From contig CACDPY010000002.1 in assembly GCA_902554765.1 (NCBI GenBank), positions 1 through 64,000 of the forward strand: DNA of 64,000 bases. Reading direction: 5' to 3'. A model generated the notes under the pieces. The model made no database searches, was not told where the DNA came from, and worked only from the letters and a program-made list of their open reading frames with translations. Made by a program: the position numbers and the translations under genes. Shown in pieces: positions 1-64,000 of this stretch. Origin of the DNA: an uncultured Pelagibacteraceae bacterium. Its GTDB lineage: Bacteria; Pseudomonadota; Alphaproteobacteria; Pelagibacterales; Pelagibacteraceae. Position 1 is the stretch's first letter; each line of letters opens with the position of its first letter.

Positions 1-169
1 AAGAAATTTTCTCATTTAGTTGCTCTGAAATACTTTTGGCAAGATCATTGATAGTAAAGTGAAAAGTTTTTTCTCTATTAAATAAAACTTCACAAATTTT
101 AAGTCTTTGTTTTGTTGGTCTCAACCCCGATGACCTCAATTTATCAATAAATTCTATGTTTTTTAGCAT
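1..169 (-). CDS. irr: Fur-family regulator, Irr-like (partial, N-terminus only)
   Basis: Only the first 56 codons are present; the gene runs off the left edge. The ATG is the complement of 167-169. The peptide begins MLKNIEFIDKLRSSGLRPTK and continues QRLKICEVLF. The R-x-x-G-L-R-P-T-x-Q-R pattern is typical of the N-terminal DNA-binding domain of Irr, the haem-linked iron-response regulator of alphaproteobacteria. Irr is commonly divergent from or next to fabA in this class, which matches the neighbour here. The metal- and haem-binding part is outside the window, so another Fur-family paralogue remains possible. Confidence 0.7.
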   Translation of the reverse strand, partial: MLKNIEFIDKLRSSGLRPTKQRLKICEVLFNREKTFHFTINDLAKSISEQLNEKIS

Positions 170-244
170 TCTTATTTATAATAATTCTAAACTATATGTA
201 TATTATAATTTAATAAAATCAAGTATTAAGGGTATTCAAATTTT

Positions 245-745
245 ATGAAAAAAAACGCCTATTCTTATAATGAGCTAATAAACTGCGGAAATGGAGGCCT
301 TTTTGGTCCTGGGAATGCAAAATTACCACTTCCTCCGATGCTTATGTTTGATAGAATTACTGAAATATATGATAATAAGGGAATTTTTAATAAAGGTTCT
401 TTAAAAGCTGAATTAGATATCAAAAAGGATCATTGGTTTTTTGATTGTCACTTCAAAGAAGATCCTGTGATGCCAGGATGCCTCGGTCTTGATGCAATGT
501 GGCAATTAGTTGGTTTCTATTTAGGGTGGATTGGAAACCCAGGAAAAGGGAGAGCCCTAGGAGTTGGTACTGTTAAATTTACAGGTGAAGTTTTACAAAA
601 TGTTAAATTAGTAACATATGAAATTGATATGAAAAAAATTATGTCTCCAGGAGGAACCACTGTGGGTTTAGCTAATGGAATAGTTTTGGCTGATAATAAA
701 AAAATATATTCAGCTGAAAGTTTAAAAGTGGGATTATTCAAATAA
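245..745 (+). CDS. fabA: 3-hydroxydecanoyl-ACP dehydratase/isomerase FabA
   Basis: FabA dehydrates 3-hydroxyacyl-ACP and isomerises trans-2- to cis-3-decenoyl-ACP, the branch point of bacterial unsaturated fatty acid synthesis; it is cytoplasmic. The 166-residue single hot-dog domain is about the usual length. The active-site stretch [16 protein letters not shown] is intact, giving catalytic His69 and Asp83. The stop overlaps the fabB start (TAATG), so the two are translationally coupled. A possible -10 hexamer TATAAT lies at 204-209 in the short spacer shared with the divergent irr-like gene; the Shine-Dalgarno signal is weak. Confidence 0.95.
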
Positions 746-1956
746 TGAGAAGAGTGGTAATTACAGGATTGGGAATAGTTTCTTGTTTAGGTAATAATCA
801 AGATGAGGTTCATCAGTCATTATTAAATTCAAAATCTGGAATTTCATATTCTGAAGAATATAAAGAACATAATCTTAAAAGTCATGTTCATGGAAAACCG
901 AATATAAAACTTGAAGATCATATAGATAGAAAAACTATTAGATTTATGGGTTCTGGTTCTGCTTATAATTATATAGCAATGAAAGAGGCAATTAAGGACT
1001 CTGGACTAGAAGAGAATGAAGTGAGCAATGTTAAAACAGGAATTGTAATGGGTTCAGGTGGACCTTCAATTGAAAATGTAATTTTAGCAGCTGATAAAAC
1101 AAGAGCTAAAACTCCAAAATTAATGGGACCATTTGTGGTTCCAAGAACAATGGCAAGTACGGCTTCTGCAACTCTCGCTGTTCCTTTTAAAATAAAAGGA
1201 ACTAATTATACAATGAGTTCTGCTTGTGCAACAAGTGGGCACTGTATTGGAAATTCAATGGAATTAATTCAAATGGGAAAACAGGATGTCGTGTTTGCTG
1301 GTGGTAGTGAAGAAATTCATTGGGCAATGACTGCAATGTTTGACGCTATGACTGCTTTATCATCAAAATATAACGATACACCTCAAACTGCATCTAGAGC
1401 TTATGATAAAACAAGAGATGGTTTCGTAATTGCAGGTGGTGGTGGTGTACTAGTGCTTGAAGAATATGAACATGCCAAAGCTAGAGGTGCTAAAATATAT
1501 GCAGAGTTGACTGGTTATGGAGCAACTTCAGATGGATACGATATGGTAGCACCATCGGGAGAAGGTGCCGTGAGATGTATGCAAATGGCGATGGCAACTA
1601 CGAAAAATAAAATTGATTACATTAATACCCACGGAACATCTACTCCAGTTGGAGATATTACTGAGCTAAATGCAGTTAAAAATACATTTGGAGATAATAT
1701 TCCAAAAATTAGTTCAACTAAGTCTTTGTCAGGTCACCCTTTGGGAGCTGCTTCAGTGCATGAAGCAATTTATTGTTTAATTATGATGAAAAATAATTTT
1801 ATTGCAGGATCAGCAAATATTAATGAAATGGATGAGGAAGCAAAAAAATTTCCAATAGTTTCTAAAACAGAAACTGGGGCAACTTTAAATTCAGTAATGT
1901 CTAATAGTTTTGGTTTCGGTGGAACTAATGCCGCTTTAATTTTTGAGAAGGTTTAA
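745..1956 (+). CDS. fabB: beta-ketoacyl-ACP synthase I FabB
   Basis: FabB condenses malonyl-ACP with acyl-ACP and is the enzyme that extends the cis-3-decenoyl-ACP made by FabA. The 403-residue thiolase-fold protein has the Cys-His-His triad: Cys161 in SSACATSGH, His296 in [11 protein letters not shown] and His331 in [11 protein letters not shown]. The glycine-rich end [10 protein letters not shown] is present. It overlaps fabA by one base and is followed two bases later by fabI, so fabA-fabB-fabI form one operon. FabF is the alternative name, but pairing with FabA favours FabB. Confidence 0.94.
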
Positions 1957-1958
1957 TC

Positions 1959-2744
1959 ATGAGTTTAATGAAAGGTAAAAAAGGATTAATCATGGGCGTT
2001 GCCAATGAAAGATCTATCGCTTGGGGTATTTCACAAAAACTAGCTGAAGCTGGGGCAGAACTTGCATTCACATATTTAGGTGATGCTCTCAAAAAAAGAG
2101 TAATTCCTTTAGCTGAAAAATTAAATTCAAAGGTAACATTCAGTTGTGATGTTGAAAAAAAAGAGGAAGTAGTTAAGTTATTTGAAGATGTAAAATCTCA
2201 ATGGGGAGAGATTGATTTTGTGGTGCATGCAATTGCATTCTCAGATAAATCAGAATTATCAGGTGAATATTTAGATACGACCAGAGAAAATTTTTTACGA
2301 AGTATGTTAATATCATGCTTTTCGTTTACCGAAGTTGCAAAAGAAGCATCTAAAATAATGAAAAAAGATGGAAGTCTAATCACATTAAGTTACGAGGCAA
2401 ACAAAGCTATTCCAAATTATAATGTAATGGGTGTGTGTAAGGCTGCCCTTGAATCTAGTGTTAAGTATTTAGCAAGAGATTTGGGAGCAAAAGGTATGCG
2501 AGTGAATGCTATCAGTGCTGGACCTATTAAAACATTGGCTGCTTCTGCTATTGGAGATGCAAAATTCCTATACAAATGGAATGAAGACCATTCTTTACTT
2601 AAAAGAAACGTAGATATTCACGATGTTGGAAATTCAGCATTATACCTATTAAGTGACCTTGCAAACGGTGTTACAGGTGAAATTCACTATGTAGATGCTG
2701 GATATAACAAGGTTGGAATGCCAGATCCTAAAAATATTTCATAA
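1959..2744 (+). CDS. fabI: enoyl-ACP reductase FabI
   Basis: FabI is the NAD(P)H-dependent enoyl-ACP reductase that closes each elongation cycle. The 261-residue short-chain dehydrogenase/reductase fold starts with the FabI-type nucleotide-binding segment GLIMGVANERSIAWGI. It has the catalytic Tyr-x6-Lys spacing in YNVMGVCK and the conserved SAGPIKTLAAS loop near the substrate site. It is the last gene of the fab operon and converges on the methyltransferase gene with a 1-bp gap and no clear terminator hairpin. Confidence 0.95.
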   Translation: MSLMKGKKGLIMGVANERSIAWGISQKLAEAGAELAFTYLGDALKKRVIPLAEKLNSKVTFSCDVEKKEEVVKLFEDVKSQWGEIDFVVHAIAFSDKSELSGEYLDTTRENFLRSMLISCFSFTEVAKEASKIMKKDGSLITLSYEANKAIPNYNVMGVCKAALESSVKYLARDLGAKGMRVNAISAGPIKTLAASAIGDAKFLYKWNEDHSLLKRNVDIHDVGNSALYLLSDLANGVTGEIHYVDAGYNKVGMPDPKNIS

Positions 2745-2745
2745 A

Positions 2746-3513
2746 TTAAATTTTTTTAAAAAAAGCAATATTCGATAAATTAATATTTTGATCAATCATT
2801 GTGCCTTTGTAAGTAGAAATTATCTTAATATTTTTCATTAAAAACAGTTGATCTTCTTCAGTTAGTAATACAGAGGAGAAAATTTCTTTTTTTTTTAATT
2901 TTTGAATAATTTCTGTAATATTTAATTCTTTATTATCTGCATCATTGAGATATTCAAAATACTCTGGATGCTTAAAATCCTCAATGACATAAATACCACC
3001 ACTATCAAGAAATTTAAAAAAAAATTTTAAGTTATGAATAATGTCATTTAAAAAATGTGAACCATCATCAATAATTATTTTAAATTTGATATTCTGAAAT
3101 TTTTTTTCCAAATTTTTTAAATCGTCTAAATTAGTAGTGTCACAATTATAAAATTTAATTTTATCAGATTTAAACTGAAGTTTATAATTTCTGTCTATTC
3201 CATAAATACTTGCATTTATTAGATATTTTTTGAATGCTGCCAATGATGCACCCTTCCAAGTTCCAATCTCTAAAAAATTAAAATTTTCATTTTTAAATTC
3301 ATGGAAATATTTTTCATAATATTTGCCAAAACCATGACCTACAATCTTATCTCCTTTTTTATTATATGGATGATTTACGTTAGTACCCTTATCAGAACCA
3401 TAATAGTTGAATAAATCATTAAGGCTGGTAGAAATAAATGGGTCGTTATCTATATTTGTTTTTTTTTTAAAATAAAAAATAATACTTTTATAGTACCAAC
3501 TTATTTTTTTCAT
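2746..3513 (-). CDS. class I SAM-dependent methyltransferase (MycE/macrocin-type)
   Basis: The 255-residue protein has motif I as LEIGTWKGAS (about residues 81-90), an acidic Asp after the second strand (GIDRNY, near 106), and IIDDGSH (147-153) followed by GGIYVIEDF (172-180). The IDDGSH/VIEDF pair resembles sugar O-methyltransferases of the MycE, macrocin and cephalosporin-hydroxylase-like group, suggesting a small glycosyl or glycolipid substrate. The N-terminus has an LNDLFNYYGSDKGTN segment often seen in that group. It sits alone between fabI and pnp with no pathway partner, so the substrate cannot be inferred. Confidence 0.75.
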   Translation of the reverse strand: MKKISWYYKSIIFYFKKKTNIDNDPFISTSLNDLFNYYGSDKGTNVNHPYNKKGDKIVGHGFGKYYEKYFHEFKNENFNFLEIGTWKGASLAAFKKYLINASIYGIDRNYKLQFKSDKIKFYNCDTTNLDDLKNLEKKFQNIKFKIIIDDGSHFLNDIIHNLKFFFKFLDSGGIYVIEDFKHPEYFEYLNDADNKELNITEIIQKLKKKEIFSSVLLTEEDQLFLMKNIKIISTYKGTMIDQNINLSNIAFFKKI

Positions 3514-3554
3514 ACTTCCAGTTACTAAAGGCTATTGATAGATAAATTTAAAAA

Positions 3555-5627
3555 TTAAGCTATTGCCTGCTTAATAGATAATTTTACTTTACCTCTGTCA
3601 AAACCAATTACTTTTACTTTTACTTCATCGCCCTCTTTTACAACATCGGTAACTTTAGCAACTCTTTTGTCTGCTAGTTCTGAAATATGAACAAGGCCAT
3701 CTTGTTTTCCTAAAAAATTCACAAATGCACCAAATTCCATAATTTTCATAACTTTGCCTGAATAAATTTTATTCAATTCAGCTTTTGCAGTAATATCTTT
3801 AATCATTTGTAAAGCAATGTTTCTAGACTCTTCATCTGGAGCAGCAACAGTTACCACTCCTTCATCATTTACATCTACTTTGGCGCCTGATTTTTCAACA
3901 ATTTCTCTGATCGTTGCTCCACCTTTTCCAATAACAGCAGCTATGTCTTTCTTATCAACATTAACTTGTTCCATTTTTGGAGTATGTTTTCCAACGTCTG
4001 CTCTTGAAGCCGATAAAGCTTTATTCATTTCTCCCAAAATATGAACTCTTCCATCTTTAGCCTGACTTAATGCCTGTTCCATAATTTCAAATGTGATTCC
4101 TGTAATTTTAATATCCATTTGTAGTGAAGTAATTCCATCTTTAGTTCCAGCAACTTTAAAGTCCATATCTCCTAGGTGATCTTCATCACCTAAAATGTCT
4201 GAAAGAACACTAAAATCATCACCTTCTTTAATTAGCCCCATTGCAATACCTGCAACTGGCTCTTTAATTGGGACTCCTGCATCCATCATGGCTAATGATG
4301 TTCCACAAACTGTAGCCATGGATGAAGAACCATTAGACTCAGTAATTTCCGATACTATTCTAAAAGTATATGGGAAAGCCTCTTTTGAAGGTAAAGAAGA
4401 TTTAATTGCTCTCCATGCTAGTTTGCCATGACCAATTTCACGTCTACCAGTTCCGATCCTACCTGTTTCACCTACTGAAAAAGGAGGGAAGTTGTAATGA
4501 AGCATAAATCTTTCTCTTTGTTGTCCATCTAAACTTTCTAATCTTTGTTCATCATCAGATGTACCTAATGTAGCTACAACAATTGCTTGTGTTTCTCCTC
4601 TAGTAAATAGTGCTGAACCATGAGTTCTTGGTAAAACACCTACTTCACATGAAATAGGTCTTACGTCAGATAATCCTCTACCATCTATCCTATTTTTATT
4701 TTTAAGAATGTCTGTTCTTACAATAGATTTTTCAAGATTTTTTAACTGACTATTTACATCAAGGTCGGTATAATTTTCATCTTCTTCATAAAGTTTCTTA
4801 GCTTTATCTGTAATTTCTGAGATTTGGTTTGATCTATCCTGTTTATCTCTTGTTGCAAAAGCTTTTTTCAAATCTTCGGTAAAAGTTGCTTTAAGCTTTT
4901 TCTTCACTTCAGATAAATCTTTTTTTTCAACAATCCATTCAGGCTTTTTGCATTCTCTCGCAAGTTCCTCTATCATTTTAATGACAGGAACAAATCCATC
5001 ATGACCAAATTTCACAGCATTTAACATTTCTTCTTCTGTTAAACCATTTGCTTCAGACTCCACCATCAGTACAGCATCTTTAGTTCCTGCAACAACTAAG
5101 TCTAAGCTTGAATTTTCTAATTCAGCTTTTGATGGATTAAGTATATATTTTCCATCAACAAATCCTACTCTTGACGCTCCAACTGGGCCCATAAAAGGCA
5201 TTCCTGATATAGCTAGTGCTGCTGAAGAAGCAGTAATTGCCAAGATATCTGGTTGGTTTTCTTTATCATATGAAATTACAGTTGGTAACAGCTGTACTTC
5301 ATTTTTAAATTCATCAGGAAACAAAGGTCTGATTGGTCTATCAATTAATCTAGAGATTAGTGTTTCACTTTCAGTTGGTCTTGCTTCTCTTTTAAAATAT
5401 CCACCTGGAATTTTCCCTCCAGCATAATATTTTTCTTGGTAGTTAACAGAAAGTGGAAAATAATCTATGTCTGGATTTACTTTCTTTGCTCCTACCACTG
5501 TCGCTAAAATAACTGTCTCACCACATGTAGCTATAATTGCTCCATCCGCCTGTCTTGCTACTTTGCCTGTCTCTAAACTTATTTTTTTTCCTGCTACTTC
5601 GATTTCCTTTTTATATACTTTAAACAT
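3555..5627 (-). CDS. pnp: polyribonucleotide nucleotidyltransferase (PNPase)
   Basis: PNPase is a trimeric phosphorolytic 3'-5' exoribonuclease, usually part of the RNA degradosome. Two RNase PH domains span about residues 1-545, followed by a KH domain ([15 protein letters not shown]) and a C-terminal S1 domain ([19 protein letters not shown]). I place the start at the complement of 5625-5627 ([13 protein letters not shown]), giving 690 residues. An in-frame ATG 39 bp upstream would only add a charged leader encoded by a purine-rich repeat, and a GGAA sequence precedes the chosen start. It lies directly downstream of rpsO, the usual rpsO-pnp order. Confidence 0.96.
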
Positions 5628-5684
5628 TTCATTTCCATTTCGTTTCGTTCTTTTCGTTTCATTCAATTCTATCTATCTTGATTT

Positions 5685-5933
5685 TTATTTTCTTAAATTC
5701 AATTTCGACAGTACATTTTTGTAAGAATCCATTTTATTTTTCTTTAGGTATTCTAACAATTTTTTTCTTCTATTTACAGCTCTCAACAATCCTACAGATG
5801 AATGTTTATCTTTTTTGAATTGCTTAATATGCTTAGAGAGAGTTTCAATTTTATCTGTTAGCAATGCTATTTGAATTTCAGATGATCCAGTGTCTTTATC
5901 ATGTATTGATAATTCCTGTGCTTTCTTATTCAT
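5685..5933 (-). CDS. rpsO: 30S ribosomal protein S15
   Basis: S15 binds the central domain of 16S rRNA early in 30S assembly. The 82-residue product contains the family hallmarks DTGSSEIQIALLTDKI, KKDKHSSVGLL and RRKKLLEYLK. It is slightly shorter than the usual 88-89 residues because the N-terminal helix ahead of DTGS is trimmed (MNKKAQELSIHDK). It sits 12 bp after rbfA and before pnp. The usual upstream gene truB is not between rbfA and rpsO here. Confidence 0.95.
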   Translation of the reverse strand: MNKKAQELSIHDKDTGSSEIQIALLTDKIETLSKHIKQFKKDKHSSVGLLRAVNRRKKLLEYLKKNKMDSYKNVLSKLNLRK

Positions 5934-5945
5934 GTATTATTTTTC

Positions 5946-6314
5946 CTATTTGTTAGTTTGTTTTATTAAATTTTCAATTTTTTCTGCGTATTCAAAAGAC
6001 TCATCTTTTCTAAAAAGTAATTTTGGTAAAAATTTCATAGCCACTTTTTGCGATAAAATTTTTCTTATTAAAAATGAATATTCTTTTAAAATTTCAATTA
6101 TTTCTTCTGCATTTTTTCCTCCTAATGGAAGAACGTATGCCTTGGCAATTTTTAAATCTTGACTCATTCTTACTTCAGTAACTGTTATAGTGTTAGTTTC
6201 TAAATTTGGAACCTTAGCCTCATTTCTTATAAAAATCATGCTTAAAGACTGCTTAATCATTTCTCCTACTCTAAGCTGTCTTTGAGATATTGGTTTTCCT
6301 ATTCTATCAGCCAT
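5946..6314 (-). CDS. rbfA: ribosome-binding factor A
   Basis: RbfA is a small KH-fold factor that acts late in 30S maturation near the 5' end of 16S rRNA. The 122-residue product shows the family start RQLRVGEMIKQSLS, the central TITVTEVRMSQDLKIAKAYV strand segment, and the C-terminal LPKLLFRKDESFEYAEKIENL signature. Its start overlaps the infB stop by one base, indicating coupled translation in the nusA-infB-rbfA operon. Confidence 0.93.
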   Translation of the reverse strand: MADRIGKPISQRQLRVGEMIKQSLSMIFIRNEAKVPNLETNTITVTEVRMSQDLKIAKAYVLPLGGKNAEEIIEILKEYSFLIRKILSQKVAMKFLPKLLFRKDESFEYAEKIENLIKQTNK

Positions 6315-8527
6315 TAAATTGACCTTTCTATAGAAGTTACATTATATGCTTCTATTATGTCATTTTTTTGAAAATCCATATAGTCTTTGACCGTAATTCC
6401 ACACTCTTGGCCATTGCTTACCTCTTTTACTTGGTTTTTTTCCCTAAATAATGTTCCAACTTTACCAGTGAAAATAATTGCCCCATCTCTAATTATTCTT
6501 ACGTCTGAGACACTTTTAATTTCTCCCTCGGTTACTTTTGAACCAGCTACTTTTCCAGCGCCAGAAACTTTAAATATTTCTAAAATTTGTGCAGTTCCAG
6601 TTATGGTTTCTTTAACATCTGGTGTTAATAATCCAGACATTCTTTTTTTGATATAATCTAAAACTTCATAAATTATATTATATGAAGAAATTTTTATATT
6701 TTCATTTTCTGCAAGTTTTTTTGCCTCTTTACTTGGTTTCACATTAAAAGCTATTAATGCAGCTTTTGATGCTTTTGCTAAAGTTACGTCCGTTTCTGTA
6801 ACCATTCCTATATCTGCTAAAATTATTTTTGGTTTTACTTCGTCATGTTTTATTTGGTTAATTGCATTTTTTATTGCTTCAGACGATCCATGAACATCAG
6901 ATTTTATTATTAGATTAAGTTCTTCTATTGAGCTATCTGAAAATGCAGAATCTTGTGTTGCAAATGTTAGAGGATTTTTTATATCTTTGTTTTCTTGAGC
7001 TCTGTTCTCACTCAAAGTTTTAGCTTCTTTTTCGTCGTCAAGGACGATGAAATCATCTCCAGCCCTTGCTGCACCATTTATACCTAATATTTCTACTGGC
7101 GTAGAGGGTGATGCCTCATTAATATTTTTACCTTTATCATTTATTATAGCTCTAATCTTTCCCCACCTCAAACCACTCACAAAAAAATCTCCTTTTTTTA
7201 GAGTTCCAGTAGTAATAATTATTGTTGCTACAGGCCCTCTTCCAATATCAATTTTAGATTCTAAAACAATACCTGTAGCCTTAGACTCAAAATCAGTTTT
7301 AAGGTCTAAAATTTCAGCCTGCAAAATTATTGCTTCTACTAATTTGTCTAAATTAAGTTTTGTTTTAGCAGAGATTTCAACCATTAGAGTATCTCCTGAT
7401 AAATCTTCAGCAATAAGTTCATGTTCAAGAAGTTGATTTTTAATTTTTTGCGGATCAGCTTCAGGCAAATCACATTTATTAATTGCTACTACAATTGGAA
7501 CATTTGCTGCTTTAGCATGTTTTATAGATTCAACAGTTTGAGGTTTAACACCGTCGTCTGCTGCGACAACCAAAACAACAATATCTGTTAATTTAGATCC
7601 TCTTGCTCTCATTTCAGTAAAAGCAGCATGGCCTGGGGTGTCTATAAATGTTAATTTATTTGAATTATTTTCAATTTGATATGCACCAATATGTTGTGTT
7701 ATTCCACCAAATTCTCCAGATACAACATTTGCACTCCTCAGAACATCTAGCACTGATGTTTTTCCATGATCAACATGTCCCATAACAGTTACTATTGGCG
7801 GTCTATTCTTTAAATTTTCTGATCTAGACTCTTTTATTTTTTTAATTATTTCCTCAGCTTTTTCTTCTCGAATTGGATTATGTCCAAATTCTTTTACAAG
7901 ATATTCAGCTGTATCTGCTGCTAGTGTCTGATTGATTGTAACCGTTACTCCCATTCCAAACAAAAATTTAATCACATTGCTCGATTGCTCGGCCATCCTG
8001 TTTGCTAGCTCTCTAACTGTTATTGCCTCTGGAATATTTATATCTCTTTTAATGGGTTTTAAATTTTCTTTATTCTCTTCTTTGTTAACGTTTTTAAGTT
8101 CTTTTTGTCTAGCTCTTTTTACAGAAGCCAAACTTCTTTCTTTAATTTCTATCTCGTCACTTAGAGCTCTAGAAACTGTAAGTTTTGTTTCTCTTTTCTT
8201 AAATCCTAGTTTAGCTTTTTTATCCTTAGCCTCACTATCTCCCTTTAATCTCTTAGTTGCCCGCTGTTCTGCAAGCTTACGTCTTTCAAAATCACTTGAA
8301 ATGGTTGAAGTTTTGTTTGGAAAATTAGGCTTAAACGGCGTTCCTCTTTTAAAATTTGATGATGATTTTAAACCTGCTGACTTATTAAAACTTCCCTTAT
8401 TTGATGGTTTACTTGATTGTTTTTCTATTACTACTGTTTTTTTACTTTGAGACTTTGAGGTATCAAAGTTTTTAAAAGTTTTTTTGGGACTTCCAGAGAT
8501 TGTTAGTTTTGTTTTTTTTTTCTCCAT
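6314..8527 (-). CDS. infB: translation initiation factor IF-2
   Basis: IF-2 is the GTPase that places initiator tRNA on the 30S subunit and promotes subunit joining. The 737-residue protein has a Lys/Ser-rich low-complexity N-terminus (about 1-160), the conserved IF2_N segment [19 protein letters not shown], and a G domain with [12 protein letters not shown] (G1), [15 protein letters not shown] (G3) and NKCD (G4). Beta-barrel domains and the C-terminal initiator-tRNA-binding domain follow. It is shorter than E. coli IF-2 (890 residues) because the N-terminal region is reduced. It is 10 bp downstream of nusA, with no ylxR gene between. Confidence 0.96.
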
Positions 8528-8537
8528 TTCTCATCTC

Positions 8538-10091
8538 TCAATCTTTATAAATTATATTTCGTGCTGACATTATCAAATTATCAGCCTCATCTTTTGAAAG
8601 TGCAAAGTCTTCTAGATATCCTTGTATCTTAACTTTTTCACCTTTGATTACATCATATCCACCTGTTAATTCATCCGACGCTAAATCCGCAAAATCTTGT
8701 AATTTTAAAATTTTTTGTTCTCCCAAAGTAACTAGCATCCCTGGTGTTAACCCTTTTAAGTTTATTAGAGTATCCTCTAAACCAAGATCTTTAATTCTTT
8801 GAGAAATATCCTCTTGATCTTTTTGATGAAATTCATTTGCTCTCTCAATCAATGCTTTTGCTGTATCCTCTTCAATACCTTCAATCTTAATTAAGTTATC
8901 TGCTGAACTGTCTTTGATATCATCAATTGTTGAAAATCCTTCAGCAACTAACAATTGTCCAAGTGTTTCATCTAATTCTAAATTTTTAACAAAATTATCT
9001 GTTTTTTCTTTAAATTCTAATTGCCTTCTTTCTGAATCCTCTTGATCTGTCATGATGTTGATTTCGTAATTCAATAATTTTGTTGCTAATCTAACGTTTT
9101 GTCCTCTTCTACCAATTGCTTTACTAAGATTTTCATCAGTTAAAATTACATCTAATTTTTTTCTTTCCGTATCAACATTCACTCTTTGAACCTCTGCTGG
9201 AGACAAGGCGTTTGAAACTAAAATTGCAGGATCCTCAGACCAATTTACAATATCAATTTTTTCTCCTTGTAATTCATTCACCACTGCTTGAACTCTCGAT
9301 CCTCTCATACCCACACAAGCTCCTACTGGATCTAATGAAGTATCAACTGCTTTTACACAAATTTTAGCTCTACTACCCGGATCTCTTGATGACGATTTAA
9401 TTTCAATCAAACCATCATAAATTTCAGGAACTTCTTGAACAAAAAGTTTCTCCATAAATTTTGGGTGAGCTCTAGATAAAAATATTTGTTGACCTCTTGT
9501 TTCTCTCCTTACGTCATAACAATATGCTTTTATTCTATCACCAGTTTTAATATTTTCTCTTGGTATAAGTTCATTTTTTTGGATAATTGCCTCAGTTCTT
9601 CCTAAGTCAACAATCACATTTCCAAATTCTAACCTTTTTATAATTCCACTTAAAATTGAGTCTTTTTTATCTATAAAATCGTTAAATTGTCTTTCTCTTT
9701 CTGCCTCTCTAACATTAAAATTTATTACTTGTTTAGCAGTTTGAGCAGCAATTCTTCCAAAATCAAACGATGGAAGTGGTTGTAAAACTTCATCTCCAAT
9801 TTTTTTATCTCTATTTACATCATTTAAATTTATTGCATCCTCTAATTTTATTTCTGTATTTGAATTTTCAGGATTTTCAGCGACTATTAGTTTTCTAAAA
9901 ATTTCAATATCACCACTATCTCTATTAATAGATACTTTTATTTCATTATCTTGACCAAATTTAGATTTTGCCGCCTTAGCAATTCCAGTTTCCATTGAAC
10001 TAATAATTAATTCTTTATCTATAGATTTTTCTAAAGCTACTGCTTCAGCAATTCTTAATAATTCAAGTTTATCTGCTCTTTTATTTAACAT
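8538..10091 (-). CDS. nusA: transcription termination/antitermination protein NusA
   Basis: NusA binds RNA polymerase and modulates pausing, intrinsic termination and rRNA antitermination. Domains run N-terminal NusA_N (about 5-120), S1 (about 130-200), KH1 and KH2 (about 220-345, with VGACVGMRGSRVQAV and SKAIGRRGQNVRLA), then C-terminal acidic helical repeats (about 360-515) with EGIEEDTAKALI. I use the ATG complementing 10089-10091 (MLNKRADKLELLRIAEAV, 517 residues), preceded by GGAG. The longer in-frame start lies in a terminator-like hairpin and would add residues absent from the family. rimP is not upstream. Confidence 0.95.
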   Translation of the reverse strand: MLNKRADKLELLRIAEAVALEKSIDKELIISSMETGIAKAAKSKFGQDNEIKVSINRDSGDIEIFRKLIVAENPENSNTEIKLEDAINLNDVNRDKKIGDEVLQPLPSFDFGRIAAQTAKQVINFNVREAERERQFNDFIDKKDSILSGIIKRLEFGNVIVDLGRTEAIIQKNELIPRENIKTGDRIKAYCYDVRRETRGQQIFLSRAHPKFMEKLFVQEVPEIYDGLIEIKSSSRDPGSRAKICVKAVDTSLDPVGACVGMRGSRVQAVVNELQGEKIDIVNWSEDPAILVSNALSPAEVQRVNVDTERKKLDVILTDENLSKAIGRRGQNVRLATKLLNYEINIMTDQEDSERRQLEFKEKTDNFVKNLELDETLGQLLVAEGFSTIDDIKDSSADNLIKIEGIEEDTAKALIERANEFHQKDQEDISQRIKDLGLEDTLINLKGLTPGMLVTLGEQKILKLQDFADLASDELTGGYDVIKGEKVKIQGYLEDFALSKDEADNLIMSARNIIYKD

Positions 10092-10106
10092 TTTTTTGCT
10101 TGCTCC

Positions 10107-10133
10107 AAAAAAAAATGGGCTAAAGCCCATTTT
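10107..10133 (-). terminator. Hairpin plus T-tract in the nusA leader (terminator/attenuator candidate)
   Basis: On the minus strand a 9-bp stem AAAATGGGC / GCCCATTTT closes on a 4-base loop and is followed by more T residues (nine T in all, 10115-10107). It lies after metK (stop at 10190) and only 15 bases before the nusA start. The nusA Shine-Dalgarno GGAG (10106-10103) abuts the T-tract. There is no space for a promoter between the hairpin and nusA, so nusA must be read through it. This suggests attenuation rather than a simple end-of-operon terminator. Confidence 0.7.
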
Positions 10134-10155
10134 GTAAATTCAATAATGTAATTGG

Positions 10156-10183
10156 AATATAGTAAAGTTTTTTTTTAATTCAA
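10156..10183 (-). promoter_or_regulatory. Candidate sigma70-type promoter for nusA operon
   Basis: In the metK-nusA spacer the minus strand reads TTGAAT (10183-10178), a 16-base spacer, then TATATT (10161-10156). Transcription would begin near 10149, giving a leader of about 60 nt that contains the hairpin/T-tract ahead of nusA. This is a consensus match in AT-rich DNA, so chance resemblance is possible. Confidence 0.4.
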
Positions 10184-10189
10184 CAGAAA

Positions 10190-11359
10190 CTATTTTAAAA
10201 AAATGCTTGTTTTATCAGTTTTTTCCCAAGAAAATGAACCATCTTCCTCTGGTATTCTTCCAAAATGCCCATATGCAGATGTTTTTTCATATATAGGTTT
10301 ATTTAAGTTTAACATTTCTCTAATACCTCTAGGACTTAAATCAAAATTTTCTGATATTTTTTCTACAATAAATTTATTCTTATTCAAATCTTTATCAAAC
10401 AAGTCAACATAAACTGAAAGTGGTTTAGATACACCAATCGCATAAGCTAATTGTATTAAGCATTTATCAGCTATTTTTGATGCTACAATATTTTTTGCAA
10501 TATATCTTGCAGCGTAAGCTGCAGATCTATCCACTTTAGTGGGATCTTTTCCAGAAAAAGCTCCACCACCATGGGGTGCGGCACCACCATAGGTATCAAC
10601 TATAATTTTCCTTCCTGTCAAACCACAGTCTCCATCTGGGCCACCAATAACAAAATTTCCAGTTGGATTTACGTAAAATTCGTCTTCATTAAAATCTTTA
10701 AGAAAGTTTTCTGGGATTGATTTTAGCATGTATGGCCTTAATAAATCTCTTACTTGTGCTTGATTTACATCAGCTGAATGTTGGGATGATATTACAACAG
10801 ATTTTATTTTAGTTGGTTTACCATCAACATATTCAAAAGTAACTTGGCTTTTAGAATCAGGTTCGATATTTTTAAGTTTACCTAATTTTCTATCTTGAGC
10901 CATTAATCTTAAAATTTTATGTGAATAATGAATTGGCGCTGGCATTAATACATCAGTTTCATTACATGCATAACCAAACATAATTCCTTGATCACCTGCA
11001 CCTTCGTCTTTATTCCCTGAAGAATCTACTCCCATTGCAATATCAGCTGATTGGGAATGTAAGTGACTTTCAATTTTCGTTGCGTCTTTCCATGTAAAGC
11101 CATCTTGATCGTAGCCAATATCCTTAATACAATTTCTTACTTTTTCTATTAACTTATCTTTTTTAATCTCAGGACCTCTTACTTCTCCAGCCAAAACAAC
11201 TTTATTCGTTGTTGTAAGCGTTTCACATGCAACTCTTGAAAATGGATCTGTTGATAAATAACTGTCCACCACCATATCTGAAATTCTATCAGAAACTTTA
11301 TCTGGATGGCCCTCAGATACAGACTCACTTGTAAAAAGATAATTTTTTAGATTACTCAT
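10190..11359 (-). CDS. metK: S-adenosylmethionine synthetase
   Basis: MetK makes S-adenosylmethionine from methionine and ATP. The 389-residue protein has the family start [20 protein letters not shown] with the ATP-binding His, the [12 protein letters not shown] hexapeptide region, the [20 protein letters not shown] loop and the C-terminal [13 protein letters not shown] segment. Its start overlaps the lnt stop by 8 bp, so it is translated from the phoH-ybeY-lnt transcript. I found no SAM riboswitch, and none would fit at this junction. Confidence 0.97.
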
Positions 11360-12905
11360 TTCTGAATTTATTAAATGAAAATATTAAAAAAATATACAAT
11401 AAAATTAATAATCCAAAAATTTTATTTCCATATTTAGAAAATATTGTTGGTTGTATTTTCTTAGTTTGTTCAAGTTCTACATAACCCGATTGACCAAACT
11501 CAACACTTTGTTCAATATAACCTAAAGGGTTTACTACTGCTGCAACCCCATTATTCGCCGAACGTACTAAATATTTTCCACTCTCAATTGCTCTAAAAAC
11601 ACTGTGGACAAAATGCTGTTTAGGCCCAATTGATTGACCAAACCATCCATCCTCAGAAATATTAATAATTAAATCAAAATTTGAATCATCAAATAATTTA
11701 CCTGAATAAATTATTTCATAACAAATTAGTGGCAAAATCCTTATAGATGAGTTTTTATATTTTATCTCAATTATTTCTCTACTATCTCCACCTGTAAAAG
11801 ATTGATAATTATTAGTTAAAGATTTTAAACCAATTCTTCTTAAAATATTTTCAAAAGGTAAAAATTCACCAAAGGGAACTAAATTAATCTTATTATAAGT
11901 ACTCAATAGTTCCAATTTATTGTCATAAACAGAAAAGGAATTAAAATAATCTTGAGACCCACTTCTTGCAGATTGGCTATTAGTTCCAATAATTATAAAA
12001 TGATTTTCATTAAATTTTTTTTCAAATAATTTTCTGTATTGAATTATATCTTCTTGTAAAATATCTGGAAACATTCCCTCTGGCCAAACAAAAATTGTCT
12101 TTTCGCTAACATTAGGATTGCTTATCTCAATTAAATCTTCAATAATTGATTCTGGTTCTACATTTGAATAAAATCTTTCAAGAGGAATATTGGAGCCAAT
12201 AACTCTTACTTTAAAATCATTATCTACTTTAGCTGCTTCGATAAACTTTTTTTTGTAATACAAGCCATGTGTATAAAAAAATATTACATTTATAAGAAAA
12301 AAAAGACTTAAAAATATATCTATCCTTTTTTTTCGCAGAATGAAAATTGCTGGACTCGTAAATAATGAAATACAAAATAAATTAAACCCATAAGTTCCAA
12401 TTTTGGAAGTTATGCTTAAAATTTCCAGCTGATTTGAAAAACTATAGGCAATTAAATTCCATGGAAAACCAGTTAAAATTGAACCCCTAATAAATTCTAT
12501 GAGTCCAAAAATTAACGAAAAAAATAAAAAAGAACTTAAAAAATTTTTTGGTTTTAAGATTATAAAAATAAGTGAGATAGAGCCATAAAATAAGGCTAAG
12601 AAAGATGGTATCAAAATTATAGTTAAAGGAATTAAAAAATTAAAACTTTGATCAAATGTTAAGGAAATTGATATCCAATACAAATTTGTAGCAAAATAAC
12701 CAAACCCAAACAACCATCCATAAATAAAAAATAGTTTTTTTGTTTTGTGTTCATGAGTTTTTTTAAACAGAAATAAAAAGAAACAACTAAAAGTTAAAAA
12801 ATTTATTATTAAATAATTAAATGGCGGTAAACTTAAAGATGTTACCATGCCTAAAATAACTAAAAATATAAATTCAATATAAAATTTTTTATTCAATTTA
12901 ATCAA
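11352..12905 (-). CDS. lnt: apolipoprotein N-acyltransferase
   Basis: Lnt adds the third acyl chain to the N-terminal cysteine of lipoproteins at the inner membrane. The 517-residue protein has about seven hydrophobic segments (roughly residues 8-215 plus a C-terminal one near 490-510) around a nitrilase-type periplasmic domain. The Glu-Lys-Cys catalytic residues are in [22 protein letters not shown] and [11 protein letters not shown]. It overlaps ybeY by 8 bp and metK by 8 bp. The corC/ybeX gene that often precedes lnt is not here. Its lipoprotein clients include the LptE, BON and DUF3576 proteins in this window. Confidence 0.94.
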
Positions 12906-13359
12906 ACTTTGAAATTACTGTGCTATATATTAGCTCTTCTTCTTTTAACATTCTTTTATAATCTTTATTTTTTGTATGATCAAAATTCAAGAGATGAAGA
13001 AAACCATGAATAAAAATTTTTATCAACTTTTCGTTGAAAGATTTAAGTTTTTGAGATTTAGGCTTATCTATAAAATTATAACTTATTATAATATCTCCAA
13101 GATAAGTTTTTTTTGAAATTTTAAGTTTTTTGCTAAATGGGAATGATAATATATCAGTAGATCTATTTTTATTCCTAAAATTTTTATTCAATTTTTTAAT
13201 GTTTTTATTATTTGAAAGTAACAATGTAAGACTTATTTTTTTATTAATAAATTTATATTTTTTAGGAAATGATTTACAAATTTTGCTAAAAAATAATTCT
13301 TTCTTCTTAAGTCTTTTAGACCAAGCCTTCTCATTAGAGAAGACGTTAACATTAATCAT
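12898..13359 (-). CDS. ybeY: endoribonuclease/rRNA maturation factor YbeY
   Basis: YbeY is a zinc-dependent factor in 16S rRNA 3'-end maturation and ribosome quality control. The 153-residue product carries the metal-binding signature HGFLHLLNFDH (three histidines) near residues 121-131 and the upstream NKNFRNKNRSTDILSFPF segment. It overlaps both phoH (8 bp) and lnt (8 bp), the common phoH-ybeY-lnt arrangement. Confidence 0.92.
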   Translation of the reverse strand: MINVNVFSNEKAWSKRLKKKELFFSKICKSFPKKYKFINKKISLTLLLSNNKNIKKLNKNFRNKNRSTDILSFPFSKKLKISKKTYLGDIIISYNFIDKPKSQKLKSFNEKLIKIFIHGFLHLLNFDHTKNKDYKRMLKEEELIYSTVISKFD

Positions 13360-14347
13360 TTTTAGAGTAAGCTTTTACTATTTTAGATACCAATGGATGT
13401 CGAACAACATCTGAATGATCAAAATCAATAACTGCTATTTCATTTAAATGCCCTAAGAGTTCTTTAGATCTTACTAAACCAGACATATTCTTATTAGGCA
13501 AATCAATTTGCGTTGGATCTCCGTTTACCACAATTTTAGAATTCTCACCAATACGAGTTAAGAACATCTTAATTTGTGTATCGGTTGCATTTTGTGCCTC
13601 ATCTAAAATAGCAAATGAATTTTTTAAAGTTCGTCCTCTCATGAAAGCTAGTGGAGCAATTTCGATATCACCAATTTCTATCATTCTCTGTATTTTTTCA
13701 AAATCAAAAAGATCGTAAAGAGAGTCATATAAAGGTCTTAGATAAGGATCAACTTTTTCTTTCATATCGCCAGGTAAAAAACCTAAACGTTCTCCAGCTT
13801 CAACCGCTGGTCTTGACAAAATTATTCTCTCAATTTTTTTTTCTAATAACATAGTTAGACCAACCGCTACTGCTAAAAAAGTTTTGCCTGTTCCAGCTGG
13901 ACCTGCTGAAATAATAATATCACTTTGCCTTAAAGCTCTAACATATCCTTTTTGTTTTTCAGATCTCGGTATTATGGATTTTTTTGGAGTTTTAATAATA
14001 TCAGTAATATTATTATTTTTTACTTTTTCATTAATCATAAAATTATCTACAGATGAAATTATATCTTTATTTTCTATAGTTCCATTGTTAATAAATTGAT
14101 TAGCTAAAAATTTAATTGCATTTTTTACAATCTCATTTGTTTTAGAATTTGATTTGATTAAAATAGAATTTCCTCTTGAGTATAGATTAGACTTAGTAAT
14201 TTTCTCCAATTCTTTTAAATTTTTATTAAATTCTCCTACTACTCCCATCAATAATTCATTGTCATGAAAAATAACACTTAAAGAATCATTTTCTGAATAA
14301 ACAAATTTGAGAGATTGATCTATATTTTTTTTAATTAAACCACTCAA
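13352..14347 (-). CDS. ybeZ: PhoH-like ATPase (YbeZ)
   Basis: This is a PhoH-family P-loop ATPase that works with YbeY in RNA metabolism. The 331-residue protein has Walker A GPAGTGKTFLAVA (about 153-165), Walker B SFAILDEAQNAT and the conserved RPAVEAGERLGFLPGDMKEK segment. The N-terminal 110 residues form the usual small domain. It lies 3 bp downstream of miaB in a miaB-phoH-ybeY-lnt operon. Confidence 0.93.
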   Translation of the reverse strand: MSGLIKKNIDQSLKFVYSENDSLSVIFHDNELLMGVVGEFNKNLKELEKITKSNLYSRGNSILIKSNSKTNEIVKNAIKFLANQFINNGTIENKDIISSVDNFMINEKVKNNNITDIIKTPKKSIIPRSEKQKGYVRALRQSDIIISAGPAGTGKTFLAVAVGLTMLLEKKIERIILSRPAVEAGERLGFLPGDMKEKVDPYLRPLYDSLYDLFDFEKIQRMIEIGDIEIAPLAFMRGRTLKNSFAILDEAQNATDTQIKMFLTRIGENSKIVVNGDPTQIDLPNKNMSGLVRSKELLGHLNEIAVIDFDHSDVVRHPLVSKIVKAYSKND

Positions 14348-14350
14348 TTT

Positions 14351-15679
14351 CTAAGCTACCTTTTGATTTGAATCATTAATTTTTTCCCCAAATAAAGTGC
14401 TTCTATTGCTATGTTTTATTTTAACTTGCACAATTTTACCAATATCATTTTTATTACCATTAAATATCACTGATGTCATATATTCTGAACGACCAAAAAC
14501 TTGGGTTTTATCTTCTGTAAAATTCTCAGCTAAAACATTTATATACTTACTCTCAAGATTTTTATTCATTGTCATTTGATTTTCAAATAACAAATTTTGA
14601 ATTTTTTCTAATCTTTCTATCAAAATACTTTTATCAATTAAGCCCAGATTTGAAGCAACCGTTCCTGGTCTTGGGCTAAAAATAAAAGAATAAGAGTTAA
14701 TAAACTTAATTTTTTTGATTAGATTAAGTGTATCGTCAAAATCTTTTTTATTTTCTCCAGGATAACCAATAATAAAATCACTGGAAAATTCAACGTTTGA
14801 GTTTATTTCCTTAAGACTATCAAATATCCTGAAATATTCATTTATCGTATGTTTTCTATTCATGAGATTTAAAATTCTATTTGATCCACTTTGCACGGGC
14901 AAATGAACTAATGGCATCAATTTTTTAGAATATTTATATATGTCTATTAGATCATCTGTCATGTCTCTTGGATGTGATGTTGTGTACCTAATCCTTTCTA
15001 CACTATCTAATTTTTCAATTTCTAATATCAAATCAGATAATTTATGATTTTTGTTTTTATATGCATTCACATTTTGCCCTAGTAAAATTATTTCTTTAGC
15101 ACCTTTATCAATTAAATACTTTGCTTCATCTAAAATTTGATTAAATGGTCTAGAATATTCTGGACCTCTTGTGAAAGGGACTACACAAAAATGGCAAAAT
15201 TTATCACATCCTTCTTGAATTGTTAAAAAAGATGAAACTTTTCCAGAATTATTTTTTATTTTATCGAAATATTCAAATTTAGAAATTGGATCAAATTCAG
15301 TAACTTCAAATTTTTTCTTTTTTTTTATATGATCTAAAATCGTATCATTTATTTTATGATAAGATTGTGGGCCTATTATCAAGTCTATATAGGGCTCTCG
15401 TTTTAACATTTCTTCATTTTCTGCTTGTGCAACACACCCTGTGATTATGACTAACGGTTTTTCTTTAGATCTAAAAATTTTTTTAACCCTTCCAATTTCA
15501 TGATAAACTTTTTCTTTTGCTTTGTCTCTTATATGACATGTGTTTAAAAGATAGCAATTCGCATCCTCATATTTTTCAGTTTTTTGAAAACCGATCTTTT
15601 TAACAGCATCAAATATTCTATTTGAGTCATATTCATTCATTTGACAACCAAATGTTTTGATAAATATTTTTTGCGTCAT
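14351..15679 (-). CDS. miaB: tRNA-2-methylthio-N6-dimethylallyladenosine synthase MiaB
   Basis: MiaB is a radical-SAM methylthiotransferase that modifies A37 of tRNAs reading UNN codons. The 442-residue protein has an N-terminal MTTase domain with cluster-binding cysteines (TFGCQMNEYDS, LNTCHIRDKA, ITGCVAQAE), a radical-SAM CxxxCxxC in GCDKFCHFCVVPFTRG, and a C-terminal TRAM domain (about 370-435). It overlaps the fur stop by 4 bp. The substrate modification requires MiaA, which is not in this window. Confidence 0.96.
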   Translation of the reverse strand: MTQKIFIKTFGCQMNEYDSNRIFDAVKKIGFQKTEKYEDANCYLLNTCHIRDKAKEKVYHEIGRVKKIFRSKEKPLVIITGCVAQAENEEMLKREPYIDLIIGPQSYHKINDTILDHIKKKKKFEVTEFDPISKFEYFDKIKNNSGKVSSFLTIQEGCDKFCHFCVVPFTRGPEYSRPFNQILDEAKYLIDKGAKEIILLGQNVNAYKNKNHKLSDLILEIEKLDSVERIRYTTSHPRDMTDDLIDIYKYSKKLMPLVHLPVQSGSNRILNLMNRKHTINEYFRIFDSLKEINSNVEFSSDFIIGYPGENKKDFDDTLNLIKKIKFINSYSFIFSPRPGTVASNLGLIDKSILIERLEKIQNLLFENQMTMNKNLESKYINVLAENFTEDKTQVFGRSEYMTSVIFNGNKNDIGKIVQVKIKHSNRSTLFGEKINDSNQKVA

Positions 15680-16098
15680 TTCTTAGGATTTTTTTTAATC
15701 CCATATAATTCTAATTTATGGTCTACCAGAGTATATCCATATTTTTCTGCAACTTTTTTTTGAAGTTTTTCAATTTCATCATCTACAAATTCTATGATTT
15801 CACCTGATTTAATATCAATTAAATGATCGTGGTGTCCCTCATTTAACTCTTCATATCTAGCTTTACCACCCTTGAATTCGTGTTTAGTCAGGATGCCCGA
15901 CTCCTCAAATAATTTTACAGTTCTATAAACAGTTGCTATGCTTATTTTGGGATCTATTTTTGATACTCTATTATACAACTCATCAACATCTGGATGATCA
16001 GATGCTTCAGACATAACTTTTGCAATTATTCTTCTTTGGTCTGTTAGCTTAACGCCTTTTGATAAACATTTTTGTTCAATAGTATCTGACATATTCAA
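15676..16098 (-). CDS. fur: Fur/Mur-type metal-dependent transcriptional regulator
   Basis: This 140-residue Fur-family repressor has a winged-helix domain (about 10-85; TDQRRIIAKVM, ISIATVYRTVKLFEESGI) and a dimerisation domain with the metal motif GHHDHLIDI. The CxxC structural zinc sites are absent, as is common in alphaproteobacterial Fur/Mur proteins, which may sense manganese as much as iron. It is embedded in tsaB-fur-miaB with 2-bp and overlapping junctions. The window also holds an Irr-like paralogue at its left edge, so two arms of alphaproteobacterial iron control are represented. Confidence 0.9.
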   Translation of the reverse strand: MNMSDTIEQKCLSKGVKLTDQRRIIAKVMSEASDHPDVDELYNRVSKIDPKISIATVYRTVKLFEESGILTKHEFKGGKARYEELNEGHHDHLIDIKSGEIIEFVDDEIEKLQKKVAEKYGYTLVDHKLELYGIKKNPKK

Positions 16099-16100
16099 TT

Positions 16101-16487
16101 TTAACTTATATAAATAGGATTAATCAAATTTTTTTTTACCCCAAATTTATCGCACAGATTAGGAATATTTTCATATTTTATTTTTTCTTCACCCTGAAAA
16201 TCTTTAAAACTATAACAATAATAATCAATTTTCATTGTTAAATGTATTGCTTTTATTGTGGAAAGAGAATTTCTTATTCCAGCAAAACTACCTGGTCCTC
16301 TATTAACATAAATTATTGAGACATCTCCCAAATAAAGATTTTTTGATTTCAAAAAATCATTTATTAAAATTATCATTTTTTCAAAATTAACTTTAGTATT
16401 TTCATGCGTAATACTATATTTAGTATCTTTAGTAACTATCATGAAAAAAATATTTTTCTTTGCCGCATCAATTATAAGCTTATTCAT
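16101..16487 (-). CDS. tsaB: tRNA threonylcarbamoyladenosine synthesis protein TsaB (short form)
   Basis: TsaB is the non-catalytic partner of TsaD in making t6A37 of tRNA. The diagnostic segment NRGPGSFAGIRNSLSTIKAI is present, as is the N-terminal strand MNKLIIDAAKKNIFF and a typical PIYIS C-terminus. I use the start complementing 16485-16487 (128 residues), since it places the usual IDxS-like strand at the N-terminus; an ATG 24 bp upstream is also open. Typical TsaB is about 210-230 residues, so the C-terminal domain is strongly reduced. The 5' end overlaps the divergent deacetylase gene by 47 bp. No rimI separates it from fur. Confidence 0.82.
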   Translation of the reverse strand: MNKLIIDAAKKNIFFMIVTKDTKYSITHENTKVNFEKMIILINDFLKSKNLYLGDVSIIYVNRGPGSFAGIRNSLSTIKAIHLTMKIDYYCYSFKDFQGEEKIKYENIPNLCDKFGVKKNLINPIYIS

Positions 16488-17490
16488 TTTACAATTATCT
16501 ATTTTTAACAATTCTAATTCAGAAGAAAATAATAGTAAATCTTTTTCAAATGATAATGGTGTATTATCTTTAATGTATCACCGATTTAATGAAAACAAGT
16601 ATCCATCAACAAATATAAGAATGAATATTTTTGATGAACAAATGAAAACAATTAAAAATCTTGAATATGAATTCTATGATCCTAATCTTTTTGAAAAAGA
16701 ATTTGATAAAGTAAAAGAAAAAAAGAAGATTCTAATAACTATTGATGATGGGTTTCAATCTTTTTATAAAGAGGCATGGCCATACTTAAAAAAAAATAAT
16801 ATCCCATTTATTTTATTTATTTCAACAGAGCCTGTTGGCAAAAATGGTTATATGTCATGGGAACAAATTTTAGAAATTGAAAATTCCAAGTTAGGTGTAA
16901 TTGGACATCATTCACATACTCATAAGTATCTTATTGATATGACGAATGAAAATTTTATTAAAGATATCGAAACTGCTAGTAGAATTTTTAAGGATAAATT
17001 AGGATATGTTCCTACTATATTTTCTTATCCTTTTGGTGAATATTCAAAGTTTATGAAAGATTATATTTCTAAAAAATTTTCAATAGCTTTTGGACAACAT
17101 TCTGGTGTAATTGATTTAAATAAAGATAAGTATGAATTACCAAGATTTCCAATTAATGAAAAATATGGTGATCTAAAAAGATTTAAGTCTGTCATTAACT
17201 ATAGTCCATTAGAGTATCAAATTATTTTACCAGAACAAAAAAAAATAAATGACCAAAATAACCCACCAGATTTAGTTATTAAATTTTTTAAAGAACAAAA
17301 AAATATTAAAAATATTACCTGCTATTCAAATGATGGTGGCGAATGGAAAAAAACAAATTTAAATTTTGAAAAAAATTTTATGAAAGTAAAGTTTGATGAT
17401 AAATTTATTCCAAGAAGAGGAAGAATCAATTGTTCGTTAAATGATAATGGAAAATGGCGTTGGCTAGGCACTCAATTCACAATAAGATAA
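16441..17490 (+). CDS. secreted polysaccharide deacetylase-family protein (NodB homology)
   Basis: The 349-residue protein begins with a clear signal peptide (MKKIFFFAASIISLFILQLS). A NodB-type deacetylase domain follows at about 40-240: LMYHRFN, the catalytic Asp pair TIDDGFQSF (Asp102, Asp103), and the metal-binding GHHSHTH (156-161). The C-terminal 100 residues form a separate beta-rich region (NDGGEWKKTNLNF, DNGKWRWLGTQF). Likely action is metal-dependent N- or O-deacetylation of an envelope polysaccharide or peptidoglycan. Its start lies inside the divergent tsaB gene, and the 3' end converges on the Bax-like gene with a 1-bp gap. Confidence 0.85.
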   Translation: MKKIFFFAASIISLFILQLSIFNNSNSEENNSKSFSNDNGVLSLMYHRFNENKYPSTNIRMNIFDEQMKTIKNLEYEFYDPNLFEKEFDKVKEKKKILITIDDGFQSFYKEAWPYLKKNNIPFILFISTEPVGKNGYMSWEQILEIENSKLGVIGHHSHTHKYLIDMTNENFIKDIETASRIFKDKLGYVPTIFSYPFGEYSKFMKDYISKKFSIAFGQHSGVIDLNKDKYELPRFPINEKYGDLKRFKSVINYSPLEYQIILPEQKKINDQNNPPDLVIKFFKEQKNIKNITCYSNDGGEWKKTNLNFEKNFMKVKFDDKFIPRRGRINCSLNDNGKWRWLGTQFTIR

Positions 17491-17491
17491 A

Positions 17492-18565
17492 TTAAATTAA
17501 GCTTTCAAGAGTAATGCTTGAAGGAAGTAATTTTGCGTCATCAAAATCTTTTAAATTATTTTGTTTAATTATTTTTTGTAACACTTCAACGTATTGATTA
17601 CCTGTTTCAGCATACTCATTAAGATATTTTGCTAAAATAAGGCTATCTAATGGTTTCCCTTGATCTCTAAGTTCTGCTCTTGCCTTTCTAAATTCCCTAT
17701 ATGTTGAATGCGTATTAATATTTCTTTGATACGCTCTTACTGAAGCTTGTAACACATTAAACCTCATAACTTTATGACCTTCATTTTTATCTGCCTCTTT
17801 AGGTTTTAAACCCTCTCCAGACCAAGTCCATTGTCCAAAAAGTGCATTCCCTTCTTGTGCGAACCTTGAAGTTCCCCATCCAGTTTCTTTTGCAGCTTGA
17901 GCTATAGCAAGTGAAACTGGAACTTCGTCCATTCTTGTTTTTAATGTTGATAGATCTTTTGATGGAACGCCGTATTGTTTATATTTTTTATCTAACCATT
18001 TTTTTTCAATATTGGAATTATGACTCTTGTTGATAATACTAAAAAGCTTTTTTCTATCTAATTTTATATTATTATTTTCCTTTAATATTAAAGGTAATAC
18101 AATTTGAATAAAAAGATCTTTTCTTTTTTTTGTATTTTCAATCATTCTTATTTCTTGAGGTAATAAAGTTAAAGCTACTGGTTTAACTAGTTTATTTTTT
18201 CTTACGTCATCTAGTCTATAATCTGTGTCTTCAAATAATTGCTTTATAGTAGATGCATCAAGTCTTACTGTATCGGTCTCTAAATCGTTTAAACTGAAGA
18301 TATCAACTAATAATTCAGTCTCATCAAAAGTTCCATCTTCATTTTTGCCTCCATACTTATCATTATTTAGGGTATAGGCTAAAACAACCTTTGAATTATT
18401 CTTAAATTCTTTATTTTCTTTATCAGCAAAATCGATAATTAATGGCATTGAATAAAAGAAAAACATAACAATCAATGAGCCTATAAAAATTCTTGGTAAA
18501 GAACCCATTTTTTTTTGATCAAAAAATTTTAAAACTTTTATATTTTTACTAAATCCTCTTTTCAT
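17492..18565 (-). CDS. Bax-like N-acetylglucosaminidase (GH73-type)
   Basis: The 357-residue protein has an N-terminal membrane anchor (about 24-46) followed by a periplasmic domain. The C-terminal 150 residues match the Bax/FlgJ-type glucosaminidase: PVSLAIAQAAKETGWGTSRF carrying the catalytic Glu, then NALFGQWTW and RAYQRNINTHSTYREFR. The expected role is peptidoglycan remodelling at the outer face of the inner membrane. It is 3 bp from nfuA in a minus-strand run, which is probably neighbourhood rather than shared function. Confidence 0.85.
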   Translation of the reverse strand: MKRGFSKNIKVLKFFDQKKMGSLPRIFIGSLIVMFFFYSMPLIIDFADKENKEFKNNSKVVLAYTLNNDKYGGKNEDGTFDETELLVDIFSLNDLETDTVRLDASTIKQLFEDTDYRLDDVRKNKLVKPVALTLLPQEIRMIENTKKRKDLFIQIVLPLILKENNNIKLDRKKLFSIINKSHNSNIEKKWLDKKYKQYGVPSKDLSTLKTRMDEVPVSLAIAQAAKETGWGTSRFAQEGNALFGQWTWSGEGLKPKEADKNEGHKVMRFNVLQASVRAYQRNINTHSTYREFRKARAELRDQGKPLDSLILAKYLNEYAETGNQYVEVLQKIIKQNNLKDFDDAKLLPSSITLESLI

Positions 18566-18568
18566 ATT

Positions 18569-19111
18569 TTAAACAGCTCTAACCTCTTTTACCTCTGGTA
18601 TATAATGACATAAAAGATTTTGAACACCTTGTTTTAATGTCATAGTTGAGCTTGGACATCCAGAACAACTTCCTTGTAGTTGCACCTCCACGATACCATC
18701 TTTAAAATCTTTAAATTTAATATCTCCCCCATCTTTTGCTACAGCAGGTCTAATCTTTTGATCCAAAATTTTGATAATCTTTTTTTCAATCTCAAGAAGG
18801 TCTTTTTTTGACTCATCAACTAAAGAATTTTCAATTACACATTCTTTTCCACTTGAATAAAAATCATTTATTAGAGAAATCACAATATGTTTAATCTCTT
18901 CCCATGACGTATCATCATATTTATTTATTGAAATAAAATCTTTACTTAAAAATATACCTTCAACCCCATTGACTGATAATAAATTTCTTATCAATTCATT
19001 ATTCGTTTCATCTTTTTTTGTAATTTCAAAAGAACCAGAATTTGAAACAGTTTTGCCTGGCAAAAATTTTAAAGAATTTGGGTTCGGAGTTATTTCTGTT
19101 TGAACAAACAT
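18569..19111 (-). CDS. nfuA: NfuA-type Fe-S cluster scaffold/carrier
   Basis: The 180-residue protein has an N-terminal Nfu_N domain (FVQTEITPNPNSLKFLPGK) and a C-terminal NifU-like domain (about 105-178) with the cluster-binding CxxC in QGSCSGCPSSTMTLKQGVQ. This Nfu_N plus NifU architecture is the alphaproteobacterial and mitochondrial NFU1 type, which carries 4Fe-4S clusters to apo-enzymes. Possible clients in the window are MiaB and Nth. Confidence 0.93.
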   Translation of the reverse strand: MFVQTEITPNPNSLKFLPGKTVSNSGSFEITKKDETNNELIRNLLSVNGVEGIFLSKDFISINKYDDTSWEEIKHIVISLINDFYSSGKECVIENSLVDESKKDLLEIEKKIIKILDQKIRPAVAKDGGDIKFKDFKDGIVEVQLQGSCSGCPSSTMTLKQGVQNLLCHYIPEVKEVRAV

Positions 19112-19163
19112 AATTTATATATAGCTATAAATTATAAAAATGAAACTTGTTAATAAAGAAATT

Positions 19164-20165
19164 CTAAAAACCTAGTATTTCATGAATTTTTTTAATCTTT
19201 TTTGACGCAATATCACCTGCTTTTTTTGATCCATCTAAAAGAATCTCATCTAAATAATTTTTATCATCTAATAATTTTTTAATTTCAACTGAAATGGGAA
19301 TAATTTTATCTATTAAAACTTGTGTTAAATTTTCTTTAAATTCAGAAAAATTTTTTCCTGAAAATTTATTTATTGTCTCCTCCAATTTCAAATCAGCTAA
19401 GCTTGAATAAATTCCAATTAAATTTTTTGCTTCAGGTCTCTTGTTAAGATCGTCAATTGTTGATGGCATTGGTAGAGGATCTGTTTTTGCTTTTTTAATT
19501 TTGTTGATAATCTCATCTTTTGTATCAGTTAAATTTATTCGACTTAAGTCTGATATTTCTGATTTACTCATTTTTTTCAATCCATCTTTAAGGCTCATAA
19601 TTCTCGAAAATTCTTTTTGAATTAAAGGTTCTGGTATTTTGAAAAAATCATTTGTTTTAAAATCATTATTAAATTTTTGAGCAATATCTCGACAAAGTTC
19701 TAAATGTTGTTTTTGATCCTCACCTACAGGAACATGAGTTGCATCATATAATAAGATATCAGCTGCCATTAAAACAGGATATGAGTAAAGACCAACACTT
19801 GCCTTTTCTTTATCTTTCCCAGCCTTCTCCTTAAACTGAGTCATTCTATTTAACCACCCCATTCTAGCAACACAGCTCAATATCCACGCTGCCTCTGAGT
19901 GTGCACTTACTTTTGATTGATTAAAGATAATGCTTTTTTTTGGATCAATACCACTTGCTAGAAATGTTGCAACTGTTCCACGTATATTATTGCTCAATTC
20001 CTTTGGATCTTGGTTGACGGTTATTGCGTGCAAATCCACAACACAAAAAATACAATCATTTTCATCTTCATTATTTAAATCAACAAAATTTTTAATAGCA
20101 CCTAAATAATTACCTAAATGAAGATTTCCGGTCGGCTGAACACCTGAAAAAATTTTTTTTCCCAT
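19164..20165 (-). CDS. trpS: tryptophanyl-tRNA synthetase
   Basis: TrpS charges tRNA-Trp. The 333-residue class I synthetase has the HIGH-like [17 protein letters not shown] at the N-terminus and KMSKS in [16 protein letters not shown] near residue 200. [19 protein letters not shown] is the typical substrate-binding stretch. It lies 2 bp after murJ on the same strand, an order seen in other alphaproteobacteria. Confidence 0.96.
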
Positions 20166-20167
20166 AA

Positions 20168-21697
20168 TTAATACTTTAATTTAATATCGTTATATTTAAA
20201 AGCTTTGATAAATAATGACAGTATTACATAAAATGAAAAACTTAATAAAACAGATAAAACTAAATAAAAAGACTTGAAACTATAATCATAAGTTAAATGA
20301 TTTTCAAAAAATAAGATTAAGTATTTAAAAAATATTCCCATCAAAATTGAAACAAATATAATCTTAATAAACTTTATAGGAAAAATGTTATTAAATTTAA
20401 ATAAATTTCTATTTATCAAGAAAATAAAGAGAATTAATGAATTAAACCAAGATGAAATAGTTGTTGATATAGGGATTATCATGAAACCAATACTTTCAAA
20501 ATAATAAATACTTACAGAAATATTTAGAATAACTGAGATTAAAGAGATGTAAAAAGGAGTCTTGGTATCATGGTTTGCAAAGAAAAAAGTTGAGAAAACT
20601 TTAATTAATGCAAAAGCTGGTAAGCCCAAACCAAAATAGTAAAGTGCTTTAGCAGAGTTATTTACTGCAAACTCATTAAATGAACCATACCCAAATAATG
20701 CAGAGATAATTTCTTCTGATCCTATAAACAATGCAATTGATGCTGGCAAACTTAAAAACATACTTAATTCTAAAGCTTTATTTTGTATTTGTAATATTTT
20801 ATCTTTTTTTTTTAGATAAACATGTTTAGACAGCTGTGGTAATACAACTACACCTATTGCAATTCCAGCTATTGCTAAGTTTATTTGATAAATTCTATCA
20901 GCATAATACAGATATGAAACTGCACTGGCCTCAAAAGAAGCAATAATAGTTCCAACTAATATGTTTATTTGAGTGACACCAGAAGAAAAAATACTTGGTA
21001 AAAGTTTCTTAAAAAAAACTTTAACATTATTATTTAATTTAAATTTAAAATTAAACTTAATAGAATAAAATTTCTTCACATATTTATATAAGAAAACTAA
21101 CTGTAATAATCCGGCAATAGATATTCCATAAGAAAGATAATAAATTAGGTTGTCTCCTAAATATTTTCCAAAAAATAAAATTCCAATTAAAATTAAATTT
21201 AAAATTATAGGTGCAGCAGAGGCTGCTGCAAATTTATTATGAGAATTTAAAATTGCAGAAAAGAAAGAGGATAAACATACAAACATTAAGAAAGGGAAGG
21301 TTATTCTCGTTAAATTTATAGCAATTTCTATTTTTTCCTTATCCTCAACAAACCCTGGTGCAATTAAACTAACAACTACGGGCATAAAAATTTCCGCAAG
21401 TAAAACTAAAATAAAAAGACTTAAAAATAACAAATTAAAAATTTGGTTTGCAAATATATTGGATTTTATTTTTGTTTTTACTAATTCTGAAGTATAGCTT
21501 GGCACAAAAGCAGCATTAAAGGTCCCTTCTGCAAATAATCTTCTAAACGTATTTGGAATTCTAAAAGCAACAAAAAATGCATCTGCAAAAAAACTTGTGC
21601 CAAGAAAAATTGCAATCAAAACGTCTCTCAAATAACCAAATATTCTGCTGATTATAGTATAAAAACCAAAAGTCCCTGTTGACTTAACTAAATTCAT
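20168..21697 (-). CDS. murJ: lipid II flippase MurJ
   Basis: MurJ moves lipid II across the inner membrane for peptidoglycan synthesis. The 509-residue protein is hydrophobic throughout, with about 14 predicted membrane helices. The N-terminus has the MurJ signature [17 protein letters not shown], then [21 protein letters not shown]. It is upstream of trpS in a two-gene unit and divergent from maeB across a 50-bp spacer. Confidence 0.95.
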
Positions 21698-21747
21698 AAA
21701 TCATATTAGTCTTAATTTTACCCCATTTGTACAACTAATTAGCATAA

Positions 21748-24033
21748 ATGAAAAAAACAAAAATTGACCATTACACGGACAAAGAAGCTTTAGATTTTCA
21801 TAGTCATAAAAAGCCAGGAAAGATTGAAATTTCATCTTCAAAAAATATGACTACTAAAAGAGATCTTGCATTAGCTTATTCACCTGGTGTTGCTGCACCT
21901 GTACGAGCTATTAGTAAAAATCCTGAAGCTGCATTTGATTATACAAGTAAAGGTAATCTTGTTGCTGTCATAAGTAATGGTTCAGCAATTTTAGGAATGG
22001 GTAATTTGGGTGCTTTAGCCTCAAAACCAGTTATGGAAGGAAAAGCAGTTTTGTTTAAAAGATTTGCAGACATAGACTCTATAGATCTTGAAATCGACAG
22101 TGAAGATCCAAATGAAATAGTAAATAGTATAAAAAATTTTGCTCCAAGTTTTGGTGGGATCAATCTAGAAGATATCGCAGCACCAGACTGTTTTATAATA
22201 GAAGAAAAACTTAAAGAAATTTTAGATATTCCTGTTTTTCATGACGATCAACATGGGACAGCTATTATTACTACAGCAGCTTTAATCAATGCACTCGATA
22301 TAAGCAAAAAAAATATAAATAAAATTAAAATAGTAGTAAATGGTGCTGGAGCTTCAGCAATGGCGTGCACAAATCTTTTCAAAAAAAGTGGTGTTCCCCA
22401 AAAAAATATCACTATGGTTGACCGTAAAGGAGTTATTTACAGAGGTCGAGAAAATTTAAACCAATGGAAATCAAGTCACGCAATTGAAACTAATGATCGA
22501 AAACTTGAAGATGCTATAAAGAATGCAGATGTATTTTTGGGCTTATCAGCTAAAGGAGCTCTAACTAAAGAGATGGTAAAAAAAATGGCTAAAAATCCAA
22601 TAATTTTTGCCTGTGCAAATCCTGATCCAGAAATTACCCCCGAAGAAATTGAAGAAGTCAGAGATGATGCAATAATAGCAACTGGTAGATCTGATTATCC
22701 TAACCAGGTAAATAATTTAATCGGTTTTCCATATATTTTTAGAGGCGCTTTAGATGTGAGATCTAAAACAATTAATGAGGAAATGAAGATAGCTGCCGCA
22801 CATGCAATTGCGAATTTAGCTAAAGAGGATGTTCCAGATGAAGTTGTTGCAGCAATGGGAGGTGAAAGACCACACTACGGTAAAGAATATATTATACCAT
22901 CAACTTTTGATCCAAGATTAATAAGTGTAATTCCAGCAGCAGTTGCAAAAGCAGCGATAAATACAGGAGTGGCTAGAATAAAAATTGAAGATTTTGAGTC
23001 TTACAAGGATCAACTTAAACAAAGATTAGATCCAACTGTAACAATAATGCAAGGTGTAAATACCTATATTAGAAAAAAACAAAAAAAAGTAGTTTTTGCA
23101 GATGGTGAAGATGAAAATATGCTTAAAGCAGCAATAGCGTTTAAAAATTCAAAACTTGGTGTGCCAATTTTGGTTGGTAAAGAGGAATTAATTAAAGATC
23201 AAATAAAGAAAATTGGTTACAACGAAAATTTTGATATTGAAATTGTTAACTCAAAAAATACGTCTGAAAGAGAAAAGTATGTAAAATATTTATTTAAAAA
23301 GCTTCAGAGAGAAAAAGGTATGTTAGAGTGGGACTGTGACAGGCTTGTAAGAAATGATAGAGTAATTTGGGCTTCTTGTATGGTTGCATGTGGTGATGCT
23401 GATGCAATGGTAACAGGTAATACTAGAAGATATTCTTCCTCACTTGAAAAAGTAACTAAAGTAGTTGATCCAAGAGATGGTGAGATAATGTTTGGATTAA
23501 ATCTAGTTGTAAATAGGGGTAAAACAATATTTATTTGTGATACTTCTGTCATAGAATATCCTGATGCCAATCAGCTTGCTGAAATGGCAAAATCAGCTGC
23601 AAGAGTTGTAAGACTTTTTGGTTTTGATCCAAAAGTTGCATTTTTATCACATTCTACATTTGGAGAACCAGCAACTGATAGAACAAAAAGATTAAGTGAT
23701 GCAGTTAATATTTTAAAAAAAAGCAATGTAGATTTTAAATTTGATGGAGAAATGCAGCCAGATGTTGCTTTAGAAGAAATTTATAAAGAGCTCTATCCGT
23801 TTTCTAAGATTGTTGGAAATTCAAATGTCCTGATTATGCCAAGCCAACACAGTGCTGCCATTTCATATAAAATGATTAAATCCATGAGTAGAGCAAAAGT
23901 GATAGGACCATTATTAATTGGTTTAGGATTACCAATAGAAATTGCTCCTTTAAGAAGTTCAACATCTGATATTTTAAACTTAGCTTCTATTGCGGCATAT
24001 TCAGCTGATGTAATTGACTATAAAAAAAATTAA
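21748..24033 (+). CDS. maeB: NADP-dependent malic enzyme with C-terminal phosphotransacetylase-like domain
   Basis: This 761-residue MaeB-type enzyme decarboxylates malate to pyruvate with reduction of NADP. The malic domain (about 20-160) includes LALAYSPGVAAPV and LGNLGALASKPVMEGKAVLF, and the NAD(P)-binding domain (about 160-420) has VVNGAGASAMAC. The C-terminal 330 residues (from about 435, KKVVFADGEDENML) are a phosphotransacetylase-like domain that in MaeB is regulatory, responding to acetyl-CoA. Full length is normal for the family. The 3' end overlaps the BON lipoprotein gene by 4 bp, convergent. Confidence 0.94.
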   Translation: MKKTKIDHYTDKEALDFHSHKKPGKIEISSSKNMTTKRDLALAYSPGVAAPVRAISKNPEAAFDYTSKGNLVAVISNGSAILGMGNLGALASKPVMEGKAVLFKRFADIDSIDLEIDSEDPNEIVNSIKNFAPSFGGINLEDIAAPDCFIIEEKLKEILDIPVFHDDQHGTAIITTAALINALDISKKNINKIKIVVNGAGASAMACTNLFKKSGVPQKNITMVDRKGVIYRGRENLNQWKSSHAIETNDRKLEDAIKNADVFLGLSAKGALTKEMVKKMAKNPIIFACANPDPEITPEEIEEVRDDAIIATGRSDYPNQVNNLIGFPYIFRGALDVRSKTINEEMKIAAAHAIANLAKEDVPDEVVAAMGGERPHYGKEYIIPSTFDPRLISVIPAAVAKAAINTGVARIKIEDFESYKDQLKQRLDPTVTIMQGVNTYIRKKQKKVVFADGEDENMLKAAIAFKNSKLGVPILVGKEELIKDQIKKIGYNENFDIEIVNSKNTSEREKYVKYLFKKLQREKGMLEWDCDRLVRNDRVIWASCMVACGDADAMVTGNTRRYSSSLEKVTKVVDPRDGEIMFGLNLVVNRGKTIFICDTSVIEYPDANQLAEMAKSAARVVRLFGFDPKVAFLSHSTFGEPATDRTKRLSDAVNILKKSNVDFKFDGEMQPDVALEEIYKELYPFSKIVGNSNVLIMPSQHSAAISYKMIKSMSRAKVIGPLLIGLGLPIEIAPLRSSTSDILNLASIAAYSADVIDYKKN

Positions 24034-24623
24034 TTTTTTTGAATTCTTAGGTCTTCAACAAGCAAAATACTAGCTATTATATCTTTAACGTCTGTTATTT
24101 GTTTAGCTTCATCAATAACTAAGTTTTTCTCATTAGAAGTTAATGCAATACCATAAATGTAAATTTTACTTTTATAAGTATCAATTTGATAATTTGTTGC
24201 CTTAATATTTTTATTCAATATGAATGCTGTTCTTAATTGAGAAGTAATTAATAAATCCTTTGCTGATTGTTTAAAATTAAATTTCTCTTTTATTTTTATA
24301 TCATTTCTTACTGATCTAACCCCTTTAACTTCCCAAGCTATTTTGGTTAATCTTAATTTTTCTTCTGGATCTTCAACTTTTCCTGTTAAAAAAATTCTAC
24401 CATCAAGGACTTTTGATTTAACAGATAAGAAATAACTCTTATTTTCTAAGAGTACTTTTGTTGATAAATTTTTTTGCATTATAGAATCATCAATTTGAGT
24501 TCCTACTGTTCTTGGATCAAAAGCAACACTTACTCCAGTACCAAAAATTCCTTTTGAAGAAACACCCGCACATCCATATAATATAAAGCTAATGAAAATT
24601 ATTAATAAAATTCTATTTATCAT
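24030..24623 (-). CDS. BON-domain outer-membrane lipoprotein
   Basis: The 197-residue protein starts with a lipoprotein signal peptide ending in the lipobox YGCAG (Cys18). Two BON domains follow, about 47-115 and 120-190, with KVLDGRIFLTGKVEDPEEKL and SKIYIYGIALTSNEKNLV. The architecture matches DolP/YraP-type proteins, which bind anionic phospholipid and support outer-membrane integrity. As in E. coli (yraM-yraN-diaA-yraP next to rsmI), it is next to rsmI; the two overlap by 11 bp. Confidence 0.85.
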   Translation of the reverse strand: MINRILLIIFISFILYGCAGVSSKGIFGTGVSVAFDPRTVGTQIDDSIMQKNLSTKVLLENKSYFLSVKSKVLDGRIFLTGKVEDPEEKLRLTKIAWEVKGVRSVRNDIKIKEKFNFKQSAKDLLITSQLRTAFILNKNIKATNYQIDTYKSKIYIYGIALTSNEKNLVIDEAKQITDVKDIIASILLVEDLRIQKN

Positions 24624-25476
24624 TTTTTAATTTTAGGCAGTAATCATATATTTCTTTTTTAGAAACTTTTTTATCATAATTTATTAAAGAATTTATTTCT
24701 TTAATACTTAATTTGTTAATTGTTAATTCTATTATTCTTTTATCCGATTCCCTGAGCTTGTGTGAGGTATTTTTTTTTTCAAGTTTTTCTGAAATTACAA
24801 TTGTTAATTCACCTTTAATTGCATAATCAAAACTCTCTAATTCATCAATATCTGCTCTGATATATTCCTCATAAATTTTCGAAATCTCTCTACAAATCAC
24901 AATCCTTCTCTTTGAAAAGTTTTTTTTTAAAAAAGGAATAATCTTATTTATTTTCTTTGGAGAAATAAAAAAAACAATAGAACAATCAATTTCAGATAAA
25001 TTTTTTAAGTCTGTTTCTAAATCTTTTTTTTTTTCTGGAAAAAAGCCATAGAAAAAAAATTTATCTGAAAAGCCACTGATTGAGATTGATGCTGCCACAG
25101 CTGATGCACCGGGAATAGGTATTACATCAATTTGAGATTTTACACATTCATTAATCAATAATTTGCCTGGATCTGAAATGCTAGGAGTACCTGCATCCGA
25201 TATAACAGATATAATTTTTCCTTTTTTTAAAAATTCAATTATTTCTAATGAAGTTTTTTTTTCATTAAACTTATGATTTGAAACTAATTTAGACTGTATA
25301 TTAAATTTATTTAATAAAATTTTAGACTTTCTAGTATCTTCGCAAAGAATATATTCTGAGTTTTGAAGAATATTTATTGCTCTAAAAGAAATGTCATTCA
25401 AATTACCTATAGGTGTAGCTACTATATATAGACCATTTTTAATCTTACTTTGGACTAATTTAGGATTTACAATCAT
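24613..25476 (-). CDS. rsmI: 16S rRNA (cytidine1402-2'-O)-methyltransferase
   Basis: RsmI methylates the ribose of C1402 in the ribosomal P site. The 287-residue tetrapyrrole-methylase fold shows YIVATPIGNLNDISFRAI, CEDTRKSKILLNKF, SDAGTPSISDPG and PIPGASAVAAS, the standard RsmI motif set. It is divergent from the LppC-like gene across 32 bp, the same rsmI/LppC pairing seen in many proteobacteria. Confidence 0.95.
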   Translation of the reverse strand: MIVNPKLVQSKIKNGLYIVATPIGNLNDISFRAINILQNSEYILCEDTRKSKILLNKFNIQSKLVSNHKFNEKKTSLEIIEFLKKGKIISVISDAGTPSISDPGKLLINECVKSQIDVIPIPGASAVAASISISGFSDKFFFYGFFPEKKKDLETDLKNLSEIDCSIVFFISPKKINKIIPFLKKNFSKRRIVICREISKIYEEYIRADIDELESFDYAIKGELTIVISEKLEKKNTSHKLRESDKRIIELTINKLSIKEINSLINYDKKVSKKEIYDYCLKLKNDK

Positions 25477-25508
25477 AATAGTTATAAAGATACTATCATA
25501 TCATCAAA

Positions 25509-26660
25509 ATGAAAAAATTTTTTAAAATTATATTAATTTTATTTTCAACTTCTTTTATTACAACAAGCGGTTTTTCTTTAGAGGAAAAATTGAAAATTGG
25601 TCTATTAGTTCCAATGACAGGTGACGATAAAGATTTAGGTAGTTTAATTATTAAATCAACAAGAATGGCATTGGAAGATATAAATACAGATGAAGTTGAA
25701 ATTTTTCCAAAAGATACAAATTCAAATCCAAAAAAAGCACTCAAATCTGCATTGGAATTTAAAGAGATGGGTATTAAAATTGTAATTGGACCAATTTTTT
25801 TCAACTCATTAAGCTATCTTGATGAATTAAAAGATATTACATTTATTTCTTTAACTAATAAAACAATCAACCTTCCAGAAAATGTCATAAGTAGTGGAAT
25901 AAATTCAACTTCTCAACTTAATGCAATAAAGAAATTTATTGAGATGAACGAATTAAAAAAAACAATTTTACTAACGCCGAAACTTGATTATGAAATAGAA
26001 ATCAAAAAATCAATAAAAGAGTCTAAAATTAAAATATCAAAACATCATATTTACGATGTTGACCCAACAAAATTAACTAAACAAATTGAAAAAATTACAA
26101 ATTATAAGAGAAGAAAACAAAATTTAGCTGATGAAGTCAGAAGAGTAGAAAATTCTGATTTAGCTGATAAAGAAAAACAGTTAGAAAAGTTGAATAAGAA
26201 ATATACGATTGGTAACGTAAATTTTGACTCAGTTATAATTTCAGATTTTGATGAAAGTCTTAAAAGTGTAATTACTTCCTTTTTGTATACCGATGTGTCT
26301 CCCAAAAAAAAATATATGATAACATTTAATCAATGGTTTGATAAAAGTCTTGTAAGAGAAGAAACTATTCAACCAATCTATTATCCATCTGTTAATAAGA
26401 AAAATCTAACAGATTTTGAAAATAAATTTTTAGAAAAATTTAATGAACCGCCAAATCATTTAACTTTATTAAGCTATGATTTGGTTGGCTTAATATATTA
26501 TTTATCACTAAAAAACGAACTACAAAATATAGATAAAATATTTAAGAAAAAAACTTCTTTTAAAGGAAAAATTGGGATTTTTGATATTCAAAACAATAAA
26601 ATAAATCATAAATTAAATTTTTATCAAATACAGAACAAAAAAATCAAAAAAATCTTTTAA
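25509..26660 (+). CDS. LppC/LpoA-like periplasmic-binding-fold protein
   Basis: The 383-residue protein has a signal peptide (about 1-23, cleavage near GFS) and then a Leu/Ile/Val-type periplasmic binding fold (KIGLLVPMTGDDKDLGSLII; KIVIGPIFFNSLS). Placement next to rsmI is typical of the LppC/LpoA family, whose characterised E. coli member activates a penicillin-binding protein. No lipobox cysteine is visible, unlike E. coli LpoA, so it is probably soluble periplasmic. It overlaps rdgB by 17 bp at the 3' end (convergent). A plain solute-binding protein is the alternative. Confidence 0.75.
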   Translation: MKKFFKIILILFSTSFITTSGFSLEEKLKIGLLVPMTGDDKDLGSLIIKSTRMALEDINTDEVEIFPKDTNSNPKKALKSALEFKEMGIKIVIGPIFFNSLSYLDELKDITFISLTNKTINLPENVISSGINSTSQLNAIKKFIEMNELKKTILLTPKLDYEIEIKKSIKESKIKISKHHIYDVDPTKLTKQIEKITNYKRRKQNLADEVRRVENSDLADKEKQLEKLNKKYTIGNVNFDSVIISDFDESLKSVITSFLYTDVSPKKKYMITFNQWFDKSLVREETIQPIYYPSVNKKNLTDFENKFLEKFNEPPNHLTLLSYDLVGLIYYLSLKNELQNIDKIFKKKTSFKGKIGIFDIQNNKINHKLNFYQIQNKKIKKIF

Positions 26661-27246
26661 TCTTTTTAAAAGCCTTATAACGATGATCTAATCTAAATTT
26701 TTGAGATGGTTTCATTTCTCCAAAAGTTTTCTTTTTTTTATTGGGAATAAAGATTGGATCATAACCAAAACCATTTTTTCCTTTTGGGTTAAGAGAAATT
26801 TTACCACTTACTTTACCCGTGCTAATAGCAATTTTTTTATTTAAATAACTAATCGATAAAGCACAAATAAACCGAGCACTTATTTTTTTCTTTTTCCAAT
26901 TGATGTCTTTTTTATTTAATTCTTTATAAACTTTTTTTATTGCTTTTTTAAAATCTGAATTCTTTCCACCCCATCTAGCTGAATATATTCCAGGTCTATT
27001 GTTTAATATACTAATCTCTAAACCTGAATCATCTGCTATACAAATTAAGCCTGATCTTTTTGAAAAATATTTAGATTTTATTAAACAATTTTCTTCAAAT
27101 GTTGTTCCATTTTCTCTTGGACTCTTTAAATTAAAGTCTTTTGGAGAATAAGTTTCAATATTTTTGGGCAACAAGTCCCTTATTTCTCTCAATTTTCCCT
27201 TGTTATTAGTACCTATAATTAATTTTTTAATTTTTATATTTAACAT
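26644..27246 (-). CDS. rdgB: XTP/dITP diphosphatase (non-canonical purine NTPase)
   Basis: RdgB hydrolyses dITP, dXTP and XTP to keep deaminated purines out of DNA. The 200-residue product has IGTNNKGKLREIRDLL at the N-terminus, ADDSGLEISILNNRPGIYSA in the middle and NGFGYDPIFIP near residue 160, all diagnostic. It is divergent from grpE across only about 36 bp and overlaps the LppC-like gene at the 3' end. Confidence 0.95.
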   Translation of the reverse strand: MLNIKIKKLIIGTNNKGKLREIRDLLPKNIETYSPKDFNLKSPRENGTTFEENCLIKSKYFSKRSGLICIADDSGLEISILNNRPGIYSARWGGKNSDFKKAIKKVYKELNKKDINWKKKKISARFICALSISYLNKKIAISTGKVSGKISLNPKGKNGFGYDPIFIPNKKKKTFGEMKPSQKFRLDHRYKAFKKIKRFF

Positions 27247-27276
27247 CTAGAAATTTTCAATTTTCTTACCATATAT
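27247..27276 (+). promoter_or_regulatory. Weak heat-shock-type promoter candidate ahead of grpE
   Basis: The 36-bp rdgB/grpE spacer contains CTAG at 27247-27250, 19 bases, then CATATAT (27270-27276), which fits the CnTATnT -10 half of the alphaproteobacterial heat-shock consensus; the -35 half has one mismatch (CTAG for CTTG). The -10 ends seven bases before the grpE ATG and no Shine-Dalgarno sequence is present, so the mRNA would be nearly leaderless. Confidence 0.3.
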
Positions 27277-27282
27277 GTGATA

Positions 27283-27909
27283 ATGGAAAAAGAACAGAAT
27301 CAAAATTTAGATAATAATTCTTCAGAAGAAAATGATTTAGAACAAACACAGAAAGAGTCTAATCTTGAAAATAAAGATGAAAACCAAATTGAGGAAAAAA
27401 GTTCTGATGAAAAGATATTAGAACTTGAAGATAAAATAGCTAGAACTTTTGCAGAAATGGAAAATCAAAGAAGAAGATTTGAAAAAGAAAAGGAAGAAGC
27501 TTATGAATACGGTGGCTTTTCTTTTGCAAAAGAAGCTTTAAATTTAATTGATAATTTAGAAAGATCAAAAAAAATTCTTGAAAATGATACATCTTTAAAG
27601 GACACGGATGCTCTTAAAAAAACTTTAGAACATTTCGAAATTATAAATAAAGATTTGATGTCTATTTTTTCCAAAAACAATATTAAGCCTGTTGAGAGTT
27701 TAAACCAAAAATTAAATCCTAATTTTCACCAAGCAATGCTTGAGATTGAAGATGACTCAAAAGAACCAGGCACTATTGTTCAAGAAATTCAAAAAGGCTT
27801 TGTTATTAAGGACAGGCTATTAAGACCTGCATTAGTTGGTGTTTCAAAAAAAACACTAAATAAAGATAAAAAAGACAATAAAAATAATGAAAATTTAGAA
27901 AAGAAATAA
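27283..27909 (+). CDS. grpE: nucleotide exchange factor GrpE
   Basis: GrpE releases ADP from DnaK. The product has an acidic disordered N-terminus (about 1-45), a long coiled-coil (about 45-110; EMENQRRRFEKEKEEAYEYG) and the C-terminal beta domain with NPNFHQAMLEI and GFVIKDRLLRPALVGVSKK. I use the ATG at 27283; a GTG six bases upstream (27277) is also in frame. It is the first gene of grpE-dnaK-dnaJ. Confidence 0.94.
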   Translation: MEKEQNQNLDNNSSEENDLEQTQKESNLENKDENQIEEKSSDEKILELEDKIARTFAEMENQRRRFEKEKEEAYEYGGFSFAKEALNLIDNLERSKKILENDTSLKDTDALKKTLEHFEIINKDLMSIFSKNNIKPVESLNQKLNPNFHQAMLEIEDDSKEPGTIVQEIQKGFVIKDRLLRPALVGVSKKTLNKDKKDNKNNENLEKK

Positions 27910-27921
27910 TGATGTTTACAA

Positions 27922-27949
27922 CTTGTAGATTTAAATTTAACCCCTATAT
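27922..27949 (+). promoter_or_regulatory. Heat-shock (RpoH-type) promoter candidate for dnaK-dnaJ
   Basis: In the grpE-dnaK spacer the sequence is CTTG (27922-27925), exactly 17 bases, then CCTATAT (27943-27949). This fits the alphaproteobacterial heat-shock consensus CTTG-N17/18-CnTATnT. The dnaK ATG follows 20 bases later, after the purine-rich AAGAAAGAG. The position and spacing make this one of the better promoter calls in the window. Confidence 0.65.
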
Positions 27950-27969
27950 GAAGAAAGAGATATATTAAA

Positions 27970-29895
27970 ATGAGCAAAATAATTGGAATAGATTTAGGAA
28001 CAACGAACTCTTGTGTTGCCATAATGGAGGGTAGCCAAGCTAAAGTCTTAGAAAATGCAGAGGGTGCTAGAACCACTCCATCTGTTGTAGCTTTTACAGA
28101 AGAAAATGAAAAATTAATAGGACAACCTGCAAAGAGGCAAGCAGTAACAAACCCTGAAAATACTATTTTTGCTGTCAAAAGACTGATTGGAAGAAATTTT
28201 GAAGATTCTACTGTCAAAAAAGATATTGAAGCAGCTCCATTTAAAATTGTTAATTCTGAAAAAGGCGATGCTTGGATTGAAGCTAAGGGTGAAAAATATT
28301 CACCTTCGCAAATTTCTGCATTCATTCTTCAGAAAATGAAGGAGACAGCTGAAAAATATTTAGGTCAAGCTGTTACTAAAGCTGTGATAACTGTACCTGC
28401 CTACTTTAATGATGCTCAAAGACAGGCTACTAAAGATGCAGGTAAAATTGCTGGTTTAGAAGTTCTTAGAATAATTAATGAACCTACTGCTGCATCTCTT
28501 GCGTATGGATTAGATAAAAAACAAAATAAGAAAATTGCGGTTTATGATTTAGGAGGTGGAACTTTTGATGTATCTATTCTTGAATTAGGCGATGGCGTTT
28601 TTGAGGTTAAATCTACCAATGGTGATACATTCCTTGGAGGCGAAGATTTTGATAATGCTGTGGTTGAATATTTAATAGGTGAGTTTAAAAAAGATAGCGG
28701 CATTGATTTAAAGACAGATAAACTAGCTTTACAAAGACTAAAGGAGGCTGCGGAAAAGGCTAAGATTGAATTATCAGCTGCAGAACAAACTGATATTAAT
28801 TTGCCATTTATAACAGCAGATAAAACTGGACCAAAACATATTAATTTAAAAATGACTAGAGCTAAACTAGAAGCGTTGGTTGAAGATTTAATTGCAAGAA
28901 CTATACCACCATGTAAGACGGCCTTAAAAGATGCGGGTGTGTCTGCAAGCGATATAGATGAAGTCGTTATGGTTGGTGGAATGACTAGAATGCCTAAAGT
29001 TATTAATGAAGTCAAAAATTTTTTTGGAAAAGAACCCAACAAAAGTGTTAATCCGGATGAAGTAGTTGCTATGGGAGCGGCTATTCAGGCAGGTGTTTTA
29101 CAAGGTGATGTAAAAGATGTTCTTTTATTAGATGTAACACCTTTGTCACTAGGTATTGAAACCCTTGGTGGTGTTTCTACAAAACTTATCGAAAAAAATA
29201 CAACTATTCCAACGAAAAAAAGCCAGGTTTTTTCCACAGCTGAAGACAATCAGCCAGCAGTATCAATTAGAGTATTGCAAGGAGAAAGAGAGATGGCAAC
29301 AGATAATAAGTTGCTAGGTAATTTTGAATTAGTTGGTATTGCTCCAGCACCAAGAGGTGTGCCTCAGATTGAAGTAACTTTTGATATTGATGCGAATGGT
29401 ATAGTTAACGTTTCAGCTAAAGATAAAGGCACTGGGAAAGAACAAAAAATTCAAATCCAAGCATCTGGTGGTTTAAGCGACGAAGAGATCGAAAAAATGG
29501 TAAAAGATGCTGAAGCAAATAAAGAAACTGATAAGAAAAAAAGAGAATCTGTAGATGTTAGAAATCAGGCAGATACACTAATTCATTCAACTGAAAAAAA
29601 TCTTAAAGAACATGGTTCTAAGATCTCAGAAGATGAAAAGAAAGCAATAGAAGACGGTTCTAACGCTTTAAAAGAGGCTTTAAAAACTGAAGATATAGAG
29701 GATATTAAGAAAAAAACCGAAACGTTAGTACAAGCTTCCATGAAACTTGGGGAAGCAATTTATAAATCACAACAAAACACTAAGTCAGATTCTAATAAAG
29801 ATGATGGCAATGATGAAAAGGGAAAAAAAGACGATAATGTTGTTGATGCGGATTTTGAAGAAGTAAAAGACGAAAATAAAGAAAAAAGCGCTTAA
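27970..29895 (+). CDS. dnaK: molecular chaperone DnaK (Hsp70)
   Basis: The 641-residue Hsp70 has the ATPase domain (about 1-380) starting [18 protein letters not shown], with [18 protein letters not shown] and [13 protein letters not shown], then the substrate-binding domain with [14 protein letters not shown], and a charged C-terminal tail ending in [14 protein letters not shown]. Length and motifs are standard. It has its own heat-shock-type promoter in the 60-bp spacer after grpE and is followed by dnaJ. Confidence 0.98.
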
Positions 29896-29923
29896 CTGAC
29901 ATCTATTTGTCCAAGTTAAATAC

Positions 29924-31051
29924 ATGGCTAAAAGAGATTATTACGATGTCCTTGGTGTTAATAAATCCGCAAGTCCAGAGGAATTAAAATCAGCGTACAG
30001 AAAATTAGCTGTAAAATATCATCCAGATAAAAATCCAAACGATAAAGCAGCTGAAGATAAATTTAAAGAAGCAAGTGAAGCTTATGGAATTTTATCTGAC
30101 AAATCAAAAAAAGAAAATTATGACAACTTTGGACATGCTGCTTTTGAAAATGGAGGCGGAGGTCAAGGAGGCTTCGGCGGTTTTAGTGGTGCAGATTTTT
30201 CTGATATTTTTGAGGATTTTTTTGGGGATTTCGGAGGCGGCAGACGAAGTTCTAGAGGAAGAAGTTCTAATAATAGAGGATCCGATTTAAGATATGATTT
30301 ATCAATCACATTAGAAGAGGCTTATTCAGGTAAAAAACAAAATATACAATATTCAACTTCAGAAAGATGCAACACTTGCAAAGGAAATGGATCTAAACCT
30401 GGCTATAGCCCTGATAGATGCACATATTGTGGTGGAAGTGGAAGAGTAAGATCAAACCAAGGATTTTTTACAGTCCAACAAACATGTCCTCAATGCGCTG
30501 GTAATGGAGAAGAAATAACTAATCCATGTTCAGACTGTAATGGGCAAGGAAATAAACAAACCTCAAAAAAAGTATCTGTGACAATACCTAAAGGGGTTGA
30601 TGATGGAACAAGAATTCGTTTAGCTGGCAAAGGTGAGGCTGGAACAAGAGGAGGAACAGGCGGAGATCTCTACTTATTTATTAATATTAAATCACATGAT
30701 CTTTTTAAAAGATCAGACGTAAATTTATTTTTTGAATTTCCAATTTCTATAGCTGATGCTGCATTAGGGACAACAATAGAAATACCTACTATAGATGGGA
30801 AAAAAGCAAAAATCAAGATTCCTGATGGTACTCAAGATGGTAAACAGTTTAGATTGAAAGGTAAAGGTATGCCATTCATGAGAAGAGGTGATCATGGGGA
30901 TTTATATGTTCAGGTTAAGACCGAGGTACCTGTTTATTTAAATAAAGAACAAAAAGATTTATTAGAAAGATTTAGAAAAATAGAAAATGAAAAATCCAAT
31001 CCAAGCATTAAAAAATTTTTTGATAAGGCCAAAAGCTTTTGGAATAATTAA
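29924..31051 (+). CDS. dnaJ: co-chaperone DnaJ (Hsp40)
   Basis: The 375-residue type I J-protein has the J domain with the HPD motif (KYHPDKNPN, near 31-39), a Gly/Phe-rich linker (about 77-110), four CxxCxGxG zinc repeats ([32 protein letters not shown]) and the C-terminal peptide-binding domains. It stimulates DnaK ATPase and delivers substrates. It is 28 bp after dnaK. Confidence 0.97.
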
Positions 31052-31054
31052 AAA

Positions 31055-31225
31055 ATGGGATTAGAACAAATAATCCCAGCAATATTTATCATAGCAGTTT
31101 TAATTTTAATACTTCCTGAGTTTTTAAGAACAAACTCAAAATTGAAACAATTTAATAAAAATCTATTCATTTGGTCTATAATTGTTGTAACAGTTGTGAT
31201 AGTTTCTTATCTTATCTTTAAATGA
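31055..31225 (+). CDS. small two-helix membrane protein of unknown function
   Basis: This 56-codon gene lies between dnaJ and dapB. It starts ATG at 31055, 3 bp after the dnaJ stop, and its TGA overlaps the dapB ATG (ATGA). The product has two hydrophobic helices, about residues 5-21 (IIPAIFIIAVLILILPEF) and 39-55 (FIWSIIVVTVVIVSYLIF), joined by a basic, polar loop. The tight junctions on both sides argue that it is translated. I do not recognise a family; an inner-membrane location is likely. Confidence 0.65.
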   Translation: MGLEQIIPAIFIIAVLILILPEFLRTNSKLKQFNKNLFIWSIIVVTVVIVSYLIFK

Positions 31226-31998
31226 AAAAAATTAACTTAGCTATAACAGGATGTATGGGCCGAATGGGCCAACAAATTATTAAATCTGTAAAAAAAGATA
31301 AAAGCTTTAAAATAATATCGCTTACAGAAAATAGAAAAACCAGTAAAAAAATAAATGGAATAAAAATTAGCTCAAATACTGCAGAGGCATTTAAAAAGAC
31401 TGACTTAATAATAGATTTTACTATCCCAAAATGTACCTTTCAAGTTTTAAAGATCGCCTCTAAATTAAAAAAAAGAGTAGTTATAGGAACTACGGGTTTT
31501 ACAAAAAAAGAGGAAATTTTAATAAAAAATTATTCAAAAAAAATTCCAATATTAAAAGCTGGAAATATGAGTCTTGGTATCAATCTTTTAATGTATTTAA
31601 CTGAAATTGCTTCTAGTTCTTTGGGAAAGAATTTTTTAAGTAAAATTAGTGAGACTCACCACAGACATAAAAAAGATTATCCTTCGGGTACAGCTTTAAT
31701 GCTCGGCAAAGGAATTGCTGTAGGAAAAAATAAAAATTTTTATACTTTATTAGGAAAAAAATATCTCAATAAAAAAACATTTCCTTATGGAGGTAAAATC
31801 AACTTTAACTCTATCAGAAAAGCTGAAATAATTGGAGAACATGAAGTTAAATTTTCAAGTGGTAAAGAAATAATTACCCTTAATCATGAGGCTTTTGACA
31901 GAGCCTTGTATTCTGAGGGCGCATTGACTGCTTCAAGATGGCTAATGACTAAAAAAGCTGGCCTTTATTCAATGAGAGATTTGATGAATTTCAAATAA
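31222..31998 (+). CDS. dapB: 4-hydroxy-tetrahydrodipicolinate reductase
   Basis: DapB catalyses the second committed step to diaminopimelate and lysine. The 258-residue product has the nucleotide-binding ITGCMGRMGQQI, IDFTIPKCT, GTTGFTKKE, and the substrate loop SETHHRHKKDYPSGTA with the catalytic His pair and Lys. It overlaps the small membrane gene by 4 bp and nth by one base. Confidence 0.96.
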   Translation: MKKINLAITGCMGRMGQQIIKSVKKDKSFKIISLTENRKTSKKINGIKISSNTAEAFKKTDLIIDFTIPKCTFQVLKIASKLKKRVVIGTTGFTKKEEILIKNYSKKIPILKAGNMSLGINLLMYLTEIASSSLGKNFLSKISETHHRHKKDYPSGTALMLGKGIAVGKNKNFYTLLGKKYLNKKTFPYGGKINFNSIRKAEIIGEHEVKFSSGKEIITLNHEAFDRALYSEGALTASRWLMTKKAGLYSMRDLMNFK

Positions 31999-32651
31999 TG
32001 AATGAAATTCAAAAAGCAAAGATAATTTTAAAAATTTTAAATAAAACTTATCCAAAAATAAAAGTGCCATTAAAAAGTAGAAATGTTTTTACTTTACTAA
32101 TTTCTGTTTTATTGTCAGCACAATGTACGGACGTAAATGTAAACAATGTTACTAAAAGTATTTATCCAAAATATTACAAACCAAAGCATTTCGCTAAATT
32201 AGGAAGAAAAAAAATTGAAAAATTGATAAAAAAGATTGGTATTTTTAGAGTTAAAGCTAAAAGTATATATAATCTTTCAAAGATATTGATTGATGAGCAC
32301 GGAAGTAAAGTGCCTAAAACTTTTGAAGAATTGGAAAAACTTCCTGGTGTAGGCCACAAGACAGCAAGTGTTGTGATGTCTCAAGGTTTTGGACATCCTG
32401 CTTTTGCAATTGACACGCATATACATCGTCTTGCCCAAAGATGGGGTCTCACAAATGGAAAAAATGTGATACAGACAGAGAAAGATTTAAAAAGATTGTT
32501 TCCAAAAAAGTCATGGAACAAACTTCATCTTCAAATTATCTACTATGGAAGAGAATATTGTAAGGCAAGAGCTTGTTATGGATTAACTTGTAAAATATGT
32601 ACTTCTTGTTATCCTAACAGAAAAAAACCAGTTAAAACCAAAAAAGCTTAA
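31998..32651 (+). CDS. nth: endonuclease III (DNA glycosylase/AP lyase)
   Basis: Nth removes oxidised pyrimidines from DNA. The 217-residue protein has the helix-hairpin-helix LPGVGHKTASVV with the catalytic Lys, and the catalytic Asp in AFAIDTHIHRLAQRWG. The C-terminal cysteine cluster reads CKARACYGLTCKICTSC, five cysteines with spacing different from the C-x6-C-x2-C-x5-C of the E. coli enzyme. It overlaps dapB by one base (TAATG) and is followed 1 bp later by the PfkB-family gene. Confidence 0.93.
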   Translation: MNEIQKAKIILKILNKTYPKIKVPLKSRNVFTLLISVLLSAQCTDVNVNNVTKSIYPKYYKPKHFAKLGRKKIEKLIKKIGIFRVKAKSIYNLSKILIDEHGSKVPKTFEELEKLPGVGHKTASVVMSQGFGHPAFAIDTHIHRLAQRWGLTNGKNVIQTEKDLKRLFPKKSWNKLHLQIIYYGREYCKARACYGLTCKICTSCYPNRKKPVKTKKA

Positions 32652-32652
32652 T

Positions 32653-33583
32653 ATGCAAATTTTAGGAATGGGCAACGCTATAGTTGATGTAATTTGTAAA
32701 GTAGATGAAAGTTTTATCTCTCAAAACAATTTAACGAAAAGTAATATGAAATTAATTTTTGATGAGAATGAATTTAAAAATTTATTATCAAATTTAAAAA
32801 TAGAAAAAACAATTTCTGGTGGGTCTGTTGCAAACTCAATTGTTGGATTATCTCAATTAGGAAATGAAGTGGGTTTTATTGGTAAAGTTTCTGAAGATGA
32901 CTTTGGAGAAAAATACGAAATTGGATTAAAAAAAGAGAATGTTAAATATTTTTATAAAAAAAAAGTGGAAACACTACCAACAGGAACTTGTCTAATCTTA
33001 ATCACACCTGACTCAGAAAGAACCATGTGTACATTTTTAGGAACAGCAGGAAAAATTAATGAAAATGATGTGGATTTAGAAGCCATTAAAAAAAGCGACA
33101 TAGTTTTTTTAGAGGGTTACCTTTGGGATGAAGGTGATCCAAAAAAAAGCATTTGACAAAGCAATTAGTAATGCAAACAAGGTTGCAATGACATTATCTG
33201 ACAAGTTTTGTGTTGATAGACACAAAAATCACTTTTTAAATTTAGTAAAAAATGATTTAGATATTATTTTTGCTAATGAGGATGAAATATCATCTTTAAT
33301 CGACGCTAAATCTTTTGATGAGGTTATTTCATTTGGAAAAAAGATTAAAAAACAATTAATTATTACTAGAGGTGAAAAAGGAGCTATATCAATTTGCTCT
33401 GAAAAAATTTCTGAAGTAGGAATAATCAAAGATCTTAAAATAATTGACTTAACAGGTGCTGGTGACTTATTTGCTGCTGGCTATTTACATGGATATTTAA
33501 ATAATTTTTCTCAGGAAGATTGTCTAAAAAAAGGTACTGAAATGGCTTCGAAAGTAATTCAACAAATTGGTGCAAGACTTTAA
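32653..33583 (+). CDS. PfkB-family (adenosine kinase-like) carbohydrate/nucleoside kinase, interrupted by a frameshift
   Basis: Two overlapping reading frames, 32653-33156 and 33128-33583, together make one PfkB-family kinase of about 309 residues. The first half has MGNAIVDVICKVDESF and ISGGSVANSIVGLSQLG; the second has TLSDKFCVDRH, ITRGEKGA and the catalytic-loop motif DLTGAGDLFAAGYLHGYL. The frames join at an A8 run (33141-33148): seven A would give an uninterrupted GYLWDEGDPKKAFDKAISNA. The family phosphorylates adenosine, ribose or related sugars. The break is a sequencing error, a recent mutation, or a site of polymerase slippage. Confidence 0.8.
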
Positions 33584-33702
33584 TTTTTTTTTCTTTTAAA
33601 ACTTCCTTTTCCTTTTTTAGGTTTCACTATTCTTGGTTTGTATTTTTTTGTAAATAAATCTTTTGCAAATTTATTTTTTTTTTTAACCAATTTTATAACC
33701 AT
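33580..33702 (-). CDS. arfA: ArfA-like alternative ribosome-rescue factor (40 aa)
   Basis: This short gene begins at the ATG complementing 33700-33702 and ends at TAA (33582-33580). The 40-residue basic product contains FAKDLFTKKYKPRIVK then PKKGKGSFKRKKN. The KKGKGS[YF]xRK core preceded by a short L-x-x-x-x-[FY]-x-x-R-V helix region matches ArfA, which recruits RF2 to ribosomes stalled on nonstop mRNA. It overlaps the end of the winged-helix regulator gene by 20 bp, and its stop overlaps the stop of the convergent kinase gene. The product ends just after the core, about where active truncated E. coli ArfA ends. Confidence 0.65.
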   Translation of the reverse strand: MVIKLVKKKNKFAKDLFTKKYKPRIVKPKKGKGSFKRKKN

Positions 33703-34246
33703 CCTTTGTACTTACGATAAAGTTTTCATCTTTATTAAAATCAAATATTTTCTTTTTTAATCTATGTACATGAGTTTCAACGGTATGAGTTTCTAATTCA
33801 ACACTATAACCCCATATTTCTCTTTGTAACTCATTTATTGTTATAGGTTGAGATTTTTCACTAAGATAAATTATAATCTTAATCTCTTTTTCTGTTAATT
33901 TTAAGGACTTGTTTTTATAAAAAATTTCTTTTGAGTTAAGATTAATTATATATTTACCAACAGATATTTTAGACTTTTTTAAAAAATTATTTTTTAAAAT
34001 CTCAATATTAATTTTATCAACAATCTTAATTATGGGTGATGGTAACAAATCTATAACTAATTGATTATTTAGATTTGGATGAATTTTTTTAGAAATAATT
34101 AAATAATTATCAATTTTCTTAGCTTCGATATTCAAATCTTCTTTATTTTCTATGTTGCTTAATTCGAATTTTAAAAACTGTTTTAACTCATAAAAAATTT
34201 CATATAATTCTGTATAATCATAAAATATAAGTTTTGTATTATTCAT
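33683..34246 (-). CDS. OmpR/PhoB-type winged-helix regulator with degenerate N-terminal domain
   Basis: The C-terminal 95 residues are a Trans_reg_C winged helix: KSLKLTEKEIKIIIYL, ITINELQREIWGYSVE, THTVETHVHRLKKKIF and ending VSTKDGYKIG. The N-terminal 90 residues are the size of a receiver domain but lack the phospho-acceptor Asp and the Thr/Lys set, and are Asn/Lys/Ile-rich. No histidine kinase is nearby. I infer a phosphorylation-independent transcription factor; its target is unknown. It overlaps the ArfA-like gene at its 3' end and is divergent from the L,D-transpeptidase gene across 13 bp. Confidence 0.75.
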   Translation of the reverse strand: MNNTKLIFYDYTELYEIFYELKQFLKFELSNIENKEDLNIEAKKIDNYLIISKKIHPNLNNQLVIDLLPSPIIKIVDKINIEILKNNFLKKSKISVGKYIINLNSKEIFYKNKSLKLTEKEIKIIIYLSEKSQPITINELQREIWGYSVELETHTVETHVHRLKKKIFDFNKDENFIVSTKDGYKIG

Positions 34247-34259
34247 GTATAAATAACAT

Positions 34260-34754
34260 ATGATAATTAATTTAAAAAATAAAGATACTCTTCAAGTTGA
34301 CGAATTTCATTTCAGATGTTCAATCGGAAAAAAGGGATTATCTCAAGAAAAATTAGAAGGAGATTTAAAAACTCCTAAAGGTATTTATCAATTTAACACG
34401 TTATATTTTAGATCAGATAGATTAGAAAAACCAAAAACAAAATTAAATGTAATTAAAATAAAAGAGAATATGGGTTGGTGCAATGATATTAGATATCCTA
34501 AAAAATATAACAAATTAATTAAAATAGACAAAAAAGTAAGTCATGAAAAAATGTTCCGTTTTGACAAAAAATACGATTTTGTTATTCCAATTAAATATAA
34601 TTATAAAAATCCAATGATTAACAAAGGTAGTGCAATTTTCTTTCATTTGTCTAACTCATACAAACCCACGGCAGGATGTATTGCATTAAACTTAAATGAT
34701 TTTTTGATCTTCTTAAAATTATTAGACAAAGTAAATAAAATTAAAATTTATTAG
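34260..34754 (+). CDS. L,D-transpeptidase (YkuD) family protein
   Basis: The 164-residue protein carries the YkuD active-site signature HLSNSYKPTAGCIALN with His129 and the nucleophile Cys140. The N-terminal half has FHFRCSIGKKG and LKTPKGIYQF, typical of the fold's first strands. There is no signal peptide or membrane helix, so how it would reach the periplasm is unclear; related single-domain alphaproteobacterial proteins share this layout. It may cross-link peptidoglycan or have another acyl-transfer role. Its 3' end overlaps the yggS gene by 14 bp (convergent). Confidence 0.8.
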   Translation: MIINLKNKDTLQVDEFHFRCSIGKKGLSQEKLEGDLKTPKGIYQFNTLYFRSDRLEKPKTKLNVIKIKENMGWCNDIRYPKKYNKLIKIDKKVSHEKMFRFDKKYDFVIPIKYNYKNPMINKGSAIFFHLSNSYKPTAGCIALNLNDFLIFLKLLDKVNKIKIY

Positions 34755-35397
34755 TTCTCTCTCCAAAAATTTTTGAACCTATTCTTATATATGTGGCTCC
34801 ACTTTTCACCGCTTGAATATAATCATTTGACATTCCCATGCTCAAATCTTTTAAACCTAATTCCTTTTTTAATTCTAACATTTCTTGAAAATAAATTTTT
34901 GAGTTTTTTGACTCGGGAGGAATACACATAAGTCCGATAATATCTAAGTTATAATTTTCTACACATAATTTATAGAACAGCTTTAAATCTTTTTTATCTA
35001 TTCCACTTTTTTGAGTTTCATTACCAACATTAACTTGAATAAATATTTTAGGTCTAAATTTTTTTTTTATTTGTTCTAGTGATATTTTTTCAGCAAGTTT
35101 TTGATTATCCAAAGAATGAATATAATCAAACAAAGGAAGAACAAATTTTACTTTATTTGATTGTAACTTACCTATCATGTGAAGTTTGATATTTTTGTAT
35201 TGCGGCTTGATAATTGACCATTTGTCCATAGCTTCTTGAACTTTATTTTCACCATAATGAATATGACCATCTTTTAATAAGGGATCAATAACATTAATTG
35301 GAAAGGTTTTTGTGACAGCTATAATATTAGTATTTTGATTTTCTGAAACCACTTCATTCTTTATGATATTTAGATTATTAATACTTTTATGATCCAT
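34741..35397 (-). CDS. yggS: pyridoxal phosphate homeostasis protein (YggS/PipY)
   Basis: The 218-residue single-domain alanine-racemase-like TIM barrel binds PLP and helps control B6 and amino-acid balance. The Schiff-base lysine is Lys30 in IIAVTKTFP; other motifs are HYGENKVQEAMDKW, LHMIGKLQSNK, QVNVGNETQKSGI and LSMGMSNDYIQAVKSGATYIRIG. It starts head-to-head with the ThiE-like gene with a 9-bp overlap of the 5' ends. Confidence 0.93.
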   Translation of the reverse strand: MDHKSINNLNIIKNEVVSENQNTNIIAVTKTFPINVIDPLLKDGHIHYGENKVQEAMDKWSIIKPQYKNIKLHMIGKLQSNKVKFVLPLFDYIHSLDNQKLAEKISLEQIKKKFRPKIFIQVNVGNETQKSGIDKKDLKLFYKLCVENYNLDIIGLMCIPPESKNSKIYFQEMLELKKELGLKDLSMGMSNDYIQAVKSGATYIRIGSKIFGERTNKF

Positions 35398-35940
35398 GAT
35401 TACAATATTTACTATTTTATAAACAAATTTGATAGTGATGAATTATTAAGGCTCGATAACAAAATCAATATCATTTATCGAAATTATAAAGAAAAAAATG
35501 ATATGATAGAAATAAAAAATATTGTCAAATTTTGTAAAAAAAACAAACGTAAAATATATATTTCAAATCATCTAAAAATTGCTCTTAATCATGATTTTAA
35601 TGGTCTTTATATACCAGCTTTTAACAAAAATCTAAATTTTAAAAATATTAGTTTTAAAAAAAAATTTAAAATTATTGGATCAGCACATAATTTAAAAGAG
35701 ATAAAAATTAAAGAAAAACAGGGTTGTGATGAAATTTTTATTTCTCCTTTATTTAAAATTATCAAAAAAAAAGGTTTTCTTAATATTTCACGTTTTAATT
35801 ATTTATGCTCTTTAACAAAAAAAAATATAATTGCACTAGGAGGAATAAACGAAAAAAACTTCAATCAACTTAATTCTGTTAATTCAAATGGTTTTGCATC
35901 AATATCTTGGATAAAAAAAAACCGGCCTATAATTAAATAG
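35389..35940 (+). CDS. ThiE/TenI-like TIM-barrel protein, active site degraded
   Basis: The 183-residue product resembles thiamine-phosphate synthase/TenI: GSAHNLKEIKIKEKQGCDEI, FISPLFKI and KNIIALGGINEKNFNQL. Two catalytic sites of ThiE are altered: the metal-binding Asn-Asp is Ser-Asn in IYISNHLKIAL, and the GVHLGQ strand is GLYIPA. It is also shorter than ThiE (about 210). I therefore do not call it an active thiamine-phosphate synthase. It overlaps the yggS start by 9 bp, and its stop codon lies inside the terminator hairpin shared with the porin gene. Confidence 0.65.
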   Translation: MIHDYNIYYFINKFDSDELLRLDNKINIIYRNYKEKNDMIEIKNIVKFCKKNKRKIYISNHLKIALNHDFNGLYIPAFNKNLNFKNISFKKKFKIIGSAHNLKEIKIKEKQGCDEIFISPLFKIIKKKGFLNISRFNYLCSLTKKNIIALGGINEKNFNQLNSVNSNGFASISWIKKNRPIIK

Positions 35941-35947
35941 GCCGGTT
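35912..35947 (-). terminator. Strong intrinsic terminator for the porin gene (bidirectional)
   Basis: An 11-bp perfect stem AACCGGCCTAT / ATAGGCCGGTT (35920-35930 and 35937-35947) closes on the 6-base loop AATTAA. On the minus strand it is followed by a run of T (complement of the A8-9 run ending at 35920), so it terminates the porin transcript arriving from 35971. On the plus strand the T tail is shorter, but it could also end the ThiE-like transcript. It is the most GC-rich hairpin in this AT-rich region. Confidence 0.9.
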
Positions 35948-35970
35948 TTAGAATTAAATAATTTCTATAA

Positions 35971-37008
35971 TTAGAAACTAAAGTTAACTGCTACTGATGT
36001 TTCTTCGTAATTTTTTCCACCTGCAGCTGTTGCACCAATGTTTGAACCTTCAGAGAAAGAACCCATAAGCGTCATAGCACCCATTGTGTATGAAGCTTGA
36101 ACTGATTCTAACTCTTGTTCAGTAGACGCTGCTGTAGCTGATACAGCATGTGTCATAAAAGTAGATTCACCATATGATACTGACATATCACCTGCTGAGT
36201 AAGCAATCGCCCACATTTCAGCTTCTGTGTCTGCACCAGCAACACCAGTTCCATTTCTAGAGTTTTGGTATGATTCTTGGTAACCAACTGTTAATGGACC
36301 CATAGCATACTTAATGTATCCAGTAGTGTTTGTTTGTGCAGAACCTGCAACAACACCTTGATCATTATCAATTTGTTCATTACCTAAACCAACTTCAAGT
36401 CCAGCTGCTGATAGTTGTAATACCATAGCATCACCTGAAACGTTAGTTGCTTTACCACCTGTTGAAGCGTTGTAAGACTCTTCACTTGCAGCTGGGTCAT
36501 AAGTATATGCAAAGTTTACAGTAACACCCATCAATTCCATAGTTGGGATTCTGTAATCAATTGAACCATCGTTAGTAGGTCCACCAAAGAAAGATGGATC
36601 AGCAATACTAGCATCAGCTACTCTGTCCCATGTTTCTTGCATAGCATAAGGCATTACATCGTCAATTGCGTTAGCTTTTGAACCAACGTAGTTGTTAACT
36701 TGTAATGTTCCCATTGAACCCATTCCCAACGTAACTTGACCAGAAGTTTGTGAGAGTGTTTTGTTAGTGTTAATACCTTGGTAGAAAGAAATAGTAAAAC
36801 CATTATCTAACTCACCTGAAGCATTAAAATAAAGGTCAGTATCTACTGCAACACCTTTACCACTAGCTGCTTCAGATGACTCTGAATCTTGAGAAGACCA
36901 AGATACATAAGCATCACCAGTTACAGCATAATCAACTGCATTTGCAGCAGTTGTTAGTGCTAGAGATCCAGCTAAAGCTGAAAGCCCTATTGTTTTTAAT
37001 TTATTCAT
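35971..37008 (-). CDS. outer-membrane porin
   Basis: The 345-residue protein has a classical signal peptide (MNKLKTIGLSALAGSLALTT, cleavage near ANA) and a mature chain rich in alternating polar/apolar beta strands, ending in the outer-membrane C-terminal Phe (SVAVNFSF). It resembles Gram-negative general porins. I chose the start complementing 37006-37008, because it begins the signal peptide and follows the strong Shine-Dalgarno AAAGGAG at ideal spacing; an ATG 24 bp upstream is weaker. Codons are richer in G and C than in neighbours, consistent with high expression. A dedicated terminator follows. Confidence 0.88.
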   Translation of the reverse strand: MNKLKTIGLSALAGSLALTTAANAVDYAVTGDAYVSWSSQDSESSEAASGKGVAVDTDLYFNASGELDNGFTISFYQGINTNKTLSQTSGQVTLGMGSMGTLQVNNYVGSKANAIDDVMPYAMQETWDRVADASIADPSFFGGPTNDGSIDYRIPTMELMGVTVNFAYTYDPAASEESYNASTGGKATNVSGDAMVLQLSAAGLEVGLGNEQIDNDQGVVAGSAQTNTTGYIKYAMGPLTVGYQESYQNSRNGTGVAGADTEAEMWAIAYSAGDMSVSYGESTFMTHAVSATAASTEQELESVQASYTMGAMTLMGSFSEGSNIGATAAGGKNYEETSVAVNFSF

Positions 37009-37178
37009 AATTCTCCTTTTGTTTATATTCATATGAATGGCAGGAAATTAACATCAAGCATCTTTTTTGGTGTAATAATTTAGCTTTTTACGTCTTTTTT
37101 TTCATAAGTGTGATATTTTTACAACATAATTGACTATTTGAATATATATGGCTATTAGTTTAACTGTCCCTACAATTT

Positions 37179-37736
37179 ATGATTACATTTAATAACATTG
37201 TTAAAATTTTAACCATATTAACTTTATCTATTTCCCTTTTTTCTTGTGCTAAACCTGATTGGTCCAAAGTAGGAGAACCTGATGGTAAAAAAAGAGCACA
37301 AAAAAATGTCGAAGAAGGTAAAGGTGTAATATTTGATTTTGGCAAGCAAAAAGGTGGAGGAGATTTTTTGTTTGCATCATCAAATCCTTTATGGAGAGCT
37401 TCTTTAGATACTTTGGACTTTATGTCTCTTTCAGTAGTAGATTATGCTGGCGGCGTAGTTATTACAGATTGGTATAATGATCAAGGGTCAGATGAAGCAA
37501 TAAAAATTTCTATAAAATTTTTGACAAATGAAATAAGAGCGGATGCCCTTGAAATTGGAATATTTAAAAGAAACTGCAAAAGTTCAAACAATTGTATTGT
37601 TAATAAAATTGAAAACAATTTAAGTGATCAAATTCAAAAGAAAATACTTAAAAAAGCTGCTGTTTATTCAAAAGATTTAGAAGGAATACTTAAAAAGAAA
37701 CGTCCTAAAAAAAAATGGGGCGGTGACGACAAGTAG
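37179..37736 (+). CDS. DUF3576 family lipoprotein
   Basis: The 185-residue protein begins with a lipoprotein signal peptide ending in the lipobox LFSC (Cys23). The conserved block SSNPLWRASLDTLDFMSLSV, then DYAGGVVITDWY, identifies the alphaproteobacterial DUF3576 family, which is regularly found just upstream of leuS and lptE as here. The C-terminus is Lys-rich. The family has no established function; the neighbour LptE suggests an envelope-assembly role, which is inference. It is 14 bp before leuS. Confidence 0.85.
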   Translation: MITFNNIVKILTILTLSISLFSCAKPDWSKVGEPDGKKRAQKNVEEGKGVIFDFGKQKGGGDFLFASSNPLWRASLDTLDFMSLSVVDYAGGVVITDWYNDQGSDEAIKISIKFLTNEIRADALEIGIFKRNCKSSNNCIVNKIENNLSDQIQKKILKKAAVYSKDLEGILKKKRPKKKWGGDDK

Positions 37737-37750
37737 AAATTTGAATTTCT

Positions 37751-40309
37751 ATGAACAGGTATAATTTCAAGATAATTGAAAAAAAATGGCAGGATTATTG
37801 GGATAGAAATAATTTTTTTAAAACGAAAATAGATAAAAATAAAAAAAAATTTTATTGTCTTGAAATGTTTCCTTATCCCTCAGGGAAAATTCACATGGGT
37901 CATGTAAGAAATTACACAATAGGAGATGTTCTTTCTAGGTATAAAAGCTTAAATGGTTTTAATGTTTTGCATCCAATGGGATGGGACTCGTTTGGAATGC
38001 CTGCGGAAAACGCTGCTAGACAAAATAACTTGGATCCAAAGGACTGGACCAATGAAAACATCAAAAATATGAAAGTACAATTAAAAGAGCTTGGACTCTC
38101 AATTGATTGGGATCGAGAAATATCTACATGTTCTCCAGATTATTACAAACATCAACAAGAATTTTTCTTAGACTTGTTCGATAAAGGCTTGGTTTACAGA
38201 AAAGAGAATTACGTTAATTGGGATCCAGTTGATCAAACTGTTTTGGCAAATGAACAAGTAATAAATGGAAAAGGATGGAGATCAGGAGCGGTAGTTGAAA
38301 GAAAAAAACTAAATCAATGGTTTTTTAATATCACAAAATTCTCACATGAACTTTTAAACGATCTAGAAAATCTCAAAAACTGGCCTAATAAAGTAAAAGT
38401 TATGCAAAAAAACTGGATTGGTAAATCTTTTGGATGTGAATTAGATTTTCAAGTTTCTGGTAATCCAAAAATTGATAAAATCAAATGTTTTACCACTAGG
38501 CCAGATACCTTGTTTGGAATGTCATTTATGGCCATTTCAGTTGATCACCCGGTTTCAGAATTTTATAAAAACAATAAAGAATTTGAAAAATTTAAAATCG
38601 AATGTTCAAAAACTGGAACGACAGAGGAATCAATTGCTCAGGCAGAAAAATTGGGATTCAAAACTGATTTAATTGCTACCAATCCATTTGACGAAAAAAT
38701 TAAAGTTCCAGTATATTTTGCTAACTTCGTACTAATGGATTATGGTTTTGGTGCAGTTTTTGGTTGTCCAGCTCATGATCAACGAGATTTAGATTTTGCT
38801 TTAAAATATGATTTAAAGGTTAATCCAGTCGTTAAGCCGAGTAAAGATGATGAAAATTTTAAAATAAATGATGAGGCTTACACTGGTCCAGGAATAATAT
38901 TTAACTCAAAATTTTTAAATGATCTTAAGGTTCCTGAAGAGTCAATTCCAAAAGCAATTGAAATTCTAGAACAAAAAAAAATAGGAGAAAAGAAAATAAA
39001 TTTTAGATTAAAAGATTGGGGTATTTCAAGGCAAAGATATTGGGGATGTCCAATACCAATTGCATATAATGCAAAAAATGAGATTGTAAAAGTACCCAAA
39101 GATAAACTACCAATAAAGTTACCTGAAAAAATAGACCTTAATGTTAATGGTAATCCTCTTGATCACCAGAAAGAATGGAAAAAAATTAAGATCGAAAATG
39201 AAGAGTGTACTTTAGAGACTGATACTTTAGATACTTTTGTTGACTCTTCATGGTATTTTTTAAGATTTTGTTCCCCGACTAATACTAAAAATGGTTTTGA
39301 TATTGATGACATAAAATATTGGATGCCCGTAGATCAATATATAGGTGGTGTAGAACATGCGATTCTACATTTACTGTACTCGAGATTTTTTACAAAAGCA
39401 TTAGCTTACAATAATGATAATTTTACATTATCTGAACCCTTTGAGGGATTATTTACTCAAGGAATGGTATGTCACGAAACTTATAAATTAAATGGTGAAT
39501 GGTTAAGTCCAGATGAGGTTTTATCAGATAATGGCAAAGATTTTTTTTCAAAAAAAAATCCTAAACAAAAAATAAAAGTTGGACCATCAGAATCAATGTC
39601 TAAATCAAAGAAAAATACTATTGATCCTGCTATAATGATTCAAAATTATGGAGCAGATGCTGTAAGATTTTTTATACTTTCAGACAGTCCACCTGAAAAA
39701 GATGTTCAATGGTCAGACCAAGGAATGCAGGCGGCGCATAAATTTATTCAAAAATTTTGGGTATTACATTGCGAAATAAAAAATAATTTTTTTCATACTG
39801 AAACAACTAAAAAAATGGTTGAAGAAAAAAACTTTGATATCGATGTTTTCACAAATCAGATATTACATAAAATAACACAAAATTTAGAAAACTTTCATTA
39901 CAATGTCATCATAGCTAATTTGCATGAGATTTATAATTTTTTTAGTAAAGTTATATTTAATAAAAATTTAAATATAAAAAGTTTAAATACGAATTATCTT
40001 AAAATTTTAAAAATCATAAGCCCAATTTTACCTCATCTTTCTTCTGAATGTATGGAGGATTTAGGTCAACCTTCAAAATTTAACTGGCCCACAATTGAAG
40101 AAAAATATTTGAGCAATGATGTTGTAAAAATCGTTATACAATTTAATGGTAAAAAAAGGGGCATTATTGAATGTCAAAAGGATATTAATGAAAAAGATAT
40201 AATAGATTTAGTCAAAAATACAACCGATCTTAAAAAATATTTTTTAAATTCTGAGATTATGAAAAATATCTATGTTAAAAATAAAATTATTAATTTTATT
40301 TTAAAATGA
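37751..40309 (+). CDS. leuS: leucyl-tRNA synthetase
   Basis: LeuS charges tRNA-Leu. The 852-residue class I enzyme has the HIGH region [19 protein letters not shown] (about 38-56), the CP1 editing domain with [13 protein letters not shown], a tryptophan-rich [10 protein letters not shown] segment, the KMSKS loop [13 protein letters not shown] (about 614-626) and the C-terminal anticodon-binding domain. Length is normal. Its stop overlaps the lptE start by 4 bp, giving a DUF3576-leuS-lptE-holA operon. Confidence 0.97.
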
Positions 40310-40761
40310 AAAAAATTTGTCTTTTAATATTAGTTTTATTTTTAACAGGGTGTTCAGGATATAAACCTGTATTTTCAACTAAAGATGTTAACTTTTTTAT
40401 AGACCAAATAATAATTACAGATAATGATAAGATTTCGTATAAAATTAAAAAAAGATTGAAACCTTATTCTTCTGAAAATATTAATAAAATTAAGATCAAT
40501 TTAAATATTAATTCCTCAAAAGAAGTTAAAATTATCTCAAAAGACAATAAAGGTGATGCTTTAATGTTTAACCTAATTATTAGTTCAAGTATTGAAATTT
40601 CATCAAACAATATCGTTGAAAAGAAATATAAATTTAATGAAAAATTTACATTTAAAAATCAACCAAATAAATTTGAATTAGATCAATACAAACGATCTTT
40701 AGAGGATGAATTAATAGATAAAATTTTTGAAAAACTAATATTGAATTTAAGAACTTATTAA
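40306..40761 (+). CDS. lptE: LPS-assembly lipoprotein LptE
   Basis: The 151-residue protein has a lipoprotein signal peptide with lipobox [11 protein letters not shown] (Cys16); the CGYxPL-like start of the mature chain is characteristic of LptE. LptE plugs LptD in the outer-membrane LPS translocon. The leuS-lptE-holA order is conserved in proteobacteria, which supports the call despite weak sequence conservation. Confidence 0.82.
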
Positions 40762-41754
40762 ATGATTATAAAAAGCTTTGAATTAAATAGAACTAGCCTT
40801 GAAAAATATAATTTTTTTTTATTTTATGGGGAGAACAATGGTTATAAAGAAGAAATTATTCAAAAAATAGTTCAAAAGATAAAGATTGAAAAGATAACTT
40901 ATTTTGAAAATGAAATTTTACCTAGTAGTGAAGTATTTTTTAATTCTTTAACTTCAAAATCATTTTTTGAAACAGAAAAATTAATTGTAGTGAATAAGGT
41001 AACCGATAAATTTAAAAACATAATAGATGAAATTTTAGAAAAAAATATCAAGGACATAACAATAATTCTCGATGCGGATGAATTAAGTAAAAAATCAAAA
41101 TTGAGAAATTTTTTTGAGAAAGAAAAAAGCCTGGTGTGTACTCCATTTTATCAAGACAATTACCAAACCTTAGCAAGGTTAGCCTCTGATTTTTTTCAAA
41201 AGAAACAAGTATCTGTATCAAGAGAAATCATAAATTTAATTGTTGAAAGATCAAATGGGAGTAGGCAGCATTTAAATAACGAAATTTTCAAAATTGATAA
41301 TTATTTATTAGATAAAAAAAAAATCACATTGGATGTTGTTCAAAAATTAACTAATTTGAGTGAAAATTATAATGTCACAGAATTGGTAGACAATTGCCTA
41401 GCAAAAAATAAAAATAAAATAAATAAGATAATGAATGAAAACAATTTTTCTAATGATGAAACAATAATGATTATAAGAACTTTTTTATCTAAAACTAAAA
41501 GACTTTATTTAATTAAAAAAGAATTAGAAAAAGGCATTAATTTAGAAAATGTAATTATAAATTTTAAACCTCCAATTTTTTGGAAAGATAAAGAATTAGT
41601 TAAACAACAAGTAAAATTATGGTCATATGAAAATATTCAAAATTTAATAACAGAAATTTCAGATACAGAATTTAATATAAAAAAAAATATTGCCAATTCA
41701 CTAAATATTCTACAAGATTTTATTTATACACAATCCGAAATTGTTAGTAATTAG
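40762..41754 (+). CDS. holA: DNA polymerase III delta subunit
   Basis: HolA is the clamp-loader subunit that opens the beta clamp. The 330-residue protein shows the divergent AAA+ N-terminus (LFYGENNGYKEEII), LIVVNKVTDKF, and a three-domain layout with LVERSNGSRQHLNNEIFKID. It starts directly after the lptE stop. Its 3' end overlaps the convergent parB by 11 bp, marking the junction with the origin-proximal minus-strand block. Confidence 0.88.
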   Translation: MIIKSFELNRTSLEKYNFFLFYGENNGYKEEIIQKIVQKIKIEKITYFENEILPSSEVFFNSLTSKSFFETEKLIVVNKVTDKFKNIIDEILEKNIKDITIILDADELSKKSKLRNFFEKEKSLVCTPFYQDNYQTLARLASDFFQKKQVSVSREIINLIVERSNGSRQHLNNEIFKIDNYLLDKKKITLDVVQKLTNLSENYNVTELVDNCLAKNKNKINKIMNENNFSNDETIMIIRTFLSKTKRLYLIKKELEKGINLENVIINFKPPIFWKDKELVKQQVKLWSYENIQNLITEISDTEFNIKKNIANSLNILQDFIYTQSEIVSN

Positions 41755-42589
41755 CTTTAATAATATCAATTATTTTATTTAACTGATCGACGTCGTGGTA
41801 TGAGAATGTAATTGTACCTTTATTTTTTTTATTGTTTTTAATAACTACATTTAAACCTATTTTATCAGAAACAGACTGCTCTAAATTTTTAATATTTGGA
41901 TCTTTTGATAATTTTATTCTTTTAGGATTTTTTTTAAAAATTTTTACAAAACTCTCTGATTGTCTTACAGATAATTTTTTTTCAATAATTTTATTAGCTA
42001 AAAAGGTTGCATTATCTAGGCCAACTAAAATTTTAGCGTGACCAGCAGTAATTTTTCTATCTTCTATTAATTTGATAACATCACTTGGTAAATTAAGTAA
42101 TCTCAATGTATTAGTAATATAGCTTCTACTTTTACCAATAAATTTTGAAACTTTTTCTTGGTCATATGAAAATTCATCAATTAACCTTTTATAACCTTGT
42201 GCTTCCTCCAGTGGATTTAAATCATGTCTTTGAACATTTTCAACAATCGCAAACTCAAGAGATTTCAAATCATCTGCCTCAGTAACAACTACTGGAATAT
42301 CGTGAAGACCAGCTTTTCTTGCTGCAAGCCATCTTCTTTCTCCAGCTATAATTTCATATTTAGCAGTCTCTGCATTTGAATGCCTAACTATAATTGGCTG
42401 AATTACTCCTCTTTCTTTGATTGAATTAGTTAAATCCTTAAGATTTTCTTCTTCAAAATTTTTTCTTGGTTGGTATTTGTTTGGAATAATATCACTCAAA
42501 GATAATTTATTCGTTTTATTTTCTATTCTTGTTTCCCCAATTAGCGAAGAAAGACCTCTTCCTAATCCTTTCTTAATTTTTGAATTCAT
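41744..42589 (-). CDS. parB: chromosome-partitioning protein ParB
   Basis: ParB binds parS and spreads as a CTP-dependent clamp to segregate origins. The 281-residue protein begins KKGLGRGLSSLIGE, has the nuclease-like/CTP-binding domain with IIVRHSNAETAKYEIIAGER and the GERRWLAARKAG box, a helix-turn-helix (KVSKFIGKSRSYITNTLRLL) and a C-terminal dimer domain. It shares one base with the parA stop. A parS site lies about 1.4 kb upstream inside rsmG. Confidence 0.96.
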   Translation of the reverse strand: MNSKIKKGLGRGLSSLIGETRIENKTNKLSLSDIIPNKYQPRKNFEEENLKDLTNSIKERGVIQPIIVRHSNAETAKYEIIAGERRWLAARKAGLHDIPVVVTEADDLKSLEFAIVENVQRHDLNPLEEAQGYKRLIDEFSYDQEKVSKFIGKSRSYITNTLRLLNLPSDVIKLIEDRKITAGHAKILVGLDNATFLANKIIEKKLSVRQSESFVKIFKKNPKRIKLSKDPNIKNLEQSVSDKIGLNVVIKNNKKNKGTITFSYHDVDQLNKIIDIIKANY

Positions 42590-43383
42590 TATGCGGCGCT
42601 TCCTACTTTGCTTTCTTGGTTTATAAATTCATCTGTAAAATTATAATAAGATCTACTACCCGGGCAACTTTTATCATATACTAAAACTGGTACACCATGT
42701 GAAGGGGCTTCGGACAATCTTACATTACGTGGAATTACAGTTTGGTATACTTTTTCTTTAAAATAATCTCTAGCTTCTTGCTCTACTTGTGACGATAACT
42801 TATTTCTTCTGTCATACATTGTTAAAAGAATGCCTTGTATCTCTAATTCAGGATTTAGACTCACTTTTACTCTTTCGATAGTTTTCATCAATTGGGTTAG
42901 ACCCTCTAAAGCAAAAAATTCAGTTTGTAGAGGTACTAGTAAAGAATTAGATGATACTAAAGCCATGACGGTCAATAAACTTAGCGATGGTGGACAATCA
43001 ATTAGGATATAATCATAAAATGCTCCAGAATCATTCAAATAAGCGGTTAATTTACCCTTTAGTATAAAGGCTCTATCGTTATCACCAGCTGTTTCAACTT
43101 CTAACCCAGATAAATCAACGTTAGAAGTTATTAAATCTAAATTTTCAAACTTTGTTTTCTTAATCACGTTTGAAATCGACATTGTTCCGTTTAAAATTCC
43201 GTATATAGTTTGATCTGATTGTTCTACATTAGATAATCCTAGTCCTGTGGTAGCATTACCTTGTGGATCTAAATCTATAACTAAAATTTTTTTACCTTGT
43301 TGTGATAAAGCTGATGCTAAATTAATTACCGTTGTTGTTTTGCCAACCCCACCCTTTTGATTTATTATTGAAATAATTTTCAT
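42589..43383 (-). CDS. parA: chromosome-partitioning ATPase ParA
   Basis: The 264-residue Walker-type ATPase has the deviant Walker A KGGVGKTTTVINLA near the N-terminus, LVIDLDPQGNATTGLG and DYILIDCPPSLSLLT. It drives ParB-parS complexes along the nucleoid. It overlaps rsmG by 4 bp in the conserved mnmG-rsmG-parA-parB order found next to many bacterial origins. Confidence 0.96.
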   Translation of the reverse strand: MKIISIINQKGGVGKTTTVINLASALSQQGKKILVIDLDPQGNATTGLGLSNVEQSDQTIYGILNGTMSISNVIKKTKFENLDLITSNVDLSGLEVETAGDNDRAFILKGKLTAYLNDSGAFYDYILIDCPPSLSLLTVMALVSSNSLLVPLQTEFFALEGLTQLMKTIERVKVSLNPELEIQGILLTMYDRRNKLSSQVEQEARDYFKEKVYQTVIPRNVRLSEAPSHGVPVLVYDKSCPGSRSYYNFTDEFINQESKVGSAA

Positions 43384-44027
43384 GAAATTTTTTTATTTAT
43401 TTTTTTAATATTGAGTATAAATGAGTCATCATTGGTTAAACTTTTTTTCTCTTCATAATCCAAATCCCATTCTTTAAGCACATCATTCAGAATTTTTCTT
43501 CCACTTTTACCCATAAAAAAAATTATGTTTTTGTATTTTTTAAAATTTTCATTTACTAAATTAAGAATTATTGGCATTGGTTTAAAAGCTCTAGACATTA
43601 TTGTTCCTGTTTCAATATTTTTAACCCTAAATAGATCTTTGTGAATTATCTCTGTGTTCAAATTTAACTTTTTTGAAACCTCGTTTAAAAAAACACATTT
43701 ATGGTAGCTTTTTTCGTAAAGATTTATTTTCATATTATTTTTTAATTTTTTCATTATAATCGCAACAATCAGCCCAGGCATTCCACCCCCTGTACCTAAA
43801 TCAGAGGTTGTATTACTATTTAAATCAACAAAATCAATAATTTGTGCTGAATCTACTATGTGACGCTCTCTTATTGCATCTTTTTTGTCCTCTTTTTTAC
43901 TAATAATGTTGATTTCTTTATTTTTTTCATTAATCATGGAAATTAAGGTTTCAAAATCAGTACAAGTTTCACGTGAAACATTAAAACTCGAAATTTTAGA
44001 ATAAGAATTTAAAATTACATTTTCCAT
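43380..44027 (-). CDS. rsmG: 16S rRNA (guanine527-N7)-methyltransferase RsmG
   Basis: RsmG (GidB) methylates G527 in the 530 loop of 16S rRNA. The 215-residue product has the SAM-binding motif TSDLGTGGGMPGLIVAI (about 72-88) and the RERHIVDSAQIIDF lead-in. Near residue 18 it reads NVSRETC; VSRET is encoded by the parS sequence, as in several other bacteria. It overlaps parA by 4 bp and shares one base with mnmG. Confidence 0.93.
   Translation of the reverse strand: MENVILNSYSKISSFNVSRETCTDFETLISMINEKNKEINIISKKEDKKDAIRERHIVDSAQIIDFVDLNSNTTSDLGTGGGMPGLIVAIIMKKLKNNMKINLYEKSYHKCVFLNEVSKKLNLNTEIIHKDLFRVKNIETGTIMSRAFKPMPIILNLVNENFKKYKNIIFFMGKSGRKILNDVLKEWDLDYEEKKSLTNDDSFILNIKKINKKIS
43965..43980. 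other. parS centromere-like site inside rsmG
   Basis: The sequence AGTTTCACGTGAAACA matches the 16-bp parS consensus TGTTTCACGTGAAACA at 15 of 16 positions; the inner 14 bases are a perfect palindrome. It is inside the rsmG coding region, about 0.6 kb upstream of parA and about 9 kb from the candidate oriC. I saw no second copy while reading. Confidence 0.92.
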
Positions 44028-45898
44028 TAAGCTATATGCTTAATAGACTTTCTTTTAACGTGTGACAACAAAATATATACAGCAGCAGGCGTAATTCCAT
44101 CAATCCTCAGTGCTTGACCCATCGTTTTAGGCCTTATTTCCTTAAATTTAGCTTTAACCTCATTAGATAGGCCTGAAAATTGATCATAGTCAATATTATC
44201 TGGAATTATTAAATTTTCATCTCTTTTAAAAGCCAAAATATCAGCTTTTTGCTTTTTCAAATATCCTCTATAATGAGAATTGATTTCAATCTGTTCATCA
44301 ATCTCAACACCATAATCCTCGATTTCAGGCCAAATATCTCTAATTTTATTCATATTTACATTTTTTTGAGTTAAAATTTCTTCAGCAGATCTGAAAACTC
44401 CATCTTTTGCTATTTTAACACCAAATTTATCAGCCTTAGAAGGAGAGATGTTTAAATTTGACATCTGAAAAGATATTTTACCCAATTTTTTAAATTTTTC
44501 CTCAAAGATCGCTTTTCTCAGTTCAGATATTAATCCAATATTTATACCTTTATGAGTAAGCCTCAAGTCGGCGTTATCAGATCTAAGGCTTAGTCTATAT
44601 TCAGCTCTAGATGTAAACATCCTATAAGGCTCAGCAACCCCTTTGGTTACTAAATCATCTATCATTACTCCAATATAAGCATCTGATCTATCAAGAATAA
44701 AAGGCTCCATTTTTTTGAGTGAAAGTGCAGCATTAATCCCTGCAATAAGACCTTGGGCTGCAGCCTCTTCGTATCCTGTAGTTCCATTTATTTGACCTGC
44801 AAGATAAAGATTCTTAATTTTTTTCGTCTCTAATGTTAAAAAAAGCTCTCGAGGATCAATATAGTCGTATTCAATAGCATATCCAGGTCTAATAATCATA
44901 ACATTTTCTAAACCATTGATATTATTAAGTATTTCTTGTTGAACAACCTCAGGTAGAGATGTAGATATACCATTTGGATAAATTGTATGATCATTTAGAC
45001 CTTCTGGCTCTAAAAATATCTGATGTCTAGTCTTATCGGCAAATTTTACTATCTTATCCTCTATTGAGGGACAATATCTTGGACCAACACCCTGTATGCT
45101 ACCGGAGTACATTGCACTTTTAGATAAATTCTTTTCAATAATCTTGTGAACCTTTTCATTAGTGTAAGTCATTGAACAGGACACTTGTTTGTTTTGATTT
45201 TTTTTTGTTAAAAAAGAAAAAAAATAAGGATCATCATCTGCAAACTGTTTTTCCAATTTTTCAAAATTAATAGATCTAGAGTCTAACCTTGGGGGTGTCC
45301 CTGTTTTTAATCTGCCTATTTTAAAATTATACTTCTCTAACTGTTCACTTAATCCGGTGCTTGGCTTTTCATTAAACCTACCAGCTGGGGTCCTTTCATC
45401 ACCAATATGTATCAAGCCGTTTAAAAAAGTGCCAGTTGTAAGTATTAACTTGTTACAACTTACTTTATTACCTTTTAATGTTAAAAAACCACTTATTTCA
45501 TTATTATTAAAAATAAACTTTATTACTGGATCAGAAAAAATACTTAAATTACAATAGTTTACAAGTTTTTCTTGCATAAATTTACGATATAACGATCTGT
45601 CGGATTGAGTCCTTGGTCCTCTTACTGCAGGCCCTCTACTTCTATTTAGCAATCTGAACTGTATTCCAGACTTGTCAGCTACCTCACCCATAACTCCATC
45701 TAAAGCGTCGATTTCTCTCACTAGATGACCTTTTCCTAAGCCTCCAATAGCTGGGTTGCATGACATTTCTCCTATGGTATTTTTATTATGAGTGAATAAT
45801 GCAGTATTAATTCCAAGTCGAGAGGATGCTGCTGCTGCTTCACAACCTGCATGACCACCACCGATTACAACTACATCAAAGTATAGATCTTTTTTCAT
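44027..45898 (-). CDS. mnmG: tRNA uridine-5-carboxymethylaminomethyl modification enzyme MnmG (GidA)
   Basis: MnmG, with MnmE, builds the cmnm5 group on wobble U34 of several tRNAs. The 623-residue FAD protein has the N-terminal dinucleotide fold [16 protein letters not shown], the [20 protein letters not shown] segment, LKTGTPPRL and a C-terminal helical tRNA/MnmE-binding domain. It is the first gene of mnmG-rsmG-parA-parB; mnmE lies upstream across a 116-bp spacer carrying a pair of palindromes. Confidence 0.97.
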
Positions 45899-45966
45899 GA
45901 TCTAAATTTATATTCGATTAAAATATTTACAAGATTTGAGTTTTTTTTCTTTAATAAGCCACGTTT

Positions 45967-46013
45967 ATCAATGAAAATTGACAAAAAACAACTATAAATC
46001 AAGGAAAATTGAT
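45967..46013. repeat. Two tandem palindromic boxes upstream of mnmG
   Basis: ATCAATGAAAATTGAC (45967-45982) and ATCAAGGAAAATTGAT (45998-46013) are two copies of a box with the dyad ATCAA-n6-TTGAT; the second is a perfect dyad. Starts are 31 bp apart, close to three helical turns, so both would lie on the same face of the DNA. They lie in the mnmE-mnmG spacer, the second copy one base beyond the mnmE stop. This looks like a pair of operators for an unidentified regulator of mnmG-rsmG-parA-parB. Confidence 0.55.
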
Positions 46014-46014
46014 A

Positions 46015-47346
46015 TTATTTTCCAATACAAAAATCGTTGAAAATACTACCTAATATCTCCTCTACGTCAACTTTTCCGACTATCATGCCTAATTGTCTAA
46101 TCGCCATCCTTAAATCTTCTGCTGCCTTATCAAAATCTTTTTTATCATTTTTTTCTAAAAAAATTTTAAGATGATCTACACATTGTACTAGGTGTTGCCT
46201 ATGTCTCTCTCTAGTAATTAAAATGTCTTCTTCAGAAATAAATTTATTTTTTAAGTTATTTTTAATTTTTGTAATTAATTTATCGATATTAAAATTATCT
46301 TTTAATGAAATTATAACATGGTTAAGTTTAGTGATTTCTGGGTCTAAATTTTCTTTTAAAAGATCTGATTTATTTATAACTAATATCGCATCATTTTTAA
46401 GTAAATCATTTAAAAAGCCGCTTAAATCAATACTTTTAGCATCTACTACGACAAGCTTTAAATCGGCATTTTCAGCTTTATTAAGAGATAATTTAATTCC
46501 TTTTTTTTCAATATCATCTTTTGAATCTCTTATTCCAGCTGTATCCGAAATAATAACAGGATAACCATCTAAATTTAAATGAGTTTCAATAACATCTCTT
46601 GTAGTGCCGGCAATCTCAGAAACAATGGCAACTTCTCTTTTTGATAAGTTATTTAGTAGACTTGATTTACCAGCATTAGTAGGTCCTACAATTGCAATTT
46701 TAAAACCCTCACGTATTATTTCTCCAATTTTTTGATCATTTAAAATTTTATTAATTTCATTTAAAACATCTGAAGAATCTTTTTTAATTTTTTTTATATT
46801 TTCATCTGGAAGATCTTCTTCAGGAAAATCTATTTTAGCTTCAACAAATGATAAAAGTTTCAATAATTTTTTTCTAAGTTCGTTAAATTTCTCTGAAGAG
46901 TTCCCTTTCATTATTTTTATAGCTTGTAATCTTTGAACTTCGGTTTCAGCTGAAATCAAATCAGCTATGCTCTCTGCTTTTAACAAATTGATCTTACCAT
47001 TCTGGAAAGCAAGCTTGGTAAATTCTCCAGGTTCTGCCAATCGACAATTTTTGACTTTTGCAATCTCATTTTGGATAGCTAAAACCACAGCTTTACCACC
47101 ATGCACATGAATTTCAGCCATATCCTCACCTGTGTAGCTATTTGGCCCAGGAAACCATATAATTAACCCCTCATCTATCAGCTCAAAACTATTGATATAC
47201 TTTATTTTTCTTAGAGTTGCTAGGCGCGGTGGGGGTATTTCCTTGGAAGTCAACGATTTTATAACTAAAGATGCCTCATCACCGGAAATTCGAATTATTG
47301 CAACACCAGATGTTCCAGGACCAGTTGATAGAGCAAAAATTGTCAT
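46015..47346 (-). CDS. mnmE: tRNA modification GTPase MnmE (TrmE)
   Basis: The 443-residue protein has the formyl-THF-binding N-terminal domain (about 1-115), a helical domain, an inserted G domain with GPTNAGKSSLLNNLS (P-loop), AGTTRDVIE and DTAGI, NKSD, and the C-terminal CxGK motif (FCIGK) required for activity. It partners MnmG. Its start is divergent from the TPR-sulfotransferase gene across 127 bp. Confidence 0.96.
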   Translation of the reverse strand: MTIFALSTGPGTSGVAIIRISGDEASLVIKSLTSKEIPPPRLATLRKIKYINSFELIDEGLIIWFPGPNSYTGEDMAEIHVHGGKAVVLAIQNEIAKVKNCRLAEPGEFTKLAFQNGKINLLKAESIADLISAETEVQRLQAIKIMKGNSSEKFNELRKKLLKLLSFVEAKIDFPEEDLPDENIKKIKKDSSDVLNEINKILNDQKIGEIIREGFKIAIVGPTNAGKSSLLNNLSKREVAIVSEIAGTTRDVIETHLNLDGYPVIISDTAGIRDSKDDIEKKGIKLSLNKAENADLKLVVVDAKSIDLSGFLNDLLKNDAILVINKSDLLKENLDPEITKLNHVIISLKDNFNIDKLITKIKNNLKNKFISEEDILITRERHRQHLVQCVDHLKIFLEKNDKKDFDKAAEDLRMAIRQLGMIVGKVDVEEILGSIFNDFCIGK

Positions 47347-47473
47347 TAAATCACCTAAATTTCAGATTTTAAATACTATAATAGTTTTTAATTTATGGCT
47401 AATCTTAATCTTTTTTAACTAATAAAAAAACAGATTAAAATCTTATAGATTAATATATTAGAATACTTAATTC

Positions 47474-49036
47474 ATGAATAATTTAAAATATTTACAAGAC
47501 GAAACTGCAAAACTTTTAAATTTATATAATGCTAATCTTTTTGATGAGGTTGTCAGAAAAGGTAAAATTTTAATCAAAAAATTTCCTAATCAAATACTTT
47601 TTTATAATGCAACAGCATTATCTTTATCATCTCTAGAAAAACATGAGGAATCTTTGAAAATTCTTAATCAAGCGCTTAGCCTTCAACCTAACAATATTCA
47701 CGTCTTAAATAACTTGGGTCTCGTAAATAGTAATATGAATAATCTAAAAGAAGCAAGATCGTACTATGACAAAGCACTTTCTATTAATAATAATTTCGTT
47801 GATGCTTTACTCAATCTATCTCAACTAGACTTAAATGAAAATAAGACTGAAGAAACAAAAAAAAATTTAGACAAAGCGCTTAAATTTTGCAGATCCAAAC
47901 AGCAAGAAGAAATCATAAATACCTCACTAGGTTTTTACTACCAACAAATTGGCAACTTTGAAGAAGCAATTAAATGTTTCCAAATCGTAAACAAACTAAA
48001 TCCACTCAATACTTTCTCTGATAAAGCAATAAGTTTAATTCATAAATATAAAGATGAAAAAGATCCTCATCTAATTTTAATGGAAAACAAAATTTCTAAA
48101 ACCAAATCGGAACCTCATCTTCAAAGCTTATATTTTGCACTGGGTAAAGCCTATGAAGATTTAAAGAAATTTGAGAAATCATTTAAATTTCTTAAATTAG
48201 CAAACAATATTGCAGACAAAAAATTTAATTATAATATTAAAAATGATGAAAAATTATTTTTAAATATAAAAGAATTATTTAAAAATTTTAACAATAAAAA
48301 TGAATTTAATTCAGAAAGAAAAACAATTTTTATTATCGGAATGCCAAGATCTGGAACAACACTTGCCGAGCAGATAATATCCTCCCACAAACATGTGTAT
48401 GGTGCTGGAGAACTTTCTTTTCTTGAAGCAGCAATTAGAAAAAATATTTTAGATCAAAATAAATTTATAAATAATACAATTTCAAATATAGAATTTGAAC
48501 CGCTTAAAAAAATTCAGGAAGAATACTTGAATCAAGTAAATCTTTTTAATTTTAAAGAAAAAATATTTACTGATAAAGCCCCTCTTAATTTTAGATGGAT
48601 AGGAATTATAAAAATACTTTTTCCAAATTGTAAAATAATTCATTGCCAGCGAGAACCAATGGACGTATGTTTTTCAAACTTTAAAAATACTTTTACATCT
48701 AAGTCAATTTCATTTTGTTATAATCTTAACAAACTTGGTAATTATTATAATTTATACTCAGACTTAATGAATTTTTGGAAAAAAATGTTTGGAAATGAAA
48801 TCTACGATTTGTCGTATGAAAAACTTATTAATAACCAAGAAGAGGAAACTAAAAAGTTATTGAGTTATTGCGAATTAGATTGGGATGTTAATTGTCTGAG
48901 CCCACATAAAAATGAAAAGTTAGTTGCAACTGCAAGCTTAGCCCAAGTTAGATCGCCAATTTATAAGTCTTCAATAAAAAAATGGCAAAATTACTCTGAT
49001 AATTTAAAAGATTTAGAAAATTTAATTAATAATTAA
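47474..49036 (+). CDS. TPR-repeat protein fused to a sulfotransferase domain
   Basis: The 520-residue protein has N-terminal tetratricopeptide repeats (about 15-260), for example [20 protein letters not shown] and [21 protein letters not shown] sulfotransferase domain follows (about 275-515) with the 5'-phosphosulfate loop [20 protein letters not shown] and [14 protein letters not shown] as the 3'-phosphate site. It should transfer sulfate from PAPS to an unknown acceptor, possibly chosen by the TPRs. It is the only plus-strand gene between parB and hemE and overlaps the convergent rho by 4 bp. An AT-rich imperfect hairpin lies upstream at 47405-47438. Confidence 0.88.
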
Positions 49037-50301
49037 GCTGGTTTATTCATTGAATTGAAAAACTCAGAATTATTTTTTGTATCTTTTAATTTTGAATTTA
49101 TAAATTCAATTGCATCCATTGTTCCCATTGGAGCTATAATTCTCCTTAAAACATTCATTTTTTGTAGGTCATTTTTATCAAACAATAACTCTTCTCTTCT
49201 TGTTCCCGATTTTGTAATATCAATAGCAGGGTAAATTCTTTTATCAGCAATTTTTCTATCAAGAACAGTTTCACTATTTCCTGTTCCTTTAAATTCTTCA
49301 AAAATAACTTCATCCATTCTACTACCGGTGTCAATTAAGGCTGTTGAGATAATAGTTAAAGATCCACCTTCTTCTATATTTCTAGCTGCACCAAAAAATC
49401 TTTTAGGTCTTTGAAGAGCATTAGCGTCGACACCACCAGTTAAAACTTTACCAGAACTAGGTATTACAGCATTATAAGCTCGTCCCAATCTTGTAATTGA
49501 ATCTAATAATATAACAACATCTTTTTTATGCTCAGTAAGTCTTTTTGCCTTCTCGATAACCATCTCTGCTACAGCAACGTGACGTTGGGCTGGCTCATCA
49601 AATGTAGAACTTATGACTTCCCCTTTGACTGTTCTTTGCATATCTGTCACTTCTTCGGGACGTTCATCAATCAATAATACAATCAAATAACATTCTGGAT
49701 AATTTTTTGCTATTGAGTTTGCAATACTTTGTAAAATCATTGTTTTACCTGCCTTGGGTGGTGAAATTATAATAGATCTTTGTCCTTTACCAATAGGACT
49801 GACTAAGTCTATTAATCTTGGAGTTAAATCTGGTTTTTTTTCTGTTTTAACCATTTCAACTTCCATTACTAATTGTTTATCAGGATAAAGAGGTGTGAGG
49901 TTATCAAATGCTATTTTGTGTCTAGATTTTTCTGGTTCCTCAAAATTAATTTTGCTTACTTGAAGAAGAGCGAAATATCTTTCGCCTTCTTTAGGTGCTC
50001 TAACTGGTCCCTCTACAGTATCTCCTGTTCTCAAACCAAATTTTCTAATTTGACTCGGGCTTACATAAATATCATCTGGTCCAGGTAAATAATTTGACTC
50101 CATGGCTCTAAGAAAACCAAATCCATCTTGTAGGAGTTGTAAAACACCTGCACCCGTAATTTCCTCTTTTTCAGCTACCTTTTTTAAAATAGCAAATAGA
50201 ATTTCTTGCTTTCTTAAAGTGCTAGCATTTTCAATGCCAAGCTCCTCTGCTTGGGTAATTAGATGTTCAGATGATTTAAGTTTTAGTTCTTGTATGTTCA
50301 T
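49033..50301 (-). CDS. rho: transcription termination factor Rho
   Basis: The 422-residue hexameric RNA helicase has the N-terminal RNA-binding domain (about 1-130; [20 protein letters not shown]), Walker A in [43 protein letters not shown] and the Q/R loops in [23 protein letters not shown]. Length is standard. Few strong intrinsic hairpins are visible in this window, so Rho may end many of these transcripts. That last point is inference. Confidence 0.97.
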
Positions 50302-50365
50302 GATTAAAAATTATTAAGGACTTAATAATAAAATGAATATATATACTATTTTAAATAATTCAACC

Positions 50366-50797
50366 TTAGATTGGCTTAAAAATTACAATAAAAACAATTA
50401 AAATTAACATTAATGTCGGTATTTCGTTAATATAACGATAAAATTTTGAAGTCTTTTTGTTTTGATCTAGTTTGAATTGATTAAGTAATAATCCAAGATA
50501 AAAATGGTAAGCTGTTAAGAAAATCACTAAAATTAATTTTAATTGAAGCCATAAATTAGCCAATTTCTCAAAGCCTATTTCATGAATTAGTACCAAACCA
50601 AACAACCAACTAAGCACCATAGCTGGTGTCATGATGTAATAGAATAATTTTTTTTCCATTGTTTTAAATACACTTGAAATTATTTCATTATTGTTTTCAG
50701 AGTGATAGACAAATATTCTAGGAAGATATAAAAGACCTGCCATCCAAGAGATAACGGCAATCAAGTGTAAACTTTTAAATAATAAATAACTATTCAT
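50366..50797 (-). CDS. hemJ: protoporphyrinogen IX oxidase HemJ
   Basis: The 143-residue protein has four membrane helices and the HemJ family features: an N-terminal SLHLIAVISWMAGLLYLPRI with the conserved His, the MEKKLFYYIMTPAM segment, and AYHFYLGLLLNQF. HemJ performs the penultimate haem step in many alphaproteobacteria lacking HemG and HemY. It overlaps hemH by 8 bp, and hemE-hemH-hemJ form one haem operon. Confidence 0.92.
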   Translation of the reverse strand: MNSYLLFKSLHLIAVISWMAGLLYLPRIFVYHSENNNEIISSVFKTMEKKLFYYIMTPAMVLSWLFGLVLIHEIGFEKLANLWLQLKLILVIFLTAYHFYLGLLLNQFKLDQNKKTSKFYRYINEIPTLMLILIVFIVIFKPI

Positions 50798-51824
50798 AAC
50801 TTAAACAAGGACATTTCTTAAATTGGTTGGGGCACTGTATTTTTGGAGGAAAAAGCTCTCCATTTAAATTATAATCTTGTTTATTAATTATTAAATTTGA
50901 CATTGCTTTTATATAATTTTCATTAGTTCCTAGTGCCGGAACTCTTGAATAATTTTTACAACCATTTTTATCTGCCAATTCTTTATATTCTATGTCTAAC
51001 TCAACCAATGTTTCAGAATGTTCTGAAACAAATGCAATAGGGACTAAAACAATATGTTTTCCTAATTTCGAATTTTCTACAATTATATCTTCTGTGGAAG
51101 GGCCAATCCATTTTAAAGGTCCAACACGACTTTGGTAGCTTAATATCCAGTCTAAATTTTTAATATCTAAAGATTTTACGATTTTATCAACTGATTGTTC
51201 CACTTGCCATTGATATGGATCACCACTTTTAATATTTTTTTCAGGTAAGCCATGTGCAGAAAATATTAATTTAAAGTTTTCTAAATTTTCAACTTTTTTT
51301 ATTATTTCGTTTTTATGAGCTTCAATAAAGCTTTCGTCAGTCGGATAGCAACAAATTGTGTTTGTTTTCACTTTATAATTATTTTTTTTACAAACATCAT
51401 GCCATTCTTTTATAGATGAACCAGATGTTGCCGCTGAATATTGTGGATAAAGAGGCATTAGAATTATTTCATCTGGATTATAGTTAATTACTTCCTTGAT
51501 AACATTTTCTGCTCTTGGGTGCCAACACCTCATAACTACAAAACATTTATAATCAAACAAATTATCATCTTTATTTAATTTCATTTCTAAAGCAGTTGCT
51601 TGATCTACGGTAAGTCTTAGAATGGGAGATGAGCCCCCCAACTCCTGATAGATTTTTTTTGCGGTCGGCGCTCTTCTGTTTGCAATTAATTTAGCTAACG
51701 GAAATCTTAAAAAACTAGGTAAATTTAAGATTGCTGGATCATTAAACAAATTAAATAAAAAAGGTTCAACATTTTCTAGTTTATCAGGACCACCCAAGTT
51801 AAACAAAATTATTGCTTTTTTCAT
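50790..51824 (-). CDS. hemH: ferrochelatase
   Basis: HemH inserts ferrous iron into protoporphyrin IX. The 344-residue product begins AIILFNLGGPDKLENVEPFL and has the catalytic His in KLIFSAHGLPEKNI plus the conserved QYSAATSGSSIKEW. The C-terminus FKKCPCLSYE carries cysteines (Cys-x-Cys), possibly relevant to a cluster site, but I cannot confirm this. It follows hemE directly. Confidence 0.96.
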   Translation of the reverse strand: MKKAIILFNLGGPDKLENVEPFLFNLFNDPAILNLPSFLRFPLAKLIANRRAPTAKKIYQELGGSSPILRLTVDQATALEMKLNKDDNLFDYKCFVVMRCWHPRAENVIKEVINYNPDEIILMPLYPQYSAATSGSSIKEWHDVCKKNNYKVKTNTICCYPTDESFIEAHKNEIIKKVENLENFKLIFSAHGLPEKNIKSGDPYQWQVEQSVDKIVKSLDIKNLDWILSYQSRVGPLKWIGPSTEDIIVENSKLGKHIVLVPIAFVSEHSETLVELDIEYKELADKNGCKNYSRVPALGTNENYIKAMSNLIINKQDYNLNGELFPPKIQCPNQFKKCPCLSYE

Positions 51825-52826
51825 TTAATAATCTTTTACTATTTTGACCAAACAATCCATCATGCTGGGATCTGTTTCTGGTAAAACTCCATGGCCCAAA
51901 TTAAAAATATAAGGATGATCTTTAAATATGTCTAAATATTTTTTTGTCTCTTTTTTTAAGTTATCTTTGTCTGTTAACAACACTTTAGGATCCAAACCAC
52001 CTTGAACGGGTATCTTTATTTCTTTTAAGATTCTTAATGGATCTGTTTCATAATCAATACAGATAGCATCCGGTTTAACAATTTCACAATAATTTTTATA
52101 ATTTTTTATTCCTTTAGGAAAACATATTACTGGTGTATTTAAAGATTTAACATATTCAACCAAGTTTAATGTGGGTATATAAACATAATTTGGCAAATCT
52201 TTTTCTTCTAGAAGGCCAGCCCAGCTATCAAAAATTTGTATTATTTCAGCACCATTCTCAATTTGGTTTTTAATATGAACTTTTAAAAATTTTTCTAAAA
52301 TAATTAAAATTCTATTTATTAAAAAATTATCTTTGAAAAAATTTTCTTTAAGTTTAAGCTTAGGTGATTGTTGGTTGATCATATAAACCATAAGTGTCCA
52401 AGGAGCTCCCACAAAACCTATTGTGCTCTTGTTTTGAGTAATCTGGTTGTTGCTTACTAGTTTAATAGCTTTATAAATAGGATAAATTTTTTTAACGAAA
52501 TCTATTTCATCCAATTTTGAAATACTTTCTAAATTTAAATCTCCTAATACTGGTCCAAAATTTTTTTTAAATTCAACATTTTGGTTTAAACCATATGGTA
52601 CCATTAAAATATCAGAAAAAATAATAGCTGCATCAAATTCAAATCTTTTAAGTGGTTGTAGAGTAATCTCTGAGGATAAATTTTCATTAAGACATAATTT
52701 TATAAAATCTGGGTTTTGCCTTCTAATTTCTCTAAACTCTGGCAAATATCGTCCAGCTTGTCTCATTATCCATATAGGATTAATAGAAGTCTGTTTATTA
52801 ATTATTACTTCTTTCAATGGTGACAT
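51825..52826 (-). CDS. hemE: uroporphyrinogen decarboxylase
   Basis: HemE converts uroporphyrinogen III to coproporphyrinogen III. The 333-residue product has the signature PIWIMRQAGRYLPEFREIR, IFSDILMVPYGL, GFVGAPWTLMVYM and FNLGHGVLPETDP. It is the first gene leftward from the 281-bp origin-like gap, exactly as hemE flanks oriC in Caulobacter and Rickettsia. Confidence 0.97.
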   Translation of the reverse strand: MSPLKEVIINKQTSINPIWIMRQAGRYLPEFREIRRQNPDFIKLCLNENLSSEITLQPLKRFEFDAAIIFSDILMVPYGLNQNVEFKKNFGPVLGDLNLESISKLDEIDFVKKIYPIYKAIKLVSNNQITQNKSTIGFVGAPWTLMVYMINQQSPKLKLKENFFKDNFLINRILIILEKFLKVHIKNQIENGAEIIQIFDSWAGLLEEKDLPNYVYIPTLNLVEYVKSLNTPVICFPKGIKNYKNYCEIVKPDAICIDYETDPLRILKEIKIPVQGGLDPKVLLTDKDNLKKETKKYLDIFKDHPYIFNLGHGVLPETDPSMMDCLVKIVKDY

Positions 52827-53107
52827 ATTAATAATTAAATATAATTAATTGTATTAGTAGTATAATCTGTGAATAACGATGATTAAATTTTGTAAACATT
52901 TTATTAACATTTTCTTAACATTTAATGCTTAAAATTTATTAAATATATAAGAAAAATTGAAGCTTATTCATAAAAATCTTATTTTTTACTAAATTTCATA
53001 CATTTGTTTAATAATGTTAATAAAAGCATTGTTTTACAGGATAAATTTAAAAATGTTAAATTAGCTCAATATAATTTAAATAATAAAAAGTTATTAACGT
53101 TTAATAC
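52827..53107. other. Candidate chromosomal replication origin (oriC)
   Basis: This 281-bp gap is the longest non-coding stretch in the window. It separates divergent hemE and ppsR, the flanks of oriC in Caulobacter and Rickettsia. It contains a DnaA-box match TGTGAATAA (52868-52876, complement of TTATTCACA), a one-mismatch box TTATTCATA (52964-52972), three 11-bp phased repeats of (T/A)AACATTT (52894-52926), TGTTAATAA (53015-53023) and TTATTAACG (53091-53099). A very AT-rich stretch near 52930-52960 could unwind. Genes on both sides point away from it. Confidence 0.8.
52894..52926 (+). repeat. Three 11-bp phased repeats in the candidate origin
   Basis: AAACATTTTAT (52894-52904), TAACATTTTCT (52905-52915) and TAACATTTAAT (52916-52926) are adjacent 11-bp units, one helical turn each. 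They place TTATTAACA and TTCTTAACA, DnaA-box-like 9-mers, 11 bp apart. They may be initiator-binding iterons; a TTAA-n7-TTAA motif (52904-52918) also falls here. Confidence 0.6.
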
Positions 53108-53932
53108 ATGACTGATACATACCAAATTTATTTAATTTCGGACTCAACAGGCGAAACTTTAGATAGGATTTTTACCGCAATTAAAGCTCAATTTAAGAAT
53201 ATTAATTATAAAATAAACACTTATTCGTTTACTAGAACAGAAAATCAGATATTTAAAATTTTATCAGAAGCGGAAAGAGACAAAAAATCTATTATTTTAT
53301 ATTCAATAGTAGATAGTAATTTAGCAAAATATTTAGCAAATATTAGCAGTGAAAAAAAAATTCCTTGTTTTGGAGTTTTGGGTGATCTTATTTTAAGTTT
53401 TTCTAAATTATTAAATCAAAAAGCATCTCATGAACCAAGTGGTCAATATGCTTTGAACGATGAATATTATGGAAGAATTGCTGCAATCCAATTTACGATG
53501 AGTCACGATGACGGAAATCTTGTAAAAGAAATAGACAAATCTGATATAATTTTATTGGGTGTGAGCAGAACCAGCAAAACACCAACATCAATTTATTTAG
53601 CCAACAAGGGTTTTAAAACGTCAAATATACCATTGGTGAATGAAGATTCTATTCCCAAAAAGTTAAAAGAAAATCCCAAGATAGCTTGTGTGGTTGGTTT
53701 AAATACAGAACCAGAAAGGCTTGTTGATATTAGAAAAAATAGAATGAACACACTGAAGGAAACCGAGAACAAGTCATACACCAGTCTTGAGAAAATTAAA
53801 AAAGAAGTTGAAGAAGCAAAAAATACTTTCAAAAAATATAAATGGCCCTCAATTGATGTAACAAGAAAATCTGTAGAAGAAACAGCTGCATCAATAATAA
53901 AAATTTACGAAATTTATAAACAAAATGGTTAA
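53108..53932 (+). CDS. ppsR: PpsR-type kinase/pyrophosphorylase (DUF299; PPDK/PEPS regulator)
   Basis: This 274-residue protein belongs to the bifunctional kinase/pyrophosphorylase family that switches pyruvate phosphate dikinase or PEP synthase by ADP-dependent phosphorylation. It begins YLISDSTGETLDRIF and has the P-loop-like LLGVSRTSKTPTSIYLA and the C-terminal DVTRKSVEETAASII. Its orthologue is the RP001 gene, first on the right of oriC in Rickettsia. It overlaps maf by 8 bp. Confidence 0.93.
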   Translation: MTDTYQIYLISDSTGETLDRIFTAIKAQFKNINYKINTYSFTRTENQIFKILSEAERDKKSIILYSIVDSNLAKYLANISSEKKIPCFGVLGDLILSFSKLLNQKASHEPSGQYALNDEYYGRIAAIQFTMSHDDGNLVKEIDKSDIILLGVSRTSKTPTSIYLANKGFKTSNIPLVNEDSIPKKLKENPKIACVVGLNTEPERLVDIRKNRMNTLKETENKSYTSLEKIKKEVEEAKNTFKKYKWPSIDVTRKSVEETAASIIKIYEIYKQNG

Positions 53933-54509
53933 AATTATTCTCGCCTCAAAAAGCAAAGTAAGAAAACAAATACTTGATAAAAACAATATCGAAAGTGAGG
54001 TTGAACCATCAAATGTTGATGAAGATACAGCAAAAAAAAGTTTGTTATTAAAAAATGCCTCACCAGAACTTATTTCAAAAAATTTAGCTGAGCTTAAAGC
54101 AAACAAAGTAAGCTTAAAAAAAAACAACGCTTTAGTGTTGGGAGCTGATAGTGTAATTGATTTGAATGGAGAACTTATATCAAAACCGTGTAACAGAGAC
54201 GAGGCAATGACAATTTTAAAAAAATTAAATGGTAAAAAACATAATTTAATTAGCTCTGTTTGCTTTTCACAAAATGGATCGATGATTTGGAACTATACAG
54301 ACAAAGCTGTATTAACGATGAAAAAATTGGGTGATCAAGATTTAATACAATATTTATCTAAAATCTCTGATGAAGCCCTTTATGCTTATAATGTTTATCA
54401 AATTGAAGGTGAGGGCAAAAATCTATTTTCCAATATTAGTGGAGATAAAGACACGATAATGGGATTGCCCATTAAAAAGATAAAAGAATATTTAGAAAAC
54501 TACAAATGA
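53925..54509 (+). CDS. maf: Maf-family nucleotide pyrophosphatase
   Basis: The 194-residue Maf protein has the family start IILASKSKVRKQILDKN, VLGADSVIDLNGELISKP and the C-terminal GDKDTIMGLPIKKI. Maf proteins hydrolyse non-canonical or modified nucleoside triphosphates. It is the second gene of ppsR-maf-aroE-coaE-dnaQ and overlaps both neighbours (8 bp and 4 bp). Confidence 0.92.
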   Translation: MVKIILASKSKVRKQILDKNNIESEVEPSNVDEDTAKKSLLLKNASPELISKNLAELKANKVSLKKNNALVLGADSVIDLNGELISKPCNRDEAMTILKKLNGKKHNLISSVCFSQNGSMIWNYTDKAVLTMKKLGDQDLIQYLSKISDEALYAYNVYQIEGEGKNLFSNISGDKDTIMGLPIKKIKEYLENYK

Positions 54510-55300
54510 AAAAATTTTTAGTAATTGGAAATCCCATAGATCATTCTTTATCACCCAAGCTCCATAACTATTGGATTAAGAATAATAATATAAAAGCAAT
54601 TTATGAAAAACAAAAATTAGAAAGTAGTCAGGTTAAAGATTTAATTTTAAAAGTAAAAAAAAAAGAAATTAGTGGAATTAATATAACAGTACCATTTAAA
54701 AAAACAGTAATTCCCTATTTAGATGAACTAAGTGTTGAGGCCAAAAGAACCGAGTCTGTTAATACTATTTATTTGCATAAAGAAAAGACAGTTGGTCATA
54801 ATACTGATATAGAGGGATTTGAAAGAAGTATTAACGATATAAATTTTGATATTAAAGATAAAAAAATTTTAATATTAGGAGCTGGTGGTGTTGTACCTTC
54901 ATTAATTTTTGCTCTTGAAAAAATGGGGGTTTCTAGAATTACTTTAAGCAATAGAACTAAAGAAAAAGCAGAAGATTTAAAAAAATTATTTAGAAATTTA
55001 TCAATAATAAATTGGGGCCAAAACGAAGATTTTGATATGATTATAAATGCTACAAGCTTAGGTTTGAGCGAAGAGGACAAAATAGACTTAGATTTTTCGC
55101 AAATTAAGAAAAATAAATTGTTTTATGATATTATTTATAATCCTTCTGAAACCAATTTCTTAAAAAAAGGAAAAGATTTTGGTAATAAAACAGAAAATGG
55201 ATTAAAAATGTTTATTTACCAAGCTCAAGCGTCATTTGAAATATGGCATGGTATTCGTCCTAAAATTGATAATGATGTGATTAAACTTTTATATTTATGA
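54506..55300 (+). CDS. aroE: shikimate dehydrogenase
   Basis: AroE reduces 3-dehydroshikimate with NADPH in aromatic amino-acid synthesis. The 264-residue product has IGNPIDHSLSPKLHNYW, the catalytic Lys in INITVPFKKTVIPYLD, GHNTDIEGFERS and the Rossmann LILGAGGVVPSLIFAL, plus NRTKEKAEDL and IINATSLGL. It overlaps maf and coaE by 4 bp each. Confidence 0.95.
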   Translation: MKKFLVIGNPIDHSLSPKLHNYWIKNNNIKAIYEKQKLESSQVKDLILKVKKKEISGINITVPFKKTVIPYLDELSVEAKRTESVNTIYLHKEKTVGHNTDIEGFERSINDINFDIKDKKILILGAGGVVPSLIFALEKMGVSRITLSNRTKEKAEDLKKLFRNLSIINWGQNEDFDMIINATSLGLSEEDKIDLDFSQIKKNKLFYDIIYNPSETNFLKKGKDFGNKTENGLKMFIYQAQASFEIWHGIRPKIDNDVIKLLYL

Positions 55301-55866
55301 TAAGAATAGGAATATTAGGGGATATAGGATCAGGCAAAAGTTTTGTTGCTCAAAACTTTGGTTTTCCTGTATTTAATGCAGATTTAGAAGTAGGTAAGTT
55401 ATATAGAAAAAATAAGAAAGTATTTATTAAATTAAAAAAAAAATTACCGAAATATTTTCAAAAATTTCCAGTAAGCAAAAACGATGTTTCAAAAGCTATA
55501 TTAGATAATAAAAAAAATTTAAATAAAATTGTAAAAATTGTACATGTCGAAGTAAGAAAAAAAATGAATATTTTTCTGACCAAAAACAAAAGAAAAAAAA
55601 TTGTAATTTTAGATATACCTCTTCTGTTAGAAAACAAAATTAATCATAGAAAAGATATTTTAATATTTGTTCAATCAAAAAGAGAACAGATATTTAAGAG
55701 ATTAAAAAAAAGAGAAAATTTCAATAATAAAATTTTTGATAATTTTAAAAAGATACAACTTCCACTTGATTATAAAAAAAAGAAAGCCCATTTTATTATT
55801 AAAAACAATTTCACAAAAAAATCTGTTAAAGATTCAGTTAAAAAAATTTTGAAAGAGATTCTTTAA
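55297..55866 (+). CDS. coaE: dephospho-CoA kinase
   Basis: CoaE phosphorylates dephospho-CoA in the last step of coenzyme A synthesis. The 189-residue product has the P-loop GILGDIGSGKSFVAQNF, FNADLEVGKLYRKN and VILDIPLLLENKINH, then the lid FKRLKKRENF. The region is unusually Lys-rich, reflecting the AT bias. It is embedded between aroE and dnaQ. Confidence 0.93.
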   Translation: MIRIGILGDIGSGKSFVAQNFGFPVFNADLEVGKLYRKNKKVFIKLKKKLPKYFQKFPVSKNDVSKAILDNKKNLNKIVKIVHVEVRKKMNIFLTKNKRKKIVILDIPLLLENKINHRKDILIFVQSKREQIFKRLKKRENFNNKIFDNFKKIQLPLDYKKKKAHFIIKNNFTKKSVKDSVKKILKEIL

Positions 55867-55867
55867 A

Positions 55868-56533
55868 ATGAAGGAAATAATACTTGATACAGAAACTACT
55901 GGTCTTTCAGTGCAGGATGGTCATAGGATTGTAGAAATTGGATGTATAGAGTTAGATAATTTAATTCCAACAGGAAATAAATTCCATTGTTACCTAAATC
56001 CTGAAAAAAAAGTTTCAGAAAAAGCTTTTGAAATACATGGATATTCTGATGAATTTTTATTAAAACAAAAAAAATTCTCTGAAATTGTTGATGAGTTTTT
56101 AAATTTTATTAAGGAAAAAAAAATTGTAATACACAATGCTGAATTTGATCTTGGACACTTAAATAATGAATTAAAAATTATAGGAAAAAATAAAATTGGC
56201 AACGAAATAGTTGATACTTTAATTTTAGCAAGAAATAAGTTTCCCGGCTCATCAATAAGCTTAGATTCTTTATGTAAAAAATATAGAATAGATAACTCAA
56301 AACGTATTCGTCATACGGCATTAGTAGATTGTGATTTATTAGCTAAAGTTTATATAAATTTAATTGATCAGAAAGAACCTACGTTAAATTTCCAGGAACA
56401 AAGTATAAAAAAAAATAATATTAGTGACGATAAAATATTATATTTTAAAAAAGTTGTTAAACCCTCTGGAGACGAATTAAATAACCATAAAGGTTATCTT
56501 AAAAAAAACTTAAAAAAAAATTATTTTAATTGA
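55868..56533 (+). CDS. dnaQ: DNA polymerase III epsilon subunit (proofreading exonuclease)
   Basis: The 221-residue DEDDh exonuclease has ILDTETTGLSVQDGHRIVEI (Exo I), VIHNAEFDLGHLN (Exo II) and RHTALVDCDLLAKVY (Exo III, with His). The C-terminal 45 residues are a short tail for polymerase contact. It is close in length to alphaproteobacterial DnaQ and overlaps the convergent secB by 8 bp. Confidence 0.95.
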   Translation: MKEIILDTETTGLSVQDGHRIVEIGCIELDNLIPTGNKFHCYLNPEKKVSEKAFEIHGYSDEFLLKQKKFSEIVDEFLNFIKEKKIVIHNAEFDLGHLNNELKIIGKNKIGNEIVDTLILARNKFPGSSISLDSLCKKYRIDNSKRIRHTALVDCDLLAKVYINLIDQKEPTLNFQEQSIKKNNISDDKILYFKKVVKPSGDELNNHKGYLKKNLKKNYFN

Positions 56534-56948
56534 ACCTTTCATTAAAAAGTTTTTCAAAATTAATTTTTTTTTCTAATTTTACACCAGGATGCCCAGAATT
56601 ATGCATTAAACTTAAAAAAGAATTTTCAAGGTCAGGATATATTTTTGTAGGTACATCACATAGTATAATTTTTTCTAAATCTTTTTTTTCTTTAATTTCA
56701 TCATCTACTTTAATTATTGCAGTATAAACTATCTCAAAATATGATTTTTTTTCGTTTGGTTCTTTGTCTTCAAATTTTAAAGTTGTATTAACCTCTATGA
56801 GTTTATTTTTGATAGCTTTTGAGGTTATGTCTATATTAAGATGATATTTTGGAATCATTTCTTTTACAAATAAGTATGTTTCTATATCTGCTGTCTCGCT
56901 TGAGGCATCTTTTATAAACTTTGCTAGAATTTTAAATTTATCTTTCAT
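56526..56948 (-). CDS. secB: protein-export chaperone SecB
   Basis: SecB holds precursor proteins unfolded and delivers them to SecA. The 140-residue product has KFIKDASSETADIE, KLIEVNTTLKFED, YFEIVYTAIIKV and LCDVPTKIYP followed by the NSGHPGVKLEKKINFEKLF tail, all in family register. The dnaQ-secB-fxsA gene set matches the region right of oriC in Caulobacter. Porin and the deacetylase encoded here are likely Sec substrates. Confidence 0.9.
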   Translation of the reverse strand: MKDKFKILAKFIKDASSETADIETYLFVKEMIPKYHLNIDITSKAIKNKLIEVNTTLKFEDKEPNEKKSYFEIVYTAIIKVDDEIKEKKDLEKIILCDVPTKIYPDLENSFLSLMHNSGHPGVKLEKKINFEKLFNERFN

Positions 56949-57357
56949 TGTCGTCTTCTATATCCTCAAACTCACCTTCAATAAAATCATTTTTTTTTGT
57001 ATTCTTATTTTTAAATTTTGATGAAATTTTTCCAAAAATTAGTTTTCTTGTAATAGGAAATATAATTAAAAAACCTAAAACATCGGTCGCAAACCCCGGA
57101 ATTATTAGCAGTAAAGCACCAAAAGTGATAGCAGCCCCAGAAATTATTTCATAAGCTGGTATTTCGTTTCTTACCATTTGTGAAAAGCCTGATTTTAAAG
57201 TATTTAGTCCTTCATACCTAGCATAAATGATACCTGTTATTGCCGTAATAAAAATTAACGAGATGGTATTAAAGGCACCAATCTGTGCTCCTATCTTAAT
57301 AAATAAATAAATTTCTATTATCGGGACTAAAATAATTGATAAAATTAGTGTGTTCAT
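56938..57357 (-). CDS. fxsA: FxsA-family membrane protein
   Basis: The 139-residue protein has several hydrophobic segments in the first 100 residues and the family features VPIIEIYLFIKIGAQIGAFN, ITGIIYARYEGL and LLIIPGFATDVLGFLIIFP, with an acidic/basic cytoplasmic tail. FxsA is a conserved inner-membrane protein; in E. coli overproduction relieves phage T7 exclusion, but the normal role is not settled. It overlaps secB by 11 bp. Confidence 0.9.
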   Translation of the reverse strand: MNTLILSIILVPIIEIYLFIKIGAQIGAFNTISLIFITAITGIIYARYEGLNTLKSGFSQMVRNEIPAYEIISGAAITFGALLLIIPGFATDVLGFLIIFPITRKLIFGKISSKFKNKNTKKNDFIEGEFEDIEDDNER

Positions 57358-57414
57358 TTGTCTTTAATGTAATTGTTGGTTGAAATTAATCAACAGAGTA
57401 ATTACTATTATCTT

Positions 57415-58011
57415 ATGAACTATAGTTTTGAGTATATAGATATAATACTACTAGCAATGATTGCTGGCTTCATTTTTTTAAGATTAAGAGGAATATTGGG
57501 AAAACGAACAGGGTTTGAAGGCAAACCACCATCTCAATTCCAAGAAGTTTTAAAAAATGTTAATTTAGATCAGGGTATAAAAAAGTCGGAAAATTTTGAC
57601 GAAGAAGCAAAAAAAGAATTTTTAAATGGAGCTAAAATTGCATACGAAACAATAATCACAGACTTTAGTGATAATGATAATAAGCTAACGACTAGTAAAC
57701 CACTTTTAAGCAAAAAAATTTATGACCAATTTAATCAAGCTCTCTTGGAAAGAAATAAACGAGGACATTTTGCTGAAATAACATTTATTGGATTAAACTC
57801 GATAAATATTAAAGAGCATAAAAAAGTTAACAGTTTTTTACAAGTTACTGTGGATTTTGTTGCTGAGGTAATAACATGCATAAGAGATAAAGAAAAAAAA
57901 ATAATATCAGGAGATCCTGAGAAAATTAAAAAAATTTATGATACCTGGGTATTTTCAAGAGATATAAGATCAAGCAATCCTAACTGGCAATTAGTTGATA
58001 CTCTTACATAA
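57415..58011 (+). CDS. Tim44/TimA-like domain protein
   Basis: The 198-residue protein starts with one membrane helix (YIDIILLAMIAGFIFLRLRG) followed by a Tim44 domain (about 60-195) with FLNGAKIAYETIITDFS, PLLSKKIYDQF and YDTWVFSRDIRSSNPNWQLV. This is the alphaproteobacterial relative of mitochondrial Tim44; Caulobacter TimA is the model, with an unclear role at the inner membrane. I chose the ATG at 57415, because it places the membrane helix at the N-terminus, rather than the TTG at 57373. It is divergent from fxsA. Confidence 0.88.
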   Translation: MNYSFEYIDIILLAMIAGFIFLRLRGILGKRTGFEGKPPSQFQEVLKNVNLDQGIKKSENFDEEAKKEFLNGAKIAYETIITDFSDNDNKLTTSKPLLSKKIYDQFNQALLERNKRGHFAEITFIGLNSINIKEHKKVNSFLQVTVDFVAEVITCIRDKEKKIISGDPEKIKKIYDTWVFSRDIRSSNPNWQLVDTLT

Positions 58012-58425
58012 TTGATAAAAAAAATATCAGATAAAGATAAAAAAGATTGGGAAAATTTTCTAAATAATAATGAAGATTTGCCTAACAAAGATGATTTAAA
58101 TTTTAAAAAAAAAGTTAAGAGAGAAAAATTAATTGATCTACATGGCAAAACTCTTGAAGAGGCAAACAGATATATTTATGATTTAATTCAAGATTCTTAT
58201 GATAAAAATATCCAAAAGTTAATAATAATTACTGGCAAAGGAATTCACTCTAATAATAAAAAAGATCCGTATAAATCAATTGAATATGGAATCCTAAAAC
58301 ATTCAGTGCCTGATTTTATTAAAAAAGAGGGTGATTTGATGAAATTAATAAATAAAATTGAAGACGCCAATATAGAGGATGGTGGTAGTGGTGCTTTTTA
58401 TGTTTATCTTAAAAAAAAGATTTAA
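58012..58425 (+). CDS. Smr-domain protein
   Basis: The 137-residue protein begins with TTG immediately after the stop of the Tim44-like gene (TAATTG). The C-terminal Smr domain shows LIDLHGKTLEEANRYIYDLI, IITGKGIHSN and a GGSGAFYVYLKKK end. Smr domains can nick branched DNA or cleave RNA. Pairing of the Tim44-like and Smr genes is common in alphaproteobacteria. The TTG start is favoured because ISDKDKKDWENFL matches the usual N-terminus of this family. Confidence 0.85.
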   Translation: MIKKISDKDKKDWENFLNNNEDLPNKDDLNFKKKVKREKLIDLHGKTLEEANRYIYDLIQDSYDKNIQKLIIITGKGIHSNNKKDPYKSIEYGILKHSVPDFIKKEGDLMKLINKIEDANIEDGGSGAFYVYLKKKI

Positions 58426-58444
58426 AAAAAATATAGTTTCTTGT

Positions 58445-59818
58445 TTATAAAATAAATTTTGAAAGATCTGTATCTTTAACCAAGTTATCTAAATTTTTGT
58501 TAATATAATCTTTATTAATAATTATTTTTTCACCAGCACGATCAGTTGCCGTGAAACTTATTTCATCAAGAATTTTTTCAATAATTGTGTGTAATCTTCT
58601 TGCACCAATATTTTCTACAGTAGCGTTGACTTCTGATGCTACGTTTGCAATTGTATCTATTCCATCGTCAGAAAACTCAAGACTTACATTTTCAGTTTCT
58701 AGAAGTGCAACATATTGTTTTATTAAACTGAAATCTGGTTCTTTTAAAATTCTCTTAAAATCATCACTTGTTAAGGCTTCTAACTCGACTCTAATTGGCA
58801 ATCTTCCTTGTAACTCAGGGAGTAAATCTGATGGTTTAGCAAGTTGAAAAGCTCCAGAAGCAATAAATAAAATATGGTCAGTTTTTATTGGACCGTATTT
58901 TGTATTAACAGTTGTACCTTCAATTAAAGGTAACAAGTCTCTTTGAACTCCTTCTCTCGATACATCTCCCCCAACTCTATCTGTTCTTCCAGAAATTTTA
59001 TCTATTTCATCTAAAAAAATTATTCCATTATTCTCTGTCGATATTTTTGCAGCCTTAATAATTTTATCCTGTTCAATTAATTTGTCAGATTCATCATTAA
59101 TTAAAATTTCATGAGACTCTTTAACAGACATTTTCTTTTTTTTTTCTTTCGAACCCATCGACTTGCCCAACATTTCACCAATGTTTATCATTCCGACATT
59201 AGCACCTGGCATTCCTGGAATTTCAAAAGATGTGTTATTTCCTCCAACGTCACTTACTGCAATTTCAATTTCATTATCATCAAGGTCACCATTTCTTAGT
59301 CTTTTTCGAAAACTTTCTCTAGTTGCTAAACTGGCTTTTTTACCCACTAAAGCATCTAATACTTTTTCTTCTGCAAGCTTTTGTGCTTGAGCATATACCT
59401 CTTTTCTTTTTTTGACTTTTTCCATTGAGATTGCAATTTCGACTAAATCTCTTACGATCTGCTCAACATCTCTTCCTACATAGCCAACTTCAGTGAATCT
59501 AGTGGCTTCTACTTTTACAAATGGTGCTTCTGCTAGTTTTGATAATCTTCTTGATATTTCTGTTTTACCTACACCTGTTGGTCCAATCATTAAAATATTT
59601 TTCGGCAAAACTTCATTTTTCATTTCACCCTTTAGAGCTTGTCTTCTCCATCTATTTCTAAGAGCTACAGCAACAGCTTTTTTTGCTTTATTCTGTCCAA
59701 CTACAAATCTGTCTAATTCTGAAACTATTTCTCTAGGTGATAACGAACTTACTAAAGACTCATTTTTCTCATCCCCTTTGTTTTTTGGCTTAAGAGTTGT
59801 TACATTTGATTTTTCCAT
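58445..59818 (-). CDS. hslU: HslU ATPase subunit of the HslVU protease
   Basis: HslU is the hexameric AAA+ unfoldase of the HslVU protease. The 457-residue product has [20 protein letters not shown], Walker [17 protein letters not shown], Walker [12 protein letters not shown], the intermediate I domain (about 120-245) and the C-terminal sensor region [13 protein letters not shown]. It is slightly longer than E. coli HslU (443). It shares one base with hslV. Confidence 0.96.
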
Positions 59819-60333
59819 TATATTTTCTCAACTTTAATATTATTGTTTGTAAAAACACAAATTTCAGAAGCAACTTCAATTGATTTTTTTGCAACCTCTT
59901 CAGCGCTCATGTCTGTATCCATTAAAACTTTTCCTGCTGCTAAAGCATAATTTCCTCCAGAACCTATTCCAATTACATCACCCTCAGGTTCTAAAACATC
60001 ACCAGTCCCAGAAATAATATAGCTATTATCTTTATCACCTATTGCCATTAATGCTTCAAGTCTTCTTAGATATTTATCTGTTCTCCAGTCTTTCGCTAAC
60101 TCTACAGCAGCTCTAGATAAGTTTCCCGCATGCTTTTCTATTTTGGCCTCTAATCTTTCGAAAAGAGTTAATGCATCAGCTGTTGAGCCAGCAAAGCCTG
60201 CTACAACATCTCTTTTTTCAATTTTTCTGACTTTTGAAGCAGTACTTTTTACAACGGTATTTCCCATACTTACTTGTCCGTCACCTGCCACTACGACTTC
60301 ATTATTTTTTCTAACTAATACTATTGTTGTCAT
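59818..60333 (-). CDS. hslV: HslV peptidase subunit of the HslVU protease
   Basis: HslV is the proteasome-like threonine peptidase. The 171-residue product begins [20 protein letters not shown]; removal of Met exposes the catalytic Thr, which fixes the start at 60333. [20 protein letters not shown] and [13 protein letters not shown] are the other hallmarks. No Shine-Dalgarno sequence precedes the ATG, and the heat-shock-type -10 ends just upstream, so the mRNA may be leaderless. Confidence 0.96.
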
Positions 60334-60339
60334 GGCTTA

Positions 60340-60368
60340 TAAATGGATATTAAATTTAATAGTTCAAG
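60340..60368 (-). promoter_or_regulatory. Heat-shock-type promoter candidate for hslV-hslU
   Basis: On the minus strand CTTGAAC (60368-60362) is followed after 14 bases by TCCATTTA (60347-60340), matching the E. coli sigma32 -10 form CCCATnTA at 7 of 8 positions. The hslV ATG begins 6 bases after the -10, so transcription would start at or next to the ATG. The fit to the alphaproteobacterial form is less exact than at dnaK. Confidence 0.45.
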
Positions 60369-60424
60369 CCCAGGTTTAGTATTATTGCCATATTTGAATA
60401 ATATATGTATACCTATTTTTAATT

Positions 60425-61015
60425 ATGAAGCGTAAAGGCAAAATTAGTAGAAAAACAAAAGAGACAAGTATTAGTGTCGATTTAAACATTGATGGTAACG
60501 GTAAATACAAAATTGACACGGGAATAGGTTTTCTAAATCACATGCTCGAACAATTATCAAAGCATTCATCTATAGACATGAATATTAAAGCAAAGGGTGA
60601 CACTCATATAGATCTTCATCATACTACTGAGGACACAGGTATTGCAATTGGTGAAGCTTTAAAAAAAGCATCTAAAAAATTTATAGGGATTAGAAGATAT
60701 GCTCATGCAATGATACCAATGGATGAAACCTTAACAAGAGTTGCTATTGATGTATCAAACAGGCCCTATTTGATTTGGAAAGTTAATCTTAAAGTTGAAA
60801 AGCTTGGAGAGATGGATACAGAATTATTTAAAGAATGGTTTCAAGCATTTTCACAAGCAGCTGGAATTACTCTACACATTGAAAATATTTATGGTGATAA
60901 TAGTCACCACATTATCGAGTCTTGTTTTAAAGGATTAGCAAGATCTTTAAGAACTGCTTTGGAAATGGACCCTAGGAATAAAAAATCAATTCCTTCGACT
61001 AAAGGTTCTTTATAA
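60425..61015 (+). CDS. hisB: imidazoleglycerol-phosphate dehydratase
   Basis: HisB dehydrates imidazole-glycerol phosphate in histidine synthesis. The 196-residue monofunctional enzyme starts [20 protein letters not shown] and has the metal-site histidines in [46 protein letters not shown] and [17 protein letters not shown]. It opens the hisB-hisH-hisA-hisF operon and is divergent from hslV across 91 bp. Confidence 0.97.
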
Positions 61016-61020
61016 GTTTA

Positions 61021-61647
61021 ATGAACGTTACAATTGTTGATTATAATTCGGGCAACATAAGCTCCGTAATAAACTCCTTTAAAGAAGTTGCTAAAGATAA
61101 AGTAAATATCAAAGTCACTTCAGATTTTAATAAGATTAAATCAAGTGATAAAGTAGTTTTGCCAGGGCAGGGCTCATTTAAAAGTTGTGTAGATGCTTTA
61201 AATAAAATTAATGGGCTTTCAGATGCATTAAATGAATTTGCAATTATAAATAAAAAACCTTTACTTGGAATTTGCGTCGGCTTACAAATGTTTTCTGATA
61301 TTGGATATGAAGAAACTGAAACTAAAGGTTTAGGATGGATTTCAGGTAAAGTTTTAAAAATAAATAATCAAAATGGAAAATACAAACTTCCTCATATTGG
61401 TTGGAACCAAATTAATATTGTTAAAGAAAGTAAAATTTTTCAAAATATAGAAAATAATTCTCACATGTATTTTGTTCATAGCTATGAATTTATTCCAAAA
61501 GATAAAAATGTTATTTCAGCTACAACAGATTATTCCTCAAATATTGTTTGCTCTGTTGAAAAAGAAAATATTTTTGGTACACAATTTCACCCTGAAAAAA
61601 GTGATAAGATTGGCCTAAAAATAATCAATAACTTTATAAATTTATAA
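61021..61647 (+). CDS. hisH: imidazole glycerol phosphate synthase, glutaminase subunit HisH
   Basis: HisH supplies ammonia from glutamine to HisF. The 208-residue class I amidotransferase has the nucleophile Cys in PLLGICVGLQMFSD, VLPGQGSFKSC near the oxyanion region and the His/Glu pair in FGTQFHPEKSDK. It is 5 bp after hisB and directly before hisA. Confidence 0.96.
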   Translation: MNVTIVDYNSGNISSVINSFKEVAKDKVNIKVTSDFNKIKSSDKVVLPGQGSFKSCVDALNKINGLSDALNEFAIINKKPLLGICVGLQMFSDIGYEETETKGLGWISGKVLKINNQNGKYKLPHIGWNQINIVKESKIFQNIENNSHMYFVHSYEFIPKDKNVISATTDYSSNIVCSVEKENIFGTQFHPEKSDKIGLKIINNFINL

Positions 61648-62364
61648 ATGAAAATATTTCCTGCAATAGATATTAAAGATAAAAAGTGTGTAAGATTAGT
61701 AAAAGGAGATTTTGATAATAAAACTGAGTATGAAATATCTCCAATTGAACAAGCAGGGGAATATAAAGATTATGGTTTTAAAAATTTACATATTGTAGAT
61801 TTAGATGGAGCTCTTACCGGTGAAACAGTGAATCTAGATATTATTAAAAACATAGTAAGTAAATTTGATCTTAAAGTCGAGATTGGTGGCGGCATTAGAA
61901 GTCTCGATAGTATTCAAAAATATATTGATTTTGGTGTTGAGAAAGTAATTCTAGGAAGTGCAGCTATCAGAGATCAAAATTTTTTAAAAGAAGCATGTAA
62001 AAAATTTCCAGATAAAATTGCTTTAGGTTTAGATGCTAAAGATGGGTATTTGTCAGTATCTGGATGGAAAGAAAAATCAAATCAAATGACACTGGATTAT
62101 TTGAAAAAAGTAAATGATTATGGTGTTAGTAGACTGATTTTTACTGATATAAATAGAGATGGTATGAAACAAAGCCCAAATTTTGATGAAACAATTAAAG
62201 TTGCTGATATGTCGAACTGTCCAGTGATCATATCTGGTGGGGTTTCATCGTTAGATGACATTAAGCAAGCAAAGAATTTAAAGAATGTCGAAGGTATAAT
62301 AGTTGGTAAAGCAATTTATGATGGTGATATAAAATTAAAAGAATTGGTAAAAGAAGATGCTTAA
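61648..62364 (+). CDS. hisA: ProFAR isomerase HisA
   Basis: HisA performs the Amadori isomerisation of ProFAR to PRFAR. The 238-residue TIM barrel has the catalytic Asp in [18 protein letters not shown], the phosphate loops [13 protein letters not shown] and [14 protein letters not shown], and [13 protein letters not shown] with the second Asp. Its end overlaps hisF by 8 bp. Confidence 0.96.
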
Positions 62365-63115
62365 AAATAGAATAATTCCTTGTTTAGATGTTAAAAATGG
62401 TCGTGTTGTTAAAGGGATAAACTTTGTTGATCTTAAAGATGCAGGTGATCCCGTCGAACAAGCAAAAATTTATAGTGATGGTGGAGCGGATGAAATTTGT
62501 TTCTTAGATATTACGGCATCTAATGAAAATAGAGATATTATCTTCGAAGTTATAGAAAAAACTTCAAAAAAATGTTTTGTACCCTTAACTGTAGGCGGTG
62601 GAATTAGAAGTGTGGAAGATATCAATAAATTACTTAACTGCGGCGCCGACAAGGTTTCGATAAATACTGCAGCTGTTGAAAATTCGAAAGTTGTTATTGA
62701 TAGTTCAAAAAAGTTTGGGTCCCAATGTATTGTTGTTGCAATAGATGCAAAAAAGATTGGAGATAAATGGGAAGTATTCACTCACGGAGGAAGAAATAAT
62801 AGTGGTATTGATGCGTTGAAATACGCTAAGGAAATGGAAGAAAACGGAGCTGGAGAGTTATTGGTTACATCAATGGATAGAGATGGAACACAGGTTGGTT
62901 ATGACATTGAGTTAATGTCAAAAATTTCATCTCAAGTTAATATTCCAGTGATAGCCTCTGGAGGAGTTGGCAATTTAGACCATTTGGTAGAGGGTGTTAA
63001 ATTAGGAAAGGCAAGTGCTGTTTTAGCAGCTTCAATATTCCATTATGGAAAACATTCGATAAGAGAAGCAAAAGAATATCTTCATTCCCAAGGAGTACTA
63101 GTTAGACTTGGTTAA
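62357..63115 (+). CDS. hisF: imidazole glycerol phosphate synthase, cyclase subunit HisF
   Basis: HisF makes imidazole-glycerol phosphate and AICAR from PRFAR and ammonia from HisH. The 252-residue TIM barrel has the catalytic Asp in [49 protein letters not shown] (second Asp) and [14 protein letters not shown]. It is followed 7 bp later by a sulfotransferase gene instead of directly by hisE. Confidence 0.97.
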
Positions 63116-63122
63116 AATTTAA

Positions 63123-63923
63123 ATGATTTTTTTTAAACAAAAAATAATATTTATACATATACCGAGATGTGGTGGTACATTTATTGAACAAAATTTATGG
63201 AAAAAAGAATTCGGCAATTACTTTTCCTTTGATAATAATGATGAAAAACATTTGCTACAAGGTTTTGTAGATAAATATTGTAATAAATTCCAAAGCGATG
63301 GTTTACAACACTTAACAGCAGAAAATATAGAGAAAATTTACTCAAATGAAATGAAATCATTTTACAAATTCTCATTTGTAAGAAATCCTTTTTCAAGAGT
63401 AGCAAGTGCTTATTGTGAAATCATGAAATATAGAAAAGATTTAAGAGATTTTTTAGTAATCTATAAAGATAGTTCATTTAAAAATTTTTTAAAATTAATA
63501 AAAAAAAATAATCATACACATTGGATGCCGATGGTAAATTTTTTTTCAAAAGATAAAATAGATTTTTTAGGAAGATTTGAAAATTTTGAGAGAGATTTAC
63601 TAACAATTAAAAAAAATAAAGATATAAATTTTTCTAGTCAAAATTTTAAAAATAGCCATAAGTTTTCAGATAATTATAATTATCTTAAGTTTTATGAAGA
63701 CAAAGAAAACATTGAAATTGTAGAAGATATTTATCAAGATGATTTTAAATCTTTTGATTATAATTTCGAGTCCTTTGAAAATTTTGAAAAGAGTAAAAAT
63801 ACAAAAAATTCCATTGAGCCTAATATAAAGTTAGATAAAAAAGAGGTTAAATTTAAAAGATTTTTGAAAAGATATATAAAAAAAAAATTATATATGTCCC
63901 TAAATAATGATAAATTTAATTGA
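63123..63923 (+). CDS. sulfotransferase family 2-type protein
   Basis: The 266-residue protein has the PAPS 5'-phosphosulfate loop IIFIHIPRCGGTFIEQNLW and the 3'-phosphate motif SFVRNPFSRVASAYCEIMKY, then GRFENFERDL. The overall layout resembles the Sulfotransfer_2 (carbohydrate sulfotransferase-like) group. The last 45 residues are Lys-rich. The acceptor is unknown; a surface glycan or glycolipid is plausible. It lies 7 bp after hisF and before hisE, splitting the his operon. Confidence 0.8.
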   Translation: MIFFKQKIIFIHIPRCGGTFIEQNLWKKEFGNYFSFDNNDEKHLLQGFVDKYCNKFQSDGLQHLTAENIEKIYSNEMKSFYKFSFVRNPFSRVASAYCEIMKYRKDLRDFLVIYKDSSFKNFLKLIKKNNHTHWMPMVNFFSKDKIDFLGRFENFERDLLTIKKNKDINFSSQNFKNSHKFSDNYNYLKFYEDKENIEIVEDIYQDDFKSFDYNFESFENFEKSKNTKNSIEPNIKLDKKEVKFKRFLKRYIKKKLYMSLNNDKFN

Positions 63924-63941
63924 TAACAAGTGAATGAAATT

Positions 63942-64000
63942 ATGAAAATTCTTGAGGATTTGATTTTAACGATTAGAAATAGAAAAAATTCTTCATCAAA
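63942..64000 (+). CDS. hisE: phosphoribosyl-ATP pyrophosphatase HisE (partial, 5' end only)
   Basis: The window ends 19 codons into this gene. The visible peptide MKILEDLILTIRNRKNSSS matches the HisE start (LExLxxTIxxRK...SSS). hisE normally follows hisF in alphaproteobacteria. An in-frame GTG at 63930 is an alternative start. Confidence 0.7.
   Translation, partial: MKILEDLILTIRNRKNSSS

Follow-up and report, generated by a model that had tools for sequence, protein, structure and literature searches.

The gap between hemE and ppsR is very probably where this SAR11 (Pelagibacteraceae) genome has its chromosomal replication origin. By the window we mean the whole 64-kb stretch of DNA that was analysed; it covers positions 1 to 64,000 of a 134.5-kb contig from an 879-kb genome in 39 contigs that is 70.7% complete. 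The candidate oriC of the original prediction is upheld by the sequence anatomy of the gap (an enrichment of DnaA boxes, a conserved element of the unwinding type, and duplex instability over 280 bp), by its conservation and synteny in relatives, by GC skew and gene strand, which switch near this place in five sampled relatives, and by the closeness of a parS-like site. DnaA binding, the place of opening, helicase loading, and control by DnaA dose are what we infer in addition. The prediction overlooked a DnaA-trio element and an array of boxes spaced 11 bp apart, which are the more telling elements (Table 1).

Table 1. Features of the candidate origin and its surroundings, in window positions.
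Feature	Position	Strand	Evidence
oriC, whole hemE-ppsR intergenic region	52827..53107	.	length, AT content, box enrichment, duplex stability
hemE, left flank	51825..52826	-	PF01208, E 7.5e-83
ppsR (Kinase-PPPase; COG1806/DUF299, RP001), right flank	53108..53932	+	PF03618, E 7.5e-88
A/T stretch adjoining the trios, likely where opening spreads (DUE)	52827..52851	.	30-bp instability; role inferred
DnaA-trio element TAT TAG TAG TAT	52852..52863	+	base conservation and strand-biased trio counts
4-bp spacer from trios to box, variable	52864..52867	.	30-67% conserved
DnaA box TTATTCACA facing the trios (BUS box)	52868..52876	-	mean conservation 0.93
Array of three weak DnaA boxes at 11-bp spacing	52890-52898, 52901-52909, 52912-52920	+	spacing over 125 gaps
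Box-like TTATTCATA, probably no functional box	52964..52972	+	conservation 0.69
DnaA box TTATTAACA	53015..53023	-	conservation 0.96
Weak DnaA box TTATTAACG just before ppsR	53091..53099	+	conservation 0.81
parS-like site (1 mismatch), in an rsmG-like ORF beside parA/parB-like ORFs	43965..43980	.	palindrome; 9.0 kb from the gap

As had been claimed, this gap, with 85% AT, is the longest of the window, having 281 bp free of open reading frames of at least 60 aa, the next longest stretches being 244 bp at the edge of the window and 170 bp at 31052-31221. Its two neighbours, hemE and ppsR (COG1806), are both confirmed by Pfam and are the flanks of the Caulobacter and Rickettsia origins as well, and the ppsR product reaches a best identity of 91% with named relatives (Pelagibacterales or Pelagibacteraceae records). 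Pfam also bears out the predicted order to the right, namely ppsR, maf, aroE, coaE, a dnaQ-like RNase_T exonuclease, and secB. Of the hem, mnm, and par genes announced for the left side, Pfam recognises hemE, ferrochelatase, UPF0093, and mnmE, while mnmG, rsmG, rho, parA, and parB are named from their translations only. The predicted leftward and rightward gene directions are true of hemE and ppsR, which diverge, but have exceptions farther away on both sides (secB on the minus strand, an ORF at 47474-49036 on the plus strand). No tRNA was found in the 64-kb window, and no Rfam family reached its gathering threshold there.

The location itself is expected and not new, since the hemE-COG1806 origin is established in Caulobacter and predicted in Rickettsia, according to passages of PMC1914354, and the oriC of Pelagibacter HTCC1062 was manually identified, according to a figure legend of PMC4033161. 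The same passages of PMC1914354 describe the Caulobacter crescentus Cori and the predicted Rickettsia origin as AT-rich, with several DnaA boxes between these two flanks, as is the case here. Sequencing coverage in SAR11 points to a single origin and a single terminus in passages of PMC9589681, the position not being among them, and the matching passages of PMC2099444, PMC7858055, PMC7111523, and PMC6323995 hold nothing on the SAR11 origin. The trio element and 11-bp array of SAR11 were not found among the best-ranked literature matches listed, and this anatomy may already be in print in supplements, in DoriC, or in the BUS survey tables.

The gap was compared across relatives at 50 family loci (out of 118 genomes with a ppsR match, own included), 80 named loci, and 29 class loci besides our own (out of 42 genomes with a ppsR match, own included). 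A divergent hemE adjoins ppsR at 48 of the 50 family loci, 78 of the 80 named loci, and 26 of the 29 class loci. The gap measures 261-294 bp across the 48 family loci, own included, 267-284 bp across the 78 named loci, and 327-899 bp in the 26 measured class gaps vs. 281 bp here, some of these lengths being approximate where the start of hemE had to be extrapolated from a partial alignment. The set of 125 gaps used below consists of the window, the 78 named gaps, and 46 further family gaps; 121 are distinct, with four named gaps identical to four of the 46. Left out of the 46 were two family loci without hemE (L072 and L073), the window itself (L024), and a locus with a partial hemE match (L048), and left out of the named loci were L162, where the genes are 3,646 bp apart, and L172, where the contig ends shortly upstream. 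Five gaps from genus g9 complete a set of 130. Counts over these gaps are not independent, because the gaps are related by descent and four are identical between collections.

A cluster of DnaA boxes beyond chance is present at the gap. TTATNMACA occurs three times vs. 0.17 expected from 1000 dinucleotide shuffles (P printed as 0.000), TTATTAACA twice vs. 0.07 (P 0.001), and TTATNCACA and TTATYCACA once each (P 0.027 and 0.006 in the same shuffles), this lone TTATYCACA not being special in a genome with 20 copies in 879 kb vs. 28 for the reversed control. Over the 125 gaps, TTATNMACA reaches 2.99 per gap vs. 0.22 in shuffles (13.5-fold) and is present at least once in 122, with none in the gaps of L171, L046, and L065; the reversed control ACAMNTATT is not enriched, at 0.15 per gap vs. 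0.22 in shuffles. When single bases are varied, no letter outdoes that of the consensus at any position, and at position 6 the enrichments of A (14.2-fold) and C (15.1-fold) are about the same. A scan with sliding windows of 300 bp places the top box cluster at the gap in our window and in the samples of three relatives, G003, G035, and G040, the third box of the G040 cluster extending 4 bases into ppsR; in G017, the gap has one TTATNMACA and the top cluster is not there.

The predicted minus-strand box TTATTCACA at 52868-52876 is present and highly conserved. The second predicted box, TTATTCATA at 52964-52972, is also present, but its conservation lies below the gap mean of 0.76, and it is therefore probably not a functional box. 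Further 9-mers had been announced on both strands, and we found TTATTAACA at 52901-52909 (plus) and 53015-53023 (minus) and TTATTAACG at 53091-53099 (plus), where many relatives have, by eye, TTATTAACA instead. The conservation of the 9-mers in related SAR11 genomes, which had been proposed as a check, thus holds for some of them and fails for others, such as that at 52964.

Between the BUS box and hemE lies the DnaA-trio element, whose base conservation we took from 79 aligned gaps, equivalent to about 36 effective sequences. All four trios keep their T (97-100%), and trios 1, 3, and 4 also keep their A (91-100%), which falls to 58% in trio 2; the third base is variable in trios 1-3 and a T in 91% in trio 4. 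At least three of four TAN trios precede the box on this strand in 87 of the 130 gaps, on the other strand in 9, and in shuffles in about 4, and where gaps score, every quartile of the distance from hemE to the box is 41 bases. A score of fewer than three trios is given to 43 of the 130 gaps, to some of them because the box pattern missed variants. A strict trio-plus-box pattern matches 39 of the 125 gaps vs. none for the reversed trinucleotide. A loose version run over 61 genus genomes was rejected as not discriminating, its reversed control matching about as often.

This arrangement is like that of the basal origin unwinding system (BUS) of Bacillus subtilis, Helicobacter pylori, and others, defined in passages of PMC8287927 as a DnaA box with at most two mismatches, a spacer of 0-16 bp, and at least three NAN trios. 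At 52852-52876, we count one mismatch in the box, a 4-bp spacer, and four trios, a rule so easily satisfied in AT-rich DNA that the stronger evidence is the conservation and the strand bias. The relative orientation of trios and box also appears to be that of the BUS. The survey in the same passages (PMC8287927) gives tandem boxes as the commonest form (57%) and a spacer peak at about 10-13 bp, unlike the one box and 4-bp spacer here. An AT-rich, easily opened stretch is likewise present: no 280-bp segment of the window is less stable than that of the gap (rank 1 of 63,721), and the least stable 30 bp within the gap start at 52827 (rank 5 of 63,971), with ranks of only 370 of 63,941 and 377 of 63,901 at 60 and 100 bp.

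On the other side of the BUS box stands the array of three weak boxes. Same-strand pairs of relaxed boxes over the 125 gaps are seen 147 times at 11 bp vs. 2 expected and 66 times at 22 bp vs. 1, and at least one 11-bp pair is present in 95 of the 125 gaps vs. 2.4 in shuffles. It is the spacing that stands out, since base-level conservation of the array boxes (0.79-0.84) is slightly above the gap mean. The three-box pattern, with up to two mismatches, has its sole match in our genome at 52890-52920, without a mismatch; across 16 genomes, it has nine matches, six of them in the gap, with none in nine genomes and three matches in total for the reversed control. The array spacing of the E. coli oriC is 2 bp. 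Unlike that origin, the array here has three boxes with an 11-bp period, pointing away from the BUS box, and no second, opposed array was seen in the gap. With the low-affinity arrays of the E. coli oriC, as described in passages of PMC4285127, it has in common several weak boxes that point the same way close to a stronger one.

The evidence from skew is drawn from relatives, because our own genome is fragmented and incomplete and the cumulative skew minimum of the window lies at about 22 kb (-1.29) and not at the gap (-1.18 to -1.16). In five one-contig relatives, sampled at 27-33%, we took the skew difference between two equal chromosome arms, and the gap ranked 3 of 240 positions in G003, 14 of 292 in G035, 1 of 265 in G017, 7 of 257 in G040, and 6 of 243 in G009, with the best position 3, 69, 0, 44, and 23 kb away, respectively. 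For the raw skew switch, the gap is thus within the best 5% of positions in all five, relatives that are not independent because they have gene order in common. Most of the raw switch derives from gene direction, and once gene strand is removed the ranks become weak (83 of 240, 19 of 292, 7 of 265, 26 of 257, and 4 of 243, in the same order), a joint fit of the first four giving the gap rank 7 of 100. In all 14 genomes examined for it, the best parS-like site has no or one mismatch and is 6.9-19.7 kb away from the gap (hemE side in ten, ppsR side in four), sites with two mismatches occurring elsewhere in some of them and the reversed control, at up to two mismatches, matching in 5 of the 14. 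In the window alone, the single match at up to three mismatches is not significant.

A quite different explanation would be that the gap serves only as a control region common to hemE and ppsR, with boxes that tune both genes and an origin elsewhere. The two genes do diverge, DnaA is able to act as a transcription factor according to the abstract of PMC3193534, and conserved blocks other than boxes exist, such as ATTGAAGCTTAT; TATAAT itself, however, is not conserved, since the conserved pattern ends in TAT followed by variable bases. An argument against it comes from another genus, g9, where at five loci (L268-L272) rho, and not hemE, adjoins ppsR, and neither hemE nor hemH nor hemJ was found between rho and ppsR. 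Of the 8 g9 genomes searched, 7 have a distant URO-D relative (30-38% identity) elsewhere. The rho-ppsR gap of 346-353 bp nevertheless has one to three TTATNMACA boxes and a trio-like sequence, aligned with the others by eye, at all five loci, the strict trio-plus-box pattern matching at one of the five and, on the other strand, likewise at one of the five; the raw skew switch persists in G009. Because this box-rich, trio-like gap is kept where hemE is missing, the element seems independent of hemE, and these genomes are a natural experiment separating the origin from its neighbour genes. With the skew and gene strand of the five sampled genomes fitting an origin at the gap and a terminus set opposite, and with a parS-like site close by in 14 of 14 genomes, we regard a mere control region as very improbable indeed.

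If the gap is an origin, its TAG/TAT repeats might still be ordinary AT-rich sequence, and opening might follow the classical DUE model through a generic AT-rich element, as the 85% AT, the nearly pure A/T composition at the 52827 end, and the gaps with fewer than three trios would allow. The 3-bp beat of the conservation, the strand bias, and the failure of the reversed trinucleotide in the strict pattern speak against this, and we consider it unlikely. The flanking genes, which are those of Caulobacter, might in turn suggest a Caulobacter-type origin under CtrA control, and there are two TTAA-N7-TTAA sites in the gap; over the 125 gaps these sites average 0.70 vs. 0.55 in shuffles, with two unrelated control motifs below expectation (0.24 vs. 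0.52 and 0.42 vs. 0.56). Two sites are, however, no excess beyond chance for this gap (shuffle mean 0.75, P 0.32), and just 38 of the 125 gaps have any. In none of eight genomes does a match exceed the 350-bit cut-off of one CtrA model (the best reaches 143 bits), and with a model made for Rhodobacterales this is weak evidence; all eight match it below the cut-off, and its control matches in 12 of 14 genomes. CtrA control is thus, to us, quite improbable, less probable than a generic DUE. In contrast to the Caulobacter Cori, CtrA sites are in no clear excess in this gap, and an E. coli-like IHF consensus has no match in it; over the 125 gaps this consensus occurs 0.22 times per gap vs. 0.05 in shuffles, so that some relatives have one. 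Neither GANTC nor GATC occurs in the gap. The main box here is TTATTMACA, as compared with the Caulobacter G-box TGATCCACA given in passages of PMC4285127.

Returning to the gap as a trio-bearing origin, we propose that DnaA would bind the strong box at 52868-52876 and grow as a filament along the trios at 52852-52863 towards hemE, and that the filament would separate the strands of the A/T stretch next to them. The array boxes, set 11 bp or about one helical turn from each other, would gather further DnaA together with those at 53015 and 53091, so that opening would need a high DnaA level, and forks would leave both ways. The DnaA frame retains RPRQ and RDHTT, which we take to be its DNA-binding motifs and which look ordinary. 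Tentatively, and with somewhat more doubt than belief, we suggest a stripped, minimal SAR11 origin, in which a one-box BUS with a 4-bp spacer backs onto an array of TTATN(A/C)ACA boxes that are relaxed at position 6 and repeat every 11 bp, in phase with the helix, with no CtrA layer and with initiation timed by the DnaA level alone. Few kinds of cell on Earth outnumber those of SAR11, and this timing, if the suggestion is true, would be that of some of the ocean's most abundant bacteria. Metagenomic growth estimates depend on origin-to-terminus ratios, for which a base-level origin map is a fixed anchor, and the map, which holds in most gaps examined, also supplies a fragment for building an oriC plasmid.

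Some minor observations concern single loci and the farther surroundings. The 3,646 bp that separate hemE from ppsR at L162 are either an insertion at the origin or a misassembly, and L168, a record titled as a Flavobacteriaceae MAG, has a SAR11-type locus (ppsR identity 86%) and is likely a mis-binned contig. The plus-strand ORF at 47474-49036 (520 aa), which lies between mnmE and rho opposite to their direction, resembles, by eye, TPR repeats plus a sulfotransferase. The strict trio pattern matched at none of the 29 class loci; four of them (L241, L252, L260, and L262) have by eye TAG/TGG-rich repeats and a possible second, weaker box before the hemE-facing box, as in a tandem-box BUS. The block ATTGAAGCTTAT at 52956-52967, which is not a DnaA box, is exact in 62 of the 125 gaps, and its commonest 9-mers are at least 62-fold over shuffles.
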